Shown: piece after piece, positions 1 through 63,007 of the stretch | Position numbering within the stretch: position 1 is the stretch's first letter | Layout: each line of letters opens with the position of its first letter | NCBI GenBank assembly: GCA_017457305.1 | Contig: JAFTHP010000053.1 | Span: 1-63,007 of the forward strand | DNA: 63,007 bases | DNA from: Clostridia bacterium | Lineage (GTDB): Bacteria; Bacillota; Clostridia; Christensenellales; CAG-314 | Direction: 5' to 3' | The notes under the pieces: generated by a model | Told to the model about the DNA's origin: nothing | Databases searched by the model: none | The model's input: only the letters and a program-made list of their open reading frames with translations | Made by a program: the position numbers and the translations under genes

Positions 1-2
1 CA

Positions 3-143
3 CTAGCAACTTTTGCTATTTGCTTTGCTGGAGTGCTAATTGGAAAACGCTTTGGTGACAAACTAGGTAACAAAGCGGTAATTATTGGCGGTTCCATATT
101 AATACTTATTGGAATTGAAATTTGCATCACAAGTTTTATATGA
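3..143 (+). CDS. mntP: Manganese efflux pump MntP, C-terminal fragment
   Basis: Frame 3 is open from the window edge to a TGA at 141-143 and encodes 46 residues. The segment GVLIGKRFGDKLGNKA followed by a hydrophobic helix and a short tail matches the last transmembrane region of the MntP/YtaF (DUF204) family, which exports Mn(II) across the cytoplasmic membrane. The conserved G-x-x-x-G-x-x-x-G-x-K-A-x-x-x-G-G pattern is the basis for the call. The gene is cut by the window start, so the full length and promoter cannot be seen. Family assignment from 46 residues is reasonable but not certain. Confidence 0.7.
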   Translation, partial: LATFAICFAGVLIGKRFGDKLGNKAVIIGGSILILIGIEICITSFI

Positions 144-160
144 CATATACAAAAATAAAT

Positions 161-187
161 GCAAACGCTTACTAGGTTGCCTTTTTT
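161..187 (+). terminator. Possible terminator after mntP
   Basis: An imperfect 6-bp stem (GCAAaC with GgTTGC, 8-base loop) is followed by a run of seven T. It lies 18 bases after the mntP stop. The stem is short and has one mismatch. Confidence 0.35.
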
Positions 188-296
188 TATTTCAATCTGC
201 TAAAAATGTATATTTATGCAGTTGTGATTAAGTAATTTTTTGAATTATTGGATGTATGTCTATGTATAATATAAAATAAATTAAATATATTTGTAG

Positions 297-1424
297 TTAG
301 CAGGCAAAGAAGCAATAAGCATCGGTAAATATCGTAACAACCGATTTAATAATTGCAAATGCTGGCGAGAAAGGAATCAAAAGAACAAGAATTACCGAAG
401 CAGTAAACAAACCATCATTTTCATAATCGGTGCTTACGTACTCCTTTTTGCCACCATTGATTACGTACCATTTACGTACTGCTCTTCCTAGGCCTTCTCG
501 CTTTAAAGTATCAAAGCCATCCTTTGCCATGTCCCAAAAATCTTTAATTGTACTAGGGATAGCCCAAAGGGATGAGAATATCAATAATACCAAAACAATA
601 GTAAGCACACCTAACGCCTTGATTTCTCTAACCAAAACGTCAACAAGAACTTCAGTGTTGGTATCAAAAATTGAATAGTCAATACCTAAGGCTTTGTAGT
701 CGATACTTGTTTCTAGATAGCCATCAAAAACAATGTTAGAATTGCCTAAAACTGACGTTTCCTCTGTCATGATGTCGGAAGTTGCACCAAGCGTCAAGGT
801 CAATAGGTAACCTTCGGAAGCTTTTATTACCTCATAAGCCTTGTCGACATCATTAAGACTTTCGGAATAAATGTTAGTGACTTGCGCAGGAACCTCTTTA
901 CCGTCTTCCGTGGTAAAGGAATAATACTTTCCATTTACCATCATTCTAGATGGATAATGAGATGCGTTATAGCCGAAATCCCTTATAATCTTTGACGTAA
1001 AGTTGATTCTCAAACTGTTCAACAACGCCTTATCTATGGTTGTTTTTTGTTCTGCTGTTGCGTTATTGTAAATCAACTTTTCAAATTCCGATTTTTCGTG
1101 AACAATATCATCAACAAATAAATGAAGCTTTATCCCATCGAAGGCTTTTTCCGTGCTGTAACCATAATTTAAGGTTAATGTAACTTTACCATCATTATCC
1201 ACAGAACCAGCACAACTATATCCAGGTAATGTTTCTATGTACAATACACCAGGATTAGCTCTTGCATCCGCAATAGAACCCTTTTTTACAGATGTCACAC
1301 CAAGATCAATATGCGAAATAGATGCATCATAGTTTAACAGCGCCAAGTAAGCCAAAAATATGATTCCTATGGCCAATCCTATGATTCTGGCAAAAAATCT
1401 GCCAATTATCCTTAATCTCGTCAT
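297..1424 (-). CDS. Orphan membrane protein of unknown function
   Basis: A 375-residue protein I do not recognise. There is a hydrophobic helix near residues 10-30, a polar domain of about 230 residues that would lie outside the membrane, a second helix near 270-290 (VLTIVLVLLIFSSLWAI), a cytoplasmic loop rich in Lys/Asp, and a third helix near 335-360. The last residues include CFFAC. No catalytic motif is visible. A purine-rich GGGGGATGG lies about 9 bases before the ATG, and a clear promoter is present at 1466-1494, so the gene is probably expressed on its own. It is flanked by mntP (opposite strand) and the tRNA genes. A lineage-restricted gene is likely; a sensor-like or exporter-accessory role cannot be argued from the sequence. 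Confidence 0.7.
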   Translation of the reverse strand: MTRLRIIGRFFARIIGLAIGIIFLAYLALLNYDASISHIDLGVTSVKKGSIADARANPGVLYIETLPGYSCAGSVDNDGKVTLTLNYGYSTEKAFDGIKLHLFVDDIVHEKSEFEKLIYNNATAEQKTTIDKALLNSLRINFTSKIIRDFGYNASHYPSRMMVNGKYYSFTTEDGKEVPAQVTNIYSESLNDVDKAYEVIKASEGYLLTLTLGATSDIMTEETSVLGNSNIVFDGYLETSIDYKALGIDYSIFDTNTEVLVDVLVREIKALGVLTIVLVLLIFSSLWAIPSTIKDFWDMAKDGFDTLKREGLGRAVRKWYVINGGKKEYVSTDYENDGLFTASVILVLLIPFSPAFAIIKSVVTIFTDAYCFFAC

Positions 1425-1465
1425 AGATTATCCATCCCCCTTTGATACAATAGATATTTTAGTTA

Positions 1466-1494
1466 ATTTTACCACACTTTGCTCTATTATTCAA
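1466..1494 (-). promoter_or_regulatory. Sigma-A type promoter for the orphan membrane gene
   Basis: On the minus strand, TTGAAT, a 17-base spacer and TAAAAT end about 40 bases before the ATG of the gene at 1424. Confidence 0.6.
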
Positions 1495-1645
1495 GCATAA
1501 AAGAAAAATATTGGCGAACAAATACATTATTAAAATAGTCTAGGCAAATATCAACCTTAGTGGAACCTATTATTCTGCTGATTTTAAAAAATAATTACTG
1601 AAAAGAAAACCTTTACAAGAAATTAAACAACATTATACATAAAAC

Positions 1646-1728
1646 AAAAAGACAAGCTTACTTGCTTGTCTTTGTTTGGTTACGACCAAATGGGAAGGTC
1701 GCGTAATTGGTGCCGATGACCGGACTCG
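1646..1728 (-). repeat. Duplicated tRNA-Leu 3' end plus terminator (copy A)
   Basis: These 83 bases repeat 1830-1912 in the same orientation with only a few differences, mostly in the hairpin loop. The copy contains the last 21 bases of the tRNA-Leu gene (1708-1728, including the encoded CCA and acceptor 3' strand) and the hairpin terminator at 1648-1673. Similarity ends abruptly at 1728, so the rest of the tRNA is absent. It is therefore a tRNA fragment, not a gene. Confidence 0.85.
1648..1673 (-). terminator. Hairpin terminator, duplicated copy
   Basis: A perfect 10-bp stem (AAAGACAAGC/GCTTGTCTTT) with a 6-base loop. It is a second copy of the tRNA-Leu terminator at 1832-1857. Confidence 0.65.
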
Positions 1729-1831
1729 TAAGGAACGAAGTGACGGAATAGCGAAACAAAGTGAAGCGTCACGTTATTTCGACAAAAGGTTGAGTCACAG
1801 CTTAGCGACCGACCAACAGGAGTAAACATAA

Positions 1832-1857
1832 AAAGACAAGCTCCTTGGCTTGTCTTT
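1832..1857 (-). terminator. Terminator of tRNA-Leu
   Basis: A 10-bp stem (AAAGACAAGC/GCTTGTCTTT, 6-base loop) followed on the minus strand by a T-rich tract, 35 bases past the CCA end of the tRNA. Confidence 0.75.
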
Positions 1858-1891
1858 ATTTGGTTACGACCAAATGGGAAGGTCGCATAAT

Positions 1892-1979
1892 TGGTGCCGA
1901 TGACCGGACTCGAACCGGTACGACTGTTAAGGTCGAGGGATTTTAAGTCCCTTGCGTCTGCCTATTTCGCCACATCGGC
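1892..1979 (-). tRNA. tRNA-Leu (TAA anticodon)
   Basis: The 88-base gene folds as a class II tRNA. Acceptor strands are GCCGATG and CATCGGC with discriminator A and encoded CCA. The anticodon stem AGGGA/TCCCT closes a loop CTTAAAA with anticodon TAA. A long variable arm and a T-arm with GGTTCGAGTCC follow. The long variable arm and anticodon identify leucine. It has its own promoter (2006-2034) and terminator. Its 3' end is partly duplicated downstream at 1708-1728. Confidence 0.95.
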
Positions 1980-2005
1980 ATAGCACCTTGATTGATACCT
2001 TGATA

Positions 2006-2034
2006 ATAATAACACACTTGAAAAATTGTGTCAA
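2006..2034 (-). promoter_or_regulatory. Promoter of tRNA-Leu
   Basis: On the minus strand, consensus TTGACA, a 17-base spacer and TATTAT, placing the start about 20 bases before the mature tRNA 5' end. Confidence 0.8.
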
Positions 2035-2105
2035 CAAGTGGTTATTTAGAAAATTAAACTTTTGTTATCAGCAAATCAAAATTAAGCAGAAACAAATGTA
2101 ATAAA

Positions 2106-2135
2106 AAAAATCTCGCTCAATCGAACGAGATTTTT
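2106..2135 (-). terminator. Terminator of tRNA-Cys
   Basis: A 10-bp stem AAAAATCTCG/CGAGATTTTT, extended inside by TC/GA, directly after the CCA end of tRNA-Cys, with T-rich sequence following on the minus strand. Confidence 0.8.
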
Positions 2136-2139
2136 GGGC

Positions 2140-2213
2140 TGGAGGCACCACCCAGATTCGGACTGGGGGTGAAGCTGTTGCAGAGCTCTGCCTTACCACT
2201 TGGCTATGGTGCC
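2140..2213 (-). tRNA. tRNA-Cys (GCA anticodon)
   Basis: A 74-base gene with acceptor strands GGCACCA and TGGTGCC, discriminator T and encoded CCA. The anticodon stem GAGCT/AGCTT closes the loop CTGCAAC, giving anticodon GCA. The D-arm contains AAGTGGTAAGGC. A strong promoter lies immediately upstream at 2229-2257 and a terminator immediately downstream, so it is a single-gene unit. Confidence 0.95.
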
Positions 2214-2228
2214 GCACAAGTCCTATAC

Positions 2229-2257
2229 ATAATACCAAAGAAACATAAAAAATGCAA
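2229..2257 (-). promoter_or_regulatory. Promoter of tRNA-Cys
   Basis: On the minus strand, TTGCAT, a 17-base spacer and TATTAT, ending 15 bases before the tRNA 5' end. Confidence 0.75.
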
Positions 2258-2290
2258 CACTTTTGGGCAATATTTATAACAAAAATTTTG

Positions 2291-3088
2291 TTATTTGCTT
2301 TTTAGCAACTTGTTAATAATAAATACTTGCAACCTAGCTGGTAATATGCTTAGAAGTCGCAAACCAATGTTGCGGTTGATATTGTAAACATATCTAGGGC
2401 GCTGAGCTGAAACAGCCCTACCAACAACCTTGGCTAATCTCTCGGGGGAGATATGTTTAGACTCAACAGACTGAACAATTTTCAAGAACCTTTTAGAGTT
2501 GTCCTTGTATAGTTGGGTGTTATCACAAAAAGCATTGATGTTAGCCATTGTGTCGTCTAACAACTGAGTCTTGACAGCACCCGGACGAATAACGGAAACA
2601 TGCATACCGAGCAATGAAACTTCCATACGCAATGAGAAGGCGTACTTTTCTACTGCGGCTTTGGTAATGCCATAAAGACCAGTGAATGGCAAAGGGTTTA
2701 AAGGCGCAAGCTCACTTGAGGTAATAACAAAACGGCTCCCTTTGCGCATTAATGGAGCAAAGATTTTGTTTACACGGTATACCCCTAAAAAGTTGATATC
2801 AAATACTTGCTGGTACTGTTTTGGGCAAATTTCAATGAGAGAATTCATCCTGTAAATTCCTGCAACGTACACTATTGCATGAAGAAAAAAGCCATCGACA
2901 GCAATTTGATTATATATTGCCTGTAATTGCTCAAAATCCGTTACGTCACCTTGAAAATAGTTGATATTATCAATTTTTGCACTATTTTGTATATCTATGC
3001 CTGTAATAATATATCCTTTTTTCATCAAATTGGCACAAATAGCAGCGCCCATGCCACCATTGCAACCAACAACTAGAACATTTTTCAT
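2291..3088 (-). CDS. Short-chain dehydrogenase/reductase (SDR)
   Basis: A 265-residue classical SDR. The nucleotide-binding glycine motif GCNGGMG lies at residues 8-14, Asp49 follows strand 4 (GDVT), the catalytic pair is Y139-x-x-x-K143 (YGITK), and serines at 124-125 could be the catalytic Ser. It should be an NAD(P)-dependent oxidoreductase of the cytosol; the substrate cannot be inferred. The start was set at the ATG at 3088 because GAGAGGTG lies 6 bases before it; an in-frame GTG at 3097 overlaps that ribosome site. A promoter is present at 3118-3146. The C-terminal basic/hydrophobic tail (LLSILPARLQVFIINKLLK) may be membrane-associated, as in some lipid-acting SDRs. Confidence 0.85.
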   Translation of the reverse strand: MKNVLVVGCNGGMGAAICANLMKKGYIITGIDIQNSAKIDNINYFQGDVTDFEQLQAIYNQIAVDGFFLHAIVYVAGIYRMNSLIEICPKQYQQVFDINFLGVYRVNKIFAPLMRKGSRFVITSSELAPLNPLPFTGLYGITKAAVEKYAFSLRMEVSLLGMHVSVIRPGAVKTQLLDDTMANINAFCDNTQLYKDNSKRFLKIVQSVESKHISPERLAKVVGRAVSAQRPRYVYNINRNIGLRLLSILPARLQVFIINKLLKSK

Positions 3089-3117
3089 TGATAACACCTC
3101 TCTTTTATTACAACAAG

Positions 3118-3146
3118 ATTATACACGATATGCTTGTAAATGACAA
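3118..3146 (-). promoter_or_regulatory. Promoter of the SDR gene
   Basis: On the minus strand, TTGTCA, a 17-base spacer and TATAAT, about 30 bases before the ATG. Confidence 0.7.
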
Positions 3147-3189
3147 TAATTTATCTAAAAATGAGTTAGTACAAAATCGCTAGAAAAAG

Positions 3190-3220
3190 AAATGCATCAT
3201 CCACAAAGAATGATGCATTT
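3190..3220 (-). terminator. Terminator after the flavin reductase-like gene
   Basis: A perfect 11-bp stem AAATGCATCAT/ATGATGCATTT with a 9-base loop, followed on the minus strand by CTTTTTCT. Confidence 0.7.
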
Positions 3221-3309
3221 GTCATTAATTCTTCATTTGATTAACAAAATACTCTTATAGAATAGTTACCAAAGAAAATTAGATAAGTGTGAGAATTGAT
3301 ATAAATACA

Positions 3310-4221
3310 CTATCTCTTCTTTTCCTTTCTACGTTTATCGTTAATAATATTTAGGGCGGCTTCGTCGATAAGTGTAATGCCTTCTTCACGAGCAATGTTA
3401 ACCATTTGTGTTAGAGCTGCCTTTAGGAATACACGTGGAATTTTTGTGAGTTTAGCACAAGCTTCTTTTGTAAACTTGATTTTGTCGTCTATGCGATCTG
3501 CAGCATACATTACGGAATTTACATCACCATCTTTTGCTTGAATCTTAGCAGAGAAAGGACGGCGGAATTTACTGCACCAGAAATTTGTACTATCACGATA
3601 GCCATAGTCGACTGGAACTCGTGGATATCCACCAGCTGTAACACCATTGATAATTGTATTGTAGTACTTTTCCTTCATCCAGATTTTGTCAATCTTGAGT
3701 ATAAAGTGAGCACCAAATTTGCTTGTGATACCATTGAAATTACGGTATGGTGGTTCGTAGCCTTCTAATTGACCTGGTTGATCCAAATACGCATCCTCCA
3801 AAGTGTCATCCCAAGTACACTCGAAAACTTGGAAACTTTCTTCTACAAGCTGCGGACGATCTTCTCCCAATTCGCTATTTACCAAAGTAAACAAACAGTC
3901 CTTCATCTTTTCTTCCGTAGTGTCACCAGGAAATCCTAGTCTAACGGCTTCTTTGAAATACTTCTTTTCGTCAGTAATGAAGTTAAGGGTACATTTCTTA
4001 GTACGCAAAATGTTTTGTGCTGTATTACTGCTGTTACGAGCTTCCAAAATCATTGCATAGTAATCTTTGCCAGCAATGTAGTATGGGAAGCAAAGGGAAT
4101 ATGAACCAATATTTGTTTGACCGCTTGGAGAAACTGTGCTAATCAAAATTGTTGGCATTGGATAAAAAGAGCTGGTTTGGTAGAAATTATCTACAATTCG
4201 TAAATCCTTAAACTTTTCCAT
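3310..4221 (-). CDS. Flavin reductase-like protein with a PCP_red-like C-terminus
   Basis: A 303-residue protein. Residues 1-190 resemble the flavin reductase-like split-barrel fold (FMN-binding), with the typical opening YPMPTILISTVSPSG followed by N-x-G-S-Y-S and later NILRTKKCTLNF. Residues about 245-295 (KLTKIPRVFLKAALTQMV, then AREEGITLIDE) look like the small PCP_red helical module found at the end of light-independent protochlorophyllide reductase and in some redox proteins. The combination suggests a flavin-dependent redox protein, but the substrate is unknown. A good ribosome site (AGGAG) precedes the ATG and a promoter lies at 4254-4281; a terminator follows. It forms a single-gene unit. 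Confidence 0.7.
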   Translation of the reverse strand: MEKFKDLRIVDNFYQTSSFYPMPTILISTVSPSGQTNIGSYSLCFPYYIAGKDYYAMILEARNSSNTAQNILRTKKCTLNFITDEKKYFKEAVRLGFPGDTTEEKMKDCLFTLVNSELGEDRPQLVEESFQVFECTWDDTLEDAYLDQPGQLEGYEPPYRNFNGITSKFGAHFILKIDKIWMKEKYYNTIINGVTAGGYPRVPVDYGYRDSTNFWCSKFRRPFSAKIQAKDGDVNSVMYAADRIDDKIKFTKEACAKLTKIPRVFLKAALTQMVNIAREEGITLIDEAALNIINDKRRKEKKR

Positions 4222-4253
4222 GATGTACTCCTATATAATATTTGATCTATACT

Positions 4254-4281
4254 ATTATAACATTTATTTTCGTTTTGTAAA
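4254..4281 (-). promoter_or_regulatory. Promoter of the flavin reductase-like gene
   Basis: On the minus strand, TTTACA, a 16-base spacer and TATAAT, about 35 bases before the ATG. The rest of the gap, 4282-4624, shows no ORF with a ribosome site. Confidence 0.65.
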
Positions 4282-4624
4282 GGGGTTGCTGCAAATTATG
4301 TAAAAAAAATGGTTAATCTATTTTAAAAATTCAACATCAACTTATGAATAAATATTAATATTCTAAACTATACATATTATACCTTCTGATGTATCTTTAT
4401 ACATTAATATTGATGGAAGCAATCAAAATCTGCAAATATATAATATATTAAATTCAAGAAAGCAGATTAAGCAAGCAGTCATATAGAATTATTACAATGA
4501 AAAAATTGCAACAATTTTACAAAGAAAAGCTTAACCTTTTGTTAACAGCATGAAAAAGCGCTTTTCACGGAGCTTAACAATAAGAATACTTTAATATGAC
4601 ATAGACAACCAAATCGACCAAATA

Positions 4625-4654
4625 AAATATCCCACCAAAAATGATGGGATATTT
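4625..4654 (-). terminator. Terminator of the asp23-fakA operon
   Basis: A 9-bp stem AAATATCCC/GGGATATTT, 100 bases after the fakA stop, followed by a T-rich stretch on the minus strand. Confidence 0.7.
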
Positions 4655-4759
4655 GTAATTTCAATATTGTTTATTCTGTATAAACCGTTATTTCAACCAC
4701 ACCATATTAACTCCAAAGCAGGGATTTGTTGCTAGTACGATATAACGATAACGCAAAAA

Positions 4760-6436
4760 TTATTCTACACTCAAAATGTAGTAGTACAATGGTTGTCCAC
4801 CGTAGTGAAGAATAAATTCGATATCAGGATGCTTTTCTTCCAAAGATGAAATATAAGCTTCGGCATCTTCTTCGGAAACATCTTGACCATAGTACAATGT
4901 AACAACTTCCTTGTCTTCGGTAAGCATACTTTCAATCAAAGCTGTTGTAACATCTTGGATATCCTTGCCGGATCTTACAATTTTGCCCTTGTCGATACCA
5001 ATAATATCACCTTTTTTGATTACAAGGCTGTCAATAACGGTATCACGAACAGCATATGTAACTTGACCAGCATCAATTGTTGAAAATGCTGCAGTCATAT
5101 TTTCCAAGTTTTCGCTCAAGGATGCATCTGGACTGAAATTCAAGCAAGCTGCAAGACCTTGTGGAATATCTTTTGTAGGCAAAACAAAGATATTACGGTT
5201 TTGGATAAGAGTACGAGATTGTTCAGCAGACAAGATAATATTCTTGTTGTTTGGCAAAATGATGATATTTTCTGCGTTAATCTTGCGAACAGCACGTGCA
5301 ATGTCATCGGCAGATGGATTCATTGTTTGACCACCTTCGATTACTTGATCTACGAGCAAATCCTTGAAGATAGCGCTAAAGCCTTCGCCGGCACAAACTG
5401 CCAAGATACCAATTTGATTACGTTCAGCTTCGTATCTAGCACGGAGTTGACGGTTTTGTTCCATCATGTTTTCGATCTTGATTTTGTCAATTTCGCCAAG
5501 CATGATAGCTTTGGACAAAGCTTTACCAGGGTTATTTGTGTGAACGTGAACCTTGATCAAAGAAAGGTCACCAATGCAGATAACAGAGTTACCAATTTCG
5601 TTCAAATAATCGCGCAATTTGTCAATATCTGTGACTGTTGTGCGTTTTTTGATGTTTGTAATGAAAAATTCTGTGCAGTAACCAAAATCCAATTCGCCCA
5701 GAGACTCGTAGTCAAGAATCAATTCGCTATCATCAGGGAAAGCGGAATCGATGGAGGCGGACTTTGTGTCAGCTACGGCATATTCTTCAGCGCCAGTAAT
5801 TTCCTGGTCCAAGTAACCCATGATGAGTCCCTTGAACAATACGATAAGACCGTATCCGCCGCTATCTACAACTCCGGCTTTCTTCAATACGTCTAGCATA
5901 TCGGGAGTTTGAGCAAGAACAAGTTCGCCCTTTTCCAAAATGCCGTTCATCAATTTTTCGATATTGTTTGTGCGCTTAGCCAAATCGATAGCTTCTTCGG
6001 CCATACCGCGGATTACTGTAAGAATTGTACCTTCCTTTGGTTTGGAAACGGCACGATAAGCAAGTTCTGCGCCTTCACGCATGCCCTTTGCAAAAGTTTT
6101 TGCATCGCATTCGTCAGACTTTGCGATAGCATTGCTAAATCCCTTAAGAATTTGTGACAAAATAACACCGGAGTTACCTCTTGCACCGCGCAATGCGCCC
6201 TTTGCAAGTTTGTCGGCAAACTCTGCCATAGATGTGCTTGTTAGACTGGAAATTTCTTTAACGGCGGATACCATTGTCAAAGACATGTTTGTACCTGTAT
6301 CGCCATCGGGAACTGGGAAAACGTTCAAAGCGTCAACTTGTGCTTTGTTAACTTCGAGCATTTTTCCTGCCGCTATAAACATCCTTTTCATCAAGGAAGC
6401 GGTTATATGAGTTTTATTAGAATAAGCAGAAGACAT
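4760..6436 (-). CDS. fakA: DAK-domain fatty acid kinase FakA/YloV
   Basis: A 558-residue protein with the DhaL-type kinase domain at the N-terminus (NVFPVPDGDTGTNM near residue 40 holds the Asp residues that bind Mg-ATP; RGARGNSGV follows) and the FakA middle and C-terminal regions. In Bacillota, FakA phosphorylates fatty acids presented by a FakB (DegV-family) carrier, feeding acyl-phosphate to phospholipid synthesis. No fakB is in this window. It lies 51 bases after asp23 with ribosome site GAGAGGAAA, and the pair matches yloU-yloV of Bacillus. Length is the family norm. Role is by family; no unusual residues seen. Confidence 0.93.
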   Translation of the reverse strand: MSSAYSNKTHITASLMKRMFIAAGKMLEVNKAQVDALNVFPVPDGDTGTNMSLTMVSAVKEISSLTSTSMAEFADKLAKGALRGARGNSGVILSQILKGFSNAIAKSDECDAKTFAKGMREGAELAYRAVSKPKEGTILTVIRGMAEEAIDLAKRTNNIEKLMNGILEKGELVLAQTPDMLDVLKKAGVVDSGGYGLIVLFKGLIMGYLDQEITGAEEYAVADTKSASIDSAFPDDSELILDYESLGELDFGYCTEFFITNIKKRTTVTDIDKLRDYLNEIGNSVICIGDLSLIKVHVHTNNPGKALSKAIMLGEIDKIKIENMMEQNRQLRARYEAERNQIGILAVCAGEGFSAIFKDLLVDQVIEGGQTMNPSADDIARAVRKINAENIIILPNNKNIILSAEQSRTLIQNRNIFVLPTKDIPQGLAACLNFSPDASLSENLENMTAAFSTIDAGQVTYAVRDTVIDSLVIKKGDIIGIDKGKIVRSGKDIQDVTTALIESMLTEDKEVVTLYYGQDVSEEDAEAYISSLEEKHPDIEFILHYGGQPLYYYILSVE

Positions 6437-6487
6437 TTATATTTCCTCTCGATTTCGTAAAGTAAGTAAAGTGGACCTTGAACAACT

Positions 6488-6838
6488 TTATAGTTTTACG
6501 CCAACAACGTGAACGTCAATGGAATCTACAATCATGCCAGTAAAATGTTCAAGACCGTATTTTACTGTGTTTTTCAAACTTAGGGAAACTGCTGAAACGG
6601 GAAGACCATACTTAATTTTTACAAATAGGTCGACAAAAATTCTATCTCCTTTGGTAGCTACGCGAACACCGCGACTTTTGCCACTACGTCTAAAAAGGTC
6701 AGAAAAAGAATCGGAAAAGCCGAATGGAACCATCTCCACCACGCCATAACACTCCGATGCATAATGTCCTGCTATTGATGCTATAACATCATCTGTAACT
6801 GAAATAATACCATATGAGTTCCTGGTACGCAATGACAT
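6488..6838 (-). CDS. Asp23/Gls24 family envelope stress protein
   Basis: A 116-residue protein of the Asp23/Gls24 (YloU) family: N-terminal GIISVTDDVIASIAGHYA, central GVRVATKGDRIFVDLFVKI and a C-terminal HVVGVKL strand. Family members are small cytosolic or membrane-attached proteins linked to cell-envelope homeostasis; biochemical function is not established. AGGAGG lies 8 bases before the ATG. It is the first gene of an operon with fakA, as in most Bacillota, and is transcribed from the promoter at 6869-6897, divergently from rpmB. Confidence 0.9.
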   Translation of the reverse strand: MSLRTRNSYGIISVTDDVIASIAGHYASECYGVVEMVPFGFSDSFSDLFRRSGKSRGVRVATKGDRIFVDLFVKIKYGLPVSAVSLSLKNTVKYGLEHFTGMIVDSIDVHVVGVKL

Positions 6839-6868
6839 CTCTTTTTCCTCCTGTACACAGTTACATAC

Positions 6869-6897
6869 ATTTTACCAAGAAAATGCAATTATTTCAA
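6869..6897 (-). promoter_or_regulatory. Promoter of asp23-fakA
   Basis: On the minus strand, TTGAAA, a 17-base spacer and TAAAAT, about 30 bases before the asp23 ATG. It is divergent from the rpmB promoter. Confidence 0.7.
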
Positions 6898-6977
6898 GCC
6901 TTTTTACATTAAATGTGCCCAAAAATAAAAATATTTTGAAAAAGTCCTTTATTTTTCGATTTTTTACTGCATTTTGC

Positions 6978-7006
6978 TTGCCAAAAATTGCAAACAATGT
7001 TATTAT
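6978..7006 (+). promoter_or_regulatory. Promoter of rpmB
   Basis: TTGCCA, a 17-base spacer and TATTAT on the plus strand, about 50 bases before the rpmB ATG. Confidence 0.6.
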
Positions 7007-7058
7007 AATCAAGCGTGAAAATTAAGCAAAAATTATCATCCAGCACGGAGGTGTCAAT

Positions 7059-7244
7059 ATGTCAAAGGTATGTGCTATATGCGGAAAAAGCAAAATGTCA
7101 GGTAACAAGGTTTCTCACTCCAACAGAAAGACTCCTAAAACCTACAGCGCTAATCTCAAAAAAGTAACAGTGGAAATCAACGGAAGAGCATCCACAGAAT
7201 ACGTTTGCACACGTTGCATGAGAACAGCTAACAAAGAGCAATAA
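7059..7244 (+). CDS. rpmB: 50S ribosomal protein L28 (zinc-binding form)
   Basis: A 61-residue protein of the large ribosomal subunit. SHSNRKTPKTY is the L28 signature. Four cysteines arranged as CAIC (residues 5-8) and CTRC (52-55) mark the zinc-ribbon (C+) paralogue. GGAGGTG lies 5 bases before the ATG. The gene stands alone between promoter and terminator, divergent from asp23-fakA, exactly as in Bacillus. Confidence 0.96.
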   Translation: MSKVCAICGKSKMSGNKVSHSNRKTPKTYSANLKKVTVEINGRASTEYVCTRCMRTANKEQ

Positions 7245-7261
7245 TCAAACTGCATCTAATG

Positions 7262-7287
7262 GCCTCGATTTAGTCGAGGCTTTTTTT
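7262..7287 (+). terminator. Terminator of rpmB
   Basis: A perfect 7-bp stem GCCTCGA/TCGAGGC with a 5-base loop and seven following T. Confidence 0.9.
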
Positions 7288-7429
7288 ATTGATTTTGCCA
7301 ATGCTTTAGCAAATTCTCAATATTACACTAATTTGACGATTTTGTTATAGACAATAGACAATAAAGTATATCTTAATGTTAAATTTTCTTCTAGAACCCT
7401 ACTGATATACACTATTTGCCCATTAAAGG

Positions 7430-7458
7430 TTGTTTTTTGTAACAAATTGTGCTAAAAT
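7430..7458 (+). promoter_or_regulatory. Promoter of the PAP2 gene
   Basis: TTGTTT, a 17-base spacer and TAAAAT, about 20 bases before the ATG. Confidence 0.6.
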
Positions 7459-7481
7459 GTGACAAATAGGAGGTGTAAACC

Positions 7482-8501
7482 ATGCTATCACTACTACTTG
7501 AAAGTGCTGCCGCTGTCGGCAACAGTTGGTCATTACCATTTGAAGATGCTTTCATCATTTGGCTACAGTCTCTTGGTGGAAAAGATTCCTTTATTTACCT
7601 AATAATGCAATTTATCACATTGTTTGGCGAGGAAGCATTGCTTGTTGGAACTATGGGACTTATCTACTGGGGATTTGACAAATCTCGCGGAGAAAGAGTT
7701 GGTTTTATGCTTATGGCAAACTGCTTGCTAAATCCAATGCTCAAAAACGTTGTTTGTCGCAGCAGACCACACATTTCCAATACAAACATCCATAACTTTA
7801 AAGACGTTGAGGGATACAGTTTCCCATCCGGTCACAGCAGTAGCGCTGCAGCAACATACGGTGGAGCAGCAGCCGTTTACAAAGACAAAAAGTTTAAGTG
7901 GCTGTGGGCGTTTGCCATTGTAATGCCAATTCTTGTTGCACTATCACGCAACTATCTAGGCGCACACTACATAACCGACGTTGTTTGCGGACTTGCGCTT
8001 GGTACGTGTGTTGTAATTCTATCGCAATATTTGTACAAAGTTGTTCCAAATAAGTATTGGATTTATATTGGCGCACTTGTGATTGGTATCCCAGGATTTT
8101 TCTACTGCACAACTAACGATTTCTTTACTGGGTACGGCATTTTGCTAGGTTTTGTTTGCGGTATATTCTTTGAAGAAAAAATAACAAAGTTCGAAAACAC
8201 CAAGATTTGGTGGAGAATTGCATTGCGTGTTGCTATCGGTGGCGGATTGTTCCTTGGTTTGAACGAACTGTTCAAAGCAACTGTTGGCCTAATCTACCCA
8301 ACATACAAAGAAAACGTTTGGTTTGAACATATTTTCCGTGTGCTAAGATACGGCTCAATTGTTTTCTTGATGATTGGCGTTTATCCAATGCTATTTAGAG
8401 TAGGCGACAAACTGTTTACCAAATGGGGCTGGATAAAGGACACCGAAACAACAACCACTACCCAAGAAACAATATCCATTGAAGACGTTGTTACTGAATA
8501 A
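7482..8501 (+). CDS. PAP2-family membrane phosphatase
   Basis: A 339-residue polytopic membrane protein with the three phosphatase signature blocks: K-N-V-V-C-R-S-R-P (KX6RP), FPSGHSSS (PSGH) and SRNYLGAHYITDV (SRX5HX3D), within residues about 90-170. Members of the PAP2 superfamily remove phosphate from lipid phosphates such as phosphatidate or undecaprenyl pyrophosphate; the substrate here is not known. At least seven further hydrophobic stretches follow, and the C-terminus is Thr/Glu-rich. AGGAGG precedes the ATG. The gene has its own promoter and terminator and sits between rpmB and the rpe-operon end, splitting an otherwise conserved gene order. Confidence 0.9.
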   Translation: MLSLLLESAAAVGNSWSLPFEDAFIIWLQSLGGKDSFIYLIMQFITLFGEEALLVGTMGLIYWGFDKSRGERVGFMLMANCLLNPMLKNVVCRSRPHISNTNIHNFKDVEGYSFPSGHSSSAAATYGGAAAVYKDKKFKWLWAFAIVMPILVALSRNYLGAHYITDVVCGLALGTCVVILSQYLYKVVPNKYWIYIGALVIGIPGFFYCTTNDFFTGYGILLGFVCGIFFEEKITKFENTKIWWRIALRVAIGGGLFLGLNELFKATVGLIYPTYKENVWFEHIFRVLRYGSIVFLMIGVYPMLFRVGDKLFTKWGWIKDTETTTTTQETISIEDVVTE

Positions 8502-8518
8502 CTAAATCAAACAACAAA

Positions 8519-8548
8519 GGGCATCACAACTAAGTGATGCCCTTTTTT
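8519..8548 (+). terminator. Terminator of the PAP2 gene
   Basis: A perfect 9-bp stem GGGCATCAC/GTGATGCCC with a 6-base loop and a T6 tract. Confidence 0.9.
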
Positions 8549-8665
8549 ATTAGCAATGAAACATCAATGGATAGAATAGGTTGATGCTAAAACAATTTAG
8601 ACAACTACAATATTCTTAATATATGATGAGTACACTGTTATTAAACAAAGTATTAGGCAAAATAA

Positions 8666-8697
8666 AAAGTGTCGAACAAGTATTAGTTCAACACTTT
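8666..8697 (-). terminator. Terminator of the yicC-rpe operon
   Basis: On the minus strand, a 12-bp stem with one G-U pair (AAAGTGTTGAAC/GTTCGACACTTT, 8-base loop) followed by TTTTATTTTG. It begins 5 bases after the stop codon of the SpoVM-like gene. Confidence 0.8.
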
Positions 8698-8702
8698 GAT
8701 TG

Positions 8703-8789
8703 TTATTTTATGACAAATTTTGCTAGCAATACCTTTAAGATTCTGCCAACGAAGCTTGGCAATTTGTAACAAATAATTCTACTTTTCAT
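8703..8789 (-). CDS. spoVM: SpoVM-like sporulation microprotein
   Basis: A 28-codon ORF that starts with ATG at 8789 behind AAGGGGA (about 10 bases upstream) and ends just before the operon terminator. Residues 9-25 read KLPSFVGRILKVLLAKF. This aligns without gaps to residues 7-23 of Bacillus SpoVM (K-L-P-K-F-L-G-G-I-V-R, then L20 and F23), keeping the central proline, F, G, I, a basic residue and L/F of the amphipathic helix. SpoVM marks the positively curved forespore membrane and recruits SpoIVA for coat assembly. Position agrees: in Bacillus spoVM also lies between the rpe end of this operon and rpmB. Identity is inferred from a short motif plus synteny; a chance small ORF is possible but unlikely. 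Confidence 0.72.
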   Translation of the reverse strand: MKSRIICYKLPSFVGRILKVLLAKFVIK

Positions 8790-8850
8790 AACACAAAATC
8801 CCCTTTTTCTACATTATATGCAGTAATTTGGAAAATGTGCAAAAATTAAC

Positions 8851-9486
8851 TTATCTAAGGTTGGAAATAGCTTTTTCCCAGTTATCTGTATTGACAATGG
8901 CACTACCTGCAACTAAAACGTTTGCGCCCGCTTTCTTTACCAAAGGAGCAGTTTGAGTGTTAATTCCGCCATCCACTTGGATGAGAATATCGGGGTTTAG
9001 AGCGCGAATTTGAGCAATGCGTTCAACTGCACTAGGCATAAACTTTTGTCCGCCAAAACCTGGCTCAACGCTCATAACCAGCACCATATCTACAAGTGGC
9101 AAATATGGTTCGATTTCGGCTACTGGAGTTGCAGGCTTGATGGAAATGCCCACCTTGCAACTGCTCTTTTTGATTGCCTTTATGGTTGCAACAACGTCCT
9201 TTGCTGCTTCCATATGGAAGGTAATGATATCCGCACCAGCCTTGGCATAGTTATCTACTACGTTGATTGGATCAACCACCATCAAGTGAACGTCAAGTGG
9301 AATAGTTACCGCTTGTTTTACTTGGGAAACTAGTTGCCAATCAAAGGTGCTGTTGGGAACAAAAATGCCATCCATAACGTCCAAATGAATCCAATCGGCA
9401 CCATCACGTTGAAGCTTGGCGCATTGTGTTTGGATATTAGAAAAATCAAGTGTTAGTATTGAAGGGCTGATAAGAACTTTTTTCAT
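8851..9486 (-). CDS. rpe: Ribulose-phosphate 3-epimerase
   Basis: A 211-residue TIM-barrel enzyme that interconverts ribulose 5-phosphate and xylulose 5-phosphate in the pentose phosphate pathway. ISPSIL opens the barrel, HLDVMDG (34-40) carries the metal-binding His and Asp, DVHLMV holds the second His, and QVDGGIN the catalytic Asp; SVEPGFGGQKF is the phosphate-side loop. It follows rsgA by 25 bases with no strong ribosome site, so translation may depend on coupling or a weak site. It is followed by the SpoVM-like gene and the operon terminator. Confidence 0.95.
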   Translation of the reverse strand: MKKVLISPSILTLDFSNIQTQCAKLQRDGADWIHLDVMDGIFVPNSTFDWQLVSQVKQAVTIPLDVHLMVVDPINVVDNYAKAGADIITFHMEAAKDVVATIKAIKKSSCKVGISIKPATPVAEIEPYLPLVDMVLVMSVEPGFGGQKFMPSAVERIAQIRALNPDILIQVDGGINTQTAPLVKKAGANVLVAGSAIVNTDNWEKAISNLR

Positions 9487-9511
9487 AATTATCTACTATA
9501 AAATATCAAAA

Positions 9512-10384
9512 TTAGTATTGATCTTTTTCTTTTTCCTTGAGTTCGTTGAATTCTTCAACATATCTGTCGTAGCGCTCTTTGTTTAGTCGACCTTCTGCCA
9601 CGGCTTGTCTTACACAACAATCTGGTTCAACGGTGTGGGTGCAAGACGTATATTTGCAACCGCCAATTTGAACAAAATCGTCTAAATACAAATGCAAATC
9701 TTCCGAACGGATATCATCTAAATCACACAAGGAGAAACCGCAAGTATCTACAACGTAACCATCAAATACCTTGTGAATACTGCTATGTCTTGTTGTATGT
9801 GTGCCACGGCCGGTTTTTTGTGACAATCCACCAACTTGACCGTTAAATGAAGGCAACAAAGCGTTCAAAATGGACGTTTTGCCAACGGCTGATTGACCTG
9901 CAAAACAGCACACTTTGCCGCTTATATAGTCTTTTAGCGCGTCCACGTTGCCCGATACTGCTGACATACTGACGATATCGGCAATACCGTTGTAATTTGA
10001 TTGTACTTGGTTTAGAGTGTCAACTGTAAGATCGGTTTTGTTTACCACAATTACTGGCTCAATGCCCTGCTTAAAGCAGTTGATTAGTACCTTATCTGCA
10101 AGATAAAAGTCTGGCTGAGGCTCACTTGCAAGCACTAAAAAGCAAAGGTCAACGTTGGCTATTTCTGGGCGGTAAAGTTTGTTTTTGCGTGGCAAAACTT
10201 CTACAATTACCCCTTTTCCCTTGCCCAAGTCTTCAAACTGAACGTTGTCTCCAACTAGAACGTCTAGTTGCTTGTAACGCAGTTTTTTAGGGGAAAAACA
10301 GGTATACTTGCGTTCTTCAGCTAGAACAGTAAAAACACCACCTACGCCCTTGACAATGCGACCACTAAGTAGTTTACTCTTCAT
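9512..10384 (-). CDS. rsgA: Small ribosomal subunit biogenesis GTPase RsgA
   Basis: A 290-residue circularly permuted GTPase that acts late in 30S maturation. An N-terminal OB-like domain precedes NKTD (G4), then GQSAVGKTS (G1) and DTCG (G3), the permuted order typical of RsgA/YjeQ. The C-terminus has a zinc-binding set of Cys/His (CKYTSCTH, then CC). Its start overlaps the last 11 bases of rlmN, and GGAGGG inside rlmN serves as ribosome site, suggesting coupled translation. In many Bacillota the PP2C phosphatase and Ser/Thr kinase genes (prpC, prkC) sit between rlmN and rsgA; here they are absent. Confidence 0.95.
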   Translation of the reverse strand: MKSKLLSGRIVKGVGGVFTVLAEERKYTCFSPKKLRYKQLDVLVGDNVQFEDLGKGKGVIVEVLPRKNKLYRPEIANVDLCFLVLASEPQPDFYLADKVLINCFKQGIEPVIVVNKTDLTVDTLNQVQSNYNGIADIVSMSAVSGNVDALKDYISGKVCCFAGQSAVGKTSILNALLPSFNGQVGGLSQKTGRGTHTTRHSSIHKVFDGYVVDTCGFSLCDLDDIRSEDLHLYLDDFVQIGGCKYTSCTHTVEPDCCVRQAVAEGRLNKERYDRYVEEFNELKEKEKDQY

Positions 10385-11420
10385 TGTCGCCCTCCAAATA
10401 ACGTTTGCGAAGTTGCCCGCAAGCCCCCTCGATATCGCGCCCCATACTGCGACGTCGTGTTGCCGAAATGCCTAGTTTTTCCAAATAGGAAATAAACTTT
10501 TTTAGAGTGTTTTCGCTAGTTCCCTTTAGTCCTGTTTCCTTGACTGGGTTCAAAGCGATTATATTGACGTGAACGGATAGTCCGCGCAGTAAACTTGCAA
10601 GTTTGAGAGCATGAGAATAACTGTCATTTTGACCGTCAATTAGAGTGTATTCCACAATAACTCTGCGACCTGTTTTGTCAAAATAGTATCTTAGCGCATC
10701 CACAGCTTGCTCAACGGAATAAGCCTTGGTGATGGGCATAATTTGATAACGTTGATCGTTAAAAGCATTGTGCAAGCTTAGTGTCAAGTTGACGTTGTAG
10801 CCTTCGTCGGCAAGTTGCTTCATTTGTGGCACAAGACCACAAGTGGACAAAGAAATGTTGCGTTCAGAGATGTTTAGACCATCGGGACTGCTAACAAGTT
10901 GTAAAAACTTGGTTACATTTTGATAGTTATCCAATGGTTCTCCACTACCCATCAATACAATATTGGTTACGTATCTTTCCTGACCGTTTCCTAGGGCATT
11001 AACTGCAATTACCTGGCCAAGAATTTCGCCAGCGGACAAACTGCGCACTAATCCCCCGAGTGTACTTGCGCAGAACTTGCAACCCATACGACAACCAACT
11101 TGGCTAGAAACACACAAGGTGTTGCCATACTTATATTTCATTAGCACGCCTTCAACCAAGTTGCCGTCACTCATCTTGAAAAGGAACTTTTGCGTGCCAT
11201 CAATTTGTGAAGTTAACGTTTGAATAATTGTACAAGAAAGGGCTACGCACTTTTCCTTTAGTTGACTGCGTAGTTGCTTGCTAATGTTGGTCATACCATC
11301 AAAATCTACACCTTTGTTTAGCCAGCCGAAAATTTGCTTGGCAACAAAGGGTTTAACGGAAAAGTTTTCCGTCAAATATGTGGTAAGCTCTGTTAAGTTG
11401 TAATCTTGTAAAATTATCAT
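10374..11420 (-). CDS. rlmN: Dual-specificity RNA methyltransferase RlmN
   Basis: A 348-residue radical SAM enzyme that methylates C2 of adenosine 2503 in 23S rRNA and A37 in some tRNAs. CRMGCKFC supplies the three cysteines of the 4Fe-4S cluster, SLST and MGSGEPLDN are SAM-site motifs, and the Cys in EGACGQL near the C-terminus is the methyl-carrying residue. It begins 3 bases after the rsmB stop and overlaps rsgA at its end. Length fits the family. Confidence 0.96.
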   Translation of the reverse strand: MIILQDYNLTELTTYLTENFSVKPFVAKQIFGWLNKGVDFDGMTNISKQLRSQLKEKCVALSCTIIQTLTSQIDGTQKFLFKMSDGNLVEGVLMKYKYGNTLCVSSQVGCRMGCKFCASTLGGLVRSLSAGEILGQVIAVNALGNGQERYVTNIVLMGSGEPLDNYQNVTKFLQLVSSPDGLNISERNISLSTCGLVPQMKQLADEGYNVNLTLSLHNAFNDQRYQIMPITKAYSVEQAVDALRYYFDKTGRRVIVEYTLIDGQNDSYSHALKLASLLRGLSVHVNIIALNPVKETGLKGTSENTLKKFISYLEKLGISATRRRSMGRDIEGACGQLRKRYLEGDNEE

Positions 11421-11423
11421 TTG

Positions 11424-12692
11424 TTAACTGATTCGTTGCAAAACTGCAACATAAAATCCTTGTATGCCATCTTTGTGTGGCAAAAATTGATATGTACCTT
11501 GCCCGTTAGCTAGTGGAAACTGTGGCAAAGAGATTGCTGAAAGTTGAAAATTGGGGTTTGCGTTTAGGAATTTTTTGATATTTTGACCATTTTCGTTGTA
11601 GAAAATTGTGCAAGTTGAATAAACAAGATGACCACCTACAGCAACGTAATTGCTACAATTTTGCAAAATTGCTTGTTGTAATTTCATCAAAGAAGAGATG
11701 TCTTCGTTTTGACGGAAAAGCTTGATATCTGGTCTGTTATCCAACACACCAAAACCGCTACAAGGAACGTCGCAAAGCACTGTGTCAAATTTGCTAACCA
11801 TAGATTCGTCTAACTGAGTCATATCTGCAACTTTGGTGGTTACTGCTGTATTCATACGACTAGCATAACTGTTGATAAGCCCAACACGATGTGGATGGAT
11901 ATCGCAACACGTAACGTCAACGTGTGGGCAAAGCTGTTTTAGATAAATGCCCTTACCGCCAGGTGCTGAACAACAATCTAAAAAACTAGATTTGACAAAA
12001 CCTGCGCATATACGAGAAATTGCCATAGATGACAGGCTTTGTATTGTACAGTTGCTATCCAATTGAGGAAGTTTACCTTCCACTACAAAAGCATCGTCAA
12101 AAATTGTTGGCGTTAGCTTTACGCCATATTCTTGTGATAGTTGTTGACAGTCAAGATTGCCTACAAATCGCATTGTGGTTGCATTTTGGGGCTTAAAAGA
12201 TATGATTTGTTCAGCAACTTCCTTGCCGTAGTCCTTGATAACCTTTTTTACCGCCCACAATGGATAACTGTATCTAACACTAAGATTTTCAGCAAAATCA
12301 GTTGGGTAATCGTCGAAAGTAGATATTGTTGCAGAGATATGCTTGAGTGTGGCATTTACAAAACCGACTTGACGTTTGTCGCCTGTTAGCTTGGCAAGCT
12401 CGGCAATGTCGTTTACCACAGCATAAACAGGGATAGACAGCTCTTTTAGGCAGTAAACACCCATCTTTAAAAACAGCAAAACGGCTCCTTTGGGGAGCTT
12501 TTTTACATACTTTGAAATGATATACTGCAACAAAATGTCATTATCCAGTACACCATATACAAGCTTTGTGACAAGGGCCTTTTCCTGCGGTTTGCAAAGG
12601 GAAAGCGACTTGTTCAACGCAATACTACTAAAAGATTGCTCACTAAAAATCTCTTGTAGCGTTTGATAACTTTTTAGAAAAGCATTGTTCAT
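11424..12692 (-). CDS. rsmB: 16S rRNA m5C967 methyltransferase RsmB
   Basis: A 422-residue protein with an N-terminal NusB-like RNA-binding domain (about 1-135) and a SAM-dependent m5C methyltransferase domain. CCSAPGGKG is the SAM motif, DVPCSGFG and STCT carry the two cysteines used in catalysis and product release. Its ATG shares one base with the fmt stop (TAATG), a sign of translational coupling. Some central residues are less conserved than in enteric RsmB, but all key motifs are present. Confidence 0.94.
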   Translation of the reverse strand: MNNAFLKSYQTLQEIFSEQSFSSIALNKSLSLCKPQEKALVTKLVYGVLDNDILLQYIISKYVKKLPKGAVLLFLKMGVYCLKELSIPVYAVVNDIAELAKLTGDKRQVGFVNATLKHISATISTFDDYPTDFAENLSVRYSYPLWAVKKVIKDYGKEVAEQIISFKPQNATTMRFVGNLDCQQLSQEYGVKLTPTIFDDAFVVEGKLPQLDSNCTIQSLSSMAISRICAGFVKSSFLDCCSAPGGKGIYLKQLCPHVDVTCCDIHPHRVGLINSYASRMNTAVTTKVADMTQLDESMVSKFDTVLCDVPCSGFGVLDNRPDIKLFRQNEDISSLMKLQQAILQNCSNYVAVGGHLVYSTCTIFYNENGQNIKKFLNANPNFQLSAISLPQFPLANGQGTYQFLPHKDGIQGFYVAVLQRIS

Positions 12693-13618
12693 TACTCACC
12701 CAAAATTGTGCCTACTTCGATGCGTTTTCCGCACAAAAATGCTGTTGTTGGCATACACTTGGAGTTTTCTGCCTGCAAAACTGTGATATACACAGCCTTG
12801 TTATCACCGCACATAACAGCAAGTTGTTTTTTGGTGCAAAGCACCACTTGACCGGGCACACCATCAAACTGCAAATCGCATGGACGAAGCTCGTGAATTT
12901 TTAGGCGCTTGCCTTGCCAAGTTGTCCAAGCAATCGGGCTAGGATTTAGAGCACGTACAAGGTTGATAATATCGGTGGATGACTTGCTCCAATCAATACG
13001 TTCTTGTTCGGCAGTAATCTTACCTGTGAAGGTAGCTTGTTCTTCGTCTTGTTCGGTGTAGACAGCTTGTCCTTTTTCAATAAGGTCAAGTGCTTCGATT
13101 ACAGCTTCGGCACCCAACACGGAAAGACGTTCAAAAAGTTGTCCGTTAGTTTCAAATGGCAAAATATCCAAAGATTTTTTGACAATTGTTGGACCAGCAT
13201 CTACCTTGCGAACTGTGTTCAAAATGGTAACACCAGTTTTTTCCAATCCTAGCAAAACTGCATACTGAATTGGTGCTGCACCACGAAGTTCGGGGAGTAA
13301 CGAACCGTGAATATTGATGATGCCGTAAGGAGCAATATCAATAACTTCTTGCGATAGAATTTGACCATACGCCGCTGTTACCATAATATCAGGTGCCAAA
13401 TCTTTGAGAATTTGCACACCATCACGGCTAACTTTTTCAAATTGATAAAGTGGAATATTGTGTTGCAAAGCAAACTTTTTTACAGCACAAAACTCTGTTC
13501 TGCCACGTGTGCCAACTTTGTCTGGTTGACAAACGCAAGCCAACAGCTGGTGATGTTCCATTATTGCTTGCAATGCTGGAATACCAAAATCGGGCGTTCC
13601 AAGAAAAATTACTTTCAT
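12692..13618 (-). CDS. fmt: Methionyl-tRNA formyltransferase
   Basis: A 308-residue enzyme that formylates initiator Met-tRNA using 10-formyltetrahydrofolate. INIHGSLLPELRGAAPI contains the catalytic Asn/His and the SLLP loop; the conserved Asp follows in VRKVDAG. The C-terminal OB-like domain binds tRNA. Ribosome site GAGGAC overlaps the end of def, which removes the formyl group later; the def-fmt pairing is nearly universal. Confidence 0.96.
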   Translation of the reverse strand: MKVIFLGTPDFGIPALQAIMEHHQLLACVCQPDKVGTRGRTEFCAVKKFALQHNIPLYQFEKVSRDGVQILKDLAPDIMVTAAYGQILSQEVIDIAPYGIINIHGSLLPELRGAAPIQYAVLLGLEKTGVTILNTVRKVDAGPTIVKKSLDILPFETNGQLFERLSVLGAEAVIEALDLIEKGQAVYTEQDEEQATFTGKITAEQERIDWSKSSTDIINLVRALNPSPIAWTTWQGKRLKIHELRPCDLQFDGVPGQVVLCTKKQLAVMCGDNKAVYITVLQAENSKCMPTTAFLCGKRIEVGTILGE

Positions 13619-13621
13619 TTG

Positions 13622-14080
13622 TTAGTCCTCATCAATGATTTTGCGAACCATCTTGTCGGCAAACAAAATGCCATCTAGGTGGTCCATTTCGTGCAAGAAT
13701 ACTCTTGCAAAATAACCTTCAGCGTGAAGTTGTTGCTTGTTACCATTGCGGTCGTAATATTCGATGTCGATAGTTTCTGGACGGCGAACAATACCCCTAA
13801 ATCCAGGAACGGACAAGCAACCTTCATTATCTAGGCAACTTCCGCTACTTTTTACTAGAACTGGATTTACTAGCTCGTACAATTCGTCTTCCCACAATAC
13901 GATAGCAACGCGTTTGAGTATGCCAACTTGGGGAGCGGCTAGGCCAAGGCCTTCGACAGCATTTAGGGTATCTAACATATCATCCAGTAGTTGATGTAGT
14001 TTAGCATCAAATTTTTCAACTGGTTTACATATCTTCTTGAGCAAAGGATCGCCCATTTTTACAATATTTCTTTTAGCCAT
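13622..14080 (-). CDS. def: Peptide deformylase
   Basis: A 152-residue metalloenzyme that removes the N-formyl group from new proteins. All three motifs are present: GLGLAAPQVG, EGCLSVPG and HEMDH, giving the Cys and two His metal ligands and the catalytic Glu. Ribosome site AGGAAG precedes the ATG, 10 bases after priA. Length is that of the compact type common in Clostridia and Gram-negatives. Confidence 0.96.
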   Translation of the reverse strand: MAKRNIVKMGDPLLKKICKPVEKFDAKLHQLLDDMLDTLNAVEGLGLAAPQVGILKRVAIVLWEDELYELVNPVLVKSSGSCLDNEGCLSVPGFRGIVRRPETIDIEYYDRNGNKQQLHAEGYFARVFLHEMDHLDGILFADKMVRKIIDED

Positions 14081-14090
14081 AATAAACTTC

Positions 14091-16286
14091 CTAGGATAAA
14101 TTTTGTGGGTTTCGTTCTACAAAAATTTGCACACCGCTCTTGGTTTTGTTATCACAAATAAAGAAGATTTGTGGCAACAAAGTGTCTACTTGATGTGGAG
14201 CTACTTTGAGCAAAATTTGAAAACGGAACTTTTTTTCTGCGCGTTTTAGTGGACAGCGCATTTTGTCAAGGTAGAAAAAGGCATCTTCGCACTCCGCTTT
14301 GAGATTGCAAAGGTCAGCAAAGTGTACTGTTAGTTGGTCAATACACTCCTGCTCGCTTTCTCCTTGATAAAGTATTCGTATAATCTCGGCAAAAGGTGGA
14401 AATTGCGATGCTTGGCGCAAGGATATTTCCCTCTTGTAAAAGCCGTTGTAGTCTTGTCTTGAAGCATACTGCAAGCAGTAATGGGTTGGTGTGTAAGTTT
14501 GCAACACAACCTTGCCCGGGACAACGTCTCTACCGCTACGACCAGCAACTTGTGTGATAAGTTGGAAGGTGCGCTCGGTGGCAAGATAATCTTCGTGATG
14601 AAGGCTTTGGTCGCCATCCAACACCCCTACAAGGGTAACCTTGGGGAAGTCGTGCCCCTTGGCTATCATTTGTGTACCAACAAGAATTTGCGCTTCTTGG
14701 TTGCCAAAAGCTTGTAGTATTTTGCCGTGACTTTCCTTAGTGGATGTTGTGTCGGCATCCATACGTAGCACCTTAACATCAGGATACATATGACTAAGCA
14801 AATCTACCACTTGTTGAGTGCCAATGCGTCCTTGTTTGAAACTGTGTTCTTTGCAAGAAGGACATTGGTCTAGCATATAGAAGTGCTTGCCACAATAGTG
14901 ACACTTGAGTTGGTTGTCTTCCCTGTGAACAGTCAAGCTGACGTCACAATCGGTGCATTTTGCCACGTATCCGCACTTTGTGCACATCAAAAAGCTACTG
15001 TAACCACGTCTGTTGAGGAACAACATTGCTTGGTTACCCGCTTTCAACGTTTCGTCTAAACGTTCCTTTAGGGTGTTGGAGAAAATACTGCGGTTGCCCA
15101 AACGTGTTTCCATTGCCATATCGACAATTTCAACAGTAGGAAGTGGACGCTTATTGATGCGGTCGGGCATTGACAATAGTTGTAGCTTGCCGTGGGTTGC
15201 ATCATAAAAGCTACCCAAACTTGGAGTTGCACTACCCAAAACCAAACAAGCACCACTTTGATTTGCACGATATTTTGCAACTTCAATGGTGTTGTAACGT
15301 GGGTTAAAATCACTAATGTAGCTTGAATCGTGTTCTTCGTCAATAATGATAGCGCCAATATTTGATAAAGGTGCAAAAACTGCACTTCTTGCGCCAATGG
15401 CAATCTTTGCTTCGCCACGTTTTAGACGCAACCACTCGTCAAATCTTTCACCTGTTGAAAGACCGCTATGCAAAAGTGCTACCGTATCGCCAAAACGTTG
15501 ACGTAGTTGTCTTAGCATGTTGGGGGTTAAAGAAATTTCTGGCACAAGCATGATGCAACTTTTGCCCTGCTTTACCAAACGTTCTATGACCGTCAAATAT
15601 ACTTCTGTCTTGCCGCTACCAGTTACGCCGTGCAACAAAAACTTTCCGCCGTTACTGGATAAAATTGCATCAACTGCAATTTGTTGTGCTGGCATAAGTG
15701 TGCGTTCTTGTTGATTATCTACTTGCAACTGGGAATAGGGCTTGCGCCTTACTGCAACGGGCGAAAGTGTAACAAAACCCTTTTTAACAAGGCTTTGCAA
15801 AGCGCTATTACCAAACTGCGCATTGAGTTTTTCCGTTAAAGTTGCACCATTTTTATACAAAAAAGTCACTAAATCCCTTTGCTTGTGGGCAGAAGACTTT
15901 AGTGAAGCAAGTATATTGTCTATATTGTCATCGGTAAGAGTTGCTTGATTTTTGAACAACTCCTTAACACGATTTTTGCGCATTTCTGCAGGAATAAAAA
16001 GGCGCAAAACATCCACCCAACGAAGGTGGTATTGCTCGCGCATAAATGATCCCAACTCAATTAGAGAAGGGGAGATAACGGGAAAATCATCCAAACAGCA
16101 GATAATTTCCTTCAATTTTTCTGGCGGACAGGTGGTTGTGAGTTTTTCTTCGATAATGTATCCTTCGGTTTTGCGGTTACCAAAGTTGACGAGCACGCGG
16201 CTGCCCACTTGGTATCCCTCGCCCTTGTAGTCGAATATGCGGTCAATTTCACTAACCGATATGTCCACAATTACCGAGTAAATCAT
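14091..16286 (-). CDS. priA: Primosomal replication-restart helicase PriA
   Basis: A 731-residue helicase that reloads the replisome at stalled forks. GVTGSGKTEV is Walker A, IIDEEHDSSY the DEEH box, and the eight cysteines of the two zinc knuckles lie in the CTKCGYVAKCTDC and CHYCG...CPSC segments. The start was moved to the ATG at 16286, which overlaps the coaBC stop as ATGA; a GTG at 16292 is in frame but closer to the AGGA site. Confidence 0.95.
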   Translation of the reverse strand: MIYSVIVDISVSEIDRIFDYKGEGYQVGSRVLVNFGNRKTEGYIIEEKLTTTCPPEKLKEIICCLDDFPVISPSLIELGSFMREQYHLRWVDVLRLFIPAEMRKNRVKELFKNQATLTDDNIDNILASLKSSAHKQRDLVTFLYKNGATLTEKLNAQFGNSALQSLVKKGFVTLSPVAVRRKPYSQLQVDNQQERTLMPAQQIAVDAILSSNGGKFLLHGVTGSGKTEVYLTVIERLVKQGKSCIMLVPEISLTPNMLRQLRQRFGDTVALLHSGLSTGERFDEWLRLKRGEAKIAIGARSAVFAPLSNIGAIIIDEEHDSSYISDFNPRYNTIEVAKYRANQSGACLVLGSATPSLGSFYDATHGKLQLLSMPDRINKRPLPTVEIVDMAMETRLGNRSIFSNTLKERLDETLKAGNQAMLFLNRRGYSSFLMCTKCGYVAKCTDCDVSLTVHREDNQLKCHYCGKHFYMLDQCPSCKEHSFKQGRIGTQQVVDLLSHMYPDVKVLRMDADTTSTKESHGKILQAFGNQEAQILVGTQMIAKGHDFPKVTLVGVLDGDQSLHHEDYLATERTFQLITQVAGRSGRDVVPGKVVLQTYTPTHYCLQYASRQDYNGFYKREISLRQASQFPPFAEIIRILYQGESEQECIDQLTVHFADLCNLKAECEDAFFYLDKMRCPLKRAEKKFRFQILLKVAPHQVDTLLPQIFFICDNKTKSGVQIFVERNPQNLS

Positions 16287-17464
16287 TTGCACAAGATCCT
16301 ATCCAAGATTATATTTGCAACGTCGTGCTTGCTCATTTGTAGATAATCAGTAATACCTTCTCTTGTTACAAGAGATACTACGTTAGTATCCGAGCCAAAG
16401 ACGTCATTTTGCTTGATATTGTTCAAAACTGCCAAATCGGCGTTCTTTTTGATTAGTTTTGCGCGTGCATTTTGTTCGCCATTGTCCGTTTCGGCGGAAA
16501 ATACACACAAGAATTTATCCCCTTTTACTGCGCCAATAGCTTGGGCAATATCGGGATTTTTGACAAAGTTTACAGTTAGATTATCCGACTTAATTTTGCT
16601 TGTAGAAAATACCTGTGGACGGTAATCGCAAGGCGCACCAGCCATGATAAAAATGTCGTGGTTTTCCACTTGTTCCAAACAAACGTCGTGCATTTGTTGG
16701 GTGGTTTCAACGTTGATTACGTTGCAACGACTATCGATAGTTGCTGTGTGTCTACCAAGAACAACAGTTACGCTAGCACCACGAGCAAGAGCCATATCAG
16801 CCAAAGCGCTACCCATCTTTCCACTACTAAAGTTTGTGATAAAACGAGCATCATCCAACTTTTCGATAGTTGCACCACAAGTGATGAGAACACGTTTGCC
16901 AACCATATCCTGTACAGGGCACAGTAGATCAACGCAGTAGTCAACAATTTTTTGTGGATCGGCAAGTCTACCATCGCCATTATCCCCGCAAGCAAGGAAC
17001 CCACTTTCTGCTGTTACAACGTGCACACCACGTTCAACCAAAGTTGTAACGTTTTGTGTGAAAGCAGGGCTGTGGTACATATTTGTGTTCATTGCTGGAG
17101 CAATTACAACAGGAGCTCTAGTAGCCATCAAGGTTGTGCTAAGCATATCATCGGCAATGCCCTGAGCATACTTGCCAACGATATTAGCTGTTGCAGGAGC
17201 AACCAAGAACAAATCGGCTTTTTTTGCAAGGGAAATGTGCTCCACCTCCCAATGATCGGGTGTAGCAAACATATCTGTAACAACGGGGCGGTTGGACAAA
17301 GTTTCAAATGTAAGTGGACTTACAAACTCTGTTGCGTGTTGAGTCATAATGATATCAACGTTTGCACCAAGCTTTTTAAATCCACGAACGATTGTGCATA
17401 CCTTGTACACAGCAATGCCACCTGTTATTCCTATAACAATGTTTTTTCCTTGCAATTTTTGCAT
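16283..17464 (-). CDS. coaBC: Bifunctional phosphopantothenoylcysteine decarboxylase/synthase CoaBC
   Basis: A 393-residue fusion that ligates cysteine to 4'-phosphopantothenate and decarboxylates the product in coenzyme A synthesis. The N-terminal FMN-binding CoaC half has GGIAVYK, the catalytic His in VEHISL and PAMNTNMY; the C-terminal CoaB half has ITCGATIEKLDDARFI and NFSSGKMG. AGGATAATT precedes the ATG. The 4-base overlap with priA indicates coupling. Confidence 0.95.
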   Translation of the reverse strand: MQKLQGKNIVIGITGGIAVYKVCTIVRGFKKLGANVDIIMTQHATEFVSPLTFETLSNRPVVTDMFATPDHWEVEHISLAKKADLFLVAPATANIVGKYAQGIADDMLSTTLMATRAPVVIAPAMNTNMYHSPAFTQNVTTLVERGVHVVTAESGFLACGDNGDGRLADPQKIVDYCVDLLCPVQDMVGKRVLITCGATIEKLDDARFITNFSSGKMGSALADMALARGASVTVVLGRHTATIDSRCNVINVETTQQMHDVCLEQVENHDIFIMAGAPCDYRPQVFSTSKIKSDNLTVNFVKNPDIAQAIGAVKGDKFLCVFSAETDNGEQNARAKLIKKNADLAVLNNIKQNDVFGSDTNVVSLVTREGITDYLQMSKHDVANIILDRILCK

Positions 17465-17482
17465 AATTATCCTACTGTAAAG

Positions 17483-17665
17483 TTATTTTACAATTTCTGT
17501 GATGTCATCATCAAATTCGCTTGCTGCGTAGCTGATGGGCTTGAAGTTTTGTGGAAGCTCTGGACTGTTGTTAAGTTCCTTTGCACGCTTAGCAATTACA
17601 CAGCAAAGTGTGTACTTGTCGCCAGCTTTTTCTGTAAGTTGGTCAATAGGTGGTTTTGTGATCAT
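17483..17665 (-). CDS. rpoZ: RNA polymerase omega subunit
   Basis: A 60-residue omega subunit, which stabilises the beta-prime subunit. PPIDQLTEKAGDKYTLCCVI then AKRAKEL is the family signature. Its ribosome site GGAGATAG overlaps the gmk stop codon, so the two are co-translated. The gmk-rpoZ pair is highly conserved. Confidence 0.93.
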   Translation of the reverse strand: MITKPPIDQLTEKAGDKYTLCCVIAKRAKELNNSPELPQNFKPISYAASEFDDDITEIVK

Positions 17666-17671
17666 TGTTAA

Positions 17672-18238
17672 CTATCTCCTTTCATTCAAGATGGTAATAA
17701 TTTCGTTTACAGCACGATCTAGTTCGTCATTTACGATGCAATAGTCGTACTTGTGACGTTGAGCAAGCTCTAGCTTGTTGCGTGCGATGCGAATTTGAAT
17801 TTTATCTTCACTTTCTGTTCCGCGCTTGATAAGTCTTTCGTACAAGGCTTGTTCGCTTGGAGCTTCGATGAAGAACAAAATGCTATCTTTGTAGTTTTGT
17901 TTAACTTGGAAGGCGCCCTTTACGTCAATTTCCAAAACGACGTCTTTGCCGAAGTTGAGCATATCTACTACAAACTTCTTGGGTGTTCCGTAATAATGTT
18001 CAAAGTGTTGGTCGTACTCGAGCAGTTCGTTGTTGCGCACCATTTCCAAAAAAGTTTCGGTAGATACGAAAAAGTAACTGCGATCCTTGCGCTCGTTTGG
18101 ACGAGGCGCACGTGTTGTTACAGAGCAACTAATTACTAAGTCAGGCATGTGCTTGAGTAGTTCTGCACAAATTGTTCCCTTTCCTGCGCCGCTTGGGCCG
18201 GAAATAATAATTAATCTTCCTTTTTTTGTTTGTTCCAT
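17672..18238 (-). CDS. gmk: Guanylate kinase
   Basis: A 188-residue kinase converting GMP or dGMP to the diphosphate. The P-loop SGPSGAGKGT lies at residues 13-22, SVTTRAPRPNE and the following SYFFVS bind GMP, and LEIDVKGA is the Walker B region. It follows yicC by 36 bases; remA, which sits between these two genes in Bacillus, is not present. Confidence 0.96.
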   Translation of the reverse strand: MEQTKKGRLIIISGPSGAGKGTICAELLKHMPDLVISCSVTTRAPRPNERKDRSYFFVSTETFLEMVRNNELLEYDQHFEHYYGTPKKFVVDMLNFGKDVVLEIDVKGAFQVKQNYKDSILFFIEAPSEQALYERLIKRGTESEDKIQIRIARNKLELAQRHKYDYCIVNDELDRAVNEIITILNERR

Positions 18239-18274
18239 AATTTTTTATCCCCTGTATGTAAAAAAGTATGTATT

Positions 18275-19153
18275 TTATTCTAAGTTTTGAATTTGTTCAC
18301 GGATTTTTTCAATCTCGTTTTTCATTGAAAGTGCAACGTCTGTTAGTTCGATTAGTCCAGATTTACTGCAAATTGTATTAGTTTCACGATTGAACTCTTG
18401 GATTAGGAAGTCCAATTTTCTACCAACGGGGCCAGAACTAGCAAAAATTTCACGTGCATGCGCTATATGACTTGTTAATCGTGTAATTTCTTCGTCAATG
18501 CAACTTTTATCAGCGTAGAAACACAATTCGTTTGCTAGCTTTGCTTCGTCAAGTTGAACTTCGCCCAAAGCTTCGGTAACACGCTGACGTAGTTTTTCGC
18601 GATATTGTTCGTTTACCATTGGAGCATAACTTTTTACTTGGTCAAGAAGACTTTCGAAGTAAGCAATCTTTGCCAAAATGTCTGCTTTGAGTTTTTCCCC
18701 TTCCACACTTCTCATTTGGTTGAGATTTGCTACTGCTCGCTGCAAGGCTTGGGTAAGCATTTGACGGATAACTTGTTCGTCCTCTTCCACTTGTGTAATA
18801 GACAAAACATCCGGCTCACGCATAAGTGACTTTAGGTCCATTGTGCCGGCTAGTCCAGGAAAAGCCTGCAACAATGTGTTTGCCGCATTGAGATAACCTT
18901 CGGCAAGCTTGGTATCTACACTTACAACCTTGTCGCTATCCCCTTGCAAAGTGTAGGTGATGAACACATCCACGTGACCACGATTTAGACCAGCGCTGAT
19001 TGTTTGACGAATAACGTCTTCAAAAGCAATAAAGGCACGTGGTATCTTGGTGGAAATATCCAAGAAACGATGGTTTACACTTTTCAATTCTACTGTTAGT
19101 TGGCGAGTATCGCTGCTTACAGTGCACTTGCCATAACCTGTCATACTGTTCAT
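18275..19153 (-). CDS. yicC: YicC/YloC family endoribonuclease
   Basis: A 292-residue protein beginning MNSMTGYG, with ELKSVNHRFLDIS and the C-terminal GRKLDFLIQEFNRETNTICSK that defines the family. YicC-type proteins are reported as RNases in Escherichia coli and Bacillus. It is the first gene of the 12-gene operon ending near 8697. GAGG precedes the ATG and a consensus promoter is at 19192-19220. Confidence 0.93.
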   Translation of the reverse strand: MNSMTGYGKCTVSSDTRQLTVELKSVNHRFLDISTKIPRAFIAFEDVIRQTISAGLNRGHVDVFITYTLQGDSDKVVSVDTKLAEGYLNAANTLLQAFPGLAGTMDLKSLMREPDVLSITQVEEDEQVIRQMLTQALQRAVANLNQMRSVEGEKLKADILAKIAYFESLLDQVKSYAPMVNEQYREKLRQRVTEALGEVQLDEAKLANELCFYADKSCIDEEITRLTSHIAHAREIFASSGPVGRKLDFLIQEFNRETNTICSKSGLIELTDVALSMKNEIEKIREQIQNLE

Positions 19154-19191
19154 AATTACCTCAGCAAGAAAAATGTTTCTTACAACTATTT

Positions 19192-19220
19192 ATATTAACA
19201 CAAATATAATATTTTTTCAA
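19192..19220 (-). promoter_or_regulatory. Promoter of the yicC-rpe-spoVM operon
   Basis: On the minus strand, TTGAAA, a 17-base spacer and TAATAT, about 38 bases before the yicC ATG. Confidence 0.7.
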
Positions 19221-19262
19221 TGGATACAGCAAAATTTGCCTAAAAATACTCCAAAAATAACT

Positions 19263-21215
<1,953 letters not shown>

Positions 21216-21221
21216 TTACTG

Positions 21222-23444
21222 CTATTTTACAATTTCCATTGGGGTAAACTTGATGTTGAGTGACTTTTTGCCGACACTTTTGAAAAATACTTCGGCAATA
21301 TCACCTTTGACTGCCATTACCATACCTTCGCCAAACGTAGCGTGATTTACCACGTTACCAGCCTTGAACTTGGCAATTTCGGCCTTGGTTTTGCCCGTAG
21401 ATACTGCTGGGGCAGGTTCACGACTGTTGAGTTTGTCCAAAAACTTGTCGTCCAATAGTTCCCTTTCCGTTGCTGGTTGACGAACTGGAGCTTGCATTTC
21501 TTGCACTTCGGCAAAGTATCTGCTTGCAATGGTATTTTTGTGTTGACCGTACAAAAATCTTGTTTTTGCACATGTTAAATATAAACGTTTTTGTGCACGA
21601 GTAACGGCAACGTACATTAGCCGACGCTCTTCCTGCAGGGTATTGCTTTCGTAAATTGATCTGATTGTTGGGAAAATACCTTCTTCTAGCCCTACTACAA
21701 AGACGTTTTTGAACTCCAATCCCTTTACCGCGTGAATTGTTGCGATTGTAACGTAATCGTGATTGTCTTCTTCGTCGATATCGGACATCAAACTAACTGA
21801 TGATAAAAAGTCAGATAGCGTTGCATCAGGCATATCCTGTACAAAATTCACAACTGTTTGTTCAAATTCGTCAATGTTGATGGCACGGTCTTCTTCCCCC
21901 ATTTCCAACAAAACCTTTCTAAAATCCAGCGTGCCAAGCAACATATGGATAAAGTCGGTAAGGTTAAGGGCCCTTTCCATCTTGACAAACTGTTCAATTT
22001 CTAGATAAAAATCGTTGAGCTTCTTTTGTGTGGGCTTGTTGAAAGTTTCCAAATTACGAACGTCAGAACATACTTGTAGCATAGAGATGCCGTATTCTGC
22101 CGATAAATTGCGAAGTTTTGCAAGGGTTGTATCTCCTATGCCACGTTTACGTGGTACATTGATGGAACGAGCAAATGCTTCGGCATCACAATGGTTGTTG
22201 ATAAGTCGCAAGTACGCCAAAATGTCCTTGATTTCCTTGCGTTCGAAGAACTTGAATCCACCAAATACCTTGTAAGGAATTCGGTTGCGCTGAAACTCCA
22301 ACTCGAAGGAACGAGAAAGTGCATTGATACGCATCAAAATGGCAAAATCCCTAAGTTTGTACTGGGAATTGCGGTACATAATGTTTTTGATTTGTTCGCA
22401 AACATAGTAAGCTTCGTAACTTTCTTTGTCTGCTGAATACAGTTGTGGTTTGATGCCGTCTTCGTTCTCAGTCCACAACACCTTGCTAAATCGGTCGGTG
22501 TTGGGTTTAATTATGTGGTTTGCTACTTTCAAAATACGCTTTGTTGAGCGGTAGTTTTGTTCCAATTTGAACAATTTGCACTCAGGAAAATCTCGTTGGA
22601 ACTTTTGCAAATTCAATGCGTCAGCACCACGCCAACTATAAATTGATTGATCATCATCCCCAACAACAAAGATATTCTTGTACTTTTGTGCCATCAACTT
22701 GAATATTTGATACTGCACTTTGTTGGTATCTTGAAACTCGTCAATGAGGATATACTTGAAGCGTTCGCTGTACTTATCCAACGTTTCTGGCGAAGAAACA
22801 AATAACTTGTGAACGTAATACAAAAGGTCATCGAAGTCCAATGCGTTGTTTTCCGTCATTCTTGCCGAATACTCGTTGATAACTGCAATAAGTTGGTCAT
22901 TATCTTCTGTTTGAGTAATAGCGGTCAGCTTTTCCAATTCACTTGCCAAGTATTCGTCTGTTTGTTGAAGTTTGGACAAATCTCCATCTAACAAGTCTGG
23001 TGCGTTGTTTTTTATGGCGGAAATACTATCGCAAAAGCCATCCACCATTTTAGCATCGCTGTCGTCAAAAGAAGCCTTGATAATCTTTTTAATTACACTC
23101 TTTTTGTCATCTTCAATATAGATGCTAAAGTTACTGTTACGAGATAGCTGAGCAGCTTCATATCGCAGTACACGGGCACAAAAGCTGTGGATTGTGGATA
23201 TCTGCATATATTCGGCGTGACAATCAAAGTCCATCAAACGACGCTTCATTTCGTTGGCGGCTTTGTTGGTAAAAGTGATTGCCAAAATCTCGGAAGGGGA
23301 AACGCCCTTTTCCTGCACCAAATACAGTATTCTATTTGTCAAAACGCGAGTTTTGCCACTACCTGCACCGGCGAGTACCAAAGTTGGCCCAAGGGGTGCG
23401 GTTACAGCAGCAATTTGTGCGTCGTTTAGTTGCTGTAAATTCAC
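21222..23444 (-). CDS. pcrA: UvrD/Rep-type DNA helicase PcrA
   Basis: A 740-residue superfamily 1A helicase. Walker A is AGAGSGKTRVL, motif II is LIDEFQDTN, motif III GDDDQSIYSWRGA, and QNYRST and VTRAQKRLY follow. The C-terminal 50 residues form the Tudor-like fold typical of PcrA (GNVVNHATFGEGMV). It starts with GTG behind AAGG. It is part of the yigZ-flavin reductase-pcrA-ligA run. Confidence 0.96.
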   Translation of the reverse strand: MNLQQLNDAQIAAVTAPLGPTLVLAGAGSGKTRVLTNRILYLVQEKGVSPSEILAITFTNKAANEMKRRLMDFDCHAEYMQISTIHSFCARVLRYEAAQLSRNSNFSIYIEDDKKSVIKKIIKASFDDSDAKMVDGFCDSISAIKNNAPDLLDGDLSKLQQTDEYLASELEKLTAITQTEDNDQLIAVINEYSARMTENNALDFDDLLYYVHKLFVSSPETLDKYSERFKYILIDEFQDTNKVQYQIFKLMAQKYKNIFVVGDDDQSIYSWRGADALNLQKFQRDFPECKLFKLEQNYRSTKRILKVANHIIKPNTDRFSKVLWTENEDGIKPQLYSADKESYEAYYVCEQIKNIMYRNSQYKLRDFAILMRINALSRSFELEFQRNRIPYKVFGGFKFFERKEIKDILAYLRLINNHCDAEAFARSINVPRKRGIGDTTLAKLRNLSAEYGISMLQVCSDVRNLETFNKPTQKKLNDFYLEIEQFVKMERALNLTDFIHMLLGTLDFRKVLLEMGEEDRAINIDEFEQTVVNFVQDMPDATLSDFLSSVSLMSDIDEEDNHDYVTIATIHAVKGLEFKNVFVVGLEEGIFPTIRSIYESNTLQEERRLMYVAVTRAQKRLYLTCAKTRFLYGQHKNTIASRYFAEVQEMQAPVRQPATERELLDDKFLDKLNSREPAPAVSTGKTKAEIAKFKAGNVVNHATFGEGMVMAVKGDIAEVFFKSVGKKSLNIKFTPMEIVK

Positions 23445-23457
23445 GATATACTACCTT

Positions 23458-24114
23458 TTACTTTTTAGTTCTTTTAGAGCGAGTTTTGACGTCCTTGCGT
23501 TGGGTGAGAGTGGCTGTTGCCATATTGACAGAAACACCCTTTCCGTGACGCTTGATAAATTCCTTTTGAGCGGCAAAACCAAAACGGCCAAGTTGTTTGC
23601 CACTAGCATAGTAGTGACCATGTTGATAGCTAACTAGATGTGCCTTGGTGTAGTCAATCTTGCCTTCGGTTACAATGCTTTCGTCAGCATGCACAGCGAC
23701 AATATCTGCAAGGAACATATCGTGTGAGCCAAGTGGAATAATATCAAAAACTTTGCACTCCAAACAAATTGGACTTTCAGCTATCATTGGTGTGTTGATA
23801 TGTGTTGCTTTTACTTTAGTAAAACCCATTTCAGCAAACTTGTCCACTTCTCTTCCGCTACGAATACCACAGTAGTCGCAAGCAGCAAGCAAATCTACAC
23901 TAGTTGTGTTAACGACAAACTCCATATGCTTTTTTAGCAAGTCATAACTGTAGCGGTCGTGTCTGACGGAAATGTAAAGTCTTGGCGGTTGACTGCAGAT
24001 AATTCCTGTCCAAGCAATAGTGATTACGTTGGCATTGTCCATATCACCAACAGATACCATAACTGCTGGCAAAGGCGCCAAAAGTGTTGAACCTTTTACT
24101 TCCAATTTACTCAT
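23458..24114 (-). CDS. Flavin reductase family protein
   Basis: A 218-residue FMN-binding split-barrel protein. The family block PLPAVMVSVGD...ITIAWTGIICSQPP and then EFVVN and CGIRSGREVDKF are characteristic of the flavin reductase-like domain (DIM6/NTAB type). It probably uses FMN, with an unknown partner. The C-terminal 30 residues are strongly basic. AAGGAG precedes the ATG. It differs from the protein at 3310-4221, which is longer. Confidence 0.85.
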   Translation of the reverse strand: MSKLEVKGSTLLAPLPAVMVSVGDMDNANVITIAWTGIICSQPPRLYISVRHDRYSYDLLKKHMEFVVNTTSVDLLAACDYCGIRSGREVDKFAEMGFTKVKATHINTPMIAESPICLECKVFDIIPLGSHDMFLADIVAVHADESIVTEGKIDYTKAHLVSYQHGHYYASGKQLGRFGFAAQKEFIKRHGKGVSVNMATATLTQRKDVKTRSKRTKK

Positions 24115-24123
24115 AATTGCTCC

Positions 24124-24750
24124 TTACTGCAAGTCTACCCAAGGGTACAAAAGTTGCTCTATTGTTGTCAAAACCCCTTTTCCAAGGGTATTTTCGGTTA
24201 CTATGTTTGTAATAGTAGTTGATAAAGTAGCTGGAAATAGGTATTGTAGGGTAACTACGTCGCTATAAACCACGTCTGTTTCCAATGCAATACCAAGAAG
24301 AGCCTTGCGAAGAACTTTTAACATGCTATAGTCCACCACAACTTGAATACGCTCACAAGGAAGCATAGTTACCACTTGGCAAGCGTGCAAAGCGTCGGCA
24401 CAACTGCCACTGTAAGCCCGAACAAGACCGCCAGCACCTAGCTTGATACCGCCAAAATACCTTGTTACCACAACGCACACAAAATCCAAATTGTTGTTTT
24501 TGATACAGTCCAAAATAGGCATACCTGCGGTGCCCTGTGGTTCGCCATCGTCACTAAACTTTACCTTGTCCCCTACAATGTAGGCATAACAGTTGTGTGT
24601 GGCATCAAAGTATTTTTTCTTTTTTGCGTTGACAAACTCCACCGCTTGCTCAACTGTATCTACGTGCAAAGCCGCCGCAATAAACTTGGATTTTTCAATC
24701 ACTTTGGTTACTACAACTTCCCCTTGCGCTATGGTGCGATATTCTTTCAT
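24124..24750 (-). CDS. yigZ: YigZ/IMPACT family protein
   Basis: A 208-residue protein of the IMPACT (UPF0029) family: KSKFIAAALHV, then ATHNCYAYIVGD, FSDDGEPQGTAGMPIL and VVTRYFGGIKLGAGGLVRAY. Family members are conserved but the bacterial function is unclear, possibly RNA-related or regulatory of translation. The start has only a weak ribosome site. It heads the run leading to ligA. Confidence 0.92.
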   Translation of the reverse strand: MKEYRTIAQGEVVVTKVIEKSKFIAAALHVDTVEQAVEFVNAKKKKYFDATHNCYAYIVGDKVKFSDDGEPQGTAGMPILDCIKNNNLDFVCVVVTRYFGGIKLGAGGLVRAYSGSCADALHACQVVTMLPCERIQVVVDYSMLKVLRKALLGIALETDVVYSDVVTLQYLFPATLSTTITNIVTENTLGKGVLTTIEQLLYPWVDLQ

Positions 24751-24836
24751 TTTGCTACTACTACTTTTGTTTTATTTACTAGCAAAGCCTTGCTGAATTA
24801 CAAGGCCTTGTAGTGGGATAATAATCTGCTTTTTTG

Positions 24837-26042
24837 TTACTTGATAATTACACGTAGGTGTACTTTTTTGCCCTTGTGAAGGACAAATTCGCCCTTTGCA
24901 AGAGCTTGCTCGGGAAGTGTCCAGCTTGGCAATGTGATACGTTCTTCGTCAACTGATACGCCACCGCCTTCTACCAAACGGCGAGCTTCGCCATTGGATT
25001 TGCATTGACCAGCTTTTACCAAAATATCAATGATATTAGTTGGAGCGGAAATTTCTACAACTGGCATATTGTCAACGTCTTGACTAAATGCAGCCTTTAC
25101 TTGCTTGAGAACTTGGTCTGCAATATCCTTGCCGTGAACAATTGCTGTAACTTCGTATGCAAGACGTTCCTTAGCGGCGTTCATACGTTCGTCTTTGTGT
25201 GCGGTAAGTGTTGCAATTTCTTCCAAATCCATGAAAGTAAGCAACTTCATGCAAACGTCCACTCTGTCGTCTTCAACATTGCGCCAGTATTGGAAGAAAT
25301 CGTATGGACTTGTCTTTTCTGCATCAAGCCATACTGCACCTTTGGCTGTTTTGCCCATCTTTTTGCCTTCAGATGTGGTTAGAAGGCTAAATGTCAAAGC
25401 GTAGCCTTTCTTTCCTTCCTTGCGGCGGATAAGGTCAGCACCAGCAAGCATATTGCTCCATTGGTCATCGCCACCAGTTTCCAAAACGCAGTTGTACTTG
25501 CGATTGAGTACAAGGAAATCGTATGCTTGCATTAGCATATAGTTGAATTCCAAAAAGCTTAGTCCCTTTTCTAAACGTTGCTTAAAGCATTCTGCTGTGA
25601 GCATTTGGTTAACGCTGAAGCATGTACCAATTTCACGCAAGAAATCAATGTAGTTTAGGCCATACAACCAATCGGCATTGTTAACGAAAATTGCCTTTCC
25701 GTCGGAAACGTCAATGAAACGTGACATTTGCTTTTTGAAACAATCAACGTTGTGTTGGATGGTTTCCTTGCTCATCATGGAGCGCATATCGGTACGACCA
25801 CTTGGATCCCCTACCATTGCTGTGCCACCACCAATAAGTACGATTGGACGGTGTCCTGCGCGTTGCATATGAGCCATTGCCATTAGTGTAACAAAGTGAC
25901 CTACGTGCAAACTGTCGGCTGTGGGATCGTAACCTGTGTAGAAGGTTACGCTTTCCTTACTCAAAAGCTCATAGAGTTCCTCTTCGCCAACGATTTGTTT
26001 TACATATCCACGTTCTTTTAGTACATCTAGTACGTTTTTCAT
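24837..26042 (-). CDS. tyrS: Tyrosyl-tRNA synthetase
   Basis: A 401-residue class I synthetase. TADSLHVGHFVTL is the HIGH motif, KMGKTAKGAVW is the KMSKS-type motif, and an S4 RNA-binding domain forms the last 60 residues. AAAGGAG precedes the ATG. Only 75 bases separate it from the upstream permease gene, too few for a T-box leader; a small hairpin lies at 26060-26079. Confidence 0.95.
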   Translation of the reverse strand: MKNVLDVLKERGYVKQIVGEEELYELLSKESVTFYTGYDPTADSLHVGHFVTLMAMAHMQRAGHRPIVLIGGGTAMVGDPSGRTDMRSMMSKETIQHNVDCFKKQMSRFIDVSDGKAIFVNNADWLYGLNYIDFLREIGTCFSVNQMLTAECFKQRLEKGLSFLEFNYMLMQAYDFLVLNRKYNCVLETGGDDQWSNMLAGADLIRRKEGKKGYALTFSLLTTSEGKKMGKTAKGAVWLDAEKTSPYDFFQYWRNVEDDRVDVCMKLLTFMDLEEIATLTAHKDERMNAAKERLAYEVTAIVHGKDIADQVLKQVKAAFSQDVDNMPVVEISAPTNIIDILVKAGQCKSNGEARRLVEGGGVSVDEERITLPSWTLPEQALAKGEFVLHKGKKVHLRVIIK

Positions 26043-26059
26043 CTTAAATACTCCTTTGT

Positions 26060-26079
26060 GACATACTTTTTTGTACGTC
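26060..26079 (-). promoter_or_regulatory. Small leader hairpin before tyrS
   Basis: On the minus strand, GACGTAC/GTATGTC (7 bp, one G-U pair) with an A6 loop, ending 4-5 bases before the tyrS ribosome site. Its effect is unknown. Confidence 0.35.
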
Positions 26080-26116
26080 CTTTTATTTTAAGCAAATTTT
26101 TGCAAGTTAATATTGT

Positions 26117-27814
26117 TTACACTTCGATACAATCAAAGTATTTTTTGATATCTTTGTTCATCCATTTGTAAGCTAGCCAAGCATACAAAAAAGTAATTAT
26201 TGTTGGTACAATCCACAGTGCTAAATAAACAAATAGATTGTAGTTTGTTGCCGTGTATGCAATGCATAGGAACACCATAGGAGCGCCAATAACTATTGTG
26301 GCAATCAGCCCTATTAGCATTGCAATCCAGCTGTTTTTTGCGTTTTTTAGGCTTTGATTGAAGTTGCTCCAACCAAGTTTTGGTTGTTTTACATCCAATT
26401 TAGTTGTGATACACATACTGCCAAATCCGGCAAAAGCCAAAATGATAAGTATAAATACGCTACTATACCAAGGAATACCCAACAACACTATTGCAAGAAC
26501 CGCTGTGATAACGTCGGCAATAAGCATTGCACAAGTGGAAACAAGCACCTTGGCTGTTAGTATCTTTTCAAATGGAACTGGGATACTTTTTAGAATAAAA
26601 AAGTTGTTGTTCTCACGGCTTATTGGGTAAAGTCCAAGAGTGTTTGTGCTAACACCAATTAAGGTCAAATACAACACGAGAAAAACCGGTGCGATGGCAA
26701 TATATTCTGGCATGGCTTTTAGCGAGTCAATCAACGATACTCCGTCCACTTCTTGACCAAATGTTATTGCTAAAATTGCCACAAGCAATGGCATAACGAT
26801 TAGTGTTCCCAAACATTGAAAACCCATTTGACTGTTACGGAACACGTTTTTGATATCTGTTAGCATCAACGTTCTCAAAGTGCCTTGGTGCTGAACGGAA
26901 TCCTTAGAAAACAGCTTTTTAGACTTGCTACTGGTGTTTTCTAGAGTGCTGTGAAGCATCTTGTTGTAGACTGGCAAGGTAAACAACACAACAATGCCAA
27001 GCAAAAGGGCATTTTCGCCAATGGTAAGTGCTGTGCCCGTTGCCCAAGATGGGAAGGTTGTTGCACACAACGCAGTTGCTAGCATAAAGTTGGGGTGTAC
27101 GTACACCATCTTTTGCCCAAGTTGCTGTAACAATGGATACAAAACTTGTTGGATATTTTCTATATCAACAAATGAATCGTCCGATTCTGTTCCGCCTACA
27201 CCTTGCATAAGCATCATATATCCAAACATAAAGGCAACAAAGAACAAAAGTTGCAATATTGTTTTGGCTGGTCCCTTGTTGCCAACAGCATTGATAAGCA
27301 AAGAAAATGGCAACGCTACAATGCAACCAACAAGCAGAGGCAACATTGGGATAATAAGCAATGCGGGGATAAGCATCAAATAGAAGGTTATACCCAATTG
27401 CGCACCAATACCAAAGGGCACCAAAACAACAATGATTGTAGCCGCAGTTGTAAGCACTTCGTTTAGGTATGCTACCCCTAGTTTTACCAAAAAGATGGTA
27501 ATTGGTTTAACGGGTAAATACAACAGCTTGTCGGCATCCTTACAGTTGTAAACCTGCGAAATGATGGTGAACAAGCCAAATACCAACACCAAGCCTTGGC
27601 AGATGAGAATCAAAAAGGACAGGACACCTGCGTTGTTGCCAGCAATTGTGCCAAGAAAATACATACTTGCCACAATACTTACTATTATTGGCAAAAAGCA
27701 TAGTCCAAGTACAACAAATGCTGCAATAACACCACCTTTCTTCTTACCCTTTACTGGCAAAGCGCGAAATTGCTGTGTAAATTGTAATTTGAGCAAGGAA
27801 AGAAACTTTGTCAC
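26117..27814 (-). CDS. ABC transporter permease
   Basis: A 565-residue integral membrane protein with about twelve hydrophobic segments and a long soluble loop near 285-325. It starts with GTG, and its ribosome site AAGGAG overlaps the stop of the ATPase gene 4 bases away. The pair forms an exporter in which this protein makes the channel. The substrate is not predictable. The organisation (large two-halved permease after an ATPase with DrrA-like sequence) resembles ABC-2 type exporters. Confidence 0.85.
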   Translation of the reverse strand: MTKFLSLLKLQFTQQFRALPVKGKKKGGVIAAFVVLGLCFLPIIVSIVASMYFLGTIAGNNAGVLSFLILICQGLVLVFGLFTIISQVYNCKDADKLLYLPVKPITIFLVKLGVAYLNEVLTTAATIIVVLVPFGIGAQLGITFYLMLIPALLIIPMLPLLVGCIVALPFSLLINAVGNKGPAKTILQLLFFVAFMFGYMMLMQGVGGTESDDSFVDIENIQQVLYPLLQQLGQKMVYVHPNFMLATALCATTFPSWATGTALTIGENALLLGIVVLFTLPVYNKMLHSTLENTSSKSKKLFSKDSVQHQGTLRTLMLTDIKNVFRNSQMGFQCLGTLIVMPLLVAILAITFGQEVDGVSLIDSLKAMPEYIAIAPVFLVLYLTLIGVSTNTLGLYPISRENNNFFILKSIPVPFEKILTAKVLVSTCAMLIADVITAVLAIVLLGIPWYSSVFILIILAFAGFGSMCITTKLDVKQPKLGWSNFNQSLKNAKNSWIAMLIGLIATIVIGAPMVFLCIAYTATNYNLFVYLALWIVPTIITFLYAWLAYKWMNKDIKKYFDCIEV

Positions 27815-27818
27815 AATG

Positions 27819-28544
27819 CTACTCTCCTTGTGTTGTGATGGATAGGAAGATGCTTTCTAGCGATACGGATTGGTCTTGACGGATGTTATCTAGCGTATCT
27901 ACTGCTACAAGCTTGCCTTTGTTGATGATGGCAATGCGGTCACAAACCTTTTCTACTACGTCAATTACGTGAGAACTAAAAAATACGGTGTTACCTTTGT
28001 CGGCGTGTTCACGCATTAGTTGCTTAAGTTTGAACGCAGATTGTGGATCTAGTCCTGTTAGTGGTTCGTCCAAAATCCATACCTTTGGTTGATGCACTAG
28101 CGCTGCAATTACCATCAGCTTTTGTTTCATACCGTGGGAGTAACTGCTGATGTAGTTGGGAAGTGCTTGTGTTAGCTCGAACATATCGGCATATTTGGTA
28201 ACGCGTTCGGCTAGGTCGGTTTTGTTTACGCCATACATTGCACCAATAAAACTGAGATACTCGGTGCCTTTTAGTGTGTCGTAGGCTTCGTGATTATCTG
28301 GTACGTAGCCAATGATGCTTTTGGCTTGAGTAGGATTATCAGTTAGAGAGATGCCATCCACAGTGATTGTGCCACAGTCTGGGGCCAAAATGCCTGTGAG
28401 CATCTTTATTGTGGTGCTTTTGCCTGCACCGTTTGGACCTAGAAAACCAAAGATTTCGCCATCGTTGATTTGCAAACAAAGGTTGTCGACAGCTTTTGTA
28501 AATGATTTTCCGTAGGTTTTGGATACGTTGTTGATTGAAATCAT
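27819..28544 (-). CDS. ABC transporter ATP-binding protein
   Basis: A 241-residue ATPase. Walker A is GPNGAGKST (residues 36-44), the Q-loop YVPDNHEAYD, the signature YSHGMKQK (a common variant of LSGGQ in ABC-2 type exporters), Walker B VWILDEPLTGLDP and the H-loop SSHVID. It powers the permease encoded next to it. AAGGAT precedes the ATG. A 14-bp palindrome lies about 80 bases upstream (28622-28635). Confidence 0.93.
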   Translation of the reverse strand: MISINNVSKTYGKSFTKAVDNLCLQINDGEIFGFLGPNGAGKSTTIKMLTGILAPDCGTITVDGISLTDNPTQAKSIIGYVPDNHEAYDTLKGTEYLSFIGAMYGVNKTDLAERVTKYADMFELTQALPNYISSYSHGMKQKLMVIAALVHQPKVWILDEPLTGLDPQSAFKLKQLMREHADKGNTVFFSSHVIDVVEKVCDRIAIINKGKLVAVDTLDNIRQDQSVSLESIFLSITTQGE

Positions 28545-28621
28545 TGTGATTATCCTTAAAAAATTTTGTAATGATATTGCATAATTTGCCCATCAAAAAG
28601 AGCACGTCCTAGGTAAGGCGG

Positions 28622-28635
28622 AGGTCACGTGACCT
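28622..28635. repeat. 14-bp perfect palindrome upstream of the ABC operon
   Basis: AGGTCACGTGACCT, between rarA and the ABC ATPase gene. It could be an operator for the ABC genes or part of the rarA 3' structure. Confidence 0.5.
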
Positions 28636-28649
28636 TGACTTTTTTGTGA

Positions 28650-29990
28650 TTATTTGTCCTTGTGGGCATTGCTGGTGGTTGTTTGTGGATTGTGCTCCTT
28701 GGGTTGGCGACAGCCTGTATCTTGTCCGTTACCAGTTGGATGGAAAAATACTTGATCTGCTACTTCATCGGGCAGGTACTGTTGCTCTACCCAGCCACCA
28801 TAGTTGTGTGGATACTTGTAGGGAACTCCATCTAACGTTTCGGTATCGCGAGAGTAGCTTTGGTCCATCAAATAGGATGGTACGCGTGCTGACGGATTGT
28901 TGATTGCACAGTCGGTTGCAGAGGCCAAGGTTTCCACTACAGAATTAGACTTGGGCGCATTGCAAATGTACAAAATTGCTTCCGTCAAAGGAATTCGACC
29001 TTCAGGCAAGCCTAGGTTTTGGAAAGCCGTTAGCGCACTTGTGGCAACTACCAAAGCTTGAGGATCGGCTAGACCAACATCCTCGGAGGCGTGGATAACA
29101 ATTCGGCGAGCAAGTAGCAAAGGATCGGTGCCTGCTTCTAGGAGTCTTGCAAACCAGAACATTGCTGCGTTGGCATCGCTACCACGCATACTCTTGATAA
29201 ATGCGCTTATCATATCGTAGTACATACCTGTATCTACGCTTAGCGCCTTGCGCTGCATTGATTGAGATGCAACTAGCTTGGTTACGTGGATTGTGCCGTC
29301 CTTGTCCATATCGGTGGTTAGGGTGGCTAGCTCCAATGCGTTGAAAGCATTGCGCATATCCCCTGCACAAGTTTCGGCAATATACTCTAGGGCATCTTGG
29401 TCAACGGTGATTTTTTGTTTACTCAAAATCACGTCGCGTGCCAAAGCATCCTTCAAGCCCTTGATGATATCGGCCTGGGTTAGTGGTAAAAACTCAAAAA
29501 CACGACAACGGGAAACTATAGCACGTGTCATTGACACGTAGGGATTTTCGGTTGTTGAACCAATAAATGTGATGATACCCTTTTCGATGGCTGGCAAAAC
29601 ACAATCGGACTGTGCTTTGTTCCAACGGTGACACTCGTCTAGCATAAGGTATGTTTTTTGACCATATGCGTTGAAACGCTTTGTTGCTTCGTCAATGATT
29701 TTTTTTGCGTCGGCAACACCGCTGCTTACGGCATTTAGCTTTTCAAAGTGACTACCTGTGCTGTTGGCAATAATGTTGGCTAGCGAAGTTTTGCCAGTGC
29801 CCGGTGTGCCCCAAAATATGCAACTGCCAAGCTTATCTGCCCTTATTGCACGACAAAGCAATGAGCCGTCGTAAATAATGTGACTTTGCCCAATGAATTG
29901 CGAAAGTACCTTTGGGCGCATACGTTCTGCCAAAGGTATGTTGTGTGTCTTTTGTGTTTCGAATATTGAATTTTGCTCATACTGTACCAT
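28650..29990 (-). CDS. rarA: Replication-associated recombination protein RarA (MgsA)
   Basis: A 446-residue AAA+ ATPase of the RarA/MgsA/WRNIP1 family, which acts at stalled replication forks. Walker A is GTPGTGKTS, Walker B LMLDECHRW, and sensor 1 GSTTENPY. LAERMRPKVLSQFIGQ is the family N-terminus. The start was set at ATG 29990 rather than TTG 30014. A consensus promoter has its -10 box only 6 bases before this ATG, so the transcript should begin at or next to the start codon (leaderless); no ribosome site is present. Confidence 0.92.
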   Translation of the reverse strand: MVQYEQNSIFETQKTHNIPLAERMRPKVLSQFIGQSHIIYDGSLLCRAIRADKLGSCIFWGTPGTGKTSLANIIANSTGSHFEKLNAVSSGVADAKKIIDEATKRFNAYGQKTYLMLDECHRWNKAQSDCVLPAIEKGIITFIGSTTENPYVSMTRAIVSRCRVFEFLPLTQADIIKGLKDALARDVILSKQKITVDQDALEYIAETCAGDMRNAFNALELATLTTDMDKDGTIHVTKLVASQSMQRKALSVDTGMYYDMISAFIKSMRGSDANAAMFWFARLLEAGTDPLLLARRIVIHASEDVGLADPQALVVATSALTAFQNLGLPEGRIPLTEAILYICNAPKSNSVVETLASATDCAINNPSARVPSYLMDQSYSRDTETLDGVPYKYPHNYGGWVEQQYLPDEVADQVFFHPTGNGQDTGCRQPKEHNPQTTTSNAHKDK

Positions 29991-29996
29991 GATACT

Positions 29997-30025
29997 ATTG
30001 TACCATTTTGGCAAATAAAAATCAA
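29997..30025 (-). promoter_or_regulatory. Promoter giving a leaderless rarA transcript
   Basis: On the minus strand, TTGATT, a 17-base spacer and TACAAT; six bases later comes the rarA ATG. Confidence 0.65.
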
Positions 30026-30130
30026 GGTATTAAGTATATAATACTTAAAATAAAGGTTCACTTTGAATGTTGTGCACCACCAAACTGCCGCATTTGAAAT
30101 AAAAATTGACGTATTAATAGTAAATAGACA

Positions 30131-30162
30131 CAAAAAAAGGCACAGCTTGTTGGGCTGTGCCT
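30131..30162 (-). terminator. Terminator of the pectin methylesterase gene
   Basis: A perfect 9-bp stem AGGCACAGC/GCTGTGCCT followed on the minus strand by a T7 tract. Confidence 0.85.
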
Positions 30163-30206
30163 GATTTTTATTTAGTTGTTAGTTGAACAGTTTGTATAAA
30201 AAACTA

Positions 30207-33200
30207 TTATTCAACTGTAACGGACATACCATAGATGTATGCCCCACCACCAGCACCACCAATATGATATGTGCCAGCAGAAAGAGTAAATTCGTACTTA
30301 TGTACTTTGTCAATTGGAAGAGTATCGAATGCTTCTGCCGCAACACCGTTAATCTTGAGGTCGGAAATGGTAACTGTTTCGCCAGCTTCGTTCATAACCT
30401 TAAGAGTTATTTTTTTGTCGGATTTTTCTGCTGCATAGATAACAACTTTTGCAGTTTGTCCTTCGGCAACTGTGAAGCTAATTGAGTTGCTCCAAACACC
30501 ATCGTTAACTTGAACCTTACCCTTTGTCAATGATACTTGTCTGCCATCAAACACAAGGCCGTCAGCTTCGTAGCTAGCACCAGTAATCTTGATAGATTCG
30601 GACTTAACTTGAAGTGTAGCTGTGAAGAAATCGCCAATTACAAGATTTTCGGTGAGGTTATCTGAACCAATTTGCGTGATATCCAATGTGTAAGTAACAG
30701 CTTCGGATGGGTATTCAATAGAGAAACCATAGAAGTAGTTGTTTCCGCTTGTTGGGGTAATTGTAAGTATGCAATCGGATGATGCTTCGTAAACCCACTT
30801 TTCTTCTGTGATGTTTTCGTAAACAAGGTCTCCGTCACTCAAACTGTAAGCAGTGTATCCGGAATATCCGTTAATTGTAACGATTGCGCCTTTTCTAACA
30901 GCGAAGGAGAAGGAACCTTCCTTAACTTGAGAGTTGTTTCCACCATTATCGCCAATTGTGATACCAGAGAAATCGATACCGCTTTCTTTGTAGTTACCAG
31001 CAGAACCAAAGCTTACTGTTAGGTTTTCTTCGATGAATGTTGGAACGGATAGGTTAATGTAGGTGATGTAGGATTGGTTCCAAGCGGGAGCTTCTTCTGT
31101 GCCAACATTAACTGCTTCGATGATAACTGTTGAAGCATATTGAAGAGTGAATACATATTGAGCTTTATCGTTCATTTCAACAGGAACACCATCTACCATA
31201 ACAGAAAGTTGACCGTAGTTTGTGTCAAAACCTTGAACTGTTACTGTTGCAAGAGCTGGAGCAATGAAGATGATTTGAGAATCAGCGCCAAGTTGTGCAC
31301 CACCAGAGTGTGTTTTGCATGTGCCGGAAATAGACATACCTGGGATGGATTCCAAAATACCAGTTACGTCACCTTCTACAGTAGAGCCACCAAATACATA
31401 TTTGCCTGCTGCAAGAGGACATTCGATAGAGATGGATACAAGATAGTTGTTTTCTAGACCTGTGTAAACTACTGTGCAATCTTCAAAGAACATCATTGAT
31501 TGCGAGTCGTGGAGAACAGTTAGACCTTCTTCGCCTTCCTTGCCAAGTGTGTAGGAAACGTATTGTGTGTTAGCATATGGCATTACAGTAACTACTGTAC
31601 CAGCCTTAACCTTGAAGGAAATGGTACCTTGAATTTGGATTTCTGCGCCGTTGTGTCTTACAGAACCTTCGATAGTAACCTTTGGATTGTTTTGAACAGC
31701 TGCAAGAGCATCTGGTGTGGAGAAATCTAGGATTGTGTTCTTGGAAATTTCGGGACCAGCATTTGGATCTTCGTAGAAAACATCAACTGTTACAGTTGCG
31801 CCTTCGTAGCTAAATACTACTGCATATGCACCTTCGGCATCCTTAACTACAGCGGAACTATCTACGCTGAAAGCGGAAGAATCAAGTGCAACAACAGAGT
31901 TATCGGAGTAGATTGCCTTTACTACAACGCCTTCGAGGGAGATATCTGCACCAAGTTCGTAGTGTGTGGTAAATCCTTCAACCTTGATTTCTTTGAGTGT
32001 AGCTGTTGCTGGAGCTTGTTCGCCTGGGTTGATGATGATGGAGTAGAGATATAGGTCGCCTGTGGAAAGAAGAGTAACTTCTGTTTGTTCAGCGTAGTAT
32101 TGACTGAGCATATTTGCACTAGCTGTACCTACACCGTTAAGTGTGAAGTAGTTGTAGTTTGGATATGTTTCTACAGTAACAATGGAGCCAGCTGGAACTG
32201 TAAACTTGATAAATGCACCAGCCTTCATGTTGAGGGAGTTAGCATTTTGGTTCCAAGCAACGTTGCCATTTTCTGCACTGATCAAAAGACCATCCCATTC
32301 CAAAGTGCTACCCTTGGCAATGGTTGTTGTTGTATCAAATGTGTGGGATGTTCCAGTTGTGCTGGATGCACCAGTAAAGTAGTAGTAATCTCTGTCATCT
32401 ACAACAATTTCGCCAGATGTTGGATCCCATGGATCTAGGTAGGAAACATTGCCATTGATTGTGCCGTAGATTGTTGCAAAATCAGCGTATTTAGCAGCTT
32501 CATCAGCTGTGAGCATCTTCATACCAGCAACTGCTTCGGCAATGGCACCTGCGCCAGTATTGTTGAATTCTACAAATTGAACAGTAGCATCTGTTGGATG
32601 GATACCGTTCATAGAGATGTATCTCTTGTTCTTGTTGTTTGCACTGTCGTATCCGTCAACTGAGATGTGTCCGCCAATGTCGGAGTTGATAACTGCAACT
32701 GCTGCGTAAGCACCCCAAGTACGACCAATAGCTGTCTTGCCTAGTGTTACGCCTTCGTCTGCTGTGAACTTGCAACCATCAAAGATTGCGCCGTAAACGA
32801 TGGAGTCAGCAGCGCCCTTGTTGGAGCCCTTGAAAGCTGTTAGGTAGCCAGCTGTACCAGCATCGTCCTTGCCTGTGTCGATTACGTGAACTACACAGTT
32901 TTTGAAGTATGTTGTGTTGTTTGTACCGAAAATGAAATCGGTGTAACCAGAAATGAATACGTTTTCGAAGTATTGACGTCCTGTGAATAGTTCGAGTGTA
33001 TCTTGGATACCAAGAAGAGCACTATCTCTCATAATGAATCTGTCAGCTTGTACCAAAAGAGCAAGACCTCTTTCGATAGCAAGGTTAGCTTCGTCCATTC
33101 TTTCTTGTGTGTTCCAGTAGTTGGAGATTGTCAAATCTTCAATTACACAGTTAACGGCTTGTTCGCGAACTGCCACTGTTTGTGTGGAGTCGGTTGTGTG

Positions 33201-35135
33201 AGTAAATCCACCTGCATCAATTAGACCGTACAAGGAATCCCATTCGATGATTGTCTTATCCTTGCCAGCGCCTCTGATTGTGAGGTTAGGAATTGTAATT
33301 TCAAGTTTTTCAGTAAATAGACCTTCGCCAATTACAAGAAGTTTTGCTTCGGAAGGTTCTACCTTTGCAAGGAAATCTAGCGCTTGTTGGATTGTTGTAA
33401 ACATATTGAAACCTTCTTCAATAGCGCCTGGTGTTCCTGTGTAAGCCTTGTCAACCTTAACTTGGTTGCCTTCGGCAATAGCTGTGTCTACTACGTCAAC
33501 GTTTACGTTTGTAGTTAGACCATTTGTAGCAATTGTAAGCACCTTTGTTCCTGCAGTTGCAGAATCAAAACCTGTAATTTCGTAATCGCTAACTGTGAAA
33601 GCAAGAGTTTTTTCACCACACTTAGCAATAACCTTTACAGAAAGACCTGCTGTATCAAGTTCATCACCAATACCATAAACTTCGCGGAAGCTGTGGTTGA
33701 AGTATACACCATTGCCAGCAGCGGAGTTAGCAATCTTTTCGATAGCATCAAAACCAAGTTCGATAGTATCAGGTGCATATACACTTACTTCGTATGTAAT
33801 TGGTGTGTATTCCTTGTAGGAAATTGTAACTTCGTAAACGCCAGCCTTGGTCATGTCAACTTTGCTGGAGTCGATTGTAACACTTTCTACAGGAAGAACG
33901 TCTGTTTTACCATTAGCAAATGTTGAATTTAGTTGAATGCGCGAAGAATCAAATTTTTCGCCAACAAGGTAATCAACTTTGCCTTCTGCAACAAGTTTGA
34001 AACCGTTTTCTGGGGAAACTTCTACAACACAAGCAAGTTCAAGGAAGAAGATATCTTGTGTGCCGCCGTTCTTACCGCGGGAAATAACCCATTCGCCTTC
34101 GGTAACTTCTAGCTCAATTTTAACAACTGGGCTACCTTCGTTTGTTCCAGGGAATTCGATATCGTGTACTGTGCCATCTGGAGCAGTAACTGTGATGAAT
34201 TGTGTTGAAGCTCCGCTAGAACCGTTTTGAACAAGGAAGTGAAGTTTGCCTGCACCAGGTACAGAAACCTTGATTTGTGTTGCGCTGTTACCAATCTTAA
34301 CAGATTTGTTGTATTCTACGCCTTCAAAAGTCTTAGTTCTGTTTCTAATTTCGGAACCGCTAACAATTGTGAACATACCAGAAATTTCGTCAGCTGCAAG
34401 TGTGCCGGCAGTTAAATCACTGATATTTAGTGTGTAGCTTACACTTTCCATCAACGTCATTAGACAAACGTCACACTTTCCGTCCACAACCTCGTCAATG
34501 TGTTCAGCATAATTAACTTTGGCATCAGTGTGTTCGCAAGTAGCTTTGTTCCAGTGACCGTCCATATCGTATAGCCAGCCTTCTTCAAATGTGTGAACGT
34601 GGCTTACGTATCCGCAGATGTCACAAACATAGTCCTTGTTGGAATCCTTGTGATCGCTAATAGCTTGCTTCATATTGTTGTGTACGCAGGTTGCAGCGTG
34701 CCAGTGGGAGTTTTCGTCATAGCTCCACTCTTCAGCGTAAGTGTGCTTGTGGTCACCACATTCGTAGTTACATGTGTCGCAAAGACCGTCGCCGTTGCCA
34801 TCTGCGTGAGCAGCTTCGCTACCCTTTACGTTATGGCCGCAAGTTGCTTCCTTCCAGTGGTTGAGTTTGTTACTGGACCACTCATCTGCGTAAGTATGAG
34901 TGCAACTAGCATATGCGCAAATGTCACAAGCACCGTCGTTATTTAGGTCTTCGTGAGCGCCTTTTTGTGATACTTCATCACTGTGTTCGCAAGTAGCTGC
35001 GTGCCAGTGATATTGAGTATCGTTTGACCAATCATTGCTAAATGTGTGTTCGTGCACTTGGCAAGCAGTAAGCAAGCTTGCTACCATGACGAAAACCAAA
35101 GCAAATACAGTCAAAAGTTTTGTGTATTTTTTCAT
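30207..35135 (-). CDS. Multidomain pectin methylesterase lipoprotein (CE8)
   Basis: A 1642-residue exported lipoprotein. A signal peptide ends in the lipobox LLTAC (Cys25). Residues 30-225 hold four repeats of about 50 residues, each with HTY/HTF, a W, an HW-x-x-ATC and D-x-N-x-D-x-x-C-D-x-C, a pattern suggesting Ca or metal binding. A beta-sandwich (about 230-370) and Ig-like modules (to 550) precede the CE8 pectinesterase domain at about 555-930: QDT at 711-713, TDFIFG at 732-737 with catalytic Asp733, and a later GRTW with the conserved Arg. At least five further beta-sandwich modules, probably carbohydrate-binding, complete the protein. It demethylates pectin outside the cell. AGGAGG precedes the ATG. 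No LPxTG anchor is seen. Confidence 0.88.
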   Translation of the reverse strand: MKKYTKLLTVFALVFVMVASLLTACQVHEHTFSNDWSNDTQYHWHAATCEHSDEVSQKGAHEDLNNDGACDICAYASCTHTYADEWSSNKLNHWKEATCGHNVKGSEAAHADGNGDGLCDTCNYECGDHKHTYAEEWSYDENSHWHAATCVHNNMKQAISDHKDSNKDYVCDICGYVSHVHTFEEGWLYDMDGHWNKATCEHTDAKVNYAEHIDEVVDGKCDVCLMTLMESVSYTLNISDLTAGTLAADEISGMFTIVSGSEIRNRTKTFEGVEYNKSVKIGNSATQIKVSVPGAGKLHFLVQNGSSGASTQFITVTAPDGTVHDIEFPGTNEGSPVVKIELEVTEGEWVISRGKNGGTQDIFFLELACVVEVSPENGFKLVAEGKVDYLVGEKFDSSRIQLNSTFANGKTDVLPVESVTIDSSKVDMTKAGVYEVTISYKEYTPITYEVSVYAPDTIELGFDAIEKIANSAAGNGVYFNHSFREVYGIGDELDTAGLSVKVIAKCGEKTLAFTVSDYEITGFDSATAGTKVLTIATNGLTTNVNVDVVDTAIAEGNQVKVDKAYTGTPGAIEEGFNMFTTIQQALDFLAKVEPSEAKLLVIGEGLFTEKLEITIPNLTIRGAGKDKTIIEWDSLYGLIDAGGFTHTTDSTQTVAVREQAVNCVIEDLTISNYWNTQERMDEANLAIERGLALLVQADRFIMRDSALLGIQDTLELFTGRQYFENVFISGYTDFIFGTNNTTYFKNCVVHVIDTGKDDAGTAGYLTAFKGSNKGAADSIVYGAIFDGCKFTADEGVTLGKTAIGRTWGAYAAVAVINSDIGGHISVDGYDSANNKNKRYISMNGIHPTDATVQFVEFNNTGAGAIAEAVAGMKMLTADEAAKYADFATIYGTINGNVSYLDPWDPTSGEIVVDDRDYYYFTGASSTTGTSHTFDTTTTIAKGSTLEWDGLLISAENGNVAWNQNANSLNMKAGAFIKFTVPAGSIVTVETYPNYNYFTLNGVGTASANMLSQYYAEQTEVTLLSTGDLYLYSIIINPGEQAPATATLKEIKVEGFTTHYELGADISLEGVVVKAIYSDNSVVALDSSAFSVDSSAVVKDAEGAYAVVFSYEGATVTVDVFYEDPNAGPEISKNTILDFSTPDALAAVQNNPKVTIEGSVRHNGAEIQIQGTISFKVKAGTVVTVMPYANTQYVSYTLGKEGEEGLTVLHDSQSMMFFEDCTVVYTGLENNYLVSISIECPLAAGKYVFGGSTVEGDVTGILESIPGMSISGTCKTHSGGAQLGADSQIIFIAPALATVTVQGFDTNYGQLSVMVDGVPVEMNDKAQYVFTLQYASTVIIEAVNVGTEEAPAWNQSYITYINLSVPTFIEENLTVSFGSAGNYKESGIDFSGITIGDNGGNNSQVKEGSFSFAVRKGAIVTINGYSGYTAYSLSDGDLVYENITEEKWVYEASSDCILTITPTSGNNYFYGFSIEYPSEAVTYTLDITQIGSDNLTENLVIGDFFTATLQVKSESIKITGASYEADGLVFDGRQVSLTKGKVQVNDGVWSNSISFTVAEGQTAKVVIYAAEKSDKKITLKVMNEAGETVTISDLKINGVAAEAFDTLPIDKVHKYEFTLSAGTYHIGGAGGGAYIYGMSVTVE

Positions 35136-35163
35136 CCTTTTTACCTCCTATATATTTTTGATA

Positions 35164-35193
35164 CGGAACTTACCTAACTAGGTACAGCTTCCG
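35164..35193 (-). promoter_or_regulatory. Structured 5' leader of the pectin methylesterase gene
   Basis: On the minus strand, an interrupted hairpin: outer stem CGGAA/TTCCG, inner stem TACCTA/TAGGTA, 25-55 bases before the ATG. No clear -35/-10 pair was found nearby. Confidence 0.4.
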
Positions 35194-35294
35194 ATTAAAA
35201 AGGTCTGATTTTTGATTAAACTGCATTTTTTGTTGTAAAAAATTATGCACATCGAATAGAAATATAATTTAATTTTTCTGCCTTTATGCGACGT

Positions 35295-35341
35295 GTTTGC
35301 GATTGTGCTCTACAATCGCAAACTGCCCCGGGGCAGTTTGC
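35295..35341. repeat. Two overlapping perfect inverted repeats between the pectinase genes
   Basis: Hairpin A at 35295-35323 has a 12-bp stem GTTTGCGATTGT with a 5-base loop. Palindrome B at 35318-35341 has 12-base arms GCAAACTGCCCC and no spacer. They share the six bases GCAAAC, so both cannot form together. The CCCCGGGG core is unusual in this AT-rich DNA. No T tract follows on either strand, so a simple terminator is unlikely. Confidence 0.8.
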
Positions 35342-35436
35342 TTGGTTTTGTATTTAATTTGTTGTTAACTAGTCCACATTATGATTTGGACGAGAAAAAT
35401 TTGTTGTTTTTGATAGATGTTTGAAGGGGATATATG

Positions 35437-38400
35437 TTATTCAGCGACAAATGGAGTTTCCACATTGATAACAGAACCGCTAGTAATGGAGCATCCGTTA
35501 CCAGTAATTTCTGCGGAAGCTACCACTACAACTTTGTTAGCATAGTAGCCAACTTCGTTGTAAACCTTGAGTAACTTTTTGGGGGTATCAACGCACCAGT
35601 TGTAGCCTGTGCGACGTTCTTCCGAAATTTGGGTGATATCGTACTTGATTTCTCCTGACATATCAGAAAAAATTCCCTTGTTTGTGCCAATTTCATAGAA
35701 ACGATACCAAACTGTTTCCCCTTGTTTTTCGTAGATGTATGGTGCTGTTTGGTTATCGTAGGTTGTGTTTTCCAATTTTACGCTATCCAAGTATGCGATG
35801 GCTGCTTTTGCTGCAGATTGTGCCTTGGCATTGTCAACTTGAGTGAGTAAAAACTTGATAATTTCTACACTTTCGCTACCGCTGATGGAAACATGCTCGT
35901 ACACTCTCGCCTTTACTGGAGCATAGGTTGATGGGTGATGTTGTGCGCACCAACCTGTTTTTGTACCATTTACAACAATTTGGCTTTGCAAGATGTACTC
36001 TACACCTTTGGATACCATTGTCGTGGCAAGCTCTTTTGTGGCCGTATCGGCAATGCTATCTTCGCCAAATGGATAGCGGGATAGTGACATATCTTGCAAA
36101 AGTTTGAGAACGTTTACCATTGCATTATCGTTGAAGGTAACGTTGTCGCTATATTGTCCACGACGTGGGTAAACCTGTGCAAAACCGCCAGTTGGATATT
36201 GCAAATTTTGCAAAAATGTCATTGCTTTTGTGAAGCTAGCCAAAAAAGTTTGCTTTTGTGTGCTATCTGCTGTTAGTAAATAAGCTTCGGCAATAAGACG
36301 CATTTCGCTGTAAGTACCATCGTTGTCGATTGTACCAAGATCCTTTCCGTTTGCCGTCCAGCCCTTGGTAATTTTGCTTTCAGTACCGTTCCAAGCACGA
36401 GAGATATGCGTTGTGTAGTCCTTATCCCAGCCACCATTGTCTAGTTGCCAAGTAACTGCATTTGCTGCACGAGAGATAATTGCAGATGTTTTGTCGGCAT
36501 CATAAGTTGGAACTGTGTTGTGATCGGCAACGTAAATGCCGTAAACTTGTTCGGCAACTGTAAAAGTTACCTTTGTTTTGCCTTCTACAAGCTCAGCCAC
36601 GTAGTCGACAATAGTAAGTGTTTGGTCGAGTTTGTAATTTAGTCCGTAAAAATCGCTGTTGTATGCTTTGAGTTGAAGCTTGGATAGGTCGGCATTTGTG
36701 TAGTCGCCATCTAACATTACAACAACTGTGTTGGTTGGAGTGAGGTCTACTGTAGGTTCGAGAACTTCTTCCTGGTCTTGACTGCCACCGCCACCATTTT
36801 GTGATGGAACCCAAGTGCAATCGTAAACGCACATCTTGGAGCCTTGGATTGCAATGCGGTAGGTGTAGCCATATTTAACGTCAAGTGTCAAATTGAAGCG
36901 GTCATCTTGCAAAGTTACTGTGTAACCTTCGCCAGTTTGTTCTTCTAGTCCAGCAGCAAAAGATCCAACAAGAGTAACTGCGTAGGTTTCATTGTTGATG
37001 CTGTTGATAAACAACGTCTTGCTGGTTGCTTTTTTGAGTGGGATTGTGATTTGACCGTCGGTTTCGGGGATAAATTCCAAATAGCCCTTTTCGGTGCCAA
37101 TTACACCATCTTTTACAGTGCCGTTACCGGCGCTATCCGTTGCCTTTACATAGCCAACGCCGCCAGAAACCTTGCCTTCCATTGGACCGGCACAGTAGTA
37201 AATTAGGTTAATGCCTTGGTGTTTGCCTTGTCCGTGGTTGGTGTAGGTGGTTAGCTCCCAACTGCCGTAAACTGTTACGTCGCCATCTTCTGGTTGGTCA
37301 AATTGGTTCTTTACAATTACTTTTTCGTATACTGGAGCAACAAGCTTGGATTGATCAACATAAGCGGCAAGTCCATTTGATGTGGTAGCAAGTTGTTTGC
37401 ACAACATATATGCTACATGTGCCGCACCATAACTGTTTAGGTGAGTATTGTCGATGACTGTTTCTACAGCTCCGCTAGTTGCGTGCATCTTTGCTGTTTG
37501 TTCGTTGGACAAAGAAGAGTACAACTCCTTGGTTAAGTCGCGTAGGTTGATAACAGTAACGTTGTACTTTGCGCCAAGGTCGATGATTGCTTGAGCGTAG
37601 TCCCCACCATTTGTTACGTGACCGCTACTGCCAGCGTAGTTGCCGTTGATATCGCGGCGAACAATTGGTGTGCACAAAATTGGCGTTGCGCCTGCATCCA
37701 AAGCCACCTTGATGTAGTAAGTGTACAAGTGATATTGGAAGCTTGTTTGGTCGTTTACGTCACCAGTTGGATTTGTGTAGCGAGTAGCGTCATCACTTTT
37801 TTCGTCGTTGTGACCAAAACCAATCATTAGGTAGTCACCAGCACTAATTTGACTGAGTAGCGATTGGTAGTTGGCTTCAGCAAGGAAGCTCTTGCTACTG
37901 CGACCGCTCAAAGCTAGATTTACTACCGTTACATTGCTGTTGAGATAGTTGCCAACCCACATTCCGTAACCGTTGCGTGGATAAACCTTGTCCGTTTCGG
38001 AACCGTAGTTGCAAACAGTGCTATCCCCTACCATAAATAGTTTCACTGGAGTATCTCCCCCTTGTTGATTGTGTCCTTGACACTTTGTTGCGCAAGCGGA
38101 TTCGGTGCATGAAGCATTTGTGCAGTTGCCACAAATTGAACATACGCTTGTGCATACGTGTGCGGGTGCGTGACCAGCGCATTTATCTAAGCAAGCAGAT
38201 TCGGTACAAGATGCATCTGTACATTTGCCACAGGTATCACATATACTCTCGCAAGTGTGAACTGGCTGATGTCCTTGACACTTTGTTGCGCAAGCGGATT
38301 CGGTGCATGAAGTATTTGTGCAGTTGCCACAAATTGAACATACGCTTGTGCATACGTGTGCGGGTGCGTGACCAGCGCATTTATCTAAGCATGCAGATTC

Positions 38401-38784
38401 TGTACAAGAAGCATCTGTACATTTGCCACAGGTTGGACAAGCACTTTGACAAGTGTGTGTTGTGCCTTGTCCTGTTGCTGGGATAACGTCGGTGTAGCTA
38501 TCGCCACAATGCTCGCATGTGTAAACTGTGCGACCATCTGTTGTTGCCGTTGCATCCACTTGCTCAGTTACCTTGTAGCTGTGCAAAGTGGGAACCTTGG
38601 CTACTGCTACTGTGTAGCTATCTCCACATTGTTCGCAAGTGAAAGTGCGAACACCATCTTGACTACAAGTTGGATAGGTAGTTATCTCACTTACATAGTT
38701 GTGTTGGTGTTTATCACAAGAAATAAGCGCAAATGAAGTTAGCATAAGTGCTAAAACCAGTACAATACAAATTGATTTTTTCAT
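35437..38784 (-). CDS. Rhamnogalacturonan acetylesterase-pectate lyase fusion lipoprotein (CE12-PL10)
   Basis: A 1115-residue exported lipoprotein with lipobox LISC (Cys23). Residues 27-105 hold two CxxCG modules, and 109-237 four Cys-rich repeats of 33 residues. The SGNH esterase domain (about 247-475) has GDST with Ser255, GHND (324-327) and DNTH with Asp445/His448, typical of CE12. A beta-sandwich (480-660) and a GGGG linker follow. The PL10 lyase domain (about 763-1085) has LDNGGWDKD, TIDNDGTYSE, FNDNAMVN and WCAQHHP. It would deacetylate pectin and cleave polygalacturonate by beta-elimination. The start was set at ATG 38784 because GGAG precedes it; an in-frame GTG at 38802 lies in a hairpin. 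The methylesterase downstream probably works with it. Confidence 0.87.
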   Translation of the reverse strand: MKKSICIVLVLALMLTSFALISCDKHQHNYVSEITTYPTCSQDGVRTFTCEQCGDSYTVAVAKVPTLHSYKVTEQVDATATTDGRTVYTCEHCGDSYTDVIPATGQGTTHTCQSACPTCGKCTDASCTESACLDKCAGHAPAHVCTSVCSICGNCTNTSCTESACATKCQGHQPVHTCESICDTCGKCTDASCTESACLDKCAGHAPAHVCTSVCSICGNCTNASCTESACATKCQGHNQQGGDTPVKLFMVGDSTVCNYGSETDKVYPRNGYGMWVGNYLNSNVTVVNLALSGRSSKSFLAEANYQSLLSQISAGDYLMIGFGHNDEKSDDATRYTNPTGDVNDQTSFQYHLYTYYIKVALDAGATPILCTPIVRRDINGNYAGSSGHVTNGGDYAQAIIDLGAKYNVTVINLRDLTKELYSSLSNEQTAKMHATSGAVETVIDNTHLNSYGAAHVAYMLCKQLATTSNGLAAYVDQSKLVAPVYEKVIVKNQFDQPEDGDVTVYGSWELTTYTNHGQGKHQGINLIYYCAGPMEGKVSGGVGYVKATDSAGNGTVKDGVIGTEKGYLEFIPETDGQITIPLKKATSKTLFINSINNETYAVTLVGSFAAGLEEQTGEGYTVTLQDDRFNLTLDVKYGYTYRIAIQGSKMCVYDCTWVPSQNGGGGSQDQEEVLEPTVDLTPTNTVVVMLDGDYTNADLSKLQLKAYNSDFYGLNYKLDQTLTIVDYVAELVEGKTKVTFTVAEQVYGIYVADHNTVPTYDADKTSAIISRAANAVTWQLDNGGWDKDYTTHISRAWNGTESKITKGWTANGKDLGTIDNDGTYSEMRLIAEAYLLTADSTQKQTFLASFTKAMTFLQNLQYPTGGFAQVYPRRGQYSDNVTFNDNAMVNVLKLLQDMSLSRYPFGEDSIADTATKELATTMVSKGVEYILQSQIVVNGTKTGWCAQHHPSTYAPVKARVYEHVSISGSESVEIIKFLLTQVDNAKAQSAAKAAIAYLDSVKLENTTYDNQTAPYIYEKQGETVWYRFYEIGTNKGIFSDMSGEIKYDITQISEERRTGYNWCVDTPKKLLKVYNEVGYYANKVVVVASAEITGNGCSITSGSVINVETPFVAE
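38072..38466 (-). repeat. Near-perfect 198-bp tandem duplication in the Cys-rich region
   Basis: The segment starting at 38072 recurs from 38270 with few changes; 198 bp equals two 33-residue Cys-rich units. The low divergence shows a recent in-frame expansion. Confidence 0.85.
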
Positions 38785-38794
38785 ATTATTCTCC

Positions 38795-38816
38795 GTTGCC
38801 ACAAAATGTTGGCAAC
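38795..38816 (-). promoter_or_regulatory. Hairpin abutting the pectate lyase ribosome site
   Basis: A perfect 7-bp stem GTTGCCA/TGGCAAC with an 8-base loop. On the minus-strand mRNA its 3' base is directly followed by the GGAG ribosome site, so it could influence initiation. The rest of the gap to 39141 has no firm promoter. Confidence 0.5.
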
Positions 38817-39031
38817 TTTATTTTTTTTAAATAAAATACAAAAGTCAATACTAAATTTTCAAATTGCTGTATTGTGTATATAAATATCCGTTTTGTGATG
38901 GAAAATATTGTTTTTATGTATTGACAAAACCATATTGATGAGCATTAAACTATCAAAACTACTTGCGTAGATAGAAAGACAACATTAACAAATCCAAGCA
39001 GTTGCTGTAAATGGAAAGGTAGGAAAAACAG

Positions 39032-39130
39032 ATGTTGAAAGAGATGCAAATTTTGCAAATAAATAGATTTAATTACACCTATTTTCTAATACATTTTATA
39101 GGTTATATCAATCCTATTTTAAAACATTAA
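39032..39130 (+). CDS. Possible small ORF, 32 residues (doubtful)
   Basis: ATG at 39032 follows AGGTAGG by about 8 bases and the frame stays open for 32 codons, starting MLKEMQILQINRFN. No family is recognised and the composition is that of AT-rich noncoding DNA. It lies alone in the gap between the pectate lyase gene and ppa. Confidence 0.15.
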   Translation: MLKEMQILQINRFNYTYFLIHFIGYINPILKH

Positions 39131-39141
39131 TTGTAATAAAA

Positions 39142-39168
39142 AAATCCACCTGTGTGCAAGGTGGATTT
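39142..39168 (-). terminator. Terminator of the lysR-ppa unit
   Basis: A perfect 9-bp stem AAATCCACC/GGTGGATTT with a 9-base loop, followed on the minus strand by TTTTATTA. Confidence 0.8.
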
Positions 39169-39196
39169 CATAGTTTAGATATGTAGGATTTTCAAA

Positions 39197-39733
39197 TTAG
39201 CGTTGGGAAAGAATCTTTTCGATGTACAAATCGATGGAGGTTTGGATGATGTCTTCAGCAACAGAAACGTCGAAAACTTCTGATACGGTTGTAGGCTTGT
39301 ATTCTAGCTCCTTGTAAACCTTGAAAAAGTGTTGCATTTCGTCAAAGATGTGCTTGGGAAGTTCGTTGATGGATTTGTAACTGTTGTAGGTAGGATCGGT
39401 GTAGGAAATTGCAATTACCTTTTCGTCCATTGCACCATTGTCGTTCATTGTGATTACGCCAATTGGGTAGCATCTTACTAGTGACAAGGGCAAAAGAGGC
39501 TCGGAACTGAGGATTAGTACGTCCATTGGGTCGCCGTCATCTGCCAAAGTGCGTGGGATAAAGCCATAGTTTGCTGGATAATGGGTGGATGTGTACAAAA
39601 TGCGGTCCAAAACAAGCAAGCCTGTTTCCTTATCTAGTTCGTACTTGAGCTTGCTACCCTTGGTAATTTCTACAACGGCATAAAAGTCGTCCTTTTTAAT
39701 TCTACTGCGAGATATATCGTGCCAAATGTTCAT
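39197..39733 (-). CDS. ppa: Inorganic pyrophosphatase, family I
   Basis: A 178-residue soluble pyrophosphatase hydrolysing PPi to phosphate, which pulls biosynthetic reactions forward. The signature DGDPMDVLI supplies the metal-binding aspartates; KYELDKETG and YPANYGFIP are also conserved. AAGGAG precedes the ATG. It is 15 bases after the LysR regulator gene and shares its terminator; whether the regulator controls it is unknown. Many Clostridia use family II enzymes or membrane pyrophosphatases, so a family I enzyme is a modest lineage clue. Confidence 0.95.
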
Positions 39734-39748
39734 TGTGCGCTCCTTGTG

Positions 39749-40624
39749 TTATTCGTATTTGAAAAGCTTGGCAAATTGGATGAAGTTTTCTGCATCGGAA
39801 TACAAATTGCCGCTCTTTGCCCAAATGAGAACAATATCTTGGATGATGGGCTGGTCTAGTGGGATGCAAACGAGGTCTTGGTCCTTTTCGGCTAGTTGAC
39901 GGTACAAAAATGCACCAGCATTGCCGTAGGAAAGGAATTGCTTGATTGTGTACAGCTGTGAGGAGTTAAGTACTACCTTGGGTTCTACACCAACTTCGCT
40001 AAAAGCGCGATTGATGAAAATGTTTTGATAACTATCCGCCTTGAACATGATGATGCGTTCATCTGCTAGCTCGGAAAAGCTGATGTGGGTGCGACCTGCC
40101 AATGGGTGGGACTTGCTAACGCAAAATACAAGTTCGGTGGACAAAAGAGGCAACACATTGTAACTTTCGGTAACGTTGGCATCCAAAATGGTAATACCAA
40201 GGTCTACGCTGAAAGCGTCAACGAGTTTGCGTGTTTGCAAGCTGCTTGTTTCCACCATTTCTAGTTCAACGTCAGGGAAAGCCTTGTTGTAGCTGTTGAA
40301 TAGCTGTGGGAACAAAAACGTGCTGATCATTGCTGGCACAGCAAGCTTTACGTGGTTGCGGTTGTTGCCCATATCCTTCATTTGGGATGCAAGGGTATCT
40401 ACCGATTGCAAAATGTAGTTGACCTTGTCCAAAAAGTAACTACCTTCCACAGTTAGCTGCAATCTGTTGTGCTTGCGATGGAATAACTTTACACCAAATT
40501 CTTCTTCTAGCTCCTTGATGCAGAAGGAGATGGTTGGTTGGCTGACAAAAAGCTCTTCGGCAGCCTTTGTAATTCCGCCATACTTGCATACGGTTTGAAA
40601 ATACTTCATCTGTAACAGTTTCAT
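39749..40624 (-). CDS. LysR-family transcriptional regulator
   Basis: A 291-residue regulator. The N-terminal winged helix (MKYFQTVCKYGGITKAAEEL, SQPTISFCIKELEEE) is canonical LysR, followed by the periplasmic-binding-like effector domain from about residue 90. The effector is unknown. It is co-directional with ppa and begins with ATG behind GAGG. LysR proteins usually regulate a divergent neighbour, but none is present; the 490-bp gap upstream holds only the hemW terminator and no ORF. Confidence 0.92.
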   Translation of the reverse strand: MKLLQMKYFQTVCKYGGITKAAEELFVSQPTISFCIKELEEEFGVKLFHRKHNRLQLTVEGSYFLDKVNYILQSVDTLASQMKDMGNNRNHVKLAVPAMISTFLFPQLFNSYNKAFPDVELEMVETSSLQTRKLVDAFSVDLGITILDANVTESYNVLPLLSTELVFCVSKSHPLAGRTHISFSELADERIIMFKADSYQNIFINRAFSEVGVEPKVVLNSSQLYTIKQFLSYGNAGAFLYRQLAEKDQDLVCIPLDQPIIQDIVLIWAKSGNLYSDAENFIQFAKLFKYE

Positions 40625-40763
40625 ATTTGCGCCTCGTTATTAGTCAATTTTTATGCTAAGTTAGATTTTATTTATAAATCTTATCACAAAGTTACGATAA
40701 AATCAAGGATTTTAGCGCTGTATCATAGTTATTTTTGCTTATATTTTTGTTTTTGATAAAAAA

Positions 40764-40796
40764 AACCTATCTCACACATACAGGTGCGGATAGGTT
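40764..40796 (-). terminator. Terminator, probably of hemW
   Basis: On the minus strand, an 8-bp stem AACCTATC/GATAGGTT with a 17-base loop and a T8 tract. It lies 320 bases after the hemW stop. The stretch 40797-41113 has no gene; 14 bases at 40958-40971 repeat the hemW 3' end (41111-41124). Confidence 0.6.
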
Positions 40797-41113
40797 ATAT
40801 AATGATTTGACGTAATACTGTGCAATGACCTGCTAATCAACAAAAAGCGGAAAATAACAAGGTGATACTAGTATATAGAAATTTAGGTAAGTAGCCATAT
40901 TTGCAATTGCTTACACCAGTATGTAGCAATTATTTGGTAACTGGTTACGCTAAAAAACTACTAATCATTGTAAAAAAGGTGACTAAGAAATAGTTATCAC
41001 ATCTATACAGTGACAATAATTTGTTAAAGCTATTTAGTCTAGTGTGTAGAACTCTTTTTACAATGAATTAGCCACGTAGAAGACGTTTTGCAATAAAAAA
41101 AGGGAAAAACCTA

Positions 41114-42223
41114 CTAATCATTGTCGAAAAGTGTAACCAAAATAGAGTTAGTTACGTAGATGTGCTCGGGTGGAATAAAGATACGGTTATCTTGTTGGAC
41201 AAGCAATCCGCGAGAAAGCAAAAACTTGCTGTTGTGAAACTGGTTGAAAAAGTTGAAATCAAACTGACGTTGCAGGTAGTCAAGGTCAATGCCTTGCGTT
41301 AGCCTTAGACCAAGCATAACGTACTCTACTGCTTTGTCAAAGGTGGACAATCGCTCTTCCACTTCAATGAGTTGATGCATTGGTGTTTGTAGATAGCCTT
41401 GCAAGGTTTTGGGATTTGTATAGCGAACGTCATCAATAAAGCCACAAGCAGAAACACCAAAACCAAAATACTGACACTGTTGCCAATAGGAAAGGTTGTG
41501 CTTGCAGGGGTAACCACTCTTGGCAAAGTTAGAAATTTCGTAACGGTCAAATCCGTGGCTTGACATTACTTCTACTGCTTGGTCGTACATATCCGCCAAC
41601 GTGTCGTCATCAAAATTGTATTGACTTTTGCACAGGTTGTAGATTGGGGAATTGGGGTAAAGCTCCAACGCATACATACTAATATGGGTAAGGGGCAAGG
41701 TGCAAACAGTTTGTACGGAGTGAATAAACTCCTGCTTACTTTCTGGCAAACCAATTATTAAGTCGGCATTGATATTGGTAAAACCCACCTGACGAGCACA
41801 ATCAAAGGCTTGTAAAAAAACCTTGTAATTGTGCAATCTTCCAATGCGTTTCAATGTGCTGTCGTTAACCGATTGCAACCCAAAACTGATGCGGTTAACA
41901 CCATATTGCTTTAGTAAAGCAAGGTATTCGGTTGTGGTACTTTCGGGATTGCACTCTACTGTAAACTCGGCTAGATTAGTCAAATCAAACTTGGCGTGCA
42001 ATGCTTGAAGTAGCCTTGTAGTGTTTGTCAAAGACACACTACTAGGAGTTCCACCGCCAATAAAAATTGTGGAAATTTTGCCACCACGACTGGCATTTAT
42101 TTGTTCTATCAATTTGTCAAAATACTGGTCTTGCAAAAATAAGTCGGTGGTTGAACAAAAGGTACAATAACCGCATCTTGCCTTGCAAAATGGTATGTGA
42201 ATATAAATGCCAACGTTGTTCAT
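41114..42223 (-). CDS. hemW: Heme chaperone HemW (oxygen-independent coproporphyrinogen oxidase-like)
   Basis: A 369-residue radical SAM protein. CKARCGYC near residue 11 binds the 4Fe-4S cluster, IFIGGGTPSS is the SAM-contact motif, and the HemN-like C-terminal domain follows. HemW proteins bind heme and are proposed to insert it into acceptors rather than to oxidise coproporphyrinogen. The start was set at the ATG 42223 behind AAGGAC; an in-frame TTG at 42253 lies inside a terminator-like hairpin. It is not part of the lepA operon here, although lepA-hemW adjacency (with one gene between) is retained. Confidence 0.9.
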   Translation of the reverse strand: MNNVGIYIHIPFCKARCGYCTFCSTTDLFLQDQYFDKLIEQINASRGGKISTIFIGGGTPSSVSLTNTTRLLQALHAKFDLTNLAEFTVECNPESTTTEYLALLKQYGVNRISFGLQSVNDSTLKRIGRLHNYKVFLQAFDCARQVGFTNINADLIIGLPESKQEFIHSVQTVCTLPLTHISMYALELYPNSPIYNLCKSQYNFDDDTLADMYDQAVEVMSSHGFDRYEISNFAKSGYPCKHNLSYWQQCQYFGFGVSACGFIDDVRYTNPKTLQGYLQTPMHQLIEVEERLSTFDKAVEYVMLGLRLTQGIDLDYLQRQFDFNFFNQFHNSKFLLSRGLLVQQDNRIFIPPEHIYVTNSILVTLFDND

Positions 42224-42241
42224 AGATTGTGTCCTTGTGGT

Positions 42242-42273
42242 AAAAAAGAGCAAAAATACCAGTTTTTTGCTCT
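42242..42273 (-). terminator. Terminator-like hairpin in the hemW leader
   Basis: On the minus strand, a 10-bp stem AGAGCAAAAA/TTTTTGCTCT with a short loop, followed by T6. It ends the DUF4349 gene but also lies between the hemW promoter at 42282-42310 and the hemW ATG at 42223. Confidence 0.75.
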
Positions 42274-42281
42274 ATTTTGCG

Positions 42282-42310
42282 TTATTATGTTTGTAATAGT
42301 AGTTTGTAAA
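42282..42310 (-). promoter_or_regulatory. Candidate hemW promoter upstream of the terminator-like hairpin
   Basis: On the minus strand, TTTACA, a 17-base spacer and TAATAA. Transcripts would enter the hairpin within a few bases of their start. Confidence 0.5.
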
Positions 42311-42376
42311 AGGGCGAAAATTGTGGATATTGATTAATTTGCACAACTAAAACACCACTTTTACGAAAAACGTCTG

Positions 42377-43081
42377 TTAATTGTTGGAAGATTTATTTGC
42401 TGGCTTAGATTTGGAAATTTTGATAATCAAAATGATTAGTCCCGCCCAAAAGCCGAAGAAAACAACAAGCCCAATTGCTATACCCCAAGCACTACTGTTA
42501 TCTACAACGGACAGGTTAAGACGTACTACGTAGTAGTCCTTTGCGCCCATTGCTGCAATTTGATCCTTGAGGGAAAGAAGTTGACGGTCGATGTCGGCAA
42601 TCTTTTCGATAAGCAAAATTTTGTCGGAAGTGTCTGTTGTTGCCAAAAGCAAATCTTCGTACTGTGCACGTTGGTCGTTGAGAACGTCAATTTGGTTTTG
42701 TGTTACGTTGATTTGCTCGTCAAAACTTTGTTGAATAACGTTCATACCGCGAACCTTGCCACAAGCTGTTAGGCCGTTGACAAACTTGTCGAAGTTTTCC
42801 TTGGAAACTTGGAAGGTGTAGGATGCTTGGCGAATTCCATCATCGTCGCGATCCAACAATTGACTTACAACCTTTGCTTGATAGCGAGTTGCTTCCGATT
42901 GGATCTTTTCCAATGATTGTTCAATGTCCTTTTCCTTAGCAGAAAGGGAGATAGTTGCCCATTTTACAATACCTTGAGTATCAACACCACTGTCGATAAA
43001 GTCCTCGTAGTAGGTATCGCAACCCACAAAAATAACTAGGCAAAGAACTGCAATAATCAAAACTGGAAGAACTTTTTTCAT
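42377..43081 (-). CDS. DUF4349 lipoprotein
   Basis: A 234-residue lipoprotein: signal peptide with lipobox FVGC (Cys21), a DUF4349-type domain with SLEKIQSEATRYQAKVVS and the coiled-coil-like segment ITQ...LNDQRAQYEDLL...IEKIADIDRQLLSLKDQI, then a C-terminal transmembrane helix (WGIAIGLVVFFGFWAGLIILII) and a basic tail. It would span the space outside the membrane with both ends anchored. Function of DUF4349 is unknown. AAGGAG precedes the ATG. Upstream lie two palindromes and a tandem repeat array. Confidence 0.85.
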   Translation of the reverse strand: MKKVLPVLIIAVLCLVIFVGCDTYYEDFIDSGVDTQGIVKWATISLSAKEKDIEQSLEKIQSEATRYQAKVVSQLLDRDDDGIRQASYTFQVSKENFDKFVNGLTACGKVRGMNVIQQSFDEQINVTQNQIDVLNDQRAQYEDLLLATTDTSDKILLIEKIADIDRQLLSLKDQIAAMGAKDYYVVRLNLSVVDNSSAWGIAIGLVVFFGFWAGLIILIIKISKSKPANKSSNN

Positions 43082-43109
43082 AGCGCATCTCCTTTATGAT
43101 AATTTTTAA

Positions 43110-43129
43110 AATAGTCGAATAGGACTATT
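43110..43129. repeat. Palindrome 1 upstream of the DUF4349 gene
   Basis: AATAGTC-N6-GACTATT. Its centre lies 41 bp from that of palindrome 2. Confidence 0.6.
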
Positions 43130-43151
43130 GGGTCTTTGTGTTACATGGAAA

Positions 43152-43169
43152 ATAGTCGAATACGACTAT
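43152..43169. repeat. Palindrome 2 upstream of the DUF4349 gene
   Basis: ATAGTCG-N4-CGACTAT, sharing ATAGTCGAATA with palindrome 1. Confidence 0.6.
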
Positions 43170-43170
43170 G

Positions 43171-43574
43171 CAAATAACAAATAAGCATACAAGTGCTGCA
43201 TTATATAGGAAATAGAATAACAGCAATTATAAGATACGAGAAATAAAATAACAACAATTATAAGAACTATGCAACCAAAAAGTAAGCATACAAGTGCTAC
43301 ATTAAATGGGAAATAGAATAACAGCAATTATAAGGTGCGAGAGATAAAATAACAACAATTATAAGAACTATGCAACCAACAAGTAAACTTACAAGTACTG
43401 CATTAAATAGGAAATAGAATAACAGCAATTATAAGGTACGAGAAATAAAATAACAACAATTATAAGAACTATGCAACCAAAAAGTAAGCTTACAAGTGCT
43501 GCATTAAATAGGAAATAGAATAACAGCAATTATAAGGTACGAAAATTGTATAACAGCTATTATAATGTGCGAAA
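43171..43574. repeat. Tandem array of four 101-bp units
   Basis: Units begin at 43171, 43272, 43373 and 43474; the first three are highly similar and the last diverges in its final third. Each unit contains two internal sub-repeats with CAATTATAAG, that is TATAATTG on the minus strand. The array gives seven TATAAT boxes plus a variant, all pointing at the DUF4349 gene. No ORF is seen. The region between the array and lepA (43575-43641) is AT-rich and empty. Confidence 0.9.
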
Positions 43575-43641
43575 AATTGCATATCAGCAATGATGAAATA
43601 TATACTTAACTATAACGGAAAACTACCGTGCAAAATAACTG

Positions 43642-45441
43642 TTATTCGTCAATCTTTAGGATAGACATAAATGCTTCGGAAGGTACACTTACACTACCAA
43701 CTTGACGCATACGCTTTTTACCTTCTTTTTGCTTTTCTAGCAGCTTCTTTTTACGGGTGATGTCACCGCCGTAGCACTTAGCCAAAACGTCCTTGCGCAG
43801 AGCCTTGACAGTTTCTCGAGCGATAATCTTGTTTCCAATGGCCGCTTGGATAGGAATTTCGAACATTTGGCGTGGAATTGCTTCCTTGAGCTTGGTGGCA
43901 ATTTGTCTGCCACGTGCGTAGGCACGTTCTTCGTTGACAATGATGCTCAACGCATCGCACACTTCGCCATTTAGTAGCATATCCATACGGACAAGCTTGC
44001 CTGGAACGTAGCCCTTTAGCTCGTAATCTAAGCTTGCATAGCCACGGGTGCGTGATTTGAGTGTATCAAAGAAGTTGTAGATAATTTCGTTAAGCGGAAT
44101 TTCGTAGGTTACACGAACACGGCGAGTATCCAAATAGGTCATATCAATGAAGTTACCGCGCTTGTCTTGGCAAAGTTGCATAACGTCGCCAACGTACTCG
44201 GGTGGGGAGAAGATTTCCGCACGAACGATAGGTTCTTCTACGTGTTCGATGCTGGTTACTGGTGGCAACTTGGTGGGGTTGTCGATATCTAACACTTCCC
44301 CTGTGGTTGTGTGCACCTTGTACACTACGCTTGGGGCTGTGGTAACTAGGTCTAGGTCGAACTCTCTTTCTAGGCGCTCTTGGATGATTTCCATATGCAA
44401 CAATCCCAAAAAGCCACATCTAAAACCAAATCCCAAAGCAACGGAAGTATCTGGCTCATACGTCAAAGAAGCATCGTTGAGCTTTAGCTTTTCCAAAGAC
44501 TCCTTCAAATCGTTGTATTTGCTGCCATCCGCTGGGAAAATACCGCAAAATACCATTGGTTTTACTTCCTTGTAGCCAGTTAGTGGAGCTGGACAAGGAT
44601 TGTTTGCGTCAGTAATTGTGTCGCCCACTTTTGTATCGGATACCGTCTTGATGCTTGCACAAATATATCCAACGTCGCCAGCACGAAGGCAATCTACCGC
44701 CTTCATATGTGGAGCAAAAATACCAACTTCGGTAACGTCAAAGGTTTTGCCCTGTGTTTCGAACATCTTGATGGTTGTGCCAGTTTTTACAACGCCATCC
44801 ACAATACGAACAAAAATTATAACACCCTTGTAGTTGTCGTATTGGCAGTCGAAAATAAGCGCTTTTAGTGGACTCTCTTCTTCGCCGTGAGGAGCAGGAA
44901 TACGCTCTACTACTGCATCCAATACGTCTTGAATATTTAGCCCTTCCTTGGCAGAAACCAATGGACAACCTTCGGTATCAAGGCCGATAGTATCTTCAAT
45001 TTCCTTGCGAGCTCCGTCCACGTCGGCACTAGGTAGGTCGATTTTGTTGATAACGGGGATAATTTCCAAATCGTTTTCGATGGCAAGATAGCAGTTTGCT
45101 AGTGTTTGAGCTTCTACACCTTGGCTGGCATCTACCACAAGCAAAGCACCTTCGCAAGCGGCAAGGGAGCGAGAAACTTCGTAGTTGAAGTCAACGTGGC
45201 CAGGGGTATCAATCAAGTTGAGGGTATACTCCACCCCGTCCTTGGTGTAGGTCATCCTAACGGGTGTTAGCTTGATGGTTATTCCACGTTCGCGTTCGAT
45301 ATCCATGCTATCTAGCATTTGAGCTTCCAAGTCGCGAGAGGCAACTTGACCGGTATATTCCATCAAGCGGTCGGCTAGCGTGCTCTTACCGTGGTCGATA
45401 TGGGCGATAATGCAAAAATTACGTGTATTTTTTTGTGACAT
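43642..45441 (-). CDS. lepA: Elongation factor 4 (LepA)
   Basis: A 599-residue ribosome-associated GTPase. AHIDHGKST is G1, DTPGHVDF G3, [10 protein letters not shown]4, followed by domains II-V and the LepA C-terminal domain ending near [16 protein letters not shown]. The start was set at ATG 45441 ([10 protein letters not shown]), the position used across the family; the frame is open 26 codons further but that extension is not conserved-looking. The ribosome site is weak (GGAAAAC). LepA affects translation initiation and ribosome assembly. Confidence 0.96.
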
Positions 45442-45692
45442 AACAGTTTTCCAATGTATAAATGTATTTGTGTGTAGCTGCTTTGATGAATACCTTTGTT
45501 GCGCCAATTTGCACATCAACAGGGTTAAATTGCCAATTAAGTTGAAAAATCTGGCATTTGTGTGGTTTGATTAGTAGACGCATAAAGATATGCTCAACTA
45601 ACAAATACTATCAATTTAACCATGCAAATGAGGCGTAACTACACACTTACCTATTTTGAATTATACCCCAAACATTGCTTTTTGTCCATATC

Positions 45693-45713
45693 TTTGGCAA
45701 TTTTTTTGCCAAA
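45693..45713. promoter_or_regulatory. Palindromic operator-like site upstream of the glycerophosphodiesterase promoter
   Basis: TTTGGCAA-N5-TTGCCAAA, a perfect 8-bp inverted repeat 6 bases before the -35 box at 45719. The remainder of the gap 45442-45692 holds no clear gene. Confidence 0.5.
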
Positions 45714-45718
45714 TTATA

Positions 45719-45747
45719 TTGATTTTTACTAACTTAAATATTATAAT
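45719..45747 (+). promoter_or_regulatory. Promoter of the glycerophosphodiesterase gene
   Basis: TTGATT, a 17-base spacer and TATAAT, about 29 bases before the ATG. Confidence 0.7.
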
Positions 45748-45775
45748 AAAAAGATAATAGGGGGTATATTGCCTT

Positions 45776-46528
45776 ATGATAAATAGTAAATACAAATGGC
45801 TGACGGACGTGTACGTTGCTCATCGAGGTCTATTTGATAACGTTACCATCCCGGAAAACTCCATTGCCGCATTTGAAAATGCATCCAAAAACGGATTTGG
45901 CATTGAAATGGACGTTCAAGCAAGCAAGGACGGCGTGTTGATGGTTTTCCACGACGACAGCCTTAAACGCATGACTGGCGTTGACGGCAATCTGTGTGAC
46001 TACACCTATCAAGAACTTAGACAGTTTAGGCTACTAGACACCGACTGCGTTATCCCAACCTTTGACGAATTTCTTGTGGCAGCAAACGGAACCAACATTG
46101 TTGTGGAAATAAAAACCCACTCCGACATTGGCGATACCGAACAAAAGGTGTACCAAGCACTTAAAGGCTACAACGGCAACTACTGTGTGGAATCATTTAA
46201 TCCACTAATCGTACGCTGGTTCAAGGTGCACGCACCGGAAGTTATCCGTGGACAGCTATCGGAAAACTACCCACGTATGAAAAACCGACTGCTAGCTTGG
46301 CTACTTAGAAACCTTAAACTGTGCAAATGGAACGGAAGTCAGTTTATTGCCTACCAAGCAGAATCCATTGCCAACGTAAAAGCCGTTAAGCGCTGGGCAA
46401 AGAAGGTTCCCATAATTTGTTGGACAATTAAAAGTCAACAACAACTAGAAGAACTTAGCCCACACTTTGATAACATTATTTTCGACAGTTTTGTACCTAT
46501 CCGCAAGGATTTGGAAAACATAAAGTAA
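45776..46528 (+). CDS. Glycerophosphodiester phosphodiesterase
   Basis: A 250-residue GDPD-family enzyme with no signal peptide. It hydrolyses glycerophosphodiesters to glycerol 3-phosphate and an alcohol. AHRG, PENSIAAFENA, GIEMDVQ and VFHDDSLKR provide the catalytic His/Arg/Glu/Asp/His set. GGGGG precedes the ATG by 11 bases. It is followed, 79 bases on, by the giant repeat protein in the same direction, with no terminator recognised between, so they may be co-transcribed. Confidence 0.93.
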   Translation: MINSKYKWLTDVYVAHRGLFDNVTIPENSIAAFENASKNGFGIEMDVQASKDGVLMVFHDDSLKRMTGVDGNLCDYTYQELRQFRLLDTDCVIPTFDEFLVAANGTNIVVEIKTHSDIGDTEQKVYQALKGYNGNYCVESFNPLIVRWFKVHAPEVIRGQLSENYPRMKNRLLAWLLRNLKLCKWNGSQFIAYQAESIANVKAVKRWAKKVPIICWTIKSQQQLEELSPHFDNIIFDSFVPIRKDLENIK

Positions 46529-46607
46529 CACACACAACACAACTGCGGACGTAATAAGCCGTAGATTTAGGGGGACAAAAAATCCTTTAGACAACAAGGA
46601 GAATAAT

Positions 46608-49600
46608 ATGAGAAGATTATTTGCATTTTTGCTAGGTGTTTTATTTGGTGTCATCCTTGTATTCGGTGCTGTAGCAGGTGCCGCATACTATGCTTATGCC
46701 AAATTGACTCCTGAACAAATTTCGCCAGAAACAAACAAATTCCTTGGTGACTTTTCTAAGCTATCCGTTCAACAAATGATAGCAAAGTTCCAAGATATTT
46801 ACGCCACAAAGGTTAACCAAGGGGACGACCTGTACACCATTGGCGAGTTTATGACGGATAACAACATTGACGCCAAAACAGCATTTGGTATGGAACTTCC
46901 ACAAGAAGTGTTGGATATTCCACTATTTGAAATGACTTCGGGCGAGGCTGGCATGGAAAAGGCAATGAAGGCCATCAAGGTTAGCACAATCCCTGCCATT
47001 GTCAATATGTTTGGCGAAACGGACGAAAACGGTAACCTTACAGGTATGTTCGGCGAAGAAGTAATGGCTGTACTTGCTGAACACAACATGGCAGAACTTA
47101 CAGCAGAAGGTGGTCTTGCTACTGTTTTGGAAGAAATCAAGCTTGTTTGGTTGCTTCCTGATGCTTTCCCAAGCGAAGAAACCGAAAACAAGCTTATGTA
47201 TGCTGTTGGTCAAGCTGACCTAGGCAAACTGCTTGGTTCCGTTAGTGGAAACGACAACCTGTTTGCTCAACTGGGCGAAGAGGGCGGTTTGGCCGCACTT
47301 GGTCAACTTTCCATCATGGATATTGCCGGCACTAGCGGTGGCGGAAGCGAAATGCTACAACTGCTTCTTGGTGACGCAAAGGTTGTTGACCTTATTGACG
47401 AAAACGGCAACCTCAACCCAGATAAAGTTATCAACGGACTTCAAATTGGCGCATTGCTTGGTCTAAAACGCATTGCGGTAGACTCCGACAGCGGTTACAC
47501 CACCATTTTTGAAGGAATCAAAAAGGACGGCGACAACTACATAATGCTAGACAAGGACGTTTGGTATCAAGCTGGCCTTATCTGTACAAAAGAAATTAGT
47601 AGCGAACACCCTGCCCATACAGCTGACTGCTACGGCTACAACTGGTACGAACCATGTAACTGTGCCGAAGATCATCACGTTGTTATTGACGGGGTAAATC
47701 ACAGACTTGCATTCGGCATCTACAAGGTTCTTAGCCAACTATCCATTGAAGACTTGACTAGCGGCGACCAAGACATATTGATGAGCAAGATTACTGGACT
47801 AACTATCAGAGAATTGATGGCTGGTCAAACAATCAGCGGCATTATGGAAACATTTGCCGATATGACAATTGCGGAATTGATGGACGGCGGTATTGACGGC
47901 ATCTTGATTGGCGACCTTCTTGGTATGAAGCGTTACGACGTGACAGAAGTTGTTGAACCAATGATTTCCGTACTTACTCCTGAACAACTACAAATGTTGC
48001 TTGCAATGGACGAAGATCAACTATCCGAAACATACGTTGCAGTTAACGGCTTGGATATTGCAATGTCTGCCGACGGAGAAACTTGGTACTGGGCGCAACT
48101 GCTTTGCTCAGATGAAGATTGCACACACACCCACGCAAATGGACATCCTAACCTTGCCTGCTACGGCTACAAGTGGTACAACGAGTGCTTGAGCACCATC
48201 CACGACAGCTGTGAACACCAAAACGAAGCACATCCAACTGAAACAGACTACTTCCTTGTAAAAGGTTTGATGGGTATGCTTGGCGACTACAGCATTTCTC
48301 GCTTGAACAGCATGCAAAGCATCATTGACAAAATCAAGCTTGGCGACGTTATGGAAGTGGAAGGCACAATGCTAGAAAGCTTTGCTAACACTCCAATTGG
48401 ACAACTATCTGGCAAGATTGAAACACTGCGTCTTGGTTACGCTTTGAGCTACAGCCGTGAAGAAGTTACCGATTTGACAGGCTACGTTGCAGTTAGTGGC
48501 ATTGCATCCGTAATGAAAAACGGCGCAAACTACGCGCGCAAGCTAGACGGCGAAGAAGAGTGGTACAAAGCAAGCCTTGTTTGCACATCTAGCCACGAAC
48601 ACGATGCTGACTGCTACTCCATTTGGACAAAGGAAGACAGCACCTACGCAACAGGTATTGAAGGCAAACTTGCCAACGAAACTGTTAGCGATATGAGTGA
48701 ACTATCCGACCTAATCAACGACTTTACACTTGGCGACGTTATGGGAGATAACATCCCACCAATGCTTGCTAGCCTTGCTGATACCAAGATTGGCGATTTG
48801 GAAAGTGGTATTGACGGATTGTACCTTGCTACTTTCCTTGAATACACCCGTCAAGAAGTTGCCGATACCCTTGCATACTCCCCAGTTGCAGGTGTAGACA
48901 ACGTTATGACAAACGGCGTTGACTACATCAGATTGGAAACAAGTGACAACGTTTGGTACAAAGCTACCTTTGCTTGCCACAAGGATCACCCCCACACTAC
49001 CGACTGCTACAACTTTGTTTGGTACAATGCCGGCGTAGAAGTTACTGGTATTACAGCTAAGTTGGGTGGAAAGAAAGTTAGTGAACTTAAAAACCTTGAA
49101 GAAATCATCAACAACGACATCACATTGAAAGACGTTATGGGCGACAGCATCCCAGATATGCTTGTTAGCATCCAAGACAAGCCAATTGGTCAACTTGGCG
49201 ATGCTATCAACGAACTGTACGTTGGTGACGCAATGAGCTACCACCGCACCGAAGTTGTAGATACAACTGGCTACGGCCTTGCTACAATGCTCAAAAACGG
49301 CGAAGAAGTTAAGTACTACTTGCGCGATAACGGAGCAGATATTATCCTATCCGACGACAATACAAACTGGTACAAGGGCGTACTCCACTGCGAAGAGGCT
49401 CACGTTCACAAATACAGCTGCTACGGCTACTTGTGGCTTGATAGCAATGACCTTGAACCAACTGGTCTTGTTGCAAAACTTGCCAACGAAAAGATTAGCA
49501 ACCTAAACAACATCCAAGACACAATCAACACCTTTAAGCTTGGGGACGTTATCGAAATCGACGACACATCCGCACAAGCATTGAAGGCCTTAAAGGACGT

Positions 49601-50717
49601 TGAAATTGGCGAGCTTGGAAACGAATTTAACAACTTGACAGTAGCTGACGTTATCGACGTTAATGCTCCTGGCACAAATAACATCTTCAAAGAACTTAGT
49701 GACGTTCAAATCAACAACCTTGGTGCAGAAATCAACAACGTTCACATCGGTTCTGCCCTTGGATACGAACTTAGATGCGACGTTGATCATACTCACGTAA
49801 AAGAGTGCTGGTTTAGACTAGACTGCGCAACTGATCACGAACACGTTGACTCCTGTTGGGTTAACGCTGACGGCGTTACTGGCGCAATCGTGGATATGAC
49901 AATTGAACAACTTAGTCAACCAGACGCACTAAAAGACCGCATTGATGGACTGGAACTTGGCGAAATCCTTGAAATTGACGGAAGCAACAAGATATTGGAA
50001 GAACTTGCCGACACCAAGATTGAAAACCTATCTAGCGACTTGAACAATATCCGCTTGGGCGTTGCTCTTGGATATATCAAAAATCCAGTTGATGCAAGCT
50101 TGTTTACTGTACCTGTTATGACGGAAGGGGACGTTACCGTTAAAGCTACAACTGCCGATCCTGCAACTGCTAAGTATGCTATGACCGACGACAAAAATAG
50201 CCCAGAATTGTACGAAGCTATATTCGAGTGCCACGACGAGGATCATACTGATAGCTCAATGCACACAATGGACTGCTACAGCTACATTTGGTACGACGGC
50301 TCTGTTGCAGACGAAAACAAGGTTATGGGCCTAAACGGAAAGATTGCTAGCTTGACAATCAACCATTTGGATGGCGAACACCTAACTAACATCCTTACCA
50401 GCTTGACAATTGGAGAACTAGAAGAAAGTGGCATGCTATCAATGGGCGAAACAATAGCAGATATCGAAGAAAACCATGCTAAATTTAACATCATTTTCCA
50501 CGATACAACGGCTCACGATGAAAAGATAGACGTTAGCACAAATCCACTATTGCCTATTGAAGTACAATGTGACTTGACAGGTTACTTTGCATATCTATCT
50601 CAAAAACCAAGTGGTACAGCTGTTGAGTTTTACAGTTTGTTTACACACAGCGAACCACCTCACTGGGAAGAAATGAAGCTCAACGACTTCATCGAAACCC
50701 TACTTGAAGCTCTATAA
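46608..50717 (+). CDS. Giant repeat-built surface protein with C-x-H-x-H-x-C modules
   Basis: A 1369-residue acidic protein I do not recognise. A signal-anchor helix (residues 5-30) would tether it outside the cell. From about residue 310 it consists of repeats of 100-120 residues. Each has helical motifs of the form LADTKIGDL, LGDVMGD and LYLG-A-L-x-Y, a GY/V-A-V strand, then WYKA-x-x-x-C with a metal- or disulfide-type knuckle (CTSSHEHDADC, CHKDHPHTTDC, CEEAHVHKYSC, CDVDHTHVKEC, CATDHEHVDSC) and an aromatic tail Y-x-x-W. The knuckle resembles CxxEEHTHxxxCY repeats of other clostridial surface proteins. AAGGAG precedes the ATG. No sortase signal is seen; the C-terminus is EETLLEAL-like and plain. 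Function unknown; adhesion, scaffold or metal binding are all conceivable. Confidence 0.75.
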   Translation: MRRLFAFLLGVLFGVILVFGAVAGAAYYAYAKLTPEQISPETNKFLGDFSKLSVQQMIAKFQDIYATKVNQGDDLYTIGEFMTDNNIDAKTAFGMELPQEVLDIPLFEMTSGEAGMEKAMKAIKVSTIPAIVNMFGETDENGNLTGMFGEEVMAVLAEHNMAELTAEGGLATVLEEIKLVWLLPDAFPSEETENKLMYAVGQADLGKLLGSVSGNDNLFAQLGEEGGLAALGQLSIMDIAGTSGGGSEMLQLLLGDAKVVDLIDENGNLNPDKVINGLQIGALLGLKRIAVDSDSGYTTIFEGIKKDGDNYIMLDKDVWYQAGLICTKEISSEHPAHTADCYGYNWYEPCNCAEDHHVVIDGVNHRLAFGIYKVLSQLSIEDLTSGDQDILMSKITGLTIRELMAGQTISGIMETFADMTIAELMDGGIDGILIGDLLGMKRYDVTEVVEPMISVLTPEQLQMLLAMDEDQLSETYVAVNGLDIAMSADGETWYWAQLLCSDEDCTHTHANGHPNLACYGYKWYNECLSTIHDSCEHQNEAHPTETDYFLVKGLMGMLGDYSISRLNSMQSIIDKIKLGDVMEVEGTMLESFANTPIGQLSGKIETLRLGYALSYSREEVTDLTGYVAVSGIASVMKNGANYARKLDGEEEWYKASLVCTSSHEHDADCYSIWTKEDSTYATGIEGKLANETVSDMSELSDLINDFTLGDVMGDNIPPMLASLADTKIGDLESGIDGLYLATFLEYTRQEVADTLAYSPVAGVDNVMTNGVDYIRLETSDNVWYKATFACHKDHPHTTDCYNFVWYNAGVEVTGITAKLGGKKVSELKNLEEIINNDITLKDVMGDSIPDMLVSIQDKPIGQLGDAINELYVGDAMSYHRTEVVDTTGYGLATMLKNGEEVKYYLRDNGADIILSDDNTNWYKGVLHCEEAHVHKYSCYGYLWLDSNDLEPTGLVAKLANEKISNLNNIQDTINTFKLGDVIEIDDTSAQALKALKDVEIGELGNEFNNLTVADVIDVNAPGTNNIFKELSDVQINNLGAEINNVHIGSALGYELRCDVDHTHVKECWFRLDCATDHEHVDSCWVNADGVTGAIVDMTIEQLSQPDALKDRIDGLELGEILEIDGSNKILEELADTKIENLSSDLNNIRLGVALGYIKNPVDASLFTVPVMTEGDVTVKATTADPATAKYAMTDDKNSPELYEAIFECHDEDHTDSSMHTMDCYSYIWYDGSVADENKVMGLNGKIASLTINHLDGEHLTNILTSLTIGELEESGMLSMGETIADIEENHAKFNIIFHDTTAHDEKIDVSTNPLLPIEVQCDLTGYFAYLSQKPSGTAVEFYSLFTHSEPPHWEEMKLNDFIETLLEAL

Positions 50718-50755
50718 GATAGTGACAACTAAATACACCACTCGTTGGTAAAATA

Positions 50756-50787
50756 AAAAGCGACTTCAAAAACGAAGTCGCTTTTTT
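50756..50787. terminator. Bidirectional terminator between converging genes
   Basis: A 12-bp stem AAAAGCGACTTC/GAAGTCGCTTTT with a T6 tract on the plus strand and a T-rich tract on the minus strand. Confidence 0.9.
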
Positions 50788-50807
50788 GTGTTCAAATTTT
50801 TGTTGTG

Positions 50808-52439
50808 CTATTTGCATATCGACATAGCTACACGAAGGCCGTCTACGGCGGAAGATACTATGCCACCGGCATATCCGGCACCCTCGCCAATGGGATAAAG
50901 GTTAGATATGTTACTTTGGTAGGTTTCGTTATCGCGTACAATGCGAATTGGACTGCTTGTGCGACTTTCTACTGCCGTTAGCACTCCGCTTGTGGCAAAG
51001 CCTTTGATTTTGCTGTCAAAGGCCAACAGCCCTTCGACAATGCAATCGCCAATAAACTTGGGCAAAAGTGTGCGCAAGTTAGTGCAAACTGTACCGCGTG
51101 GGTAGCTTGGAGTAATTTCCAGCTGAGTGCTGGGTTTATTTGCAATAAAATCTACCACGTTTTGCGATGGTGCTTGGTAGCCGCAGTTGAAAGAGGTACT
51201 TTCTAAATGCTCTTGGAAGCGAACACCTGCAAAAAGGTCATCGCCAAAGCCAAGATTGGACAAATCTTGTTGGTTTACTGTTACCACAATGGCGCTGTTG
51301 CTGTTTTGCTCGTTGCGGGCAAAGTTGCTCATCCCGTTGACTACAACGGTGTTTTTGCTACTGGATGCACACACTACCGTGCCACCAGGACACATACAAA
51401 AGCTGTAACAGCCGTGTCCGTCTTGGCATTGATGCACCAGTTTGTAGCTAGCCGATGGCAAATCCTTGTGGGTAGGACCATACTGGGAGTAGTTGATAAA
51501 TTCCCTTGGATGCTCCACTCGCAAACCCACCGCAAAGGGCTTGAATTGAAGTTGACAATTATGTTTCACAAGATTGTGAAACACATCTCGCGCGGAGTGA
51601 CCGCAAGCCAAAATTACCTTGTCGGCTGTTATTTTTTGAGTAGTTTGGGTGTCAGTTTGACCATCCAAGTTGTATGATTGATTGTTGAAAGACTCTTGAT
51701 GGGTATTTTGTACGCTTTGTACAACCACTCCCTTGCAAACGTCGTTTTCAACAATGAAATCGGTAACAAGAGTGTCAAAAAGCACCGTTGCACCATAGCT
51801 TTGTAGTTCCGCGACCATGCTATCAACAATTTTTACCAAATTGTCGGTGCCAATGTGGGGCAAGTTGCTGTACATAATTTGCTGTGGCGCTCCGTGGCGC
51901 ACAAAGTGAGAAAATACCGTGTGCGTTAGCGGACTGGATATGCCTGTGGTAAGCTTTCCGTCAGAAAATGTTCCTGCGCCGCCGTGCCCAAACTGGATAT
52001 TGCTGTTTTCGTTTAACTCGCCCGTTTGGTTGAAATGAGCTATTTGACTACTACGCTTGCTCACGTGGCTACCACGTTCAATTAGAGTTACCTTGTGACC
52101 GCTTTTTGCCAAGTAGGTTGCTGCGTATAATCCCGCAGGGCCACTTCCTACCACCACAATGTGCTGTGGATTGGCTACTTGGGGTAAATCTCCCAGCAGG
52201 TAGTCTTGTGGGGCATTGTAAGGGGTTGCGTTGCGAGTAATCTTGCAGGTTGTGTGTACAACAAATGAGCAAACAAAGTGTATTTGATGCTTTTTGCGAG
52301 CATCTACGCTTTGCTTGTGTAGGAAAAAATCTACCAAATTAGCATTTGAACAGCCCAAAAGTGTGCAAAGCTTGGCTCTGCACATATTGTCATCAAAGTT
52401 GATGGGTAGGTTGATGCTTTTGGTTAGATATGTGTACAT
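50808..52439 (-). CDS. FAD-dependent dehydrogenase (COG2509 type)
   Basis: A 543-residue flavoprotein. After an N-terminal ferredoxin-like region of about 85 residues comes the dinucleotide-binding VVVGSGPAGLYAATYLA. IQFGHGGAGTFSDGKLTT and FRVEHPREFINYSQYG-like segments (here GLRVEHPREFINYSQYG) are typical of this uncharacterised dehydrogenase family, and the C-terminal GEGAGYAGGIVSSAVDGL binds FAD. The substrate is unknown. It starts 3 bases after the upstream flavoprotein gene, so the two are likely co-translated. Confidence 0.88.
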   Translation of the reverse strand: MYTYLTKSINLPINFDDNMCRAKLCTLLGCSNANLVDFFLHKQSVDARKKHQIHFVCSFVVHTTCKITRNATPYNAPQDYLLGDLPQVANPQHIVVVGSGPAGLYAATYLAKSGHKVTLIERGSHVSKRSSQIAHFNQTGELNENSNIQFGHGGAGTFSDGKLTTGISSPLTHTVFSHFVRHGAPQQIMYSNLPHIGTDNLVKIVDSMVAELQSYGATVLFDTLVTDFIVENDVCKGVVVQSVQNTHQESFNNQSYNLDGQTDTQTTQKITADKVILACGHSARDVFHNLVKHNCQLQFKPFAVGLRVEHPREFINYSQYGPTHKDLPSASYKLVHQCQDGHGCYSFCMCPGGTVVCASSSKNTVVVNGMSNFARNEQNSNSAIVVTVNQQDLSNLGFGDDLFAGVRFQEHLESTSFNCGYQAPSQNVVDFIANKPSTQLEITPSYPRGTVCTNLRTLLPKFIGDCIVEGLLAFDSKIKGFATSGVLTAVESRTSSPIRIVRDNETYQSNISNLYPIGEGAGYAGGIVSSAVDGLRVAMSICK

Positions 52440-52442
52440 TGT

Positions 52443-53588
52443 TTAGTCCATTGATGCCGCCGCATATAGCGCTGATGCCGCAGCAAAATATAGGTTATTG
52501 CCACCGCATAGGCCATCGACGTTGAGCATTTCGCCAATGCAGATGATGCCGTTAGGCAACGTTAGGTTGCGTAGGTTTAGGTGTTGTTCGTCCACTCCGC
52601 CAGTTGTTACTTGGCTCATTGTCCAATCTAGTAGCTTGGAGTAGTTGAAGGTCAAATTCTTGGCTGTGTGAGCTAGCTTAAATGCATCTGTGGGACAATT
52701 TGCCCTTTTTGTGACGTACTGCGCCAGTTTGTTGTGTAGTAGCGTGCCCCAAAGCCTATCTACTGGTAGATGTGTTCTAGCTTGCAGTATTGCTGTTAGC
52801 TCATCATGTGTCAAGGTGGGGAACAAATCTAGGCAAATTTGGTAATCGTGCTGTTTGCCTTGAACTAGGTTGCGTGCTATATGCGCCGACATGTTGAAGA
52901 TGCAAATGCCACTTAAGCCATAATCACGGAAAAGCACTTCGCCACTTTCGGTGTATAGGTTTTGTCCGTCGGCAACAAGAGTTGCGTTGCACTTGTGACG
53001 AATACCGTTCAAGGTTGGATCGTTGTTGGTAACCTTGATGGGCACAAGACTAGGGTAAGTTGCTGTGAGATATTGGCTGCCAATTAGAGCCGACGTGTTG
53101 GGGGCTGGGGCTTGACTTCCACTACCAACGGACAACACAACCTTGTCGTAAATGTGTGTATTATCGCCTATTTTGACGGCATATTTGCCGTTTTTGGCGG
53201 TGATTCGTGTTACTTCGGCTTGGATTACGATACCGCCCAAATCTTGCAACGTGTGGCGCAAACAGTCCACAACAGTGCTTGCCGAGTCGGATAAAGGGTA
53301 CATTCTTCCAGCGTTGTCGGTGTAGGTGAAAATGCCAACGGAGTGCAAAAAATGCTTGTAGGTGTCAACGTTGATTGCGTGCAAAACCGTTGAGGCAATT
53401 TTGCTATCGTTGAAATGCTTGATGGATACAAACTCATTGCCAATGTTGCACTTTCCGTTGCCTGTTGCTGAAATTTTTTTGCCTACACGATTGTTTTTTT
53501 CGGCGATTGTAACTTGGTAGCCTAGGCGCAAAGCAGATATTGCAAAGGTTAGCCCTGCCATGCCACCGCCAACAACTAAAATGTTCAT
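52443..53588 (-). CDS. NAD(P)/FAD-dependent oxidoreductase (BaiN/HI0933 type)
   Basis: A 381-residue flavoprotein: VVGGGMAGLTFA at residues 5-16, GKKISATGNGKCN, and the C-terminal GLCGGNNLYFAAASA. The family includes enzymes proposed to reduce bile-acid intermediates and, in other bacteria, of unknown function; the assignment to a substrate is not possible from sequence. The start was set at ATG 53588, since AAGGAA lies directly against the in-frame ATG at 53597. Confidence 0.88.
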   Translation of the reverse strand: MNILVVGGGMAGLTFAISALRLGYQVTIAEKNNRVGKKISATGNGKCNIGNEFVSIKHFNDSKIASTVLHAINVDTYKHFLHSVGIFTYTDNAGRMYPLSDSASTVVDCLRHTLQDLGGIVIQAEVTRITAKNGKYAVKIGDNTHIYDKVVLSVGSGSQAPAPNTSALIGSQYLTATYPSLVPIKVTNNDPTLNGIRHKCNATLVADGQNLYTESGEVLFRDYGLSGICIFNMSAHIARNLVQGKQHDYQICLDLFPTLTHDELTAILQARTHLPVDRLWGTLLHNKLAQYVTKRANCPTDAFKLAHTAKNLTFNYSKLLDWTMSQVTTGGVDEQHLNLRNLTLPNGIICIGEMLNVDGLCGGNNLYFAAASALYAAASMD

Positions 53589-53656
53589 TGTGTACATTTC
53601 CTTTTGTTATAGATAAATTAATTTTAATAGATATTAATAATTTAGTCAATAAGAAT

Positions 53657-53676
53657 GCCCCAAATAATTTTGGGGC
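53657..53676 (-). terminator. Hairpin overlapping the lysC stop
   Basis: An 8-bp stem GCCCCAAA/TTTGGGGC with a 4-base loop; its first base on the minus strand is the last base of the TAG stop. The following sequence is moderately T-rich. Confidence 0.6.
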
Positions 53677-54701
53677 TACTTGATTGCATTATAAAACTCT
53701 TTTACTATGCTGACGTTAGACTTGATTGTGCATACATTTGGGGCAAGATTAACTGACAACAACTGTTGACTTAAAAGAGTTGAATTTGAGAAAAATTTGT
53801 GTAGTTTAGCAACAAATTGTCGTTGTGTCATATTGTGCAATACTGAGGTTACAAAAACATTATCTCCCCGTTTTTCCGTGACGTTGAGTAACGGTAACAA
53901 GCTTACGTTGTTGCTGATAATCGTCCTGTTACTATCAGGGAAAAGGTAGTTACCAACAACTATTGGAATAGCACCCCTTTGGCACAGTTTTACACAATCT
54001 GGATGCAATACGTTAGCTCCGTTTTGTGCTAGAAAGTACATTTGATTATAGGATAAATTAGGTATACTTTGTGATGCGCAAATTGCTGGATTTGTTATAT
54101 ATATCCCACTTGTATCCGTCCAATTTTCGTAGACGTTTGCTTTGAGTGCAAGGGAAACAAGCGCACCTGTAACGTCTCCTCCACCACGAGAAAAGGTACG
54201 AATTTGCCCGACCGTGTTAGCTCCATAAAAGCCACCAATTACACAAAGCTTTTTGTCCTTTACAGCTTTACGTATAAGCTTACAACTGGCAGAGATATTG
54301 AGGGAATTGTTGCTAAAACGTATCACATCGGCGGCTTCTAGGTAGGTTGCTCCAAGTAGTTGCGACACAATTAGTGCCGAGTATTTTTCACCTAGAGAAA
54401 GAAGGCCAGCTAGATCGTAATTGCTTACATAATCTTTTGCTTGTTGAACTAGTTGGCTACCTTCAAAAGCAACGTTACAAGCATCGGCAAGTTGCTGATA
54501 TTTGTTGACAATTTGTAACAAAACTTATTCACTTGAGCTGTTAAAGTAGCCAAGTAGAAGGTCTGTAACCTTTGTGTCTACACAAAATGACTTTCCTATT
54601 GCGCTGACGACTACCACCTTGGTTGAGTCTTTTACAAGAGATTTTATCTTGTATACGTTTTGAGCAGTAATTGCTGTTCCGCCAAATTTTGCCACTATCA
54701 T
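53676..54701 (-). pseudogene. lysC: Aspartokinase gene with an in-frame stop codon
   Basis: The product would phosphorylate aspartate in lysine/diaminopimelate and threonine synthesis. Residues from MIVAKFGGTA through KVTDLL are a normal aspartokinase N-terminus, but a TAA at 54525-54527 follows NSSSE. The same frame continues for 280 codons with FSRGGGDVTGA, GIYITNPAIC and VLHPDCV, clearly aspartokinase. The kinase ATG at 54701 also has no ribosome site; an ideal AAGGAG at 54727-54732 instead serves an out-of-frame ATG at 54720. The C-terminal ACT region is short and degenerate (whole frame about 341 codons against 400-450 usual). Decay by at least two lesions is the simplest reading; readthrough or a sequencing error at the stop is an alternative. 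Confidence 0.8.
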
Positions 54702-55032
54702 AACAAAATAGTATATGCATGAAAAACTCCTTTGTTGAACAATAGTATGAAATTGAAATGGGATTATGGGCTGTTGTGAAAGGTGTGTAGTTATCAAAAA
54801 AATGACAAACATGCATTGCAAAGATACGTAGTTTTGCATGTTGTTAGTTTTCAATGATACACATTGATAATTTGCTTAGTTGCACGCAGGCATACTGCAA
54901 TGAACTTACTGTGATTATTTCGGTTTAGTAGCTTTGGCTATAAACATGATTAGTGATAGCTAAAATGATAACAATTTACAAACAGATGTGTGAAATGCTA
55001 CAATATAACAAATATCCGTTTTGTGCATAAAA

Positions 55033-55057
55033 AAGGACTGCCAAACTAGCAGTCCTT
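55033..55057 (-). terminator. Terminator of the cdaA operon
   Basis: A perfect 9-bp stem AAGGACTGC/GCAGTCCTT followed on the minus strand by a T6 tract. The gap 54855-55032 otherwise shows only a weak plus-strand promoter-like pair (TTTACA, TACAAT with an 18-base spacer) and no ORF. Confidence 0.85.
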
Positions 55058-55100
55058 GATTTGTTAATTTGTGTTGTTTTGTTGCGGTAAAAACCAACCG

Positions 55101-55229
55101 TTATTGACCAATGTAGCCTACCAAAAGCACTACCAAGCAGGCGCATACAAGGGACAAAACAACGTATCCAAAGTAATGTTTTAGAAAGTGTCCTAGGCCT
55201 TTCTTTTTGGGTTGTTTGTTATTACTCAT
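55101..55229 (-). CDS. Small membrane protein overlapping cdaA
   Basis: A 42-residue ORF whose ATG lies inside the last codons of cdaA (GATGAGTAA), so translation is probably coupled. The N-terminus is basic (MSNNKQPKKKGLGHFLKHY) and the rest forms one transmembrane helix, VVLSLVCACLVVLLVGYIG. It lies before the operon terminator, in the place where Bacillota usually encode the CdaA regulator CdaR. It lacks YbbR domains and matches no family I know. It could be a regulator or partner of the cyclase; this is inference from position alone. Confidence 0.7.
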   Translation of the reverse strand: MSNNKQPKKKGLGHFLKHYFGYVVLSLVCACLVVLLVGYIGQ

Positions 55230-56064
55230 CTTCTCTTAACCCCCAAATTGAAGTTAGTTGACTGTTGTCGGTAAGTCTCATTGCATAGCTCAAAATCTTG
55301 CGAAGTTGGTCAGCATCCAAGTAACGTTGAATTTTGCCATCGTGTACGGCGGAGATGATACCAGTTTCTTCACTTACAACAATAGCTGTGAGTGTTGGGA
55401 AAGCTTCTGTTACACCAATTGCCGCGCGGTGACGTGTGCCAAACTCCCTAGGCAAGTTGGTTTGTTGTGTTAGTGGAAGGTAACATCCAGCAGCAACAAC
55501 TTTGTTTGCCATGATTACCACTGCACCATCGTGCAAAGGTGTTTTGGGGAAGAATAGCGTTTCGATTAGGTCGGCAGATACTTCACTGTTTAGGCGAGTA
55601 CCACTTTCCAAAATATGATCGCTGATGTCGTCGCAGATAAGAATCAATGCGCCTGTATCTGTTTTGCTTAAACGTTGGCAAGCCTTGATGATTTCGTTAA
55701 CGGATTTGCTGATATCTTCGTGGCCATATTCTTCGGTAACCATATCCTTGTTGAACCAACGCTTCCAAGCACGACGGAAAATGTCGCGTTGAACGTCCTG
55801 ACCAAAGAATAGGATGCAAGCAAGGGCACAAAATCCCAAAACAAAGTAAACGTAAAATGCAAAGTTTGGAATATCGAAAAATGACAAGCCAAATAGTACC
55901 ACCAAACAAGTGGTAAGCACGTAAATTATAGCTTCCAAATTGCGTTTTTTTGCGTAGTAGAAAGCTACGAAATAAAACACAGCTACAATAAGCGCCAACA
56001 GACATCTTGCCACTATTGTGGGGATATCGACGTCAGCGAAAAAATTGTAAATATATTCCAGCAT
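55222..56064 (-). CDS. cdaA: Diadenylate cyclase CdaA
   Basis: A 280-residue membrane cyclase that makes the second messenger c-di-AMP from two ATP. Three hydrophobic helices occupy residues 10-90, followed by a short coiled region and the DAC domain with the catalytic LHDGAVVI and GTRHRAAIG motifs. It would face the cytoplasm. AAGGAA precedes the ATG. The usual partner genes cdaR and glmM are absent; a 42-residue ORF overlaps its end. The gap upstream (56065-56949) is 890 bp with no recognisable gene. Confidence 0.95.
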   Translation of the reverse strand: MLEYIYNFFADVDIPTIVARCLLALIVAVFYFVAFYYAKKRNLEAIIYVLTTCLVVLFGLSFFDIPNFAFYVYFVLGFCALACILFFGQDVQRDIFRRAWKRWFNKDMVTEEYGHEDISKSVNEIIKACQRLSKTDTGALILICDDISDHILESGTRLNSEVSADLIETLFFPKTPLHDGAVVIMANKVVAAGCYLPLTQQTNLPREFGTRHRAAIGVTEAFPTLTAIVVSEETGIISAVHDGKIQRYLDADQLRKILSYAMRLTDNSQLTSIWGLREDE

Positions 56065-56557
56065 CTTTGCAAATTTCCTTTTCTAAATAAGTAAAAACCA
56101 CAATGGTTGAACAATCAATTGCTAATCGTAGAATATTATTCCACGCATATATAATATAATACAATATTTTGTAAAAAAAATAAAGTATCTTTTGTGATTT
56201 TTTTGATAATTTTTTGATTTATTTACTATTTTTACTGTAATTTTACCTTTTTATGCCAATAAATGGAAAATTTGCAAACAATTTGATACAAACCAAGCCC
56301 TAATTTTGGTTAATCTGCAGCAAATAAAGCCGTTAGCACAATGTTACATCAAATCAAAATTTGACTCTAGTAATTACACGACCAGTTACTAGATTGAAAG
56401 ACGCCCTTTCATCAACCTACTATTCTACCCAATAACAAATCAAAATAAGTTAAACGTACTTCAAAAATAATTGTTAATTTGTTATCATAAGTTACAAACC
56501 CGTTCTACTCATTTTTCGAGCATTGATATAATTGTTTCAATGTGTTTAACAGACAAA

Positions 56558-56690
56558 TTACTCTAGTTTTAATGATTTATTACGATAAACCCTGATAAAG
56601 CGTAATTTGAAGGAGTTATTCCAAGAAGTTAATAGAAATTGTAATTTCAATGAGTTATTTTGACAAATTATAAGGGTAATTGTGATAGAA
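56558..56690. repeat. Degenerate tandem repeats in a gene-free gap
   Basis: Three or four diverged copies of about 37 bp, each starting GTAATTT or GTTTTAA and containing GAGTTATT-like sequence. A 68-codon ORF over them on the minus strand translates to repeats of N-x-S-L/F-K-L but has no ribosome site. The remainder of 56065-56949 is AT-rich with no further signal. Confidence 0.4.
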
Positions 56691-56949
56691 CTAACAACCA
56701 AAAAAATTTCTTTGCGTAATTCAATATTTTTTTGAAAATTTATCACGAAAAATGATTGTTGCATTTTTGTGCATATTTATTTACTTTGGTGTATTTTATT
56801 AGCATATTGTTGGACTATTTTCAATCAATAGTAGGTGCGTTATTATTAGTATTAGATATTCTAGGAATATCATTTGCTTTTTTCCCGTAAATTATGGAGA
56901 GCTGAAAATGTAGGCGAGAAGAAATTTTAAGAAATGCTTTTGAGGTGAT

Positions 56950-56961
56950 ATGAAAATATGA
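56950..56961 (+). CDS. Three-codon minigene overlapping the ddh start
   Basis: ATG AAA ATA TGA. Its stop overlaps the ddh ATG as ATGA, and both starts share the GAGGTG ribosome site. It may only be incidental, or may tune initiation of ddh. Confidence 0.3.
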   Translation: MKI

Positions 56962-57815
56962 GATATGCTATTGTTGGTTACGGAAATCTAGGCAAAAGCT
57001 TGGAAAAACAAATTGAAAAAAGACCAGCGGACAAGCTTGTGTGCGTGTATAGTAGGCGAAATATTGCTCATCCTTTAGCAAGGCAGCTAAAACAGTTGCC
57101 ATTTGACAAGGACTGGGACGTTGCGTTGATTGGGCTAGGTAGCTACCAAGATATTGCCCAATATCAGCATTTGTTCGGTGGCGTTAACACAGTTGATTGC
57201 TACGACGTTAGTGAAAACTTGAGTTCGTACAAACATCAGCTAGCAAAAATCAAGACTCGTGGCACACTATCCATTGTGGGCGCTGGATGGGATCCTGGAC
57301 TACTAGATATTGTCCGTAAAACTATGGGGTATAACGCCGTTACACTTTGGGGGAAAGGCGTTTCCCTTGGGCACAGCAACGCACTACGCTCTATCCCTGG
57401 CGTGCTGGATGCAGTACAAATTACCCAACCAAAGGACAACGCACTAGAGCTTATTGCTAGCGGTCAAACAAAGGACTTACACAGACGTATTTGCTACGTT
57501 AGTGCTGTTGAAAGGGACAAAGAGAACATATCTCAGCAAATTGCAAAAATCGGCCACTACTTTGAAGGACAAAACATTGAAATTGTGTTTTGCTCCACCA
57601 ACAAAGTTAGACAAATAAAAGAAAACACCCACCACAAAGGACAGGTGTTGTGTTTTGATGATGTCTTTACTGCCAAATACTTAGTTGAAATGGATAGCAA
57701 CAACGATTTTACTGCAAGCATAATGCTTAGATATGCCAACATCATCCCTAGACTAATCGCTGATGGATACGAAGGTGCGCTTGACACCTTGGATATCCCT
57801 TTGAGATATTTGTAG
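56958..57815 (+). CDS. ddh: meso-Diaminopimelate D-dehydrogenase
   Basis: A 285-residue NADPH-dependent enzyme of the one-step lysine/peptidoglycan branch, converting tetrahydrodipicolinate and ammonia to meso-diaminopimelate. Rossmann motif VGYGNLGKS at 5-13, VGAGWDPGLLDI, and WGKGVSLGHSNALRSIPGV, the dehydrogenase signature. The protein is about 40 residues shorter than the Corynebacterium enzyme, within the range of shorter clostridial forms. The ribosome site GAGGTG lies 10 bases upstream. Upstream aspartokinase (lysC) is broken here, so another aspartokinase must exist elsewhere if the pathway runs. Confidence 0.9.
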   Translation: MRYAIVGYGNLGKSLEKQIEKRPADKLVCVYSRRNIAHPLARQLKQLPFDKDWDVALIGLGSYQDIAQYQHLFGGVNTVDCYDVSENLSSYKHQLAKIKTRGTLSIVGAGWDPGLLDIVRKTMGYNAVTLWGKGVSLGHSNALRSIPGVLDAVQITQPKDNALELIASGQTKDLHRRICYVSAVERDKENISQQIAKIGHYFEGQNIEIVFCSTNKVRQIKENTHHKGQVLCFDDVFTAKYLVEMDSNNDFTASIMLRYANIIPRLIADGYEGALDTLDIPLRYL

Positions 57816-57836
57816 GATAATATTCCTTTACACAGC

Positions 57837-57867
57837 AAAAGCACATTTCAACTGAAATGTGCTTTTT
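57837..57867 (+). terminator. Terminator of ddh
   Basis: A perfect 9-bp stem GCACATTTC/GAAATGTGC with a 4-base loop, flanked by A4 and T5. Confidence 0.9.
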
Positions 57868-58025
57868 GAATAATGTATCTTTATTTTTGTTTTTGACAAT
57901 TTACATTTATATTTTGTTCATTTAGACAGGTCTCATCTTTATATTTGTTTTAAAACAACGTGTCTAAATTTGTTTTTTAGACGATATATCTAACTTTTGG
58001 ATAATTTTGACGAGTGCTTATTTAG

Positions 58026-58892
58026 TTAGTCATCCAATGGCTCGGCATTGGGAAGTGGATAGTAATCTACGCGCTTGGTGTTTTCGTACAAAGGTGGGTA
58101 GATATTATCTTCCGGGGTGATACCTGCCAAACGACAAACCTCTTGGTGGGCACGGATTGCCAAATCTTCAATTTGCTTGAAGTGAGACAAAGACTTGTCG
58201 ATAAACAGTGGCTCGCCAACAGTCAAGGTCAAAAATGGTTTACGCCAAATTAGTCTTGCCAAGCCCTTAGGTTTGCGGTAGCTAAATGCCATGGGAAGCA
58301 CAGGCTTGTTTGTATCAACGGCAAAGTGGAACGCACCCTTTTTGAAAGGTCTGATGGGTTGATAATACTCCCACATGCTACCTTCGGCATAGGTATGGTA
58401 CCAGTTGCCTTCTTCTAGTAGCTGATGGATTGCCTTGCTAAACTCGCGTGTGGCACGTATGCTTCCAACAGGAACGGGGATACCGCCGTTGTAGCGGATA
58501 AGTGTTTTGTTTTCCCCACGACAGTTAACGTCCCAAGATGGGTGGTATGGTCTGAAAGGCGCAACCGCCATCATAACACCGATATAATCCCACAAATGCA
58601 CGTGGTTGGATACGGAAACTACGCCGTTTTTGAACAGTTCCTTGTGCTTTTTGATGTTTTTGCGACCAACAATTTTGATGTTGGTTACAAGCTTCATAAC
58701 TGGAAAAGCCAATCCAACGGTGGCAATACGCATCAAATTGGCACGTCTGCGGTACTTTTTGGACTTGTCCACGTACACAAAGTTCTCGTCAAAAACTGCG
58801 TGATTGTTCTTTTTTACAACTAGGTAGTGCCCATCGGTAAACTTGGGAAAAGCATACTTGGTGGGCATGGGATCGTATGGTAGTTTTGTCAT
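58026..58892 (-). CDS. 1-acyl-glycerol-3-phosphate acyltransferase-like protein (PlsC family)
   Basis: A 288-residue acyltransferase. SNHVHLWDYIGV carries the NHX4D motif near residue 100, EGSMWEYY is the second block, and KKGAFHFAVDTNKPVLPM the fourth. It should acylate lysophosphatidate or a related lipid at the membrane. AGGGGGA precedes the ATG. It lies 24 bases after the dCMP deaminase gene and probably shares its transcript. Confidence 0.85.
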   Translation of the reverse strand: MTKLPYDPMPTKYAFPKFTDGHYLVVKKNNHAVFDENFVYVDKSKKYRRRANLMRIATVGLAFPVMKLVTNIKIVGRKNIKKHKELFKNGVVSVSNHVHLWDYIGVMMAVAPFRPYHPSWDVNCRGENKTLIRYNGGIPVPVGSIRATREFSKAIHQLLEEGNWYHTYAEGSMWEYYQPIRPFKKGAFHFAVDTNKPVLPMAFSYRKPKGLARLIWRKPFLTLTVGEPLFIDKSLSHFKQIEDLAIRAHQEVCRLAGITPEDNIYPPLYENTKRVDYYPLPNAEPLDD

Positions 58893-58916
58893 TTGTTCCC
58901 CCTGTTACACAAACGA

Positions 58917-59366
58917 TTACTCGCTATATACTTCTACTGATACGCCAGCTTCGTTAAGTAACTTTTGTGCAAATTCGTCTGGATAGCCGTGCTTGTAAAC
59001 AATACGTTTGATGCCAGCATTGATGATAATCTTGGCGCAAATTACACAAGGTTGGTGTGTGCAGTACAACGTTGTGCCTTCCAAATTGATACCAAGACGT
59101 GCCGCTTGCACAATGGCATTTTGTTCTGCGTGAACGGCATAGCAAATTTCGTGTCTTGTGCCACTTGCAATGCCAAGCTTTTTGCGCAGACACTCGCCAC
59201 GGTCACGGCAGCTTTCGATGCCTTGTGGCGCACCATTGTAGCCTGTGGTGAGAATTCTTTTGTTGCGAACGATTATGCAACCTACGTGACGATCTTCGTT
59301 GTAGCAACTGGACCAAGTGGCAACCTGTTCGGTTAGTTGCATAAAACGTTTATCCCATTTGTTCAT
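58917..59366 (-). CDS. dCMP deaminase family protein
   Basis: A 149-residue zinc deaminase of the ComEB/dCMP deaminase group, producing dUMP for thymidylate synthesis. VHAEQNAI contains the zinc His and catalytic Glu, PCVICAK the two zinc cysteines. AAGGAA precedes the ATG. The gap upstream to 59713 contains only two 41-bp repeats. Confidence 0.93.
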   Translation of the reverse strand: MNKWDKRFMQLTEQVATWSSCYNEDRHVGCIIVRNKRILTTGYNGAPQGIESCRDRGECLRKKLGIASGTRHEICYAVHAEQNAIVQAARLGINLEGTTLYCTHQPCVICAKIIINAGIKRIVYKHGYPDEFAQKLLNEAGVSVEVYSE

Positions 59367-59498
59367 AGTGAAATTTTCCTTTTTGTAAGATTGTGTGTTA
59401 ACTAAAATGGCATAGTAAAGAAAGCCTTGTCTTTACAATGCCAGATATAAAATTGCATGAAATAATACGTAGTTGATGGCAATACCACAATTTCACCG

Positions 59499-59707
59499 CA
59501 ATCTGCCACTAAAATACAACCAGAGCTTGCAAAATAGCGGGCTGTTGAGCAAGAAATTGTTGGATAGCTATAAGCGGTTTGCCTAACAAAATGCAAGCTA
59601 GCACTGAGTTTTTGTAAAGGAAATTACTGGGGCACCTGACTTAGCAAAACACAGATGATAGCGTCAGCAATTTGTAGCCAAAATACAACAAGAGCTTGCG
59701 AAATAGC
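59499..59707. repeat. Pair of 41-bp direct repeats
   Basis: 59499-59539 and 59667-59707 match at 34 of 41 positions (core AAAATACAAC and AGAGCTTGC). They lie in the otherwise gene-free gap 59367-59713; the second copy ends just before the 59714 stop. Confidence 0.6.
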
Positions 59708-59713
59708 CCAAAA

Positions 59714-60376
59714 TTAATATTTTTGCTTGCGAATCTTTCCGCTTACCTTGTGGATAGTGATGTATCCTTCTTGATTTTTTGCCTTTTCCTTGGCAAAAGC
59801 AATGGCTTCGGCTTGGGTGCGGAACAACTTGAGTGCACGCGCGCCCTTGGAAAGCTTAACTTGCCAACGACCGTCTTCTCTTAGAGAAATGTGGTAGCAC
59901 TTTACACGTGGTTTGTCTGGTTGAGCAGGTGTTGCTTCTTCGGCAGCAGGAGCAGTTTCTTCTGTTGTAGCATCAGCTTCCCAATCGCCTTCTTCTTCCA
60001 CTTCGACAATGGTTACGTCTTGGCTTGGAGCAGCTGGTTCTTCTTCTACTACAGGTGCTGGAGCTGGTTCTTCTTCTACTACTGGAGCAGTAGGCTGTTC
60101 TTCCACTACTGGTGCTGCTGGTTGTTGCTCTGCTGGAGCTGGTTCAACGGCAGGCTCGGATGCAACTTCTTCGGTGGCTGTTGTTGCGGAAACGATTTCC
60201 CCTTCTACAACTTCTAGCTTGTTCTTGCGTTTTTTAGCGACACTGCAAATGATGATGATAACAACAAGTAGCAATGCAACTACTGCTGCAACGTGCCAAA
60301 CAACTACTTGGAAGCTTCCAATAGCAAACAATGGAGATGTGAAAAACACTCCGCATTTTTCCAAAAATTCTTTCAT
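59714..60376 (-). CDS. Membrane protein with DUF2188-like domain
   Basis: A 220-residue protein. One transmembrane helix near residues 22-45 (VWHVAAVVALLLVVIIIIC) and a KKRKNK stop-transfer place the rest in the cytoplasm. A 90-residue linker of P/A/E-rich repeats (APVVEEE units) leads to a C-terminal domain of about 60 residues (CYHISLREDGRWQVK, FRTQAEAIAFAKEKAKNQEG, ITIHKVSGKIR) like DUF2188. The function of the domain is unknown. The start was set at ATG 60376 because GGAGGATTT precedes it; the in-frame ATG at 60391 overlaps that site. A promoter is at 60407-60434. Confidence 0.8.
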   Translation of the reverse strand: MKEFLEKCGVFFTSPLFAIGSFQVVVWHVAAVVALLLVVIIIICSVAKKRKNKLEVVEGEIVSATTATEEVASEPAVEPAPAEQQPAAPVVEEQPTAPVVEEEPAPAPVVEEEPAAPSQDVTIVEVEEEGDWEADATTEETAPAAEEATPAQPDKPRVKCYHISLREDGRWQVKLSKGARALKLFRTQAEAIAFAKEKAKNQEGYITIHKVSGKIRKQKY

Positions 60377-60406
60377 GTGCAAATCCTCCATGAATATGTT
60401 AAATAC

Positions 60407-60434
60407 ATTATAACATAATTTATAATATTTTCAA
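60407..60434 (-). promoter_or_regulatory. Promoter of the DUF2188 gene
   Basis: On the minus strand, TTGAAA, a 16-base spacer and TATAAT. Confidence 0.7.
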
Positions 60435-60567
60435 GCGGTTTGGTTAATTTTCCCAAATATCACTGCGAATTTTGCAAAAATATGTAATATTTTTGTCAAA
60501 CCCCAACCACTTACTACCAAGTTGCCTTTTTGTGACAAAAAAAGTCATTTACCCCTTTACACAGATA

Positions 60568-60595
60568 TTGACTTTTGCAAATGTTGTAGTATAAT
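60568..60595 (+). promoter_or_regulatory. groESL promoter P1
   Basis: TTGACT, a 16-base spacer and TATAAT. A 7-bp hairpin (GAATAGC/GCTGTTC, one G-U) at 60637-60655 with T-rich sequence follows before P2 and could attenuate P1. No CIRCE operator is seen in the region. Confidence 0.65.
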
Positions 60596-60661
60596 AATGG
60601 CGTTAGTAGTCCTGAGGGGGATGCTTCAAATAACCTGAATAGCTTTTGGCTGTTCATATAC

Positions 60662-60690
60662 TTTACTTTTGGCGGTGTTACGGCTATAAT
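60662..60690 (+). promoter_or_regulatory. groESL promoter P2
   Basis: TTTACT, a 17-base spacer and TATAAT, about 70 bases before the groES ATG. Confidence 0.6.
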
Positions 60691-60762
60691 ATTAGTGTAA
60701 ACATTGACCAAAGTATAGTATGGTTTTACATCATTTATTTGCAAAATTAGGAGGATACCTAT

Positions 60763-61050
60763 ATGAAATTGAAGCCACTATTCGACAGAGTGGTTGTTAA
60801 AGAAATCACACAAGAAGAAACGACCGTTGGTGGAATCTTTTTGCCCACCGCTGCCAAGGAAAAACAAGAAATTGCCGTTGTTGTTGCCGTTGGCGAAGGC
60901 GGAGTTATTGACGGAAAAGACGTTGAAATGATTGTCAACGTTGGCGACAAGGTGCTGTACAGCAAGTACGCTGGTAGCACTTTCAAAATTGATGGCGAAG
61001 AATTGACCATCATCAAGCAAAGCGACATTTTGGCTGTCGTTGAAGACTAG
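60763..61050 (+). CDS. groS: Co-chaperonin GroES
   Basis: A 95-residue co-chaperonin that caps the GroEL ring. LKPLFDRVVVKEI, VGGIFLPTAAKEK (mobile loop) and VGDKVLYSKYAGSTFK are the conserved segments. AGGAGGATA precedes the ATG. It is followed by groEL 10 bases on. Regulation does not appear to use HrcA/CIRCE. Confidence 0.97.
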   Translation: MKLKPLFDRVVVKEITQEETTVGGIFLPTAAKEKQEIAVVVAVGEGGVIDGKDVEMIVNVGDKVLYSKYAGSTFKIDGEELTIIKQSDILAVVED

Positions 61051-61060
61051 GAGGTACTAG

Positions 61061-62680
<1,620 letters not shown>

Positions 62681-62692
62681 TTTCTTTTCCGA

Positions 62693-62849
62693 CCAATCGC
62701 GCATTGGCGCAGGCGTAGCCTGTTTAGTAGTTCGTGTTATCCAGCGATTTACTATATCTAGTTTATTGCTTGATAATGCCACTAGTGGTCCAGCTATGCT
62801 GGTGCAATCATTGAGTTAGATAAAAGCCCTACTAAACCAGCTTTGCTGG
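62693..62849. repeat. Cluster of five short palindromes after groEL
   Basis: CCAAT-N5-ATTGG (62693-62707), CAGGC-GTA-GCCTG (62710-62722), CCACTAGTGG (62779-62788), CCAGC-TAT-GCTGG (62790-62802) and CCAGC-TTT-GCTGG (62837-62849). The last two are part of a 47-bp direct repeat also containing GCAA and CATTG...TTGAGTT. No ORF is seen here. Confidence 0.7.
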
Positions 62850-62894
62850 CGCAACTTGCATTGTTGAGTTGTGTACGTATAACAAGTAACTAAT

Positions 62895-62930
62895 AATACT
62901 GCTACAAACCACTGTAGCAGTATTTTTTTG
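62895..62930 (+). terminator. Terminator of groESL
   Basis: A 12-bp stem AATACTGCTACA/TGTAGCAGTATT with a 6-base loop and a T-rich tail, 215 bases after groEL. The last 77 bases of the window show no gene. Confidence 0.9.
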
Positions 62931-63007
62931 TATAAATTACAATGCAAGATTGCTCTCGCTTATTTCCAATGCGGTCGGACTCATATGGAAGGCGCACGCT
63001 GTGTCGC

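Follow-up and report, generated by a model that had tools for sequence, protein, structure and literature searches.

A 28-codon frame on the minus strand of the window (the whole stretch of 63,007 nucleotides that was analysed) is, by profile homology, SpoVM by descent, in a diverged copy. Very probably it serves as the organism's spoVM, with a sigma-E-type promoter and a product that would act as a forespore-membrane helix, tethering the SpoIVA shell for the coat. The source bacterium is an uncultured organism with a small genome (1.51 Mb, 54 contigs, 93% complete) that retains the greater part of the known sporulation genes, and the gene, its homology, its position, its conservation, its partner genes, and the conservation of its promoter element were all demonstrated by the analysis.

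The frame (8703..8789, minus strand) runs from an ATG start to a TAA stop, begins 61 bases past the end of rpe, and encodes MKSRIICYKLPSFVGRILKVLLAKFVIK. A ribosome-binding site, AAGGGGA (8799..8805, minus strand), lies 9 bases 5' of the ATG, and nearly all relatives have a purine-rich GGAG or GGGG at the equivalent site. The upstream neighbour, in conserved synteny, is rpe (8851..9486, minus strand), which encodes ribulose-phosphate 3-epimerase (TIGR01163, above cut-off), and the frame is followed by an intrinsic terminator (8666..8697, minus strand) consisting of a 12-pair stem-loop and a T-run (-15.3 kcal/mol; fold z-score -5.5). The initial annotation had described a frame with an AAGGGGA site between rpe and the operon terminator, and the exact coordinates, the ribosome site, and the terminator were all recovered. 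Six-frame translation of the window yielded a single occurrence of a looser SpoVM-like core pattern, and 60 shuffled windows yielded none.

The peptide was detected (E<=1e-5) in 24 of the 25 genomes that make up the entire genus sample, source genome included; the sole genome without it is 79% complete and lies in 260 contigs. Translations from the genus follow MKxKI(F/Y)CFKLPxFLGxILRLxLGKxVxGKK, with Met1, Cys7, and Pro11 invariant across the 29 aligned SpoVM-type sequences. The rpe gene was directly upstream at 26 of 30 loci, and two of the other four are truncated by contig ends. Pooled over 27 spoVM loci (351 pairs), the coding frame gave pN 0.26 and pS 0.76, while in the shifted frames this contrast shrank or reversed (0.36/0.45 and 0.41/0.28). 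By these codon comparisons, spoVM is under purifying selection in the genus. The presence of the frame in 24 of 25 genomes and a synonymous bias confined to one frame mark it as a real gene rather than a product of chance.

The initial annotation had also held that this SpoVM homologue was missed by normal gene calling, and that claim applies in a stricter form, i.e., the source peptide matched neither the Pfam nor the NCBIfam SpoVM models. The curated cut-offs of these models (20.6 bits for PF08183 and 31 bits for NF033436) are annotation thresholds rather than biological features. With NF033436, congeners scored 17.6 to 30.7 bits and family members reached 25-31 bits; since the congeners fall below the 31-bit cut-off, a pipeline using it would not name them SpoVM. 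Searched alone against the PDB, the source peptide had a single match, SpoVM 2MVH, at E 0.94. Because it scores weakly by itself, its assignment to SpoVM rests on its relatives. A 29-member profile run against 177,635 PDB sequences retrieved two SpoVM entries, 2MVH (E 8.7e-7) and 2MVJ (E 5.9e-4), and no other molecule in the whole PDB up to E 10. A family-only profile of 27 peptides, from which two sequences lacking the 2-residue extension were left out, was compared with 13,003 frames from 80 rpe loci across bacteria. Its top ten loci all lay in Bacillota and encoded SpoVM-like peptides 3' of rpe; Bacillus-type SpoVM scored E 6e-6 to 2e-3, with that of Bacillus mediterraneensis, MKFYTIKLPKFLGGIVRAMLGALKKG, at E 6.1e-6, and rpe loci from non-Bacillota phyla gave chance-level matches only (E 0.5 or worse). 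The homology proposed at the outset was thus borne out, the profiles matching true Bacillus SpoVM and, within the PDB, SpoVM alone. Beyond the family, members of the order carry a shorter variant that is related, M(K/R)I(x)C(I/V/F)K(L/A/P)P; rpe precedes it in every case open to checking (G044, G054, and G047; also G025, inside the family).

Gene order points the same way. Bacillus, Neobacillus, Terribacillus, and Sporosarcina have rsgA-rpe-(gap)-spoVM-rpmB, with rpmB mostly on the opposite strand, and Pumilibacter intestinalis has rsgA-rpe-spoVM-rpmB, where a SpoVM of this type occupies the equivalent position. The source window and its relatives read rsgA-rpe-spoVM-PAP2-rpmB. Here rsgA (9512..10384, minus strand) precedes rpe as in Bacillus, rpmB (L28; 7059..7244, plus strand) forms the far flank of spoVM as it does in Bacillus, and a PAP2 phosphatase gene (7482..8501, plus strand) stands between spoVM and rpmB in the genus and one related genus. 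The ancestral spoVM position, from the end of rpe to rpmB, that had been claimed for the frame therefore matches the Bacillus order, with the PAP2 gene intervening. The PAP2 gene is convergent to spoVM in the genus and in the related genus (L187), and was not seen in the Bacillus or Pumilibacter loci. In one congener (G017; L024, L180), spoVM is of KAP type and no rpe was found beside it; the SpoIVA of that genome is strongly diverged (branch 2.65), so both partners have changed together.

Upstream of the ribosome site is a sigma-E-type -10 element, CATATAAT (CATAYAHT; 8813..8820, minus strand), that is conserved at orthologous sites. The -10 consensus of B. subtilis sigma-E is CATACAhT, which the conserved element matches. 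Within a 30-nt interval, CATA(C/T)A(A/C/T)T was found 28-38 bases before the spoVM start in 25 of 28 loci, and two further loci have it at 27 bases, one base outside the interval, for a total of 27/28, against 0.7% of background windows. Ahead of spoIVA, at a distance of 33-38 bases, 23 of 25 species carry this element too; the source genome's own spoIVA has no exact CATAYAHT -10. The candidate -35, GCACATT (8834..8840, minus strand), is separated from the -10 by a 13-base spacer; it is the weaker of the two, its position is inferred, and its counterpart in relatives, kmACnTT, is likewise less consensus-like than the -10. A whole-genome scan with the full -35/-10 pattern returned 4 matches and did not exceed its reversed control, so the pattern defines no regulon and the case is one of conservation at orthologous sites. 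A sigma-A reading of the same -10 (TGCACA-17-TATAAT) is disfavoured by the sequences of relatives. Since the CA before the -10 is kept in relatives that have the hexamer TACAAT or TATATT and lack a TTGACA box, the sigma-E type is favoured over sigma-A, and we infer that spoVM has its own promoter of this type.

By homology, the most likely role of the peptide is to anchor SpoIVA to the forespore. During sporulation, spoVM would be transcribed in the mother cell from a sigma-E-type promoter of its own, located immediately downstream of rpe. The product would form a short amphipathic helix with a kink at Pro11, shallowly inserted on the outer forespore membrane, whose N-terminal segment CYKLP (position 8 being Bacillus Ile6) would touch the SpoIVA C-terminus. 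This contact would tether the SpoIVA shell, the base on which the coat is built. Curvature binding, SpoIVA binding, and coat assembly are carried over here from work on Bacillus and C. difficile. The proline is invariant in all 29 aligned members, and Pro11 corresponds to Pro9 of Bacillus, the one residue conserved across all SpoVM and the source of a kink without which B. subtilis SpoVM cannot recognise positively curved membranes (PMC5607322). Among the residues needed in B. subtilis (Lys2, Ile6, and Ile15), Lys2 is kept, Ile15 is kept as Ile17, and the Ile6 position is Tyr8 in the source peptide and F/I/V/C in congeners. The hydrophobic moment of the source peptide, 0.49, equals that of Bacillus SpoVM, a value that 11% of shuffles reach.

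In B. subtilis, SpoVM Ile6 and SpoIVA Gly486 are genetically linked (PMC5607322), and the source SpoIVA C-terminus ends ..NENRGGLFCLIL. The equivalent of SpoVM position 6 is aromatic in 19 of 30 species, 16 of which have the SpoIVA tail GGLFC; in the 11 species with an aliphatic residue or Cys, the SpoIVA tail is without Phe and non-aromatic there in all 11. Three of the 30 species are mismatched. The association has a Fisher p of 7e-6, though it reflects just 3-4 changes on the tree and loses significance once relatedness is corrected for. The covariation between SpoVM and the SpoIVA tail is therefore a suggestive lead.

The peptide may conceivably be SpoVM by descent and yet largely dispensable, or modified in role (cortex, spore shape), with SpoIVA reaching the forespore otherwise. 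This reading, which overlaps with the favoured one on identity and differs on function, seems rather unlikely. In C. difficile spoVM mutants, SpoIVA still encases the forespore and functional spores form, SpoVM being largely dispensable there (PMC5607322). Five genomes of the family with SpoIVA (G026, G027, G031, G032, and G035) have no convincing spoVM at profile level, the gene having either diverged further or been lost. However, 24 of the 25 genus genomes keep the gene, and this genus-wide retention under purifying selection argues that spoVM matters in the genus.

The initial annotation had named a genome devoid of spoIVA and sporulation sigma factors, together with a peptide not conserved among close relatives, as the outcome that would tell against the SpoVM reading. 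On every count the opposite was found, with spoIVA, spoIIR, spo0A, sigE, and sigG all present. SpoIVA (486 aa) scored 581 bits with TIGR02836 (cut-off 460; 2e-174), SigE (PRK08301) and SigK (PRK05803) were above cut-off, with sigE behind SpoIIGA, and SigG, SpoIIR, Spo0A, and SpoVAC with SpoVAEB were also identified. The frames of SpoIVA, SigE, SigG, SigK, SpoIIR, Spo0A, and SpoVA are intact. The sigF gene (L153:45-767, G000:C44) is present too, but in the assembly it reads MISHEETMCLIE*AQNGSEKAF..., where a TAG interrupts the frame near codon 12. This genome uses TAG as a normal stop, which terminates 10 of 38 long ORFs of the window; the TAG in sigF, ~80 bases short of a contig end, could reflect either a genuine lesion or a misassembly. 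The sigF of relatives was not found at the guessed position, where gene order differs. In the 37 genomes of the family, neither alpha/beta SASP (PF00269) nor GPR (PF03418) gave a Pfam match, while Spo0A, SpoIIR, SpoIVA, and SpoVAC/SpoVAEB are kept in most of them, and GPR is kept in 18 of 24 genomes of the order's other families. The Pfam model may miss SASP, whereas GPR is less easily missed. These searches suggest that the family has an endospore programme without the SASP/GPR system. The sigF TAG and the family-wide failure to detect SASP and GPR leave the claim that the organism makes spores supported only in part. In one further genome of the set, G029 (92% complete; L187, G029:C25), spoVM lies beside rpe and SpoIIR is present, with no match for SpoIVA, Spo0A, or SpoVAC; sporulation loss under way and missing contigs are both possible.

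The sigF TAG and the lack of detectable SASP and GPR could also indicate that spoVM is a relic in a failing lineage, the species no longer completing sporulation. We consider this unlikely, since the TAG is near a contig end, where it may be an assembly error, and the other frames examined are intact. Moreover, SASP and GPR are undetected family-wide while spoVM is conserved, so that their absence is no mark of fresh decay.

Convergence on SpoVM by an unrelated small membrane peptide of amphipathic character (antimicrobial or resembling a type I toxin) is highly improbable. Short cationic amphipathic helices are easily confused and the single sequence scores weakly, but homology is statistically supported through both profiles, the synteny is common to Bacillus spoVM, and the sigma-E-type promoter element is common to spoIVA. 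A chance open frame in the rpe 3' region, of the kind that at 24-30 codons is frequent in the window, is refuted by conservation and synonymous bias, and also conflicts with the ribosome site and the absence of the motif from shuffles, which leaves it a negligible probability.

The novelty is a diverged member of the known SpoVM family in its expected place, and a family in which SASP and GPR go undetected while the rest of the tested programme is kept is more unusual than the SpoVM itself. More tentatively, and with considerable doubt, the order may carry a distinct SpoVM (marked by the core I-x-C-x-K-L/A/P-P, in which the Cys is invariant, and lengthened by two residues in the genus) that evolved in step with the C-terminus of SpoIVA, and the family's endospore programme may have lost SASP/GPR DNA protection and lead to non-classical spores. 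SpoVM is rarely annotated because of its extreme shortness, and whether distant clostridial versions exist where standard searches fail was left open by Galperin et al. 2012 (PMC3533761). The diverged SpoVM described here, which occurs across the genus and in several further families of the order, lies where expected and is accompanied by its partner SpoIVA; it answers that question for one order. The peptide set could serve to widen the SpoVM families, help predict which uncultured bacteria sporulate, and guide tests of which residues of SpoVM and SpoIVA are in contact.

Among known systems, B. subtilis SpoVM (26 aa; PF08183, NF011327, 2MVH) resembles the source peptide in gene place, length, Lys2, co-occurrence with SpoIVA, the K-L-P with its kink proline, and the F-x-G-x-I-x-K/R-x-x-L-x-x-F spacing. 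Unlike it, the source peptide is two residues longer between Lys2 and the Ile-x-Cys segment and has an invariant Cys7 (Thr5 in Bacillus) and Tyr8 (Ile6 in Bacillus); the cationic tail of congeners is longer, a PAP2 gene precedes rpmB, and scores fall below all curated cut-offs. The nearest annotation model is NF033436 (SpoVM_broad, NCBIfam), which leaves the source peptide unmatched and scores tested congeners at up to 30.7 bits. The SpoVM of Clostridioides difficile is likewise clostridial, near rpmB, and accompanied by SpoIVA (PMC5607322). In C. difficile, SpoVM Ile6 is kept and SpoIVA Gly486 is replaced by Asn, whereas here the SpoIVA GG is kept and position 6 is mostly aromatic.
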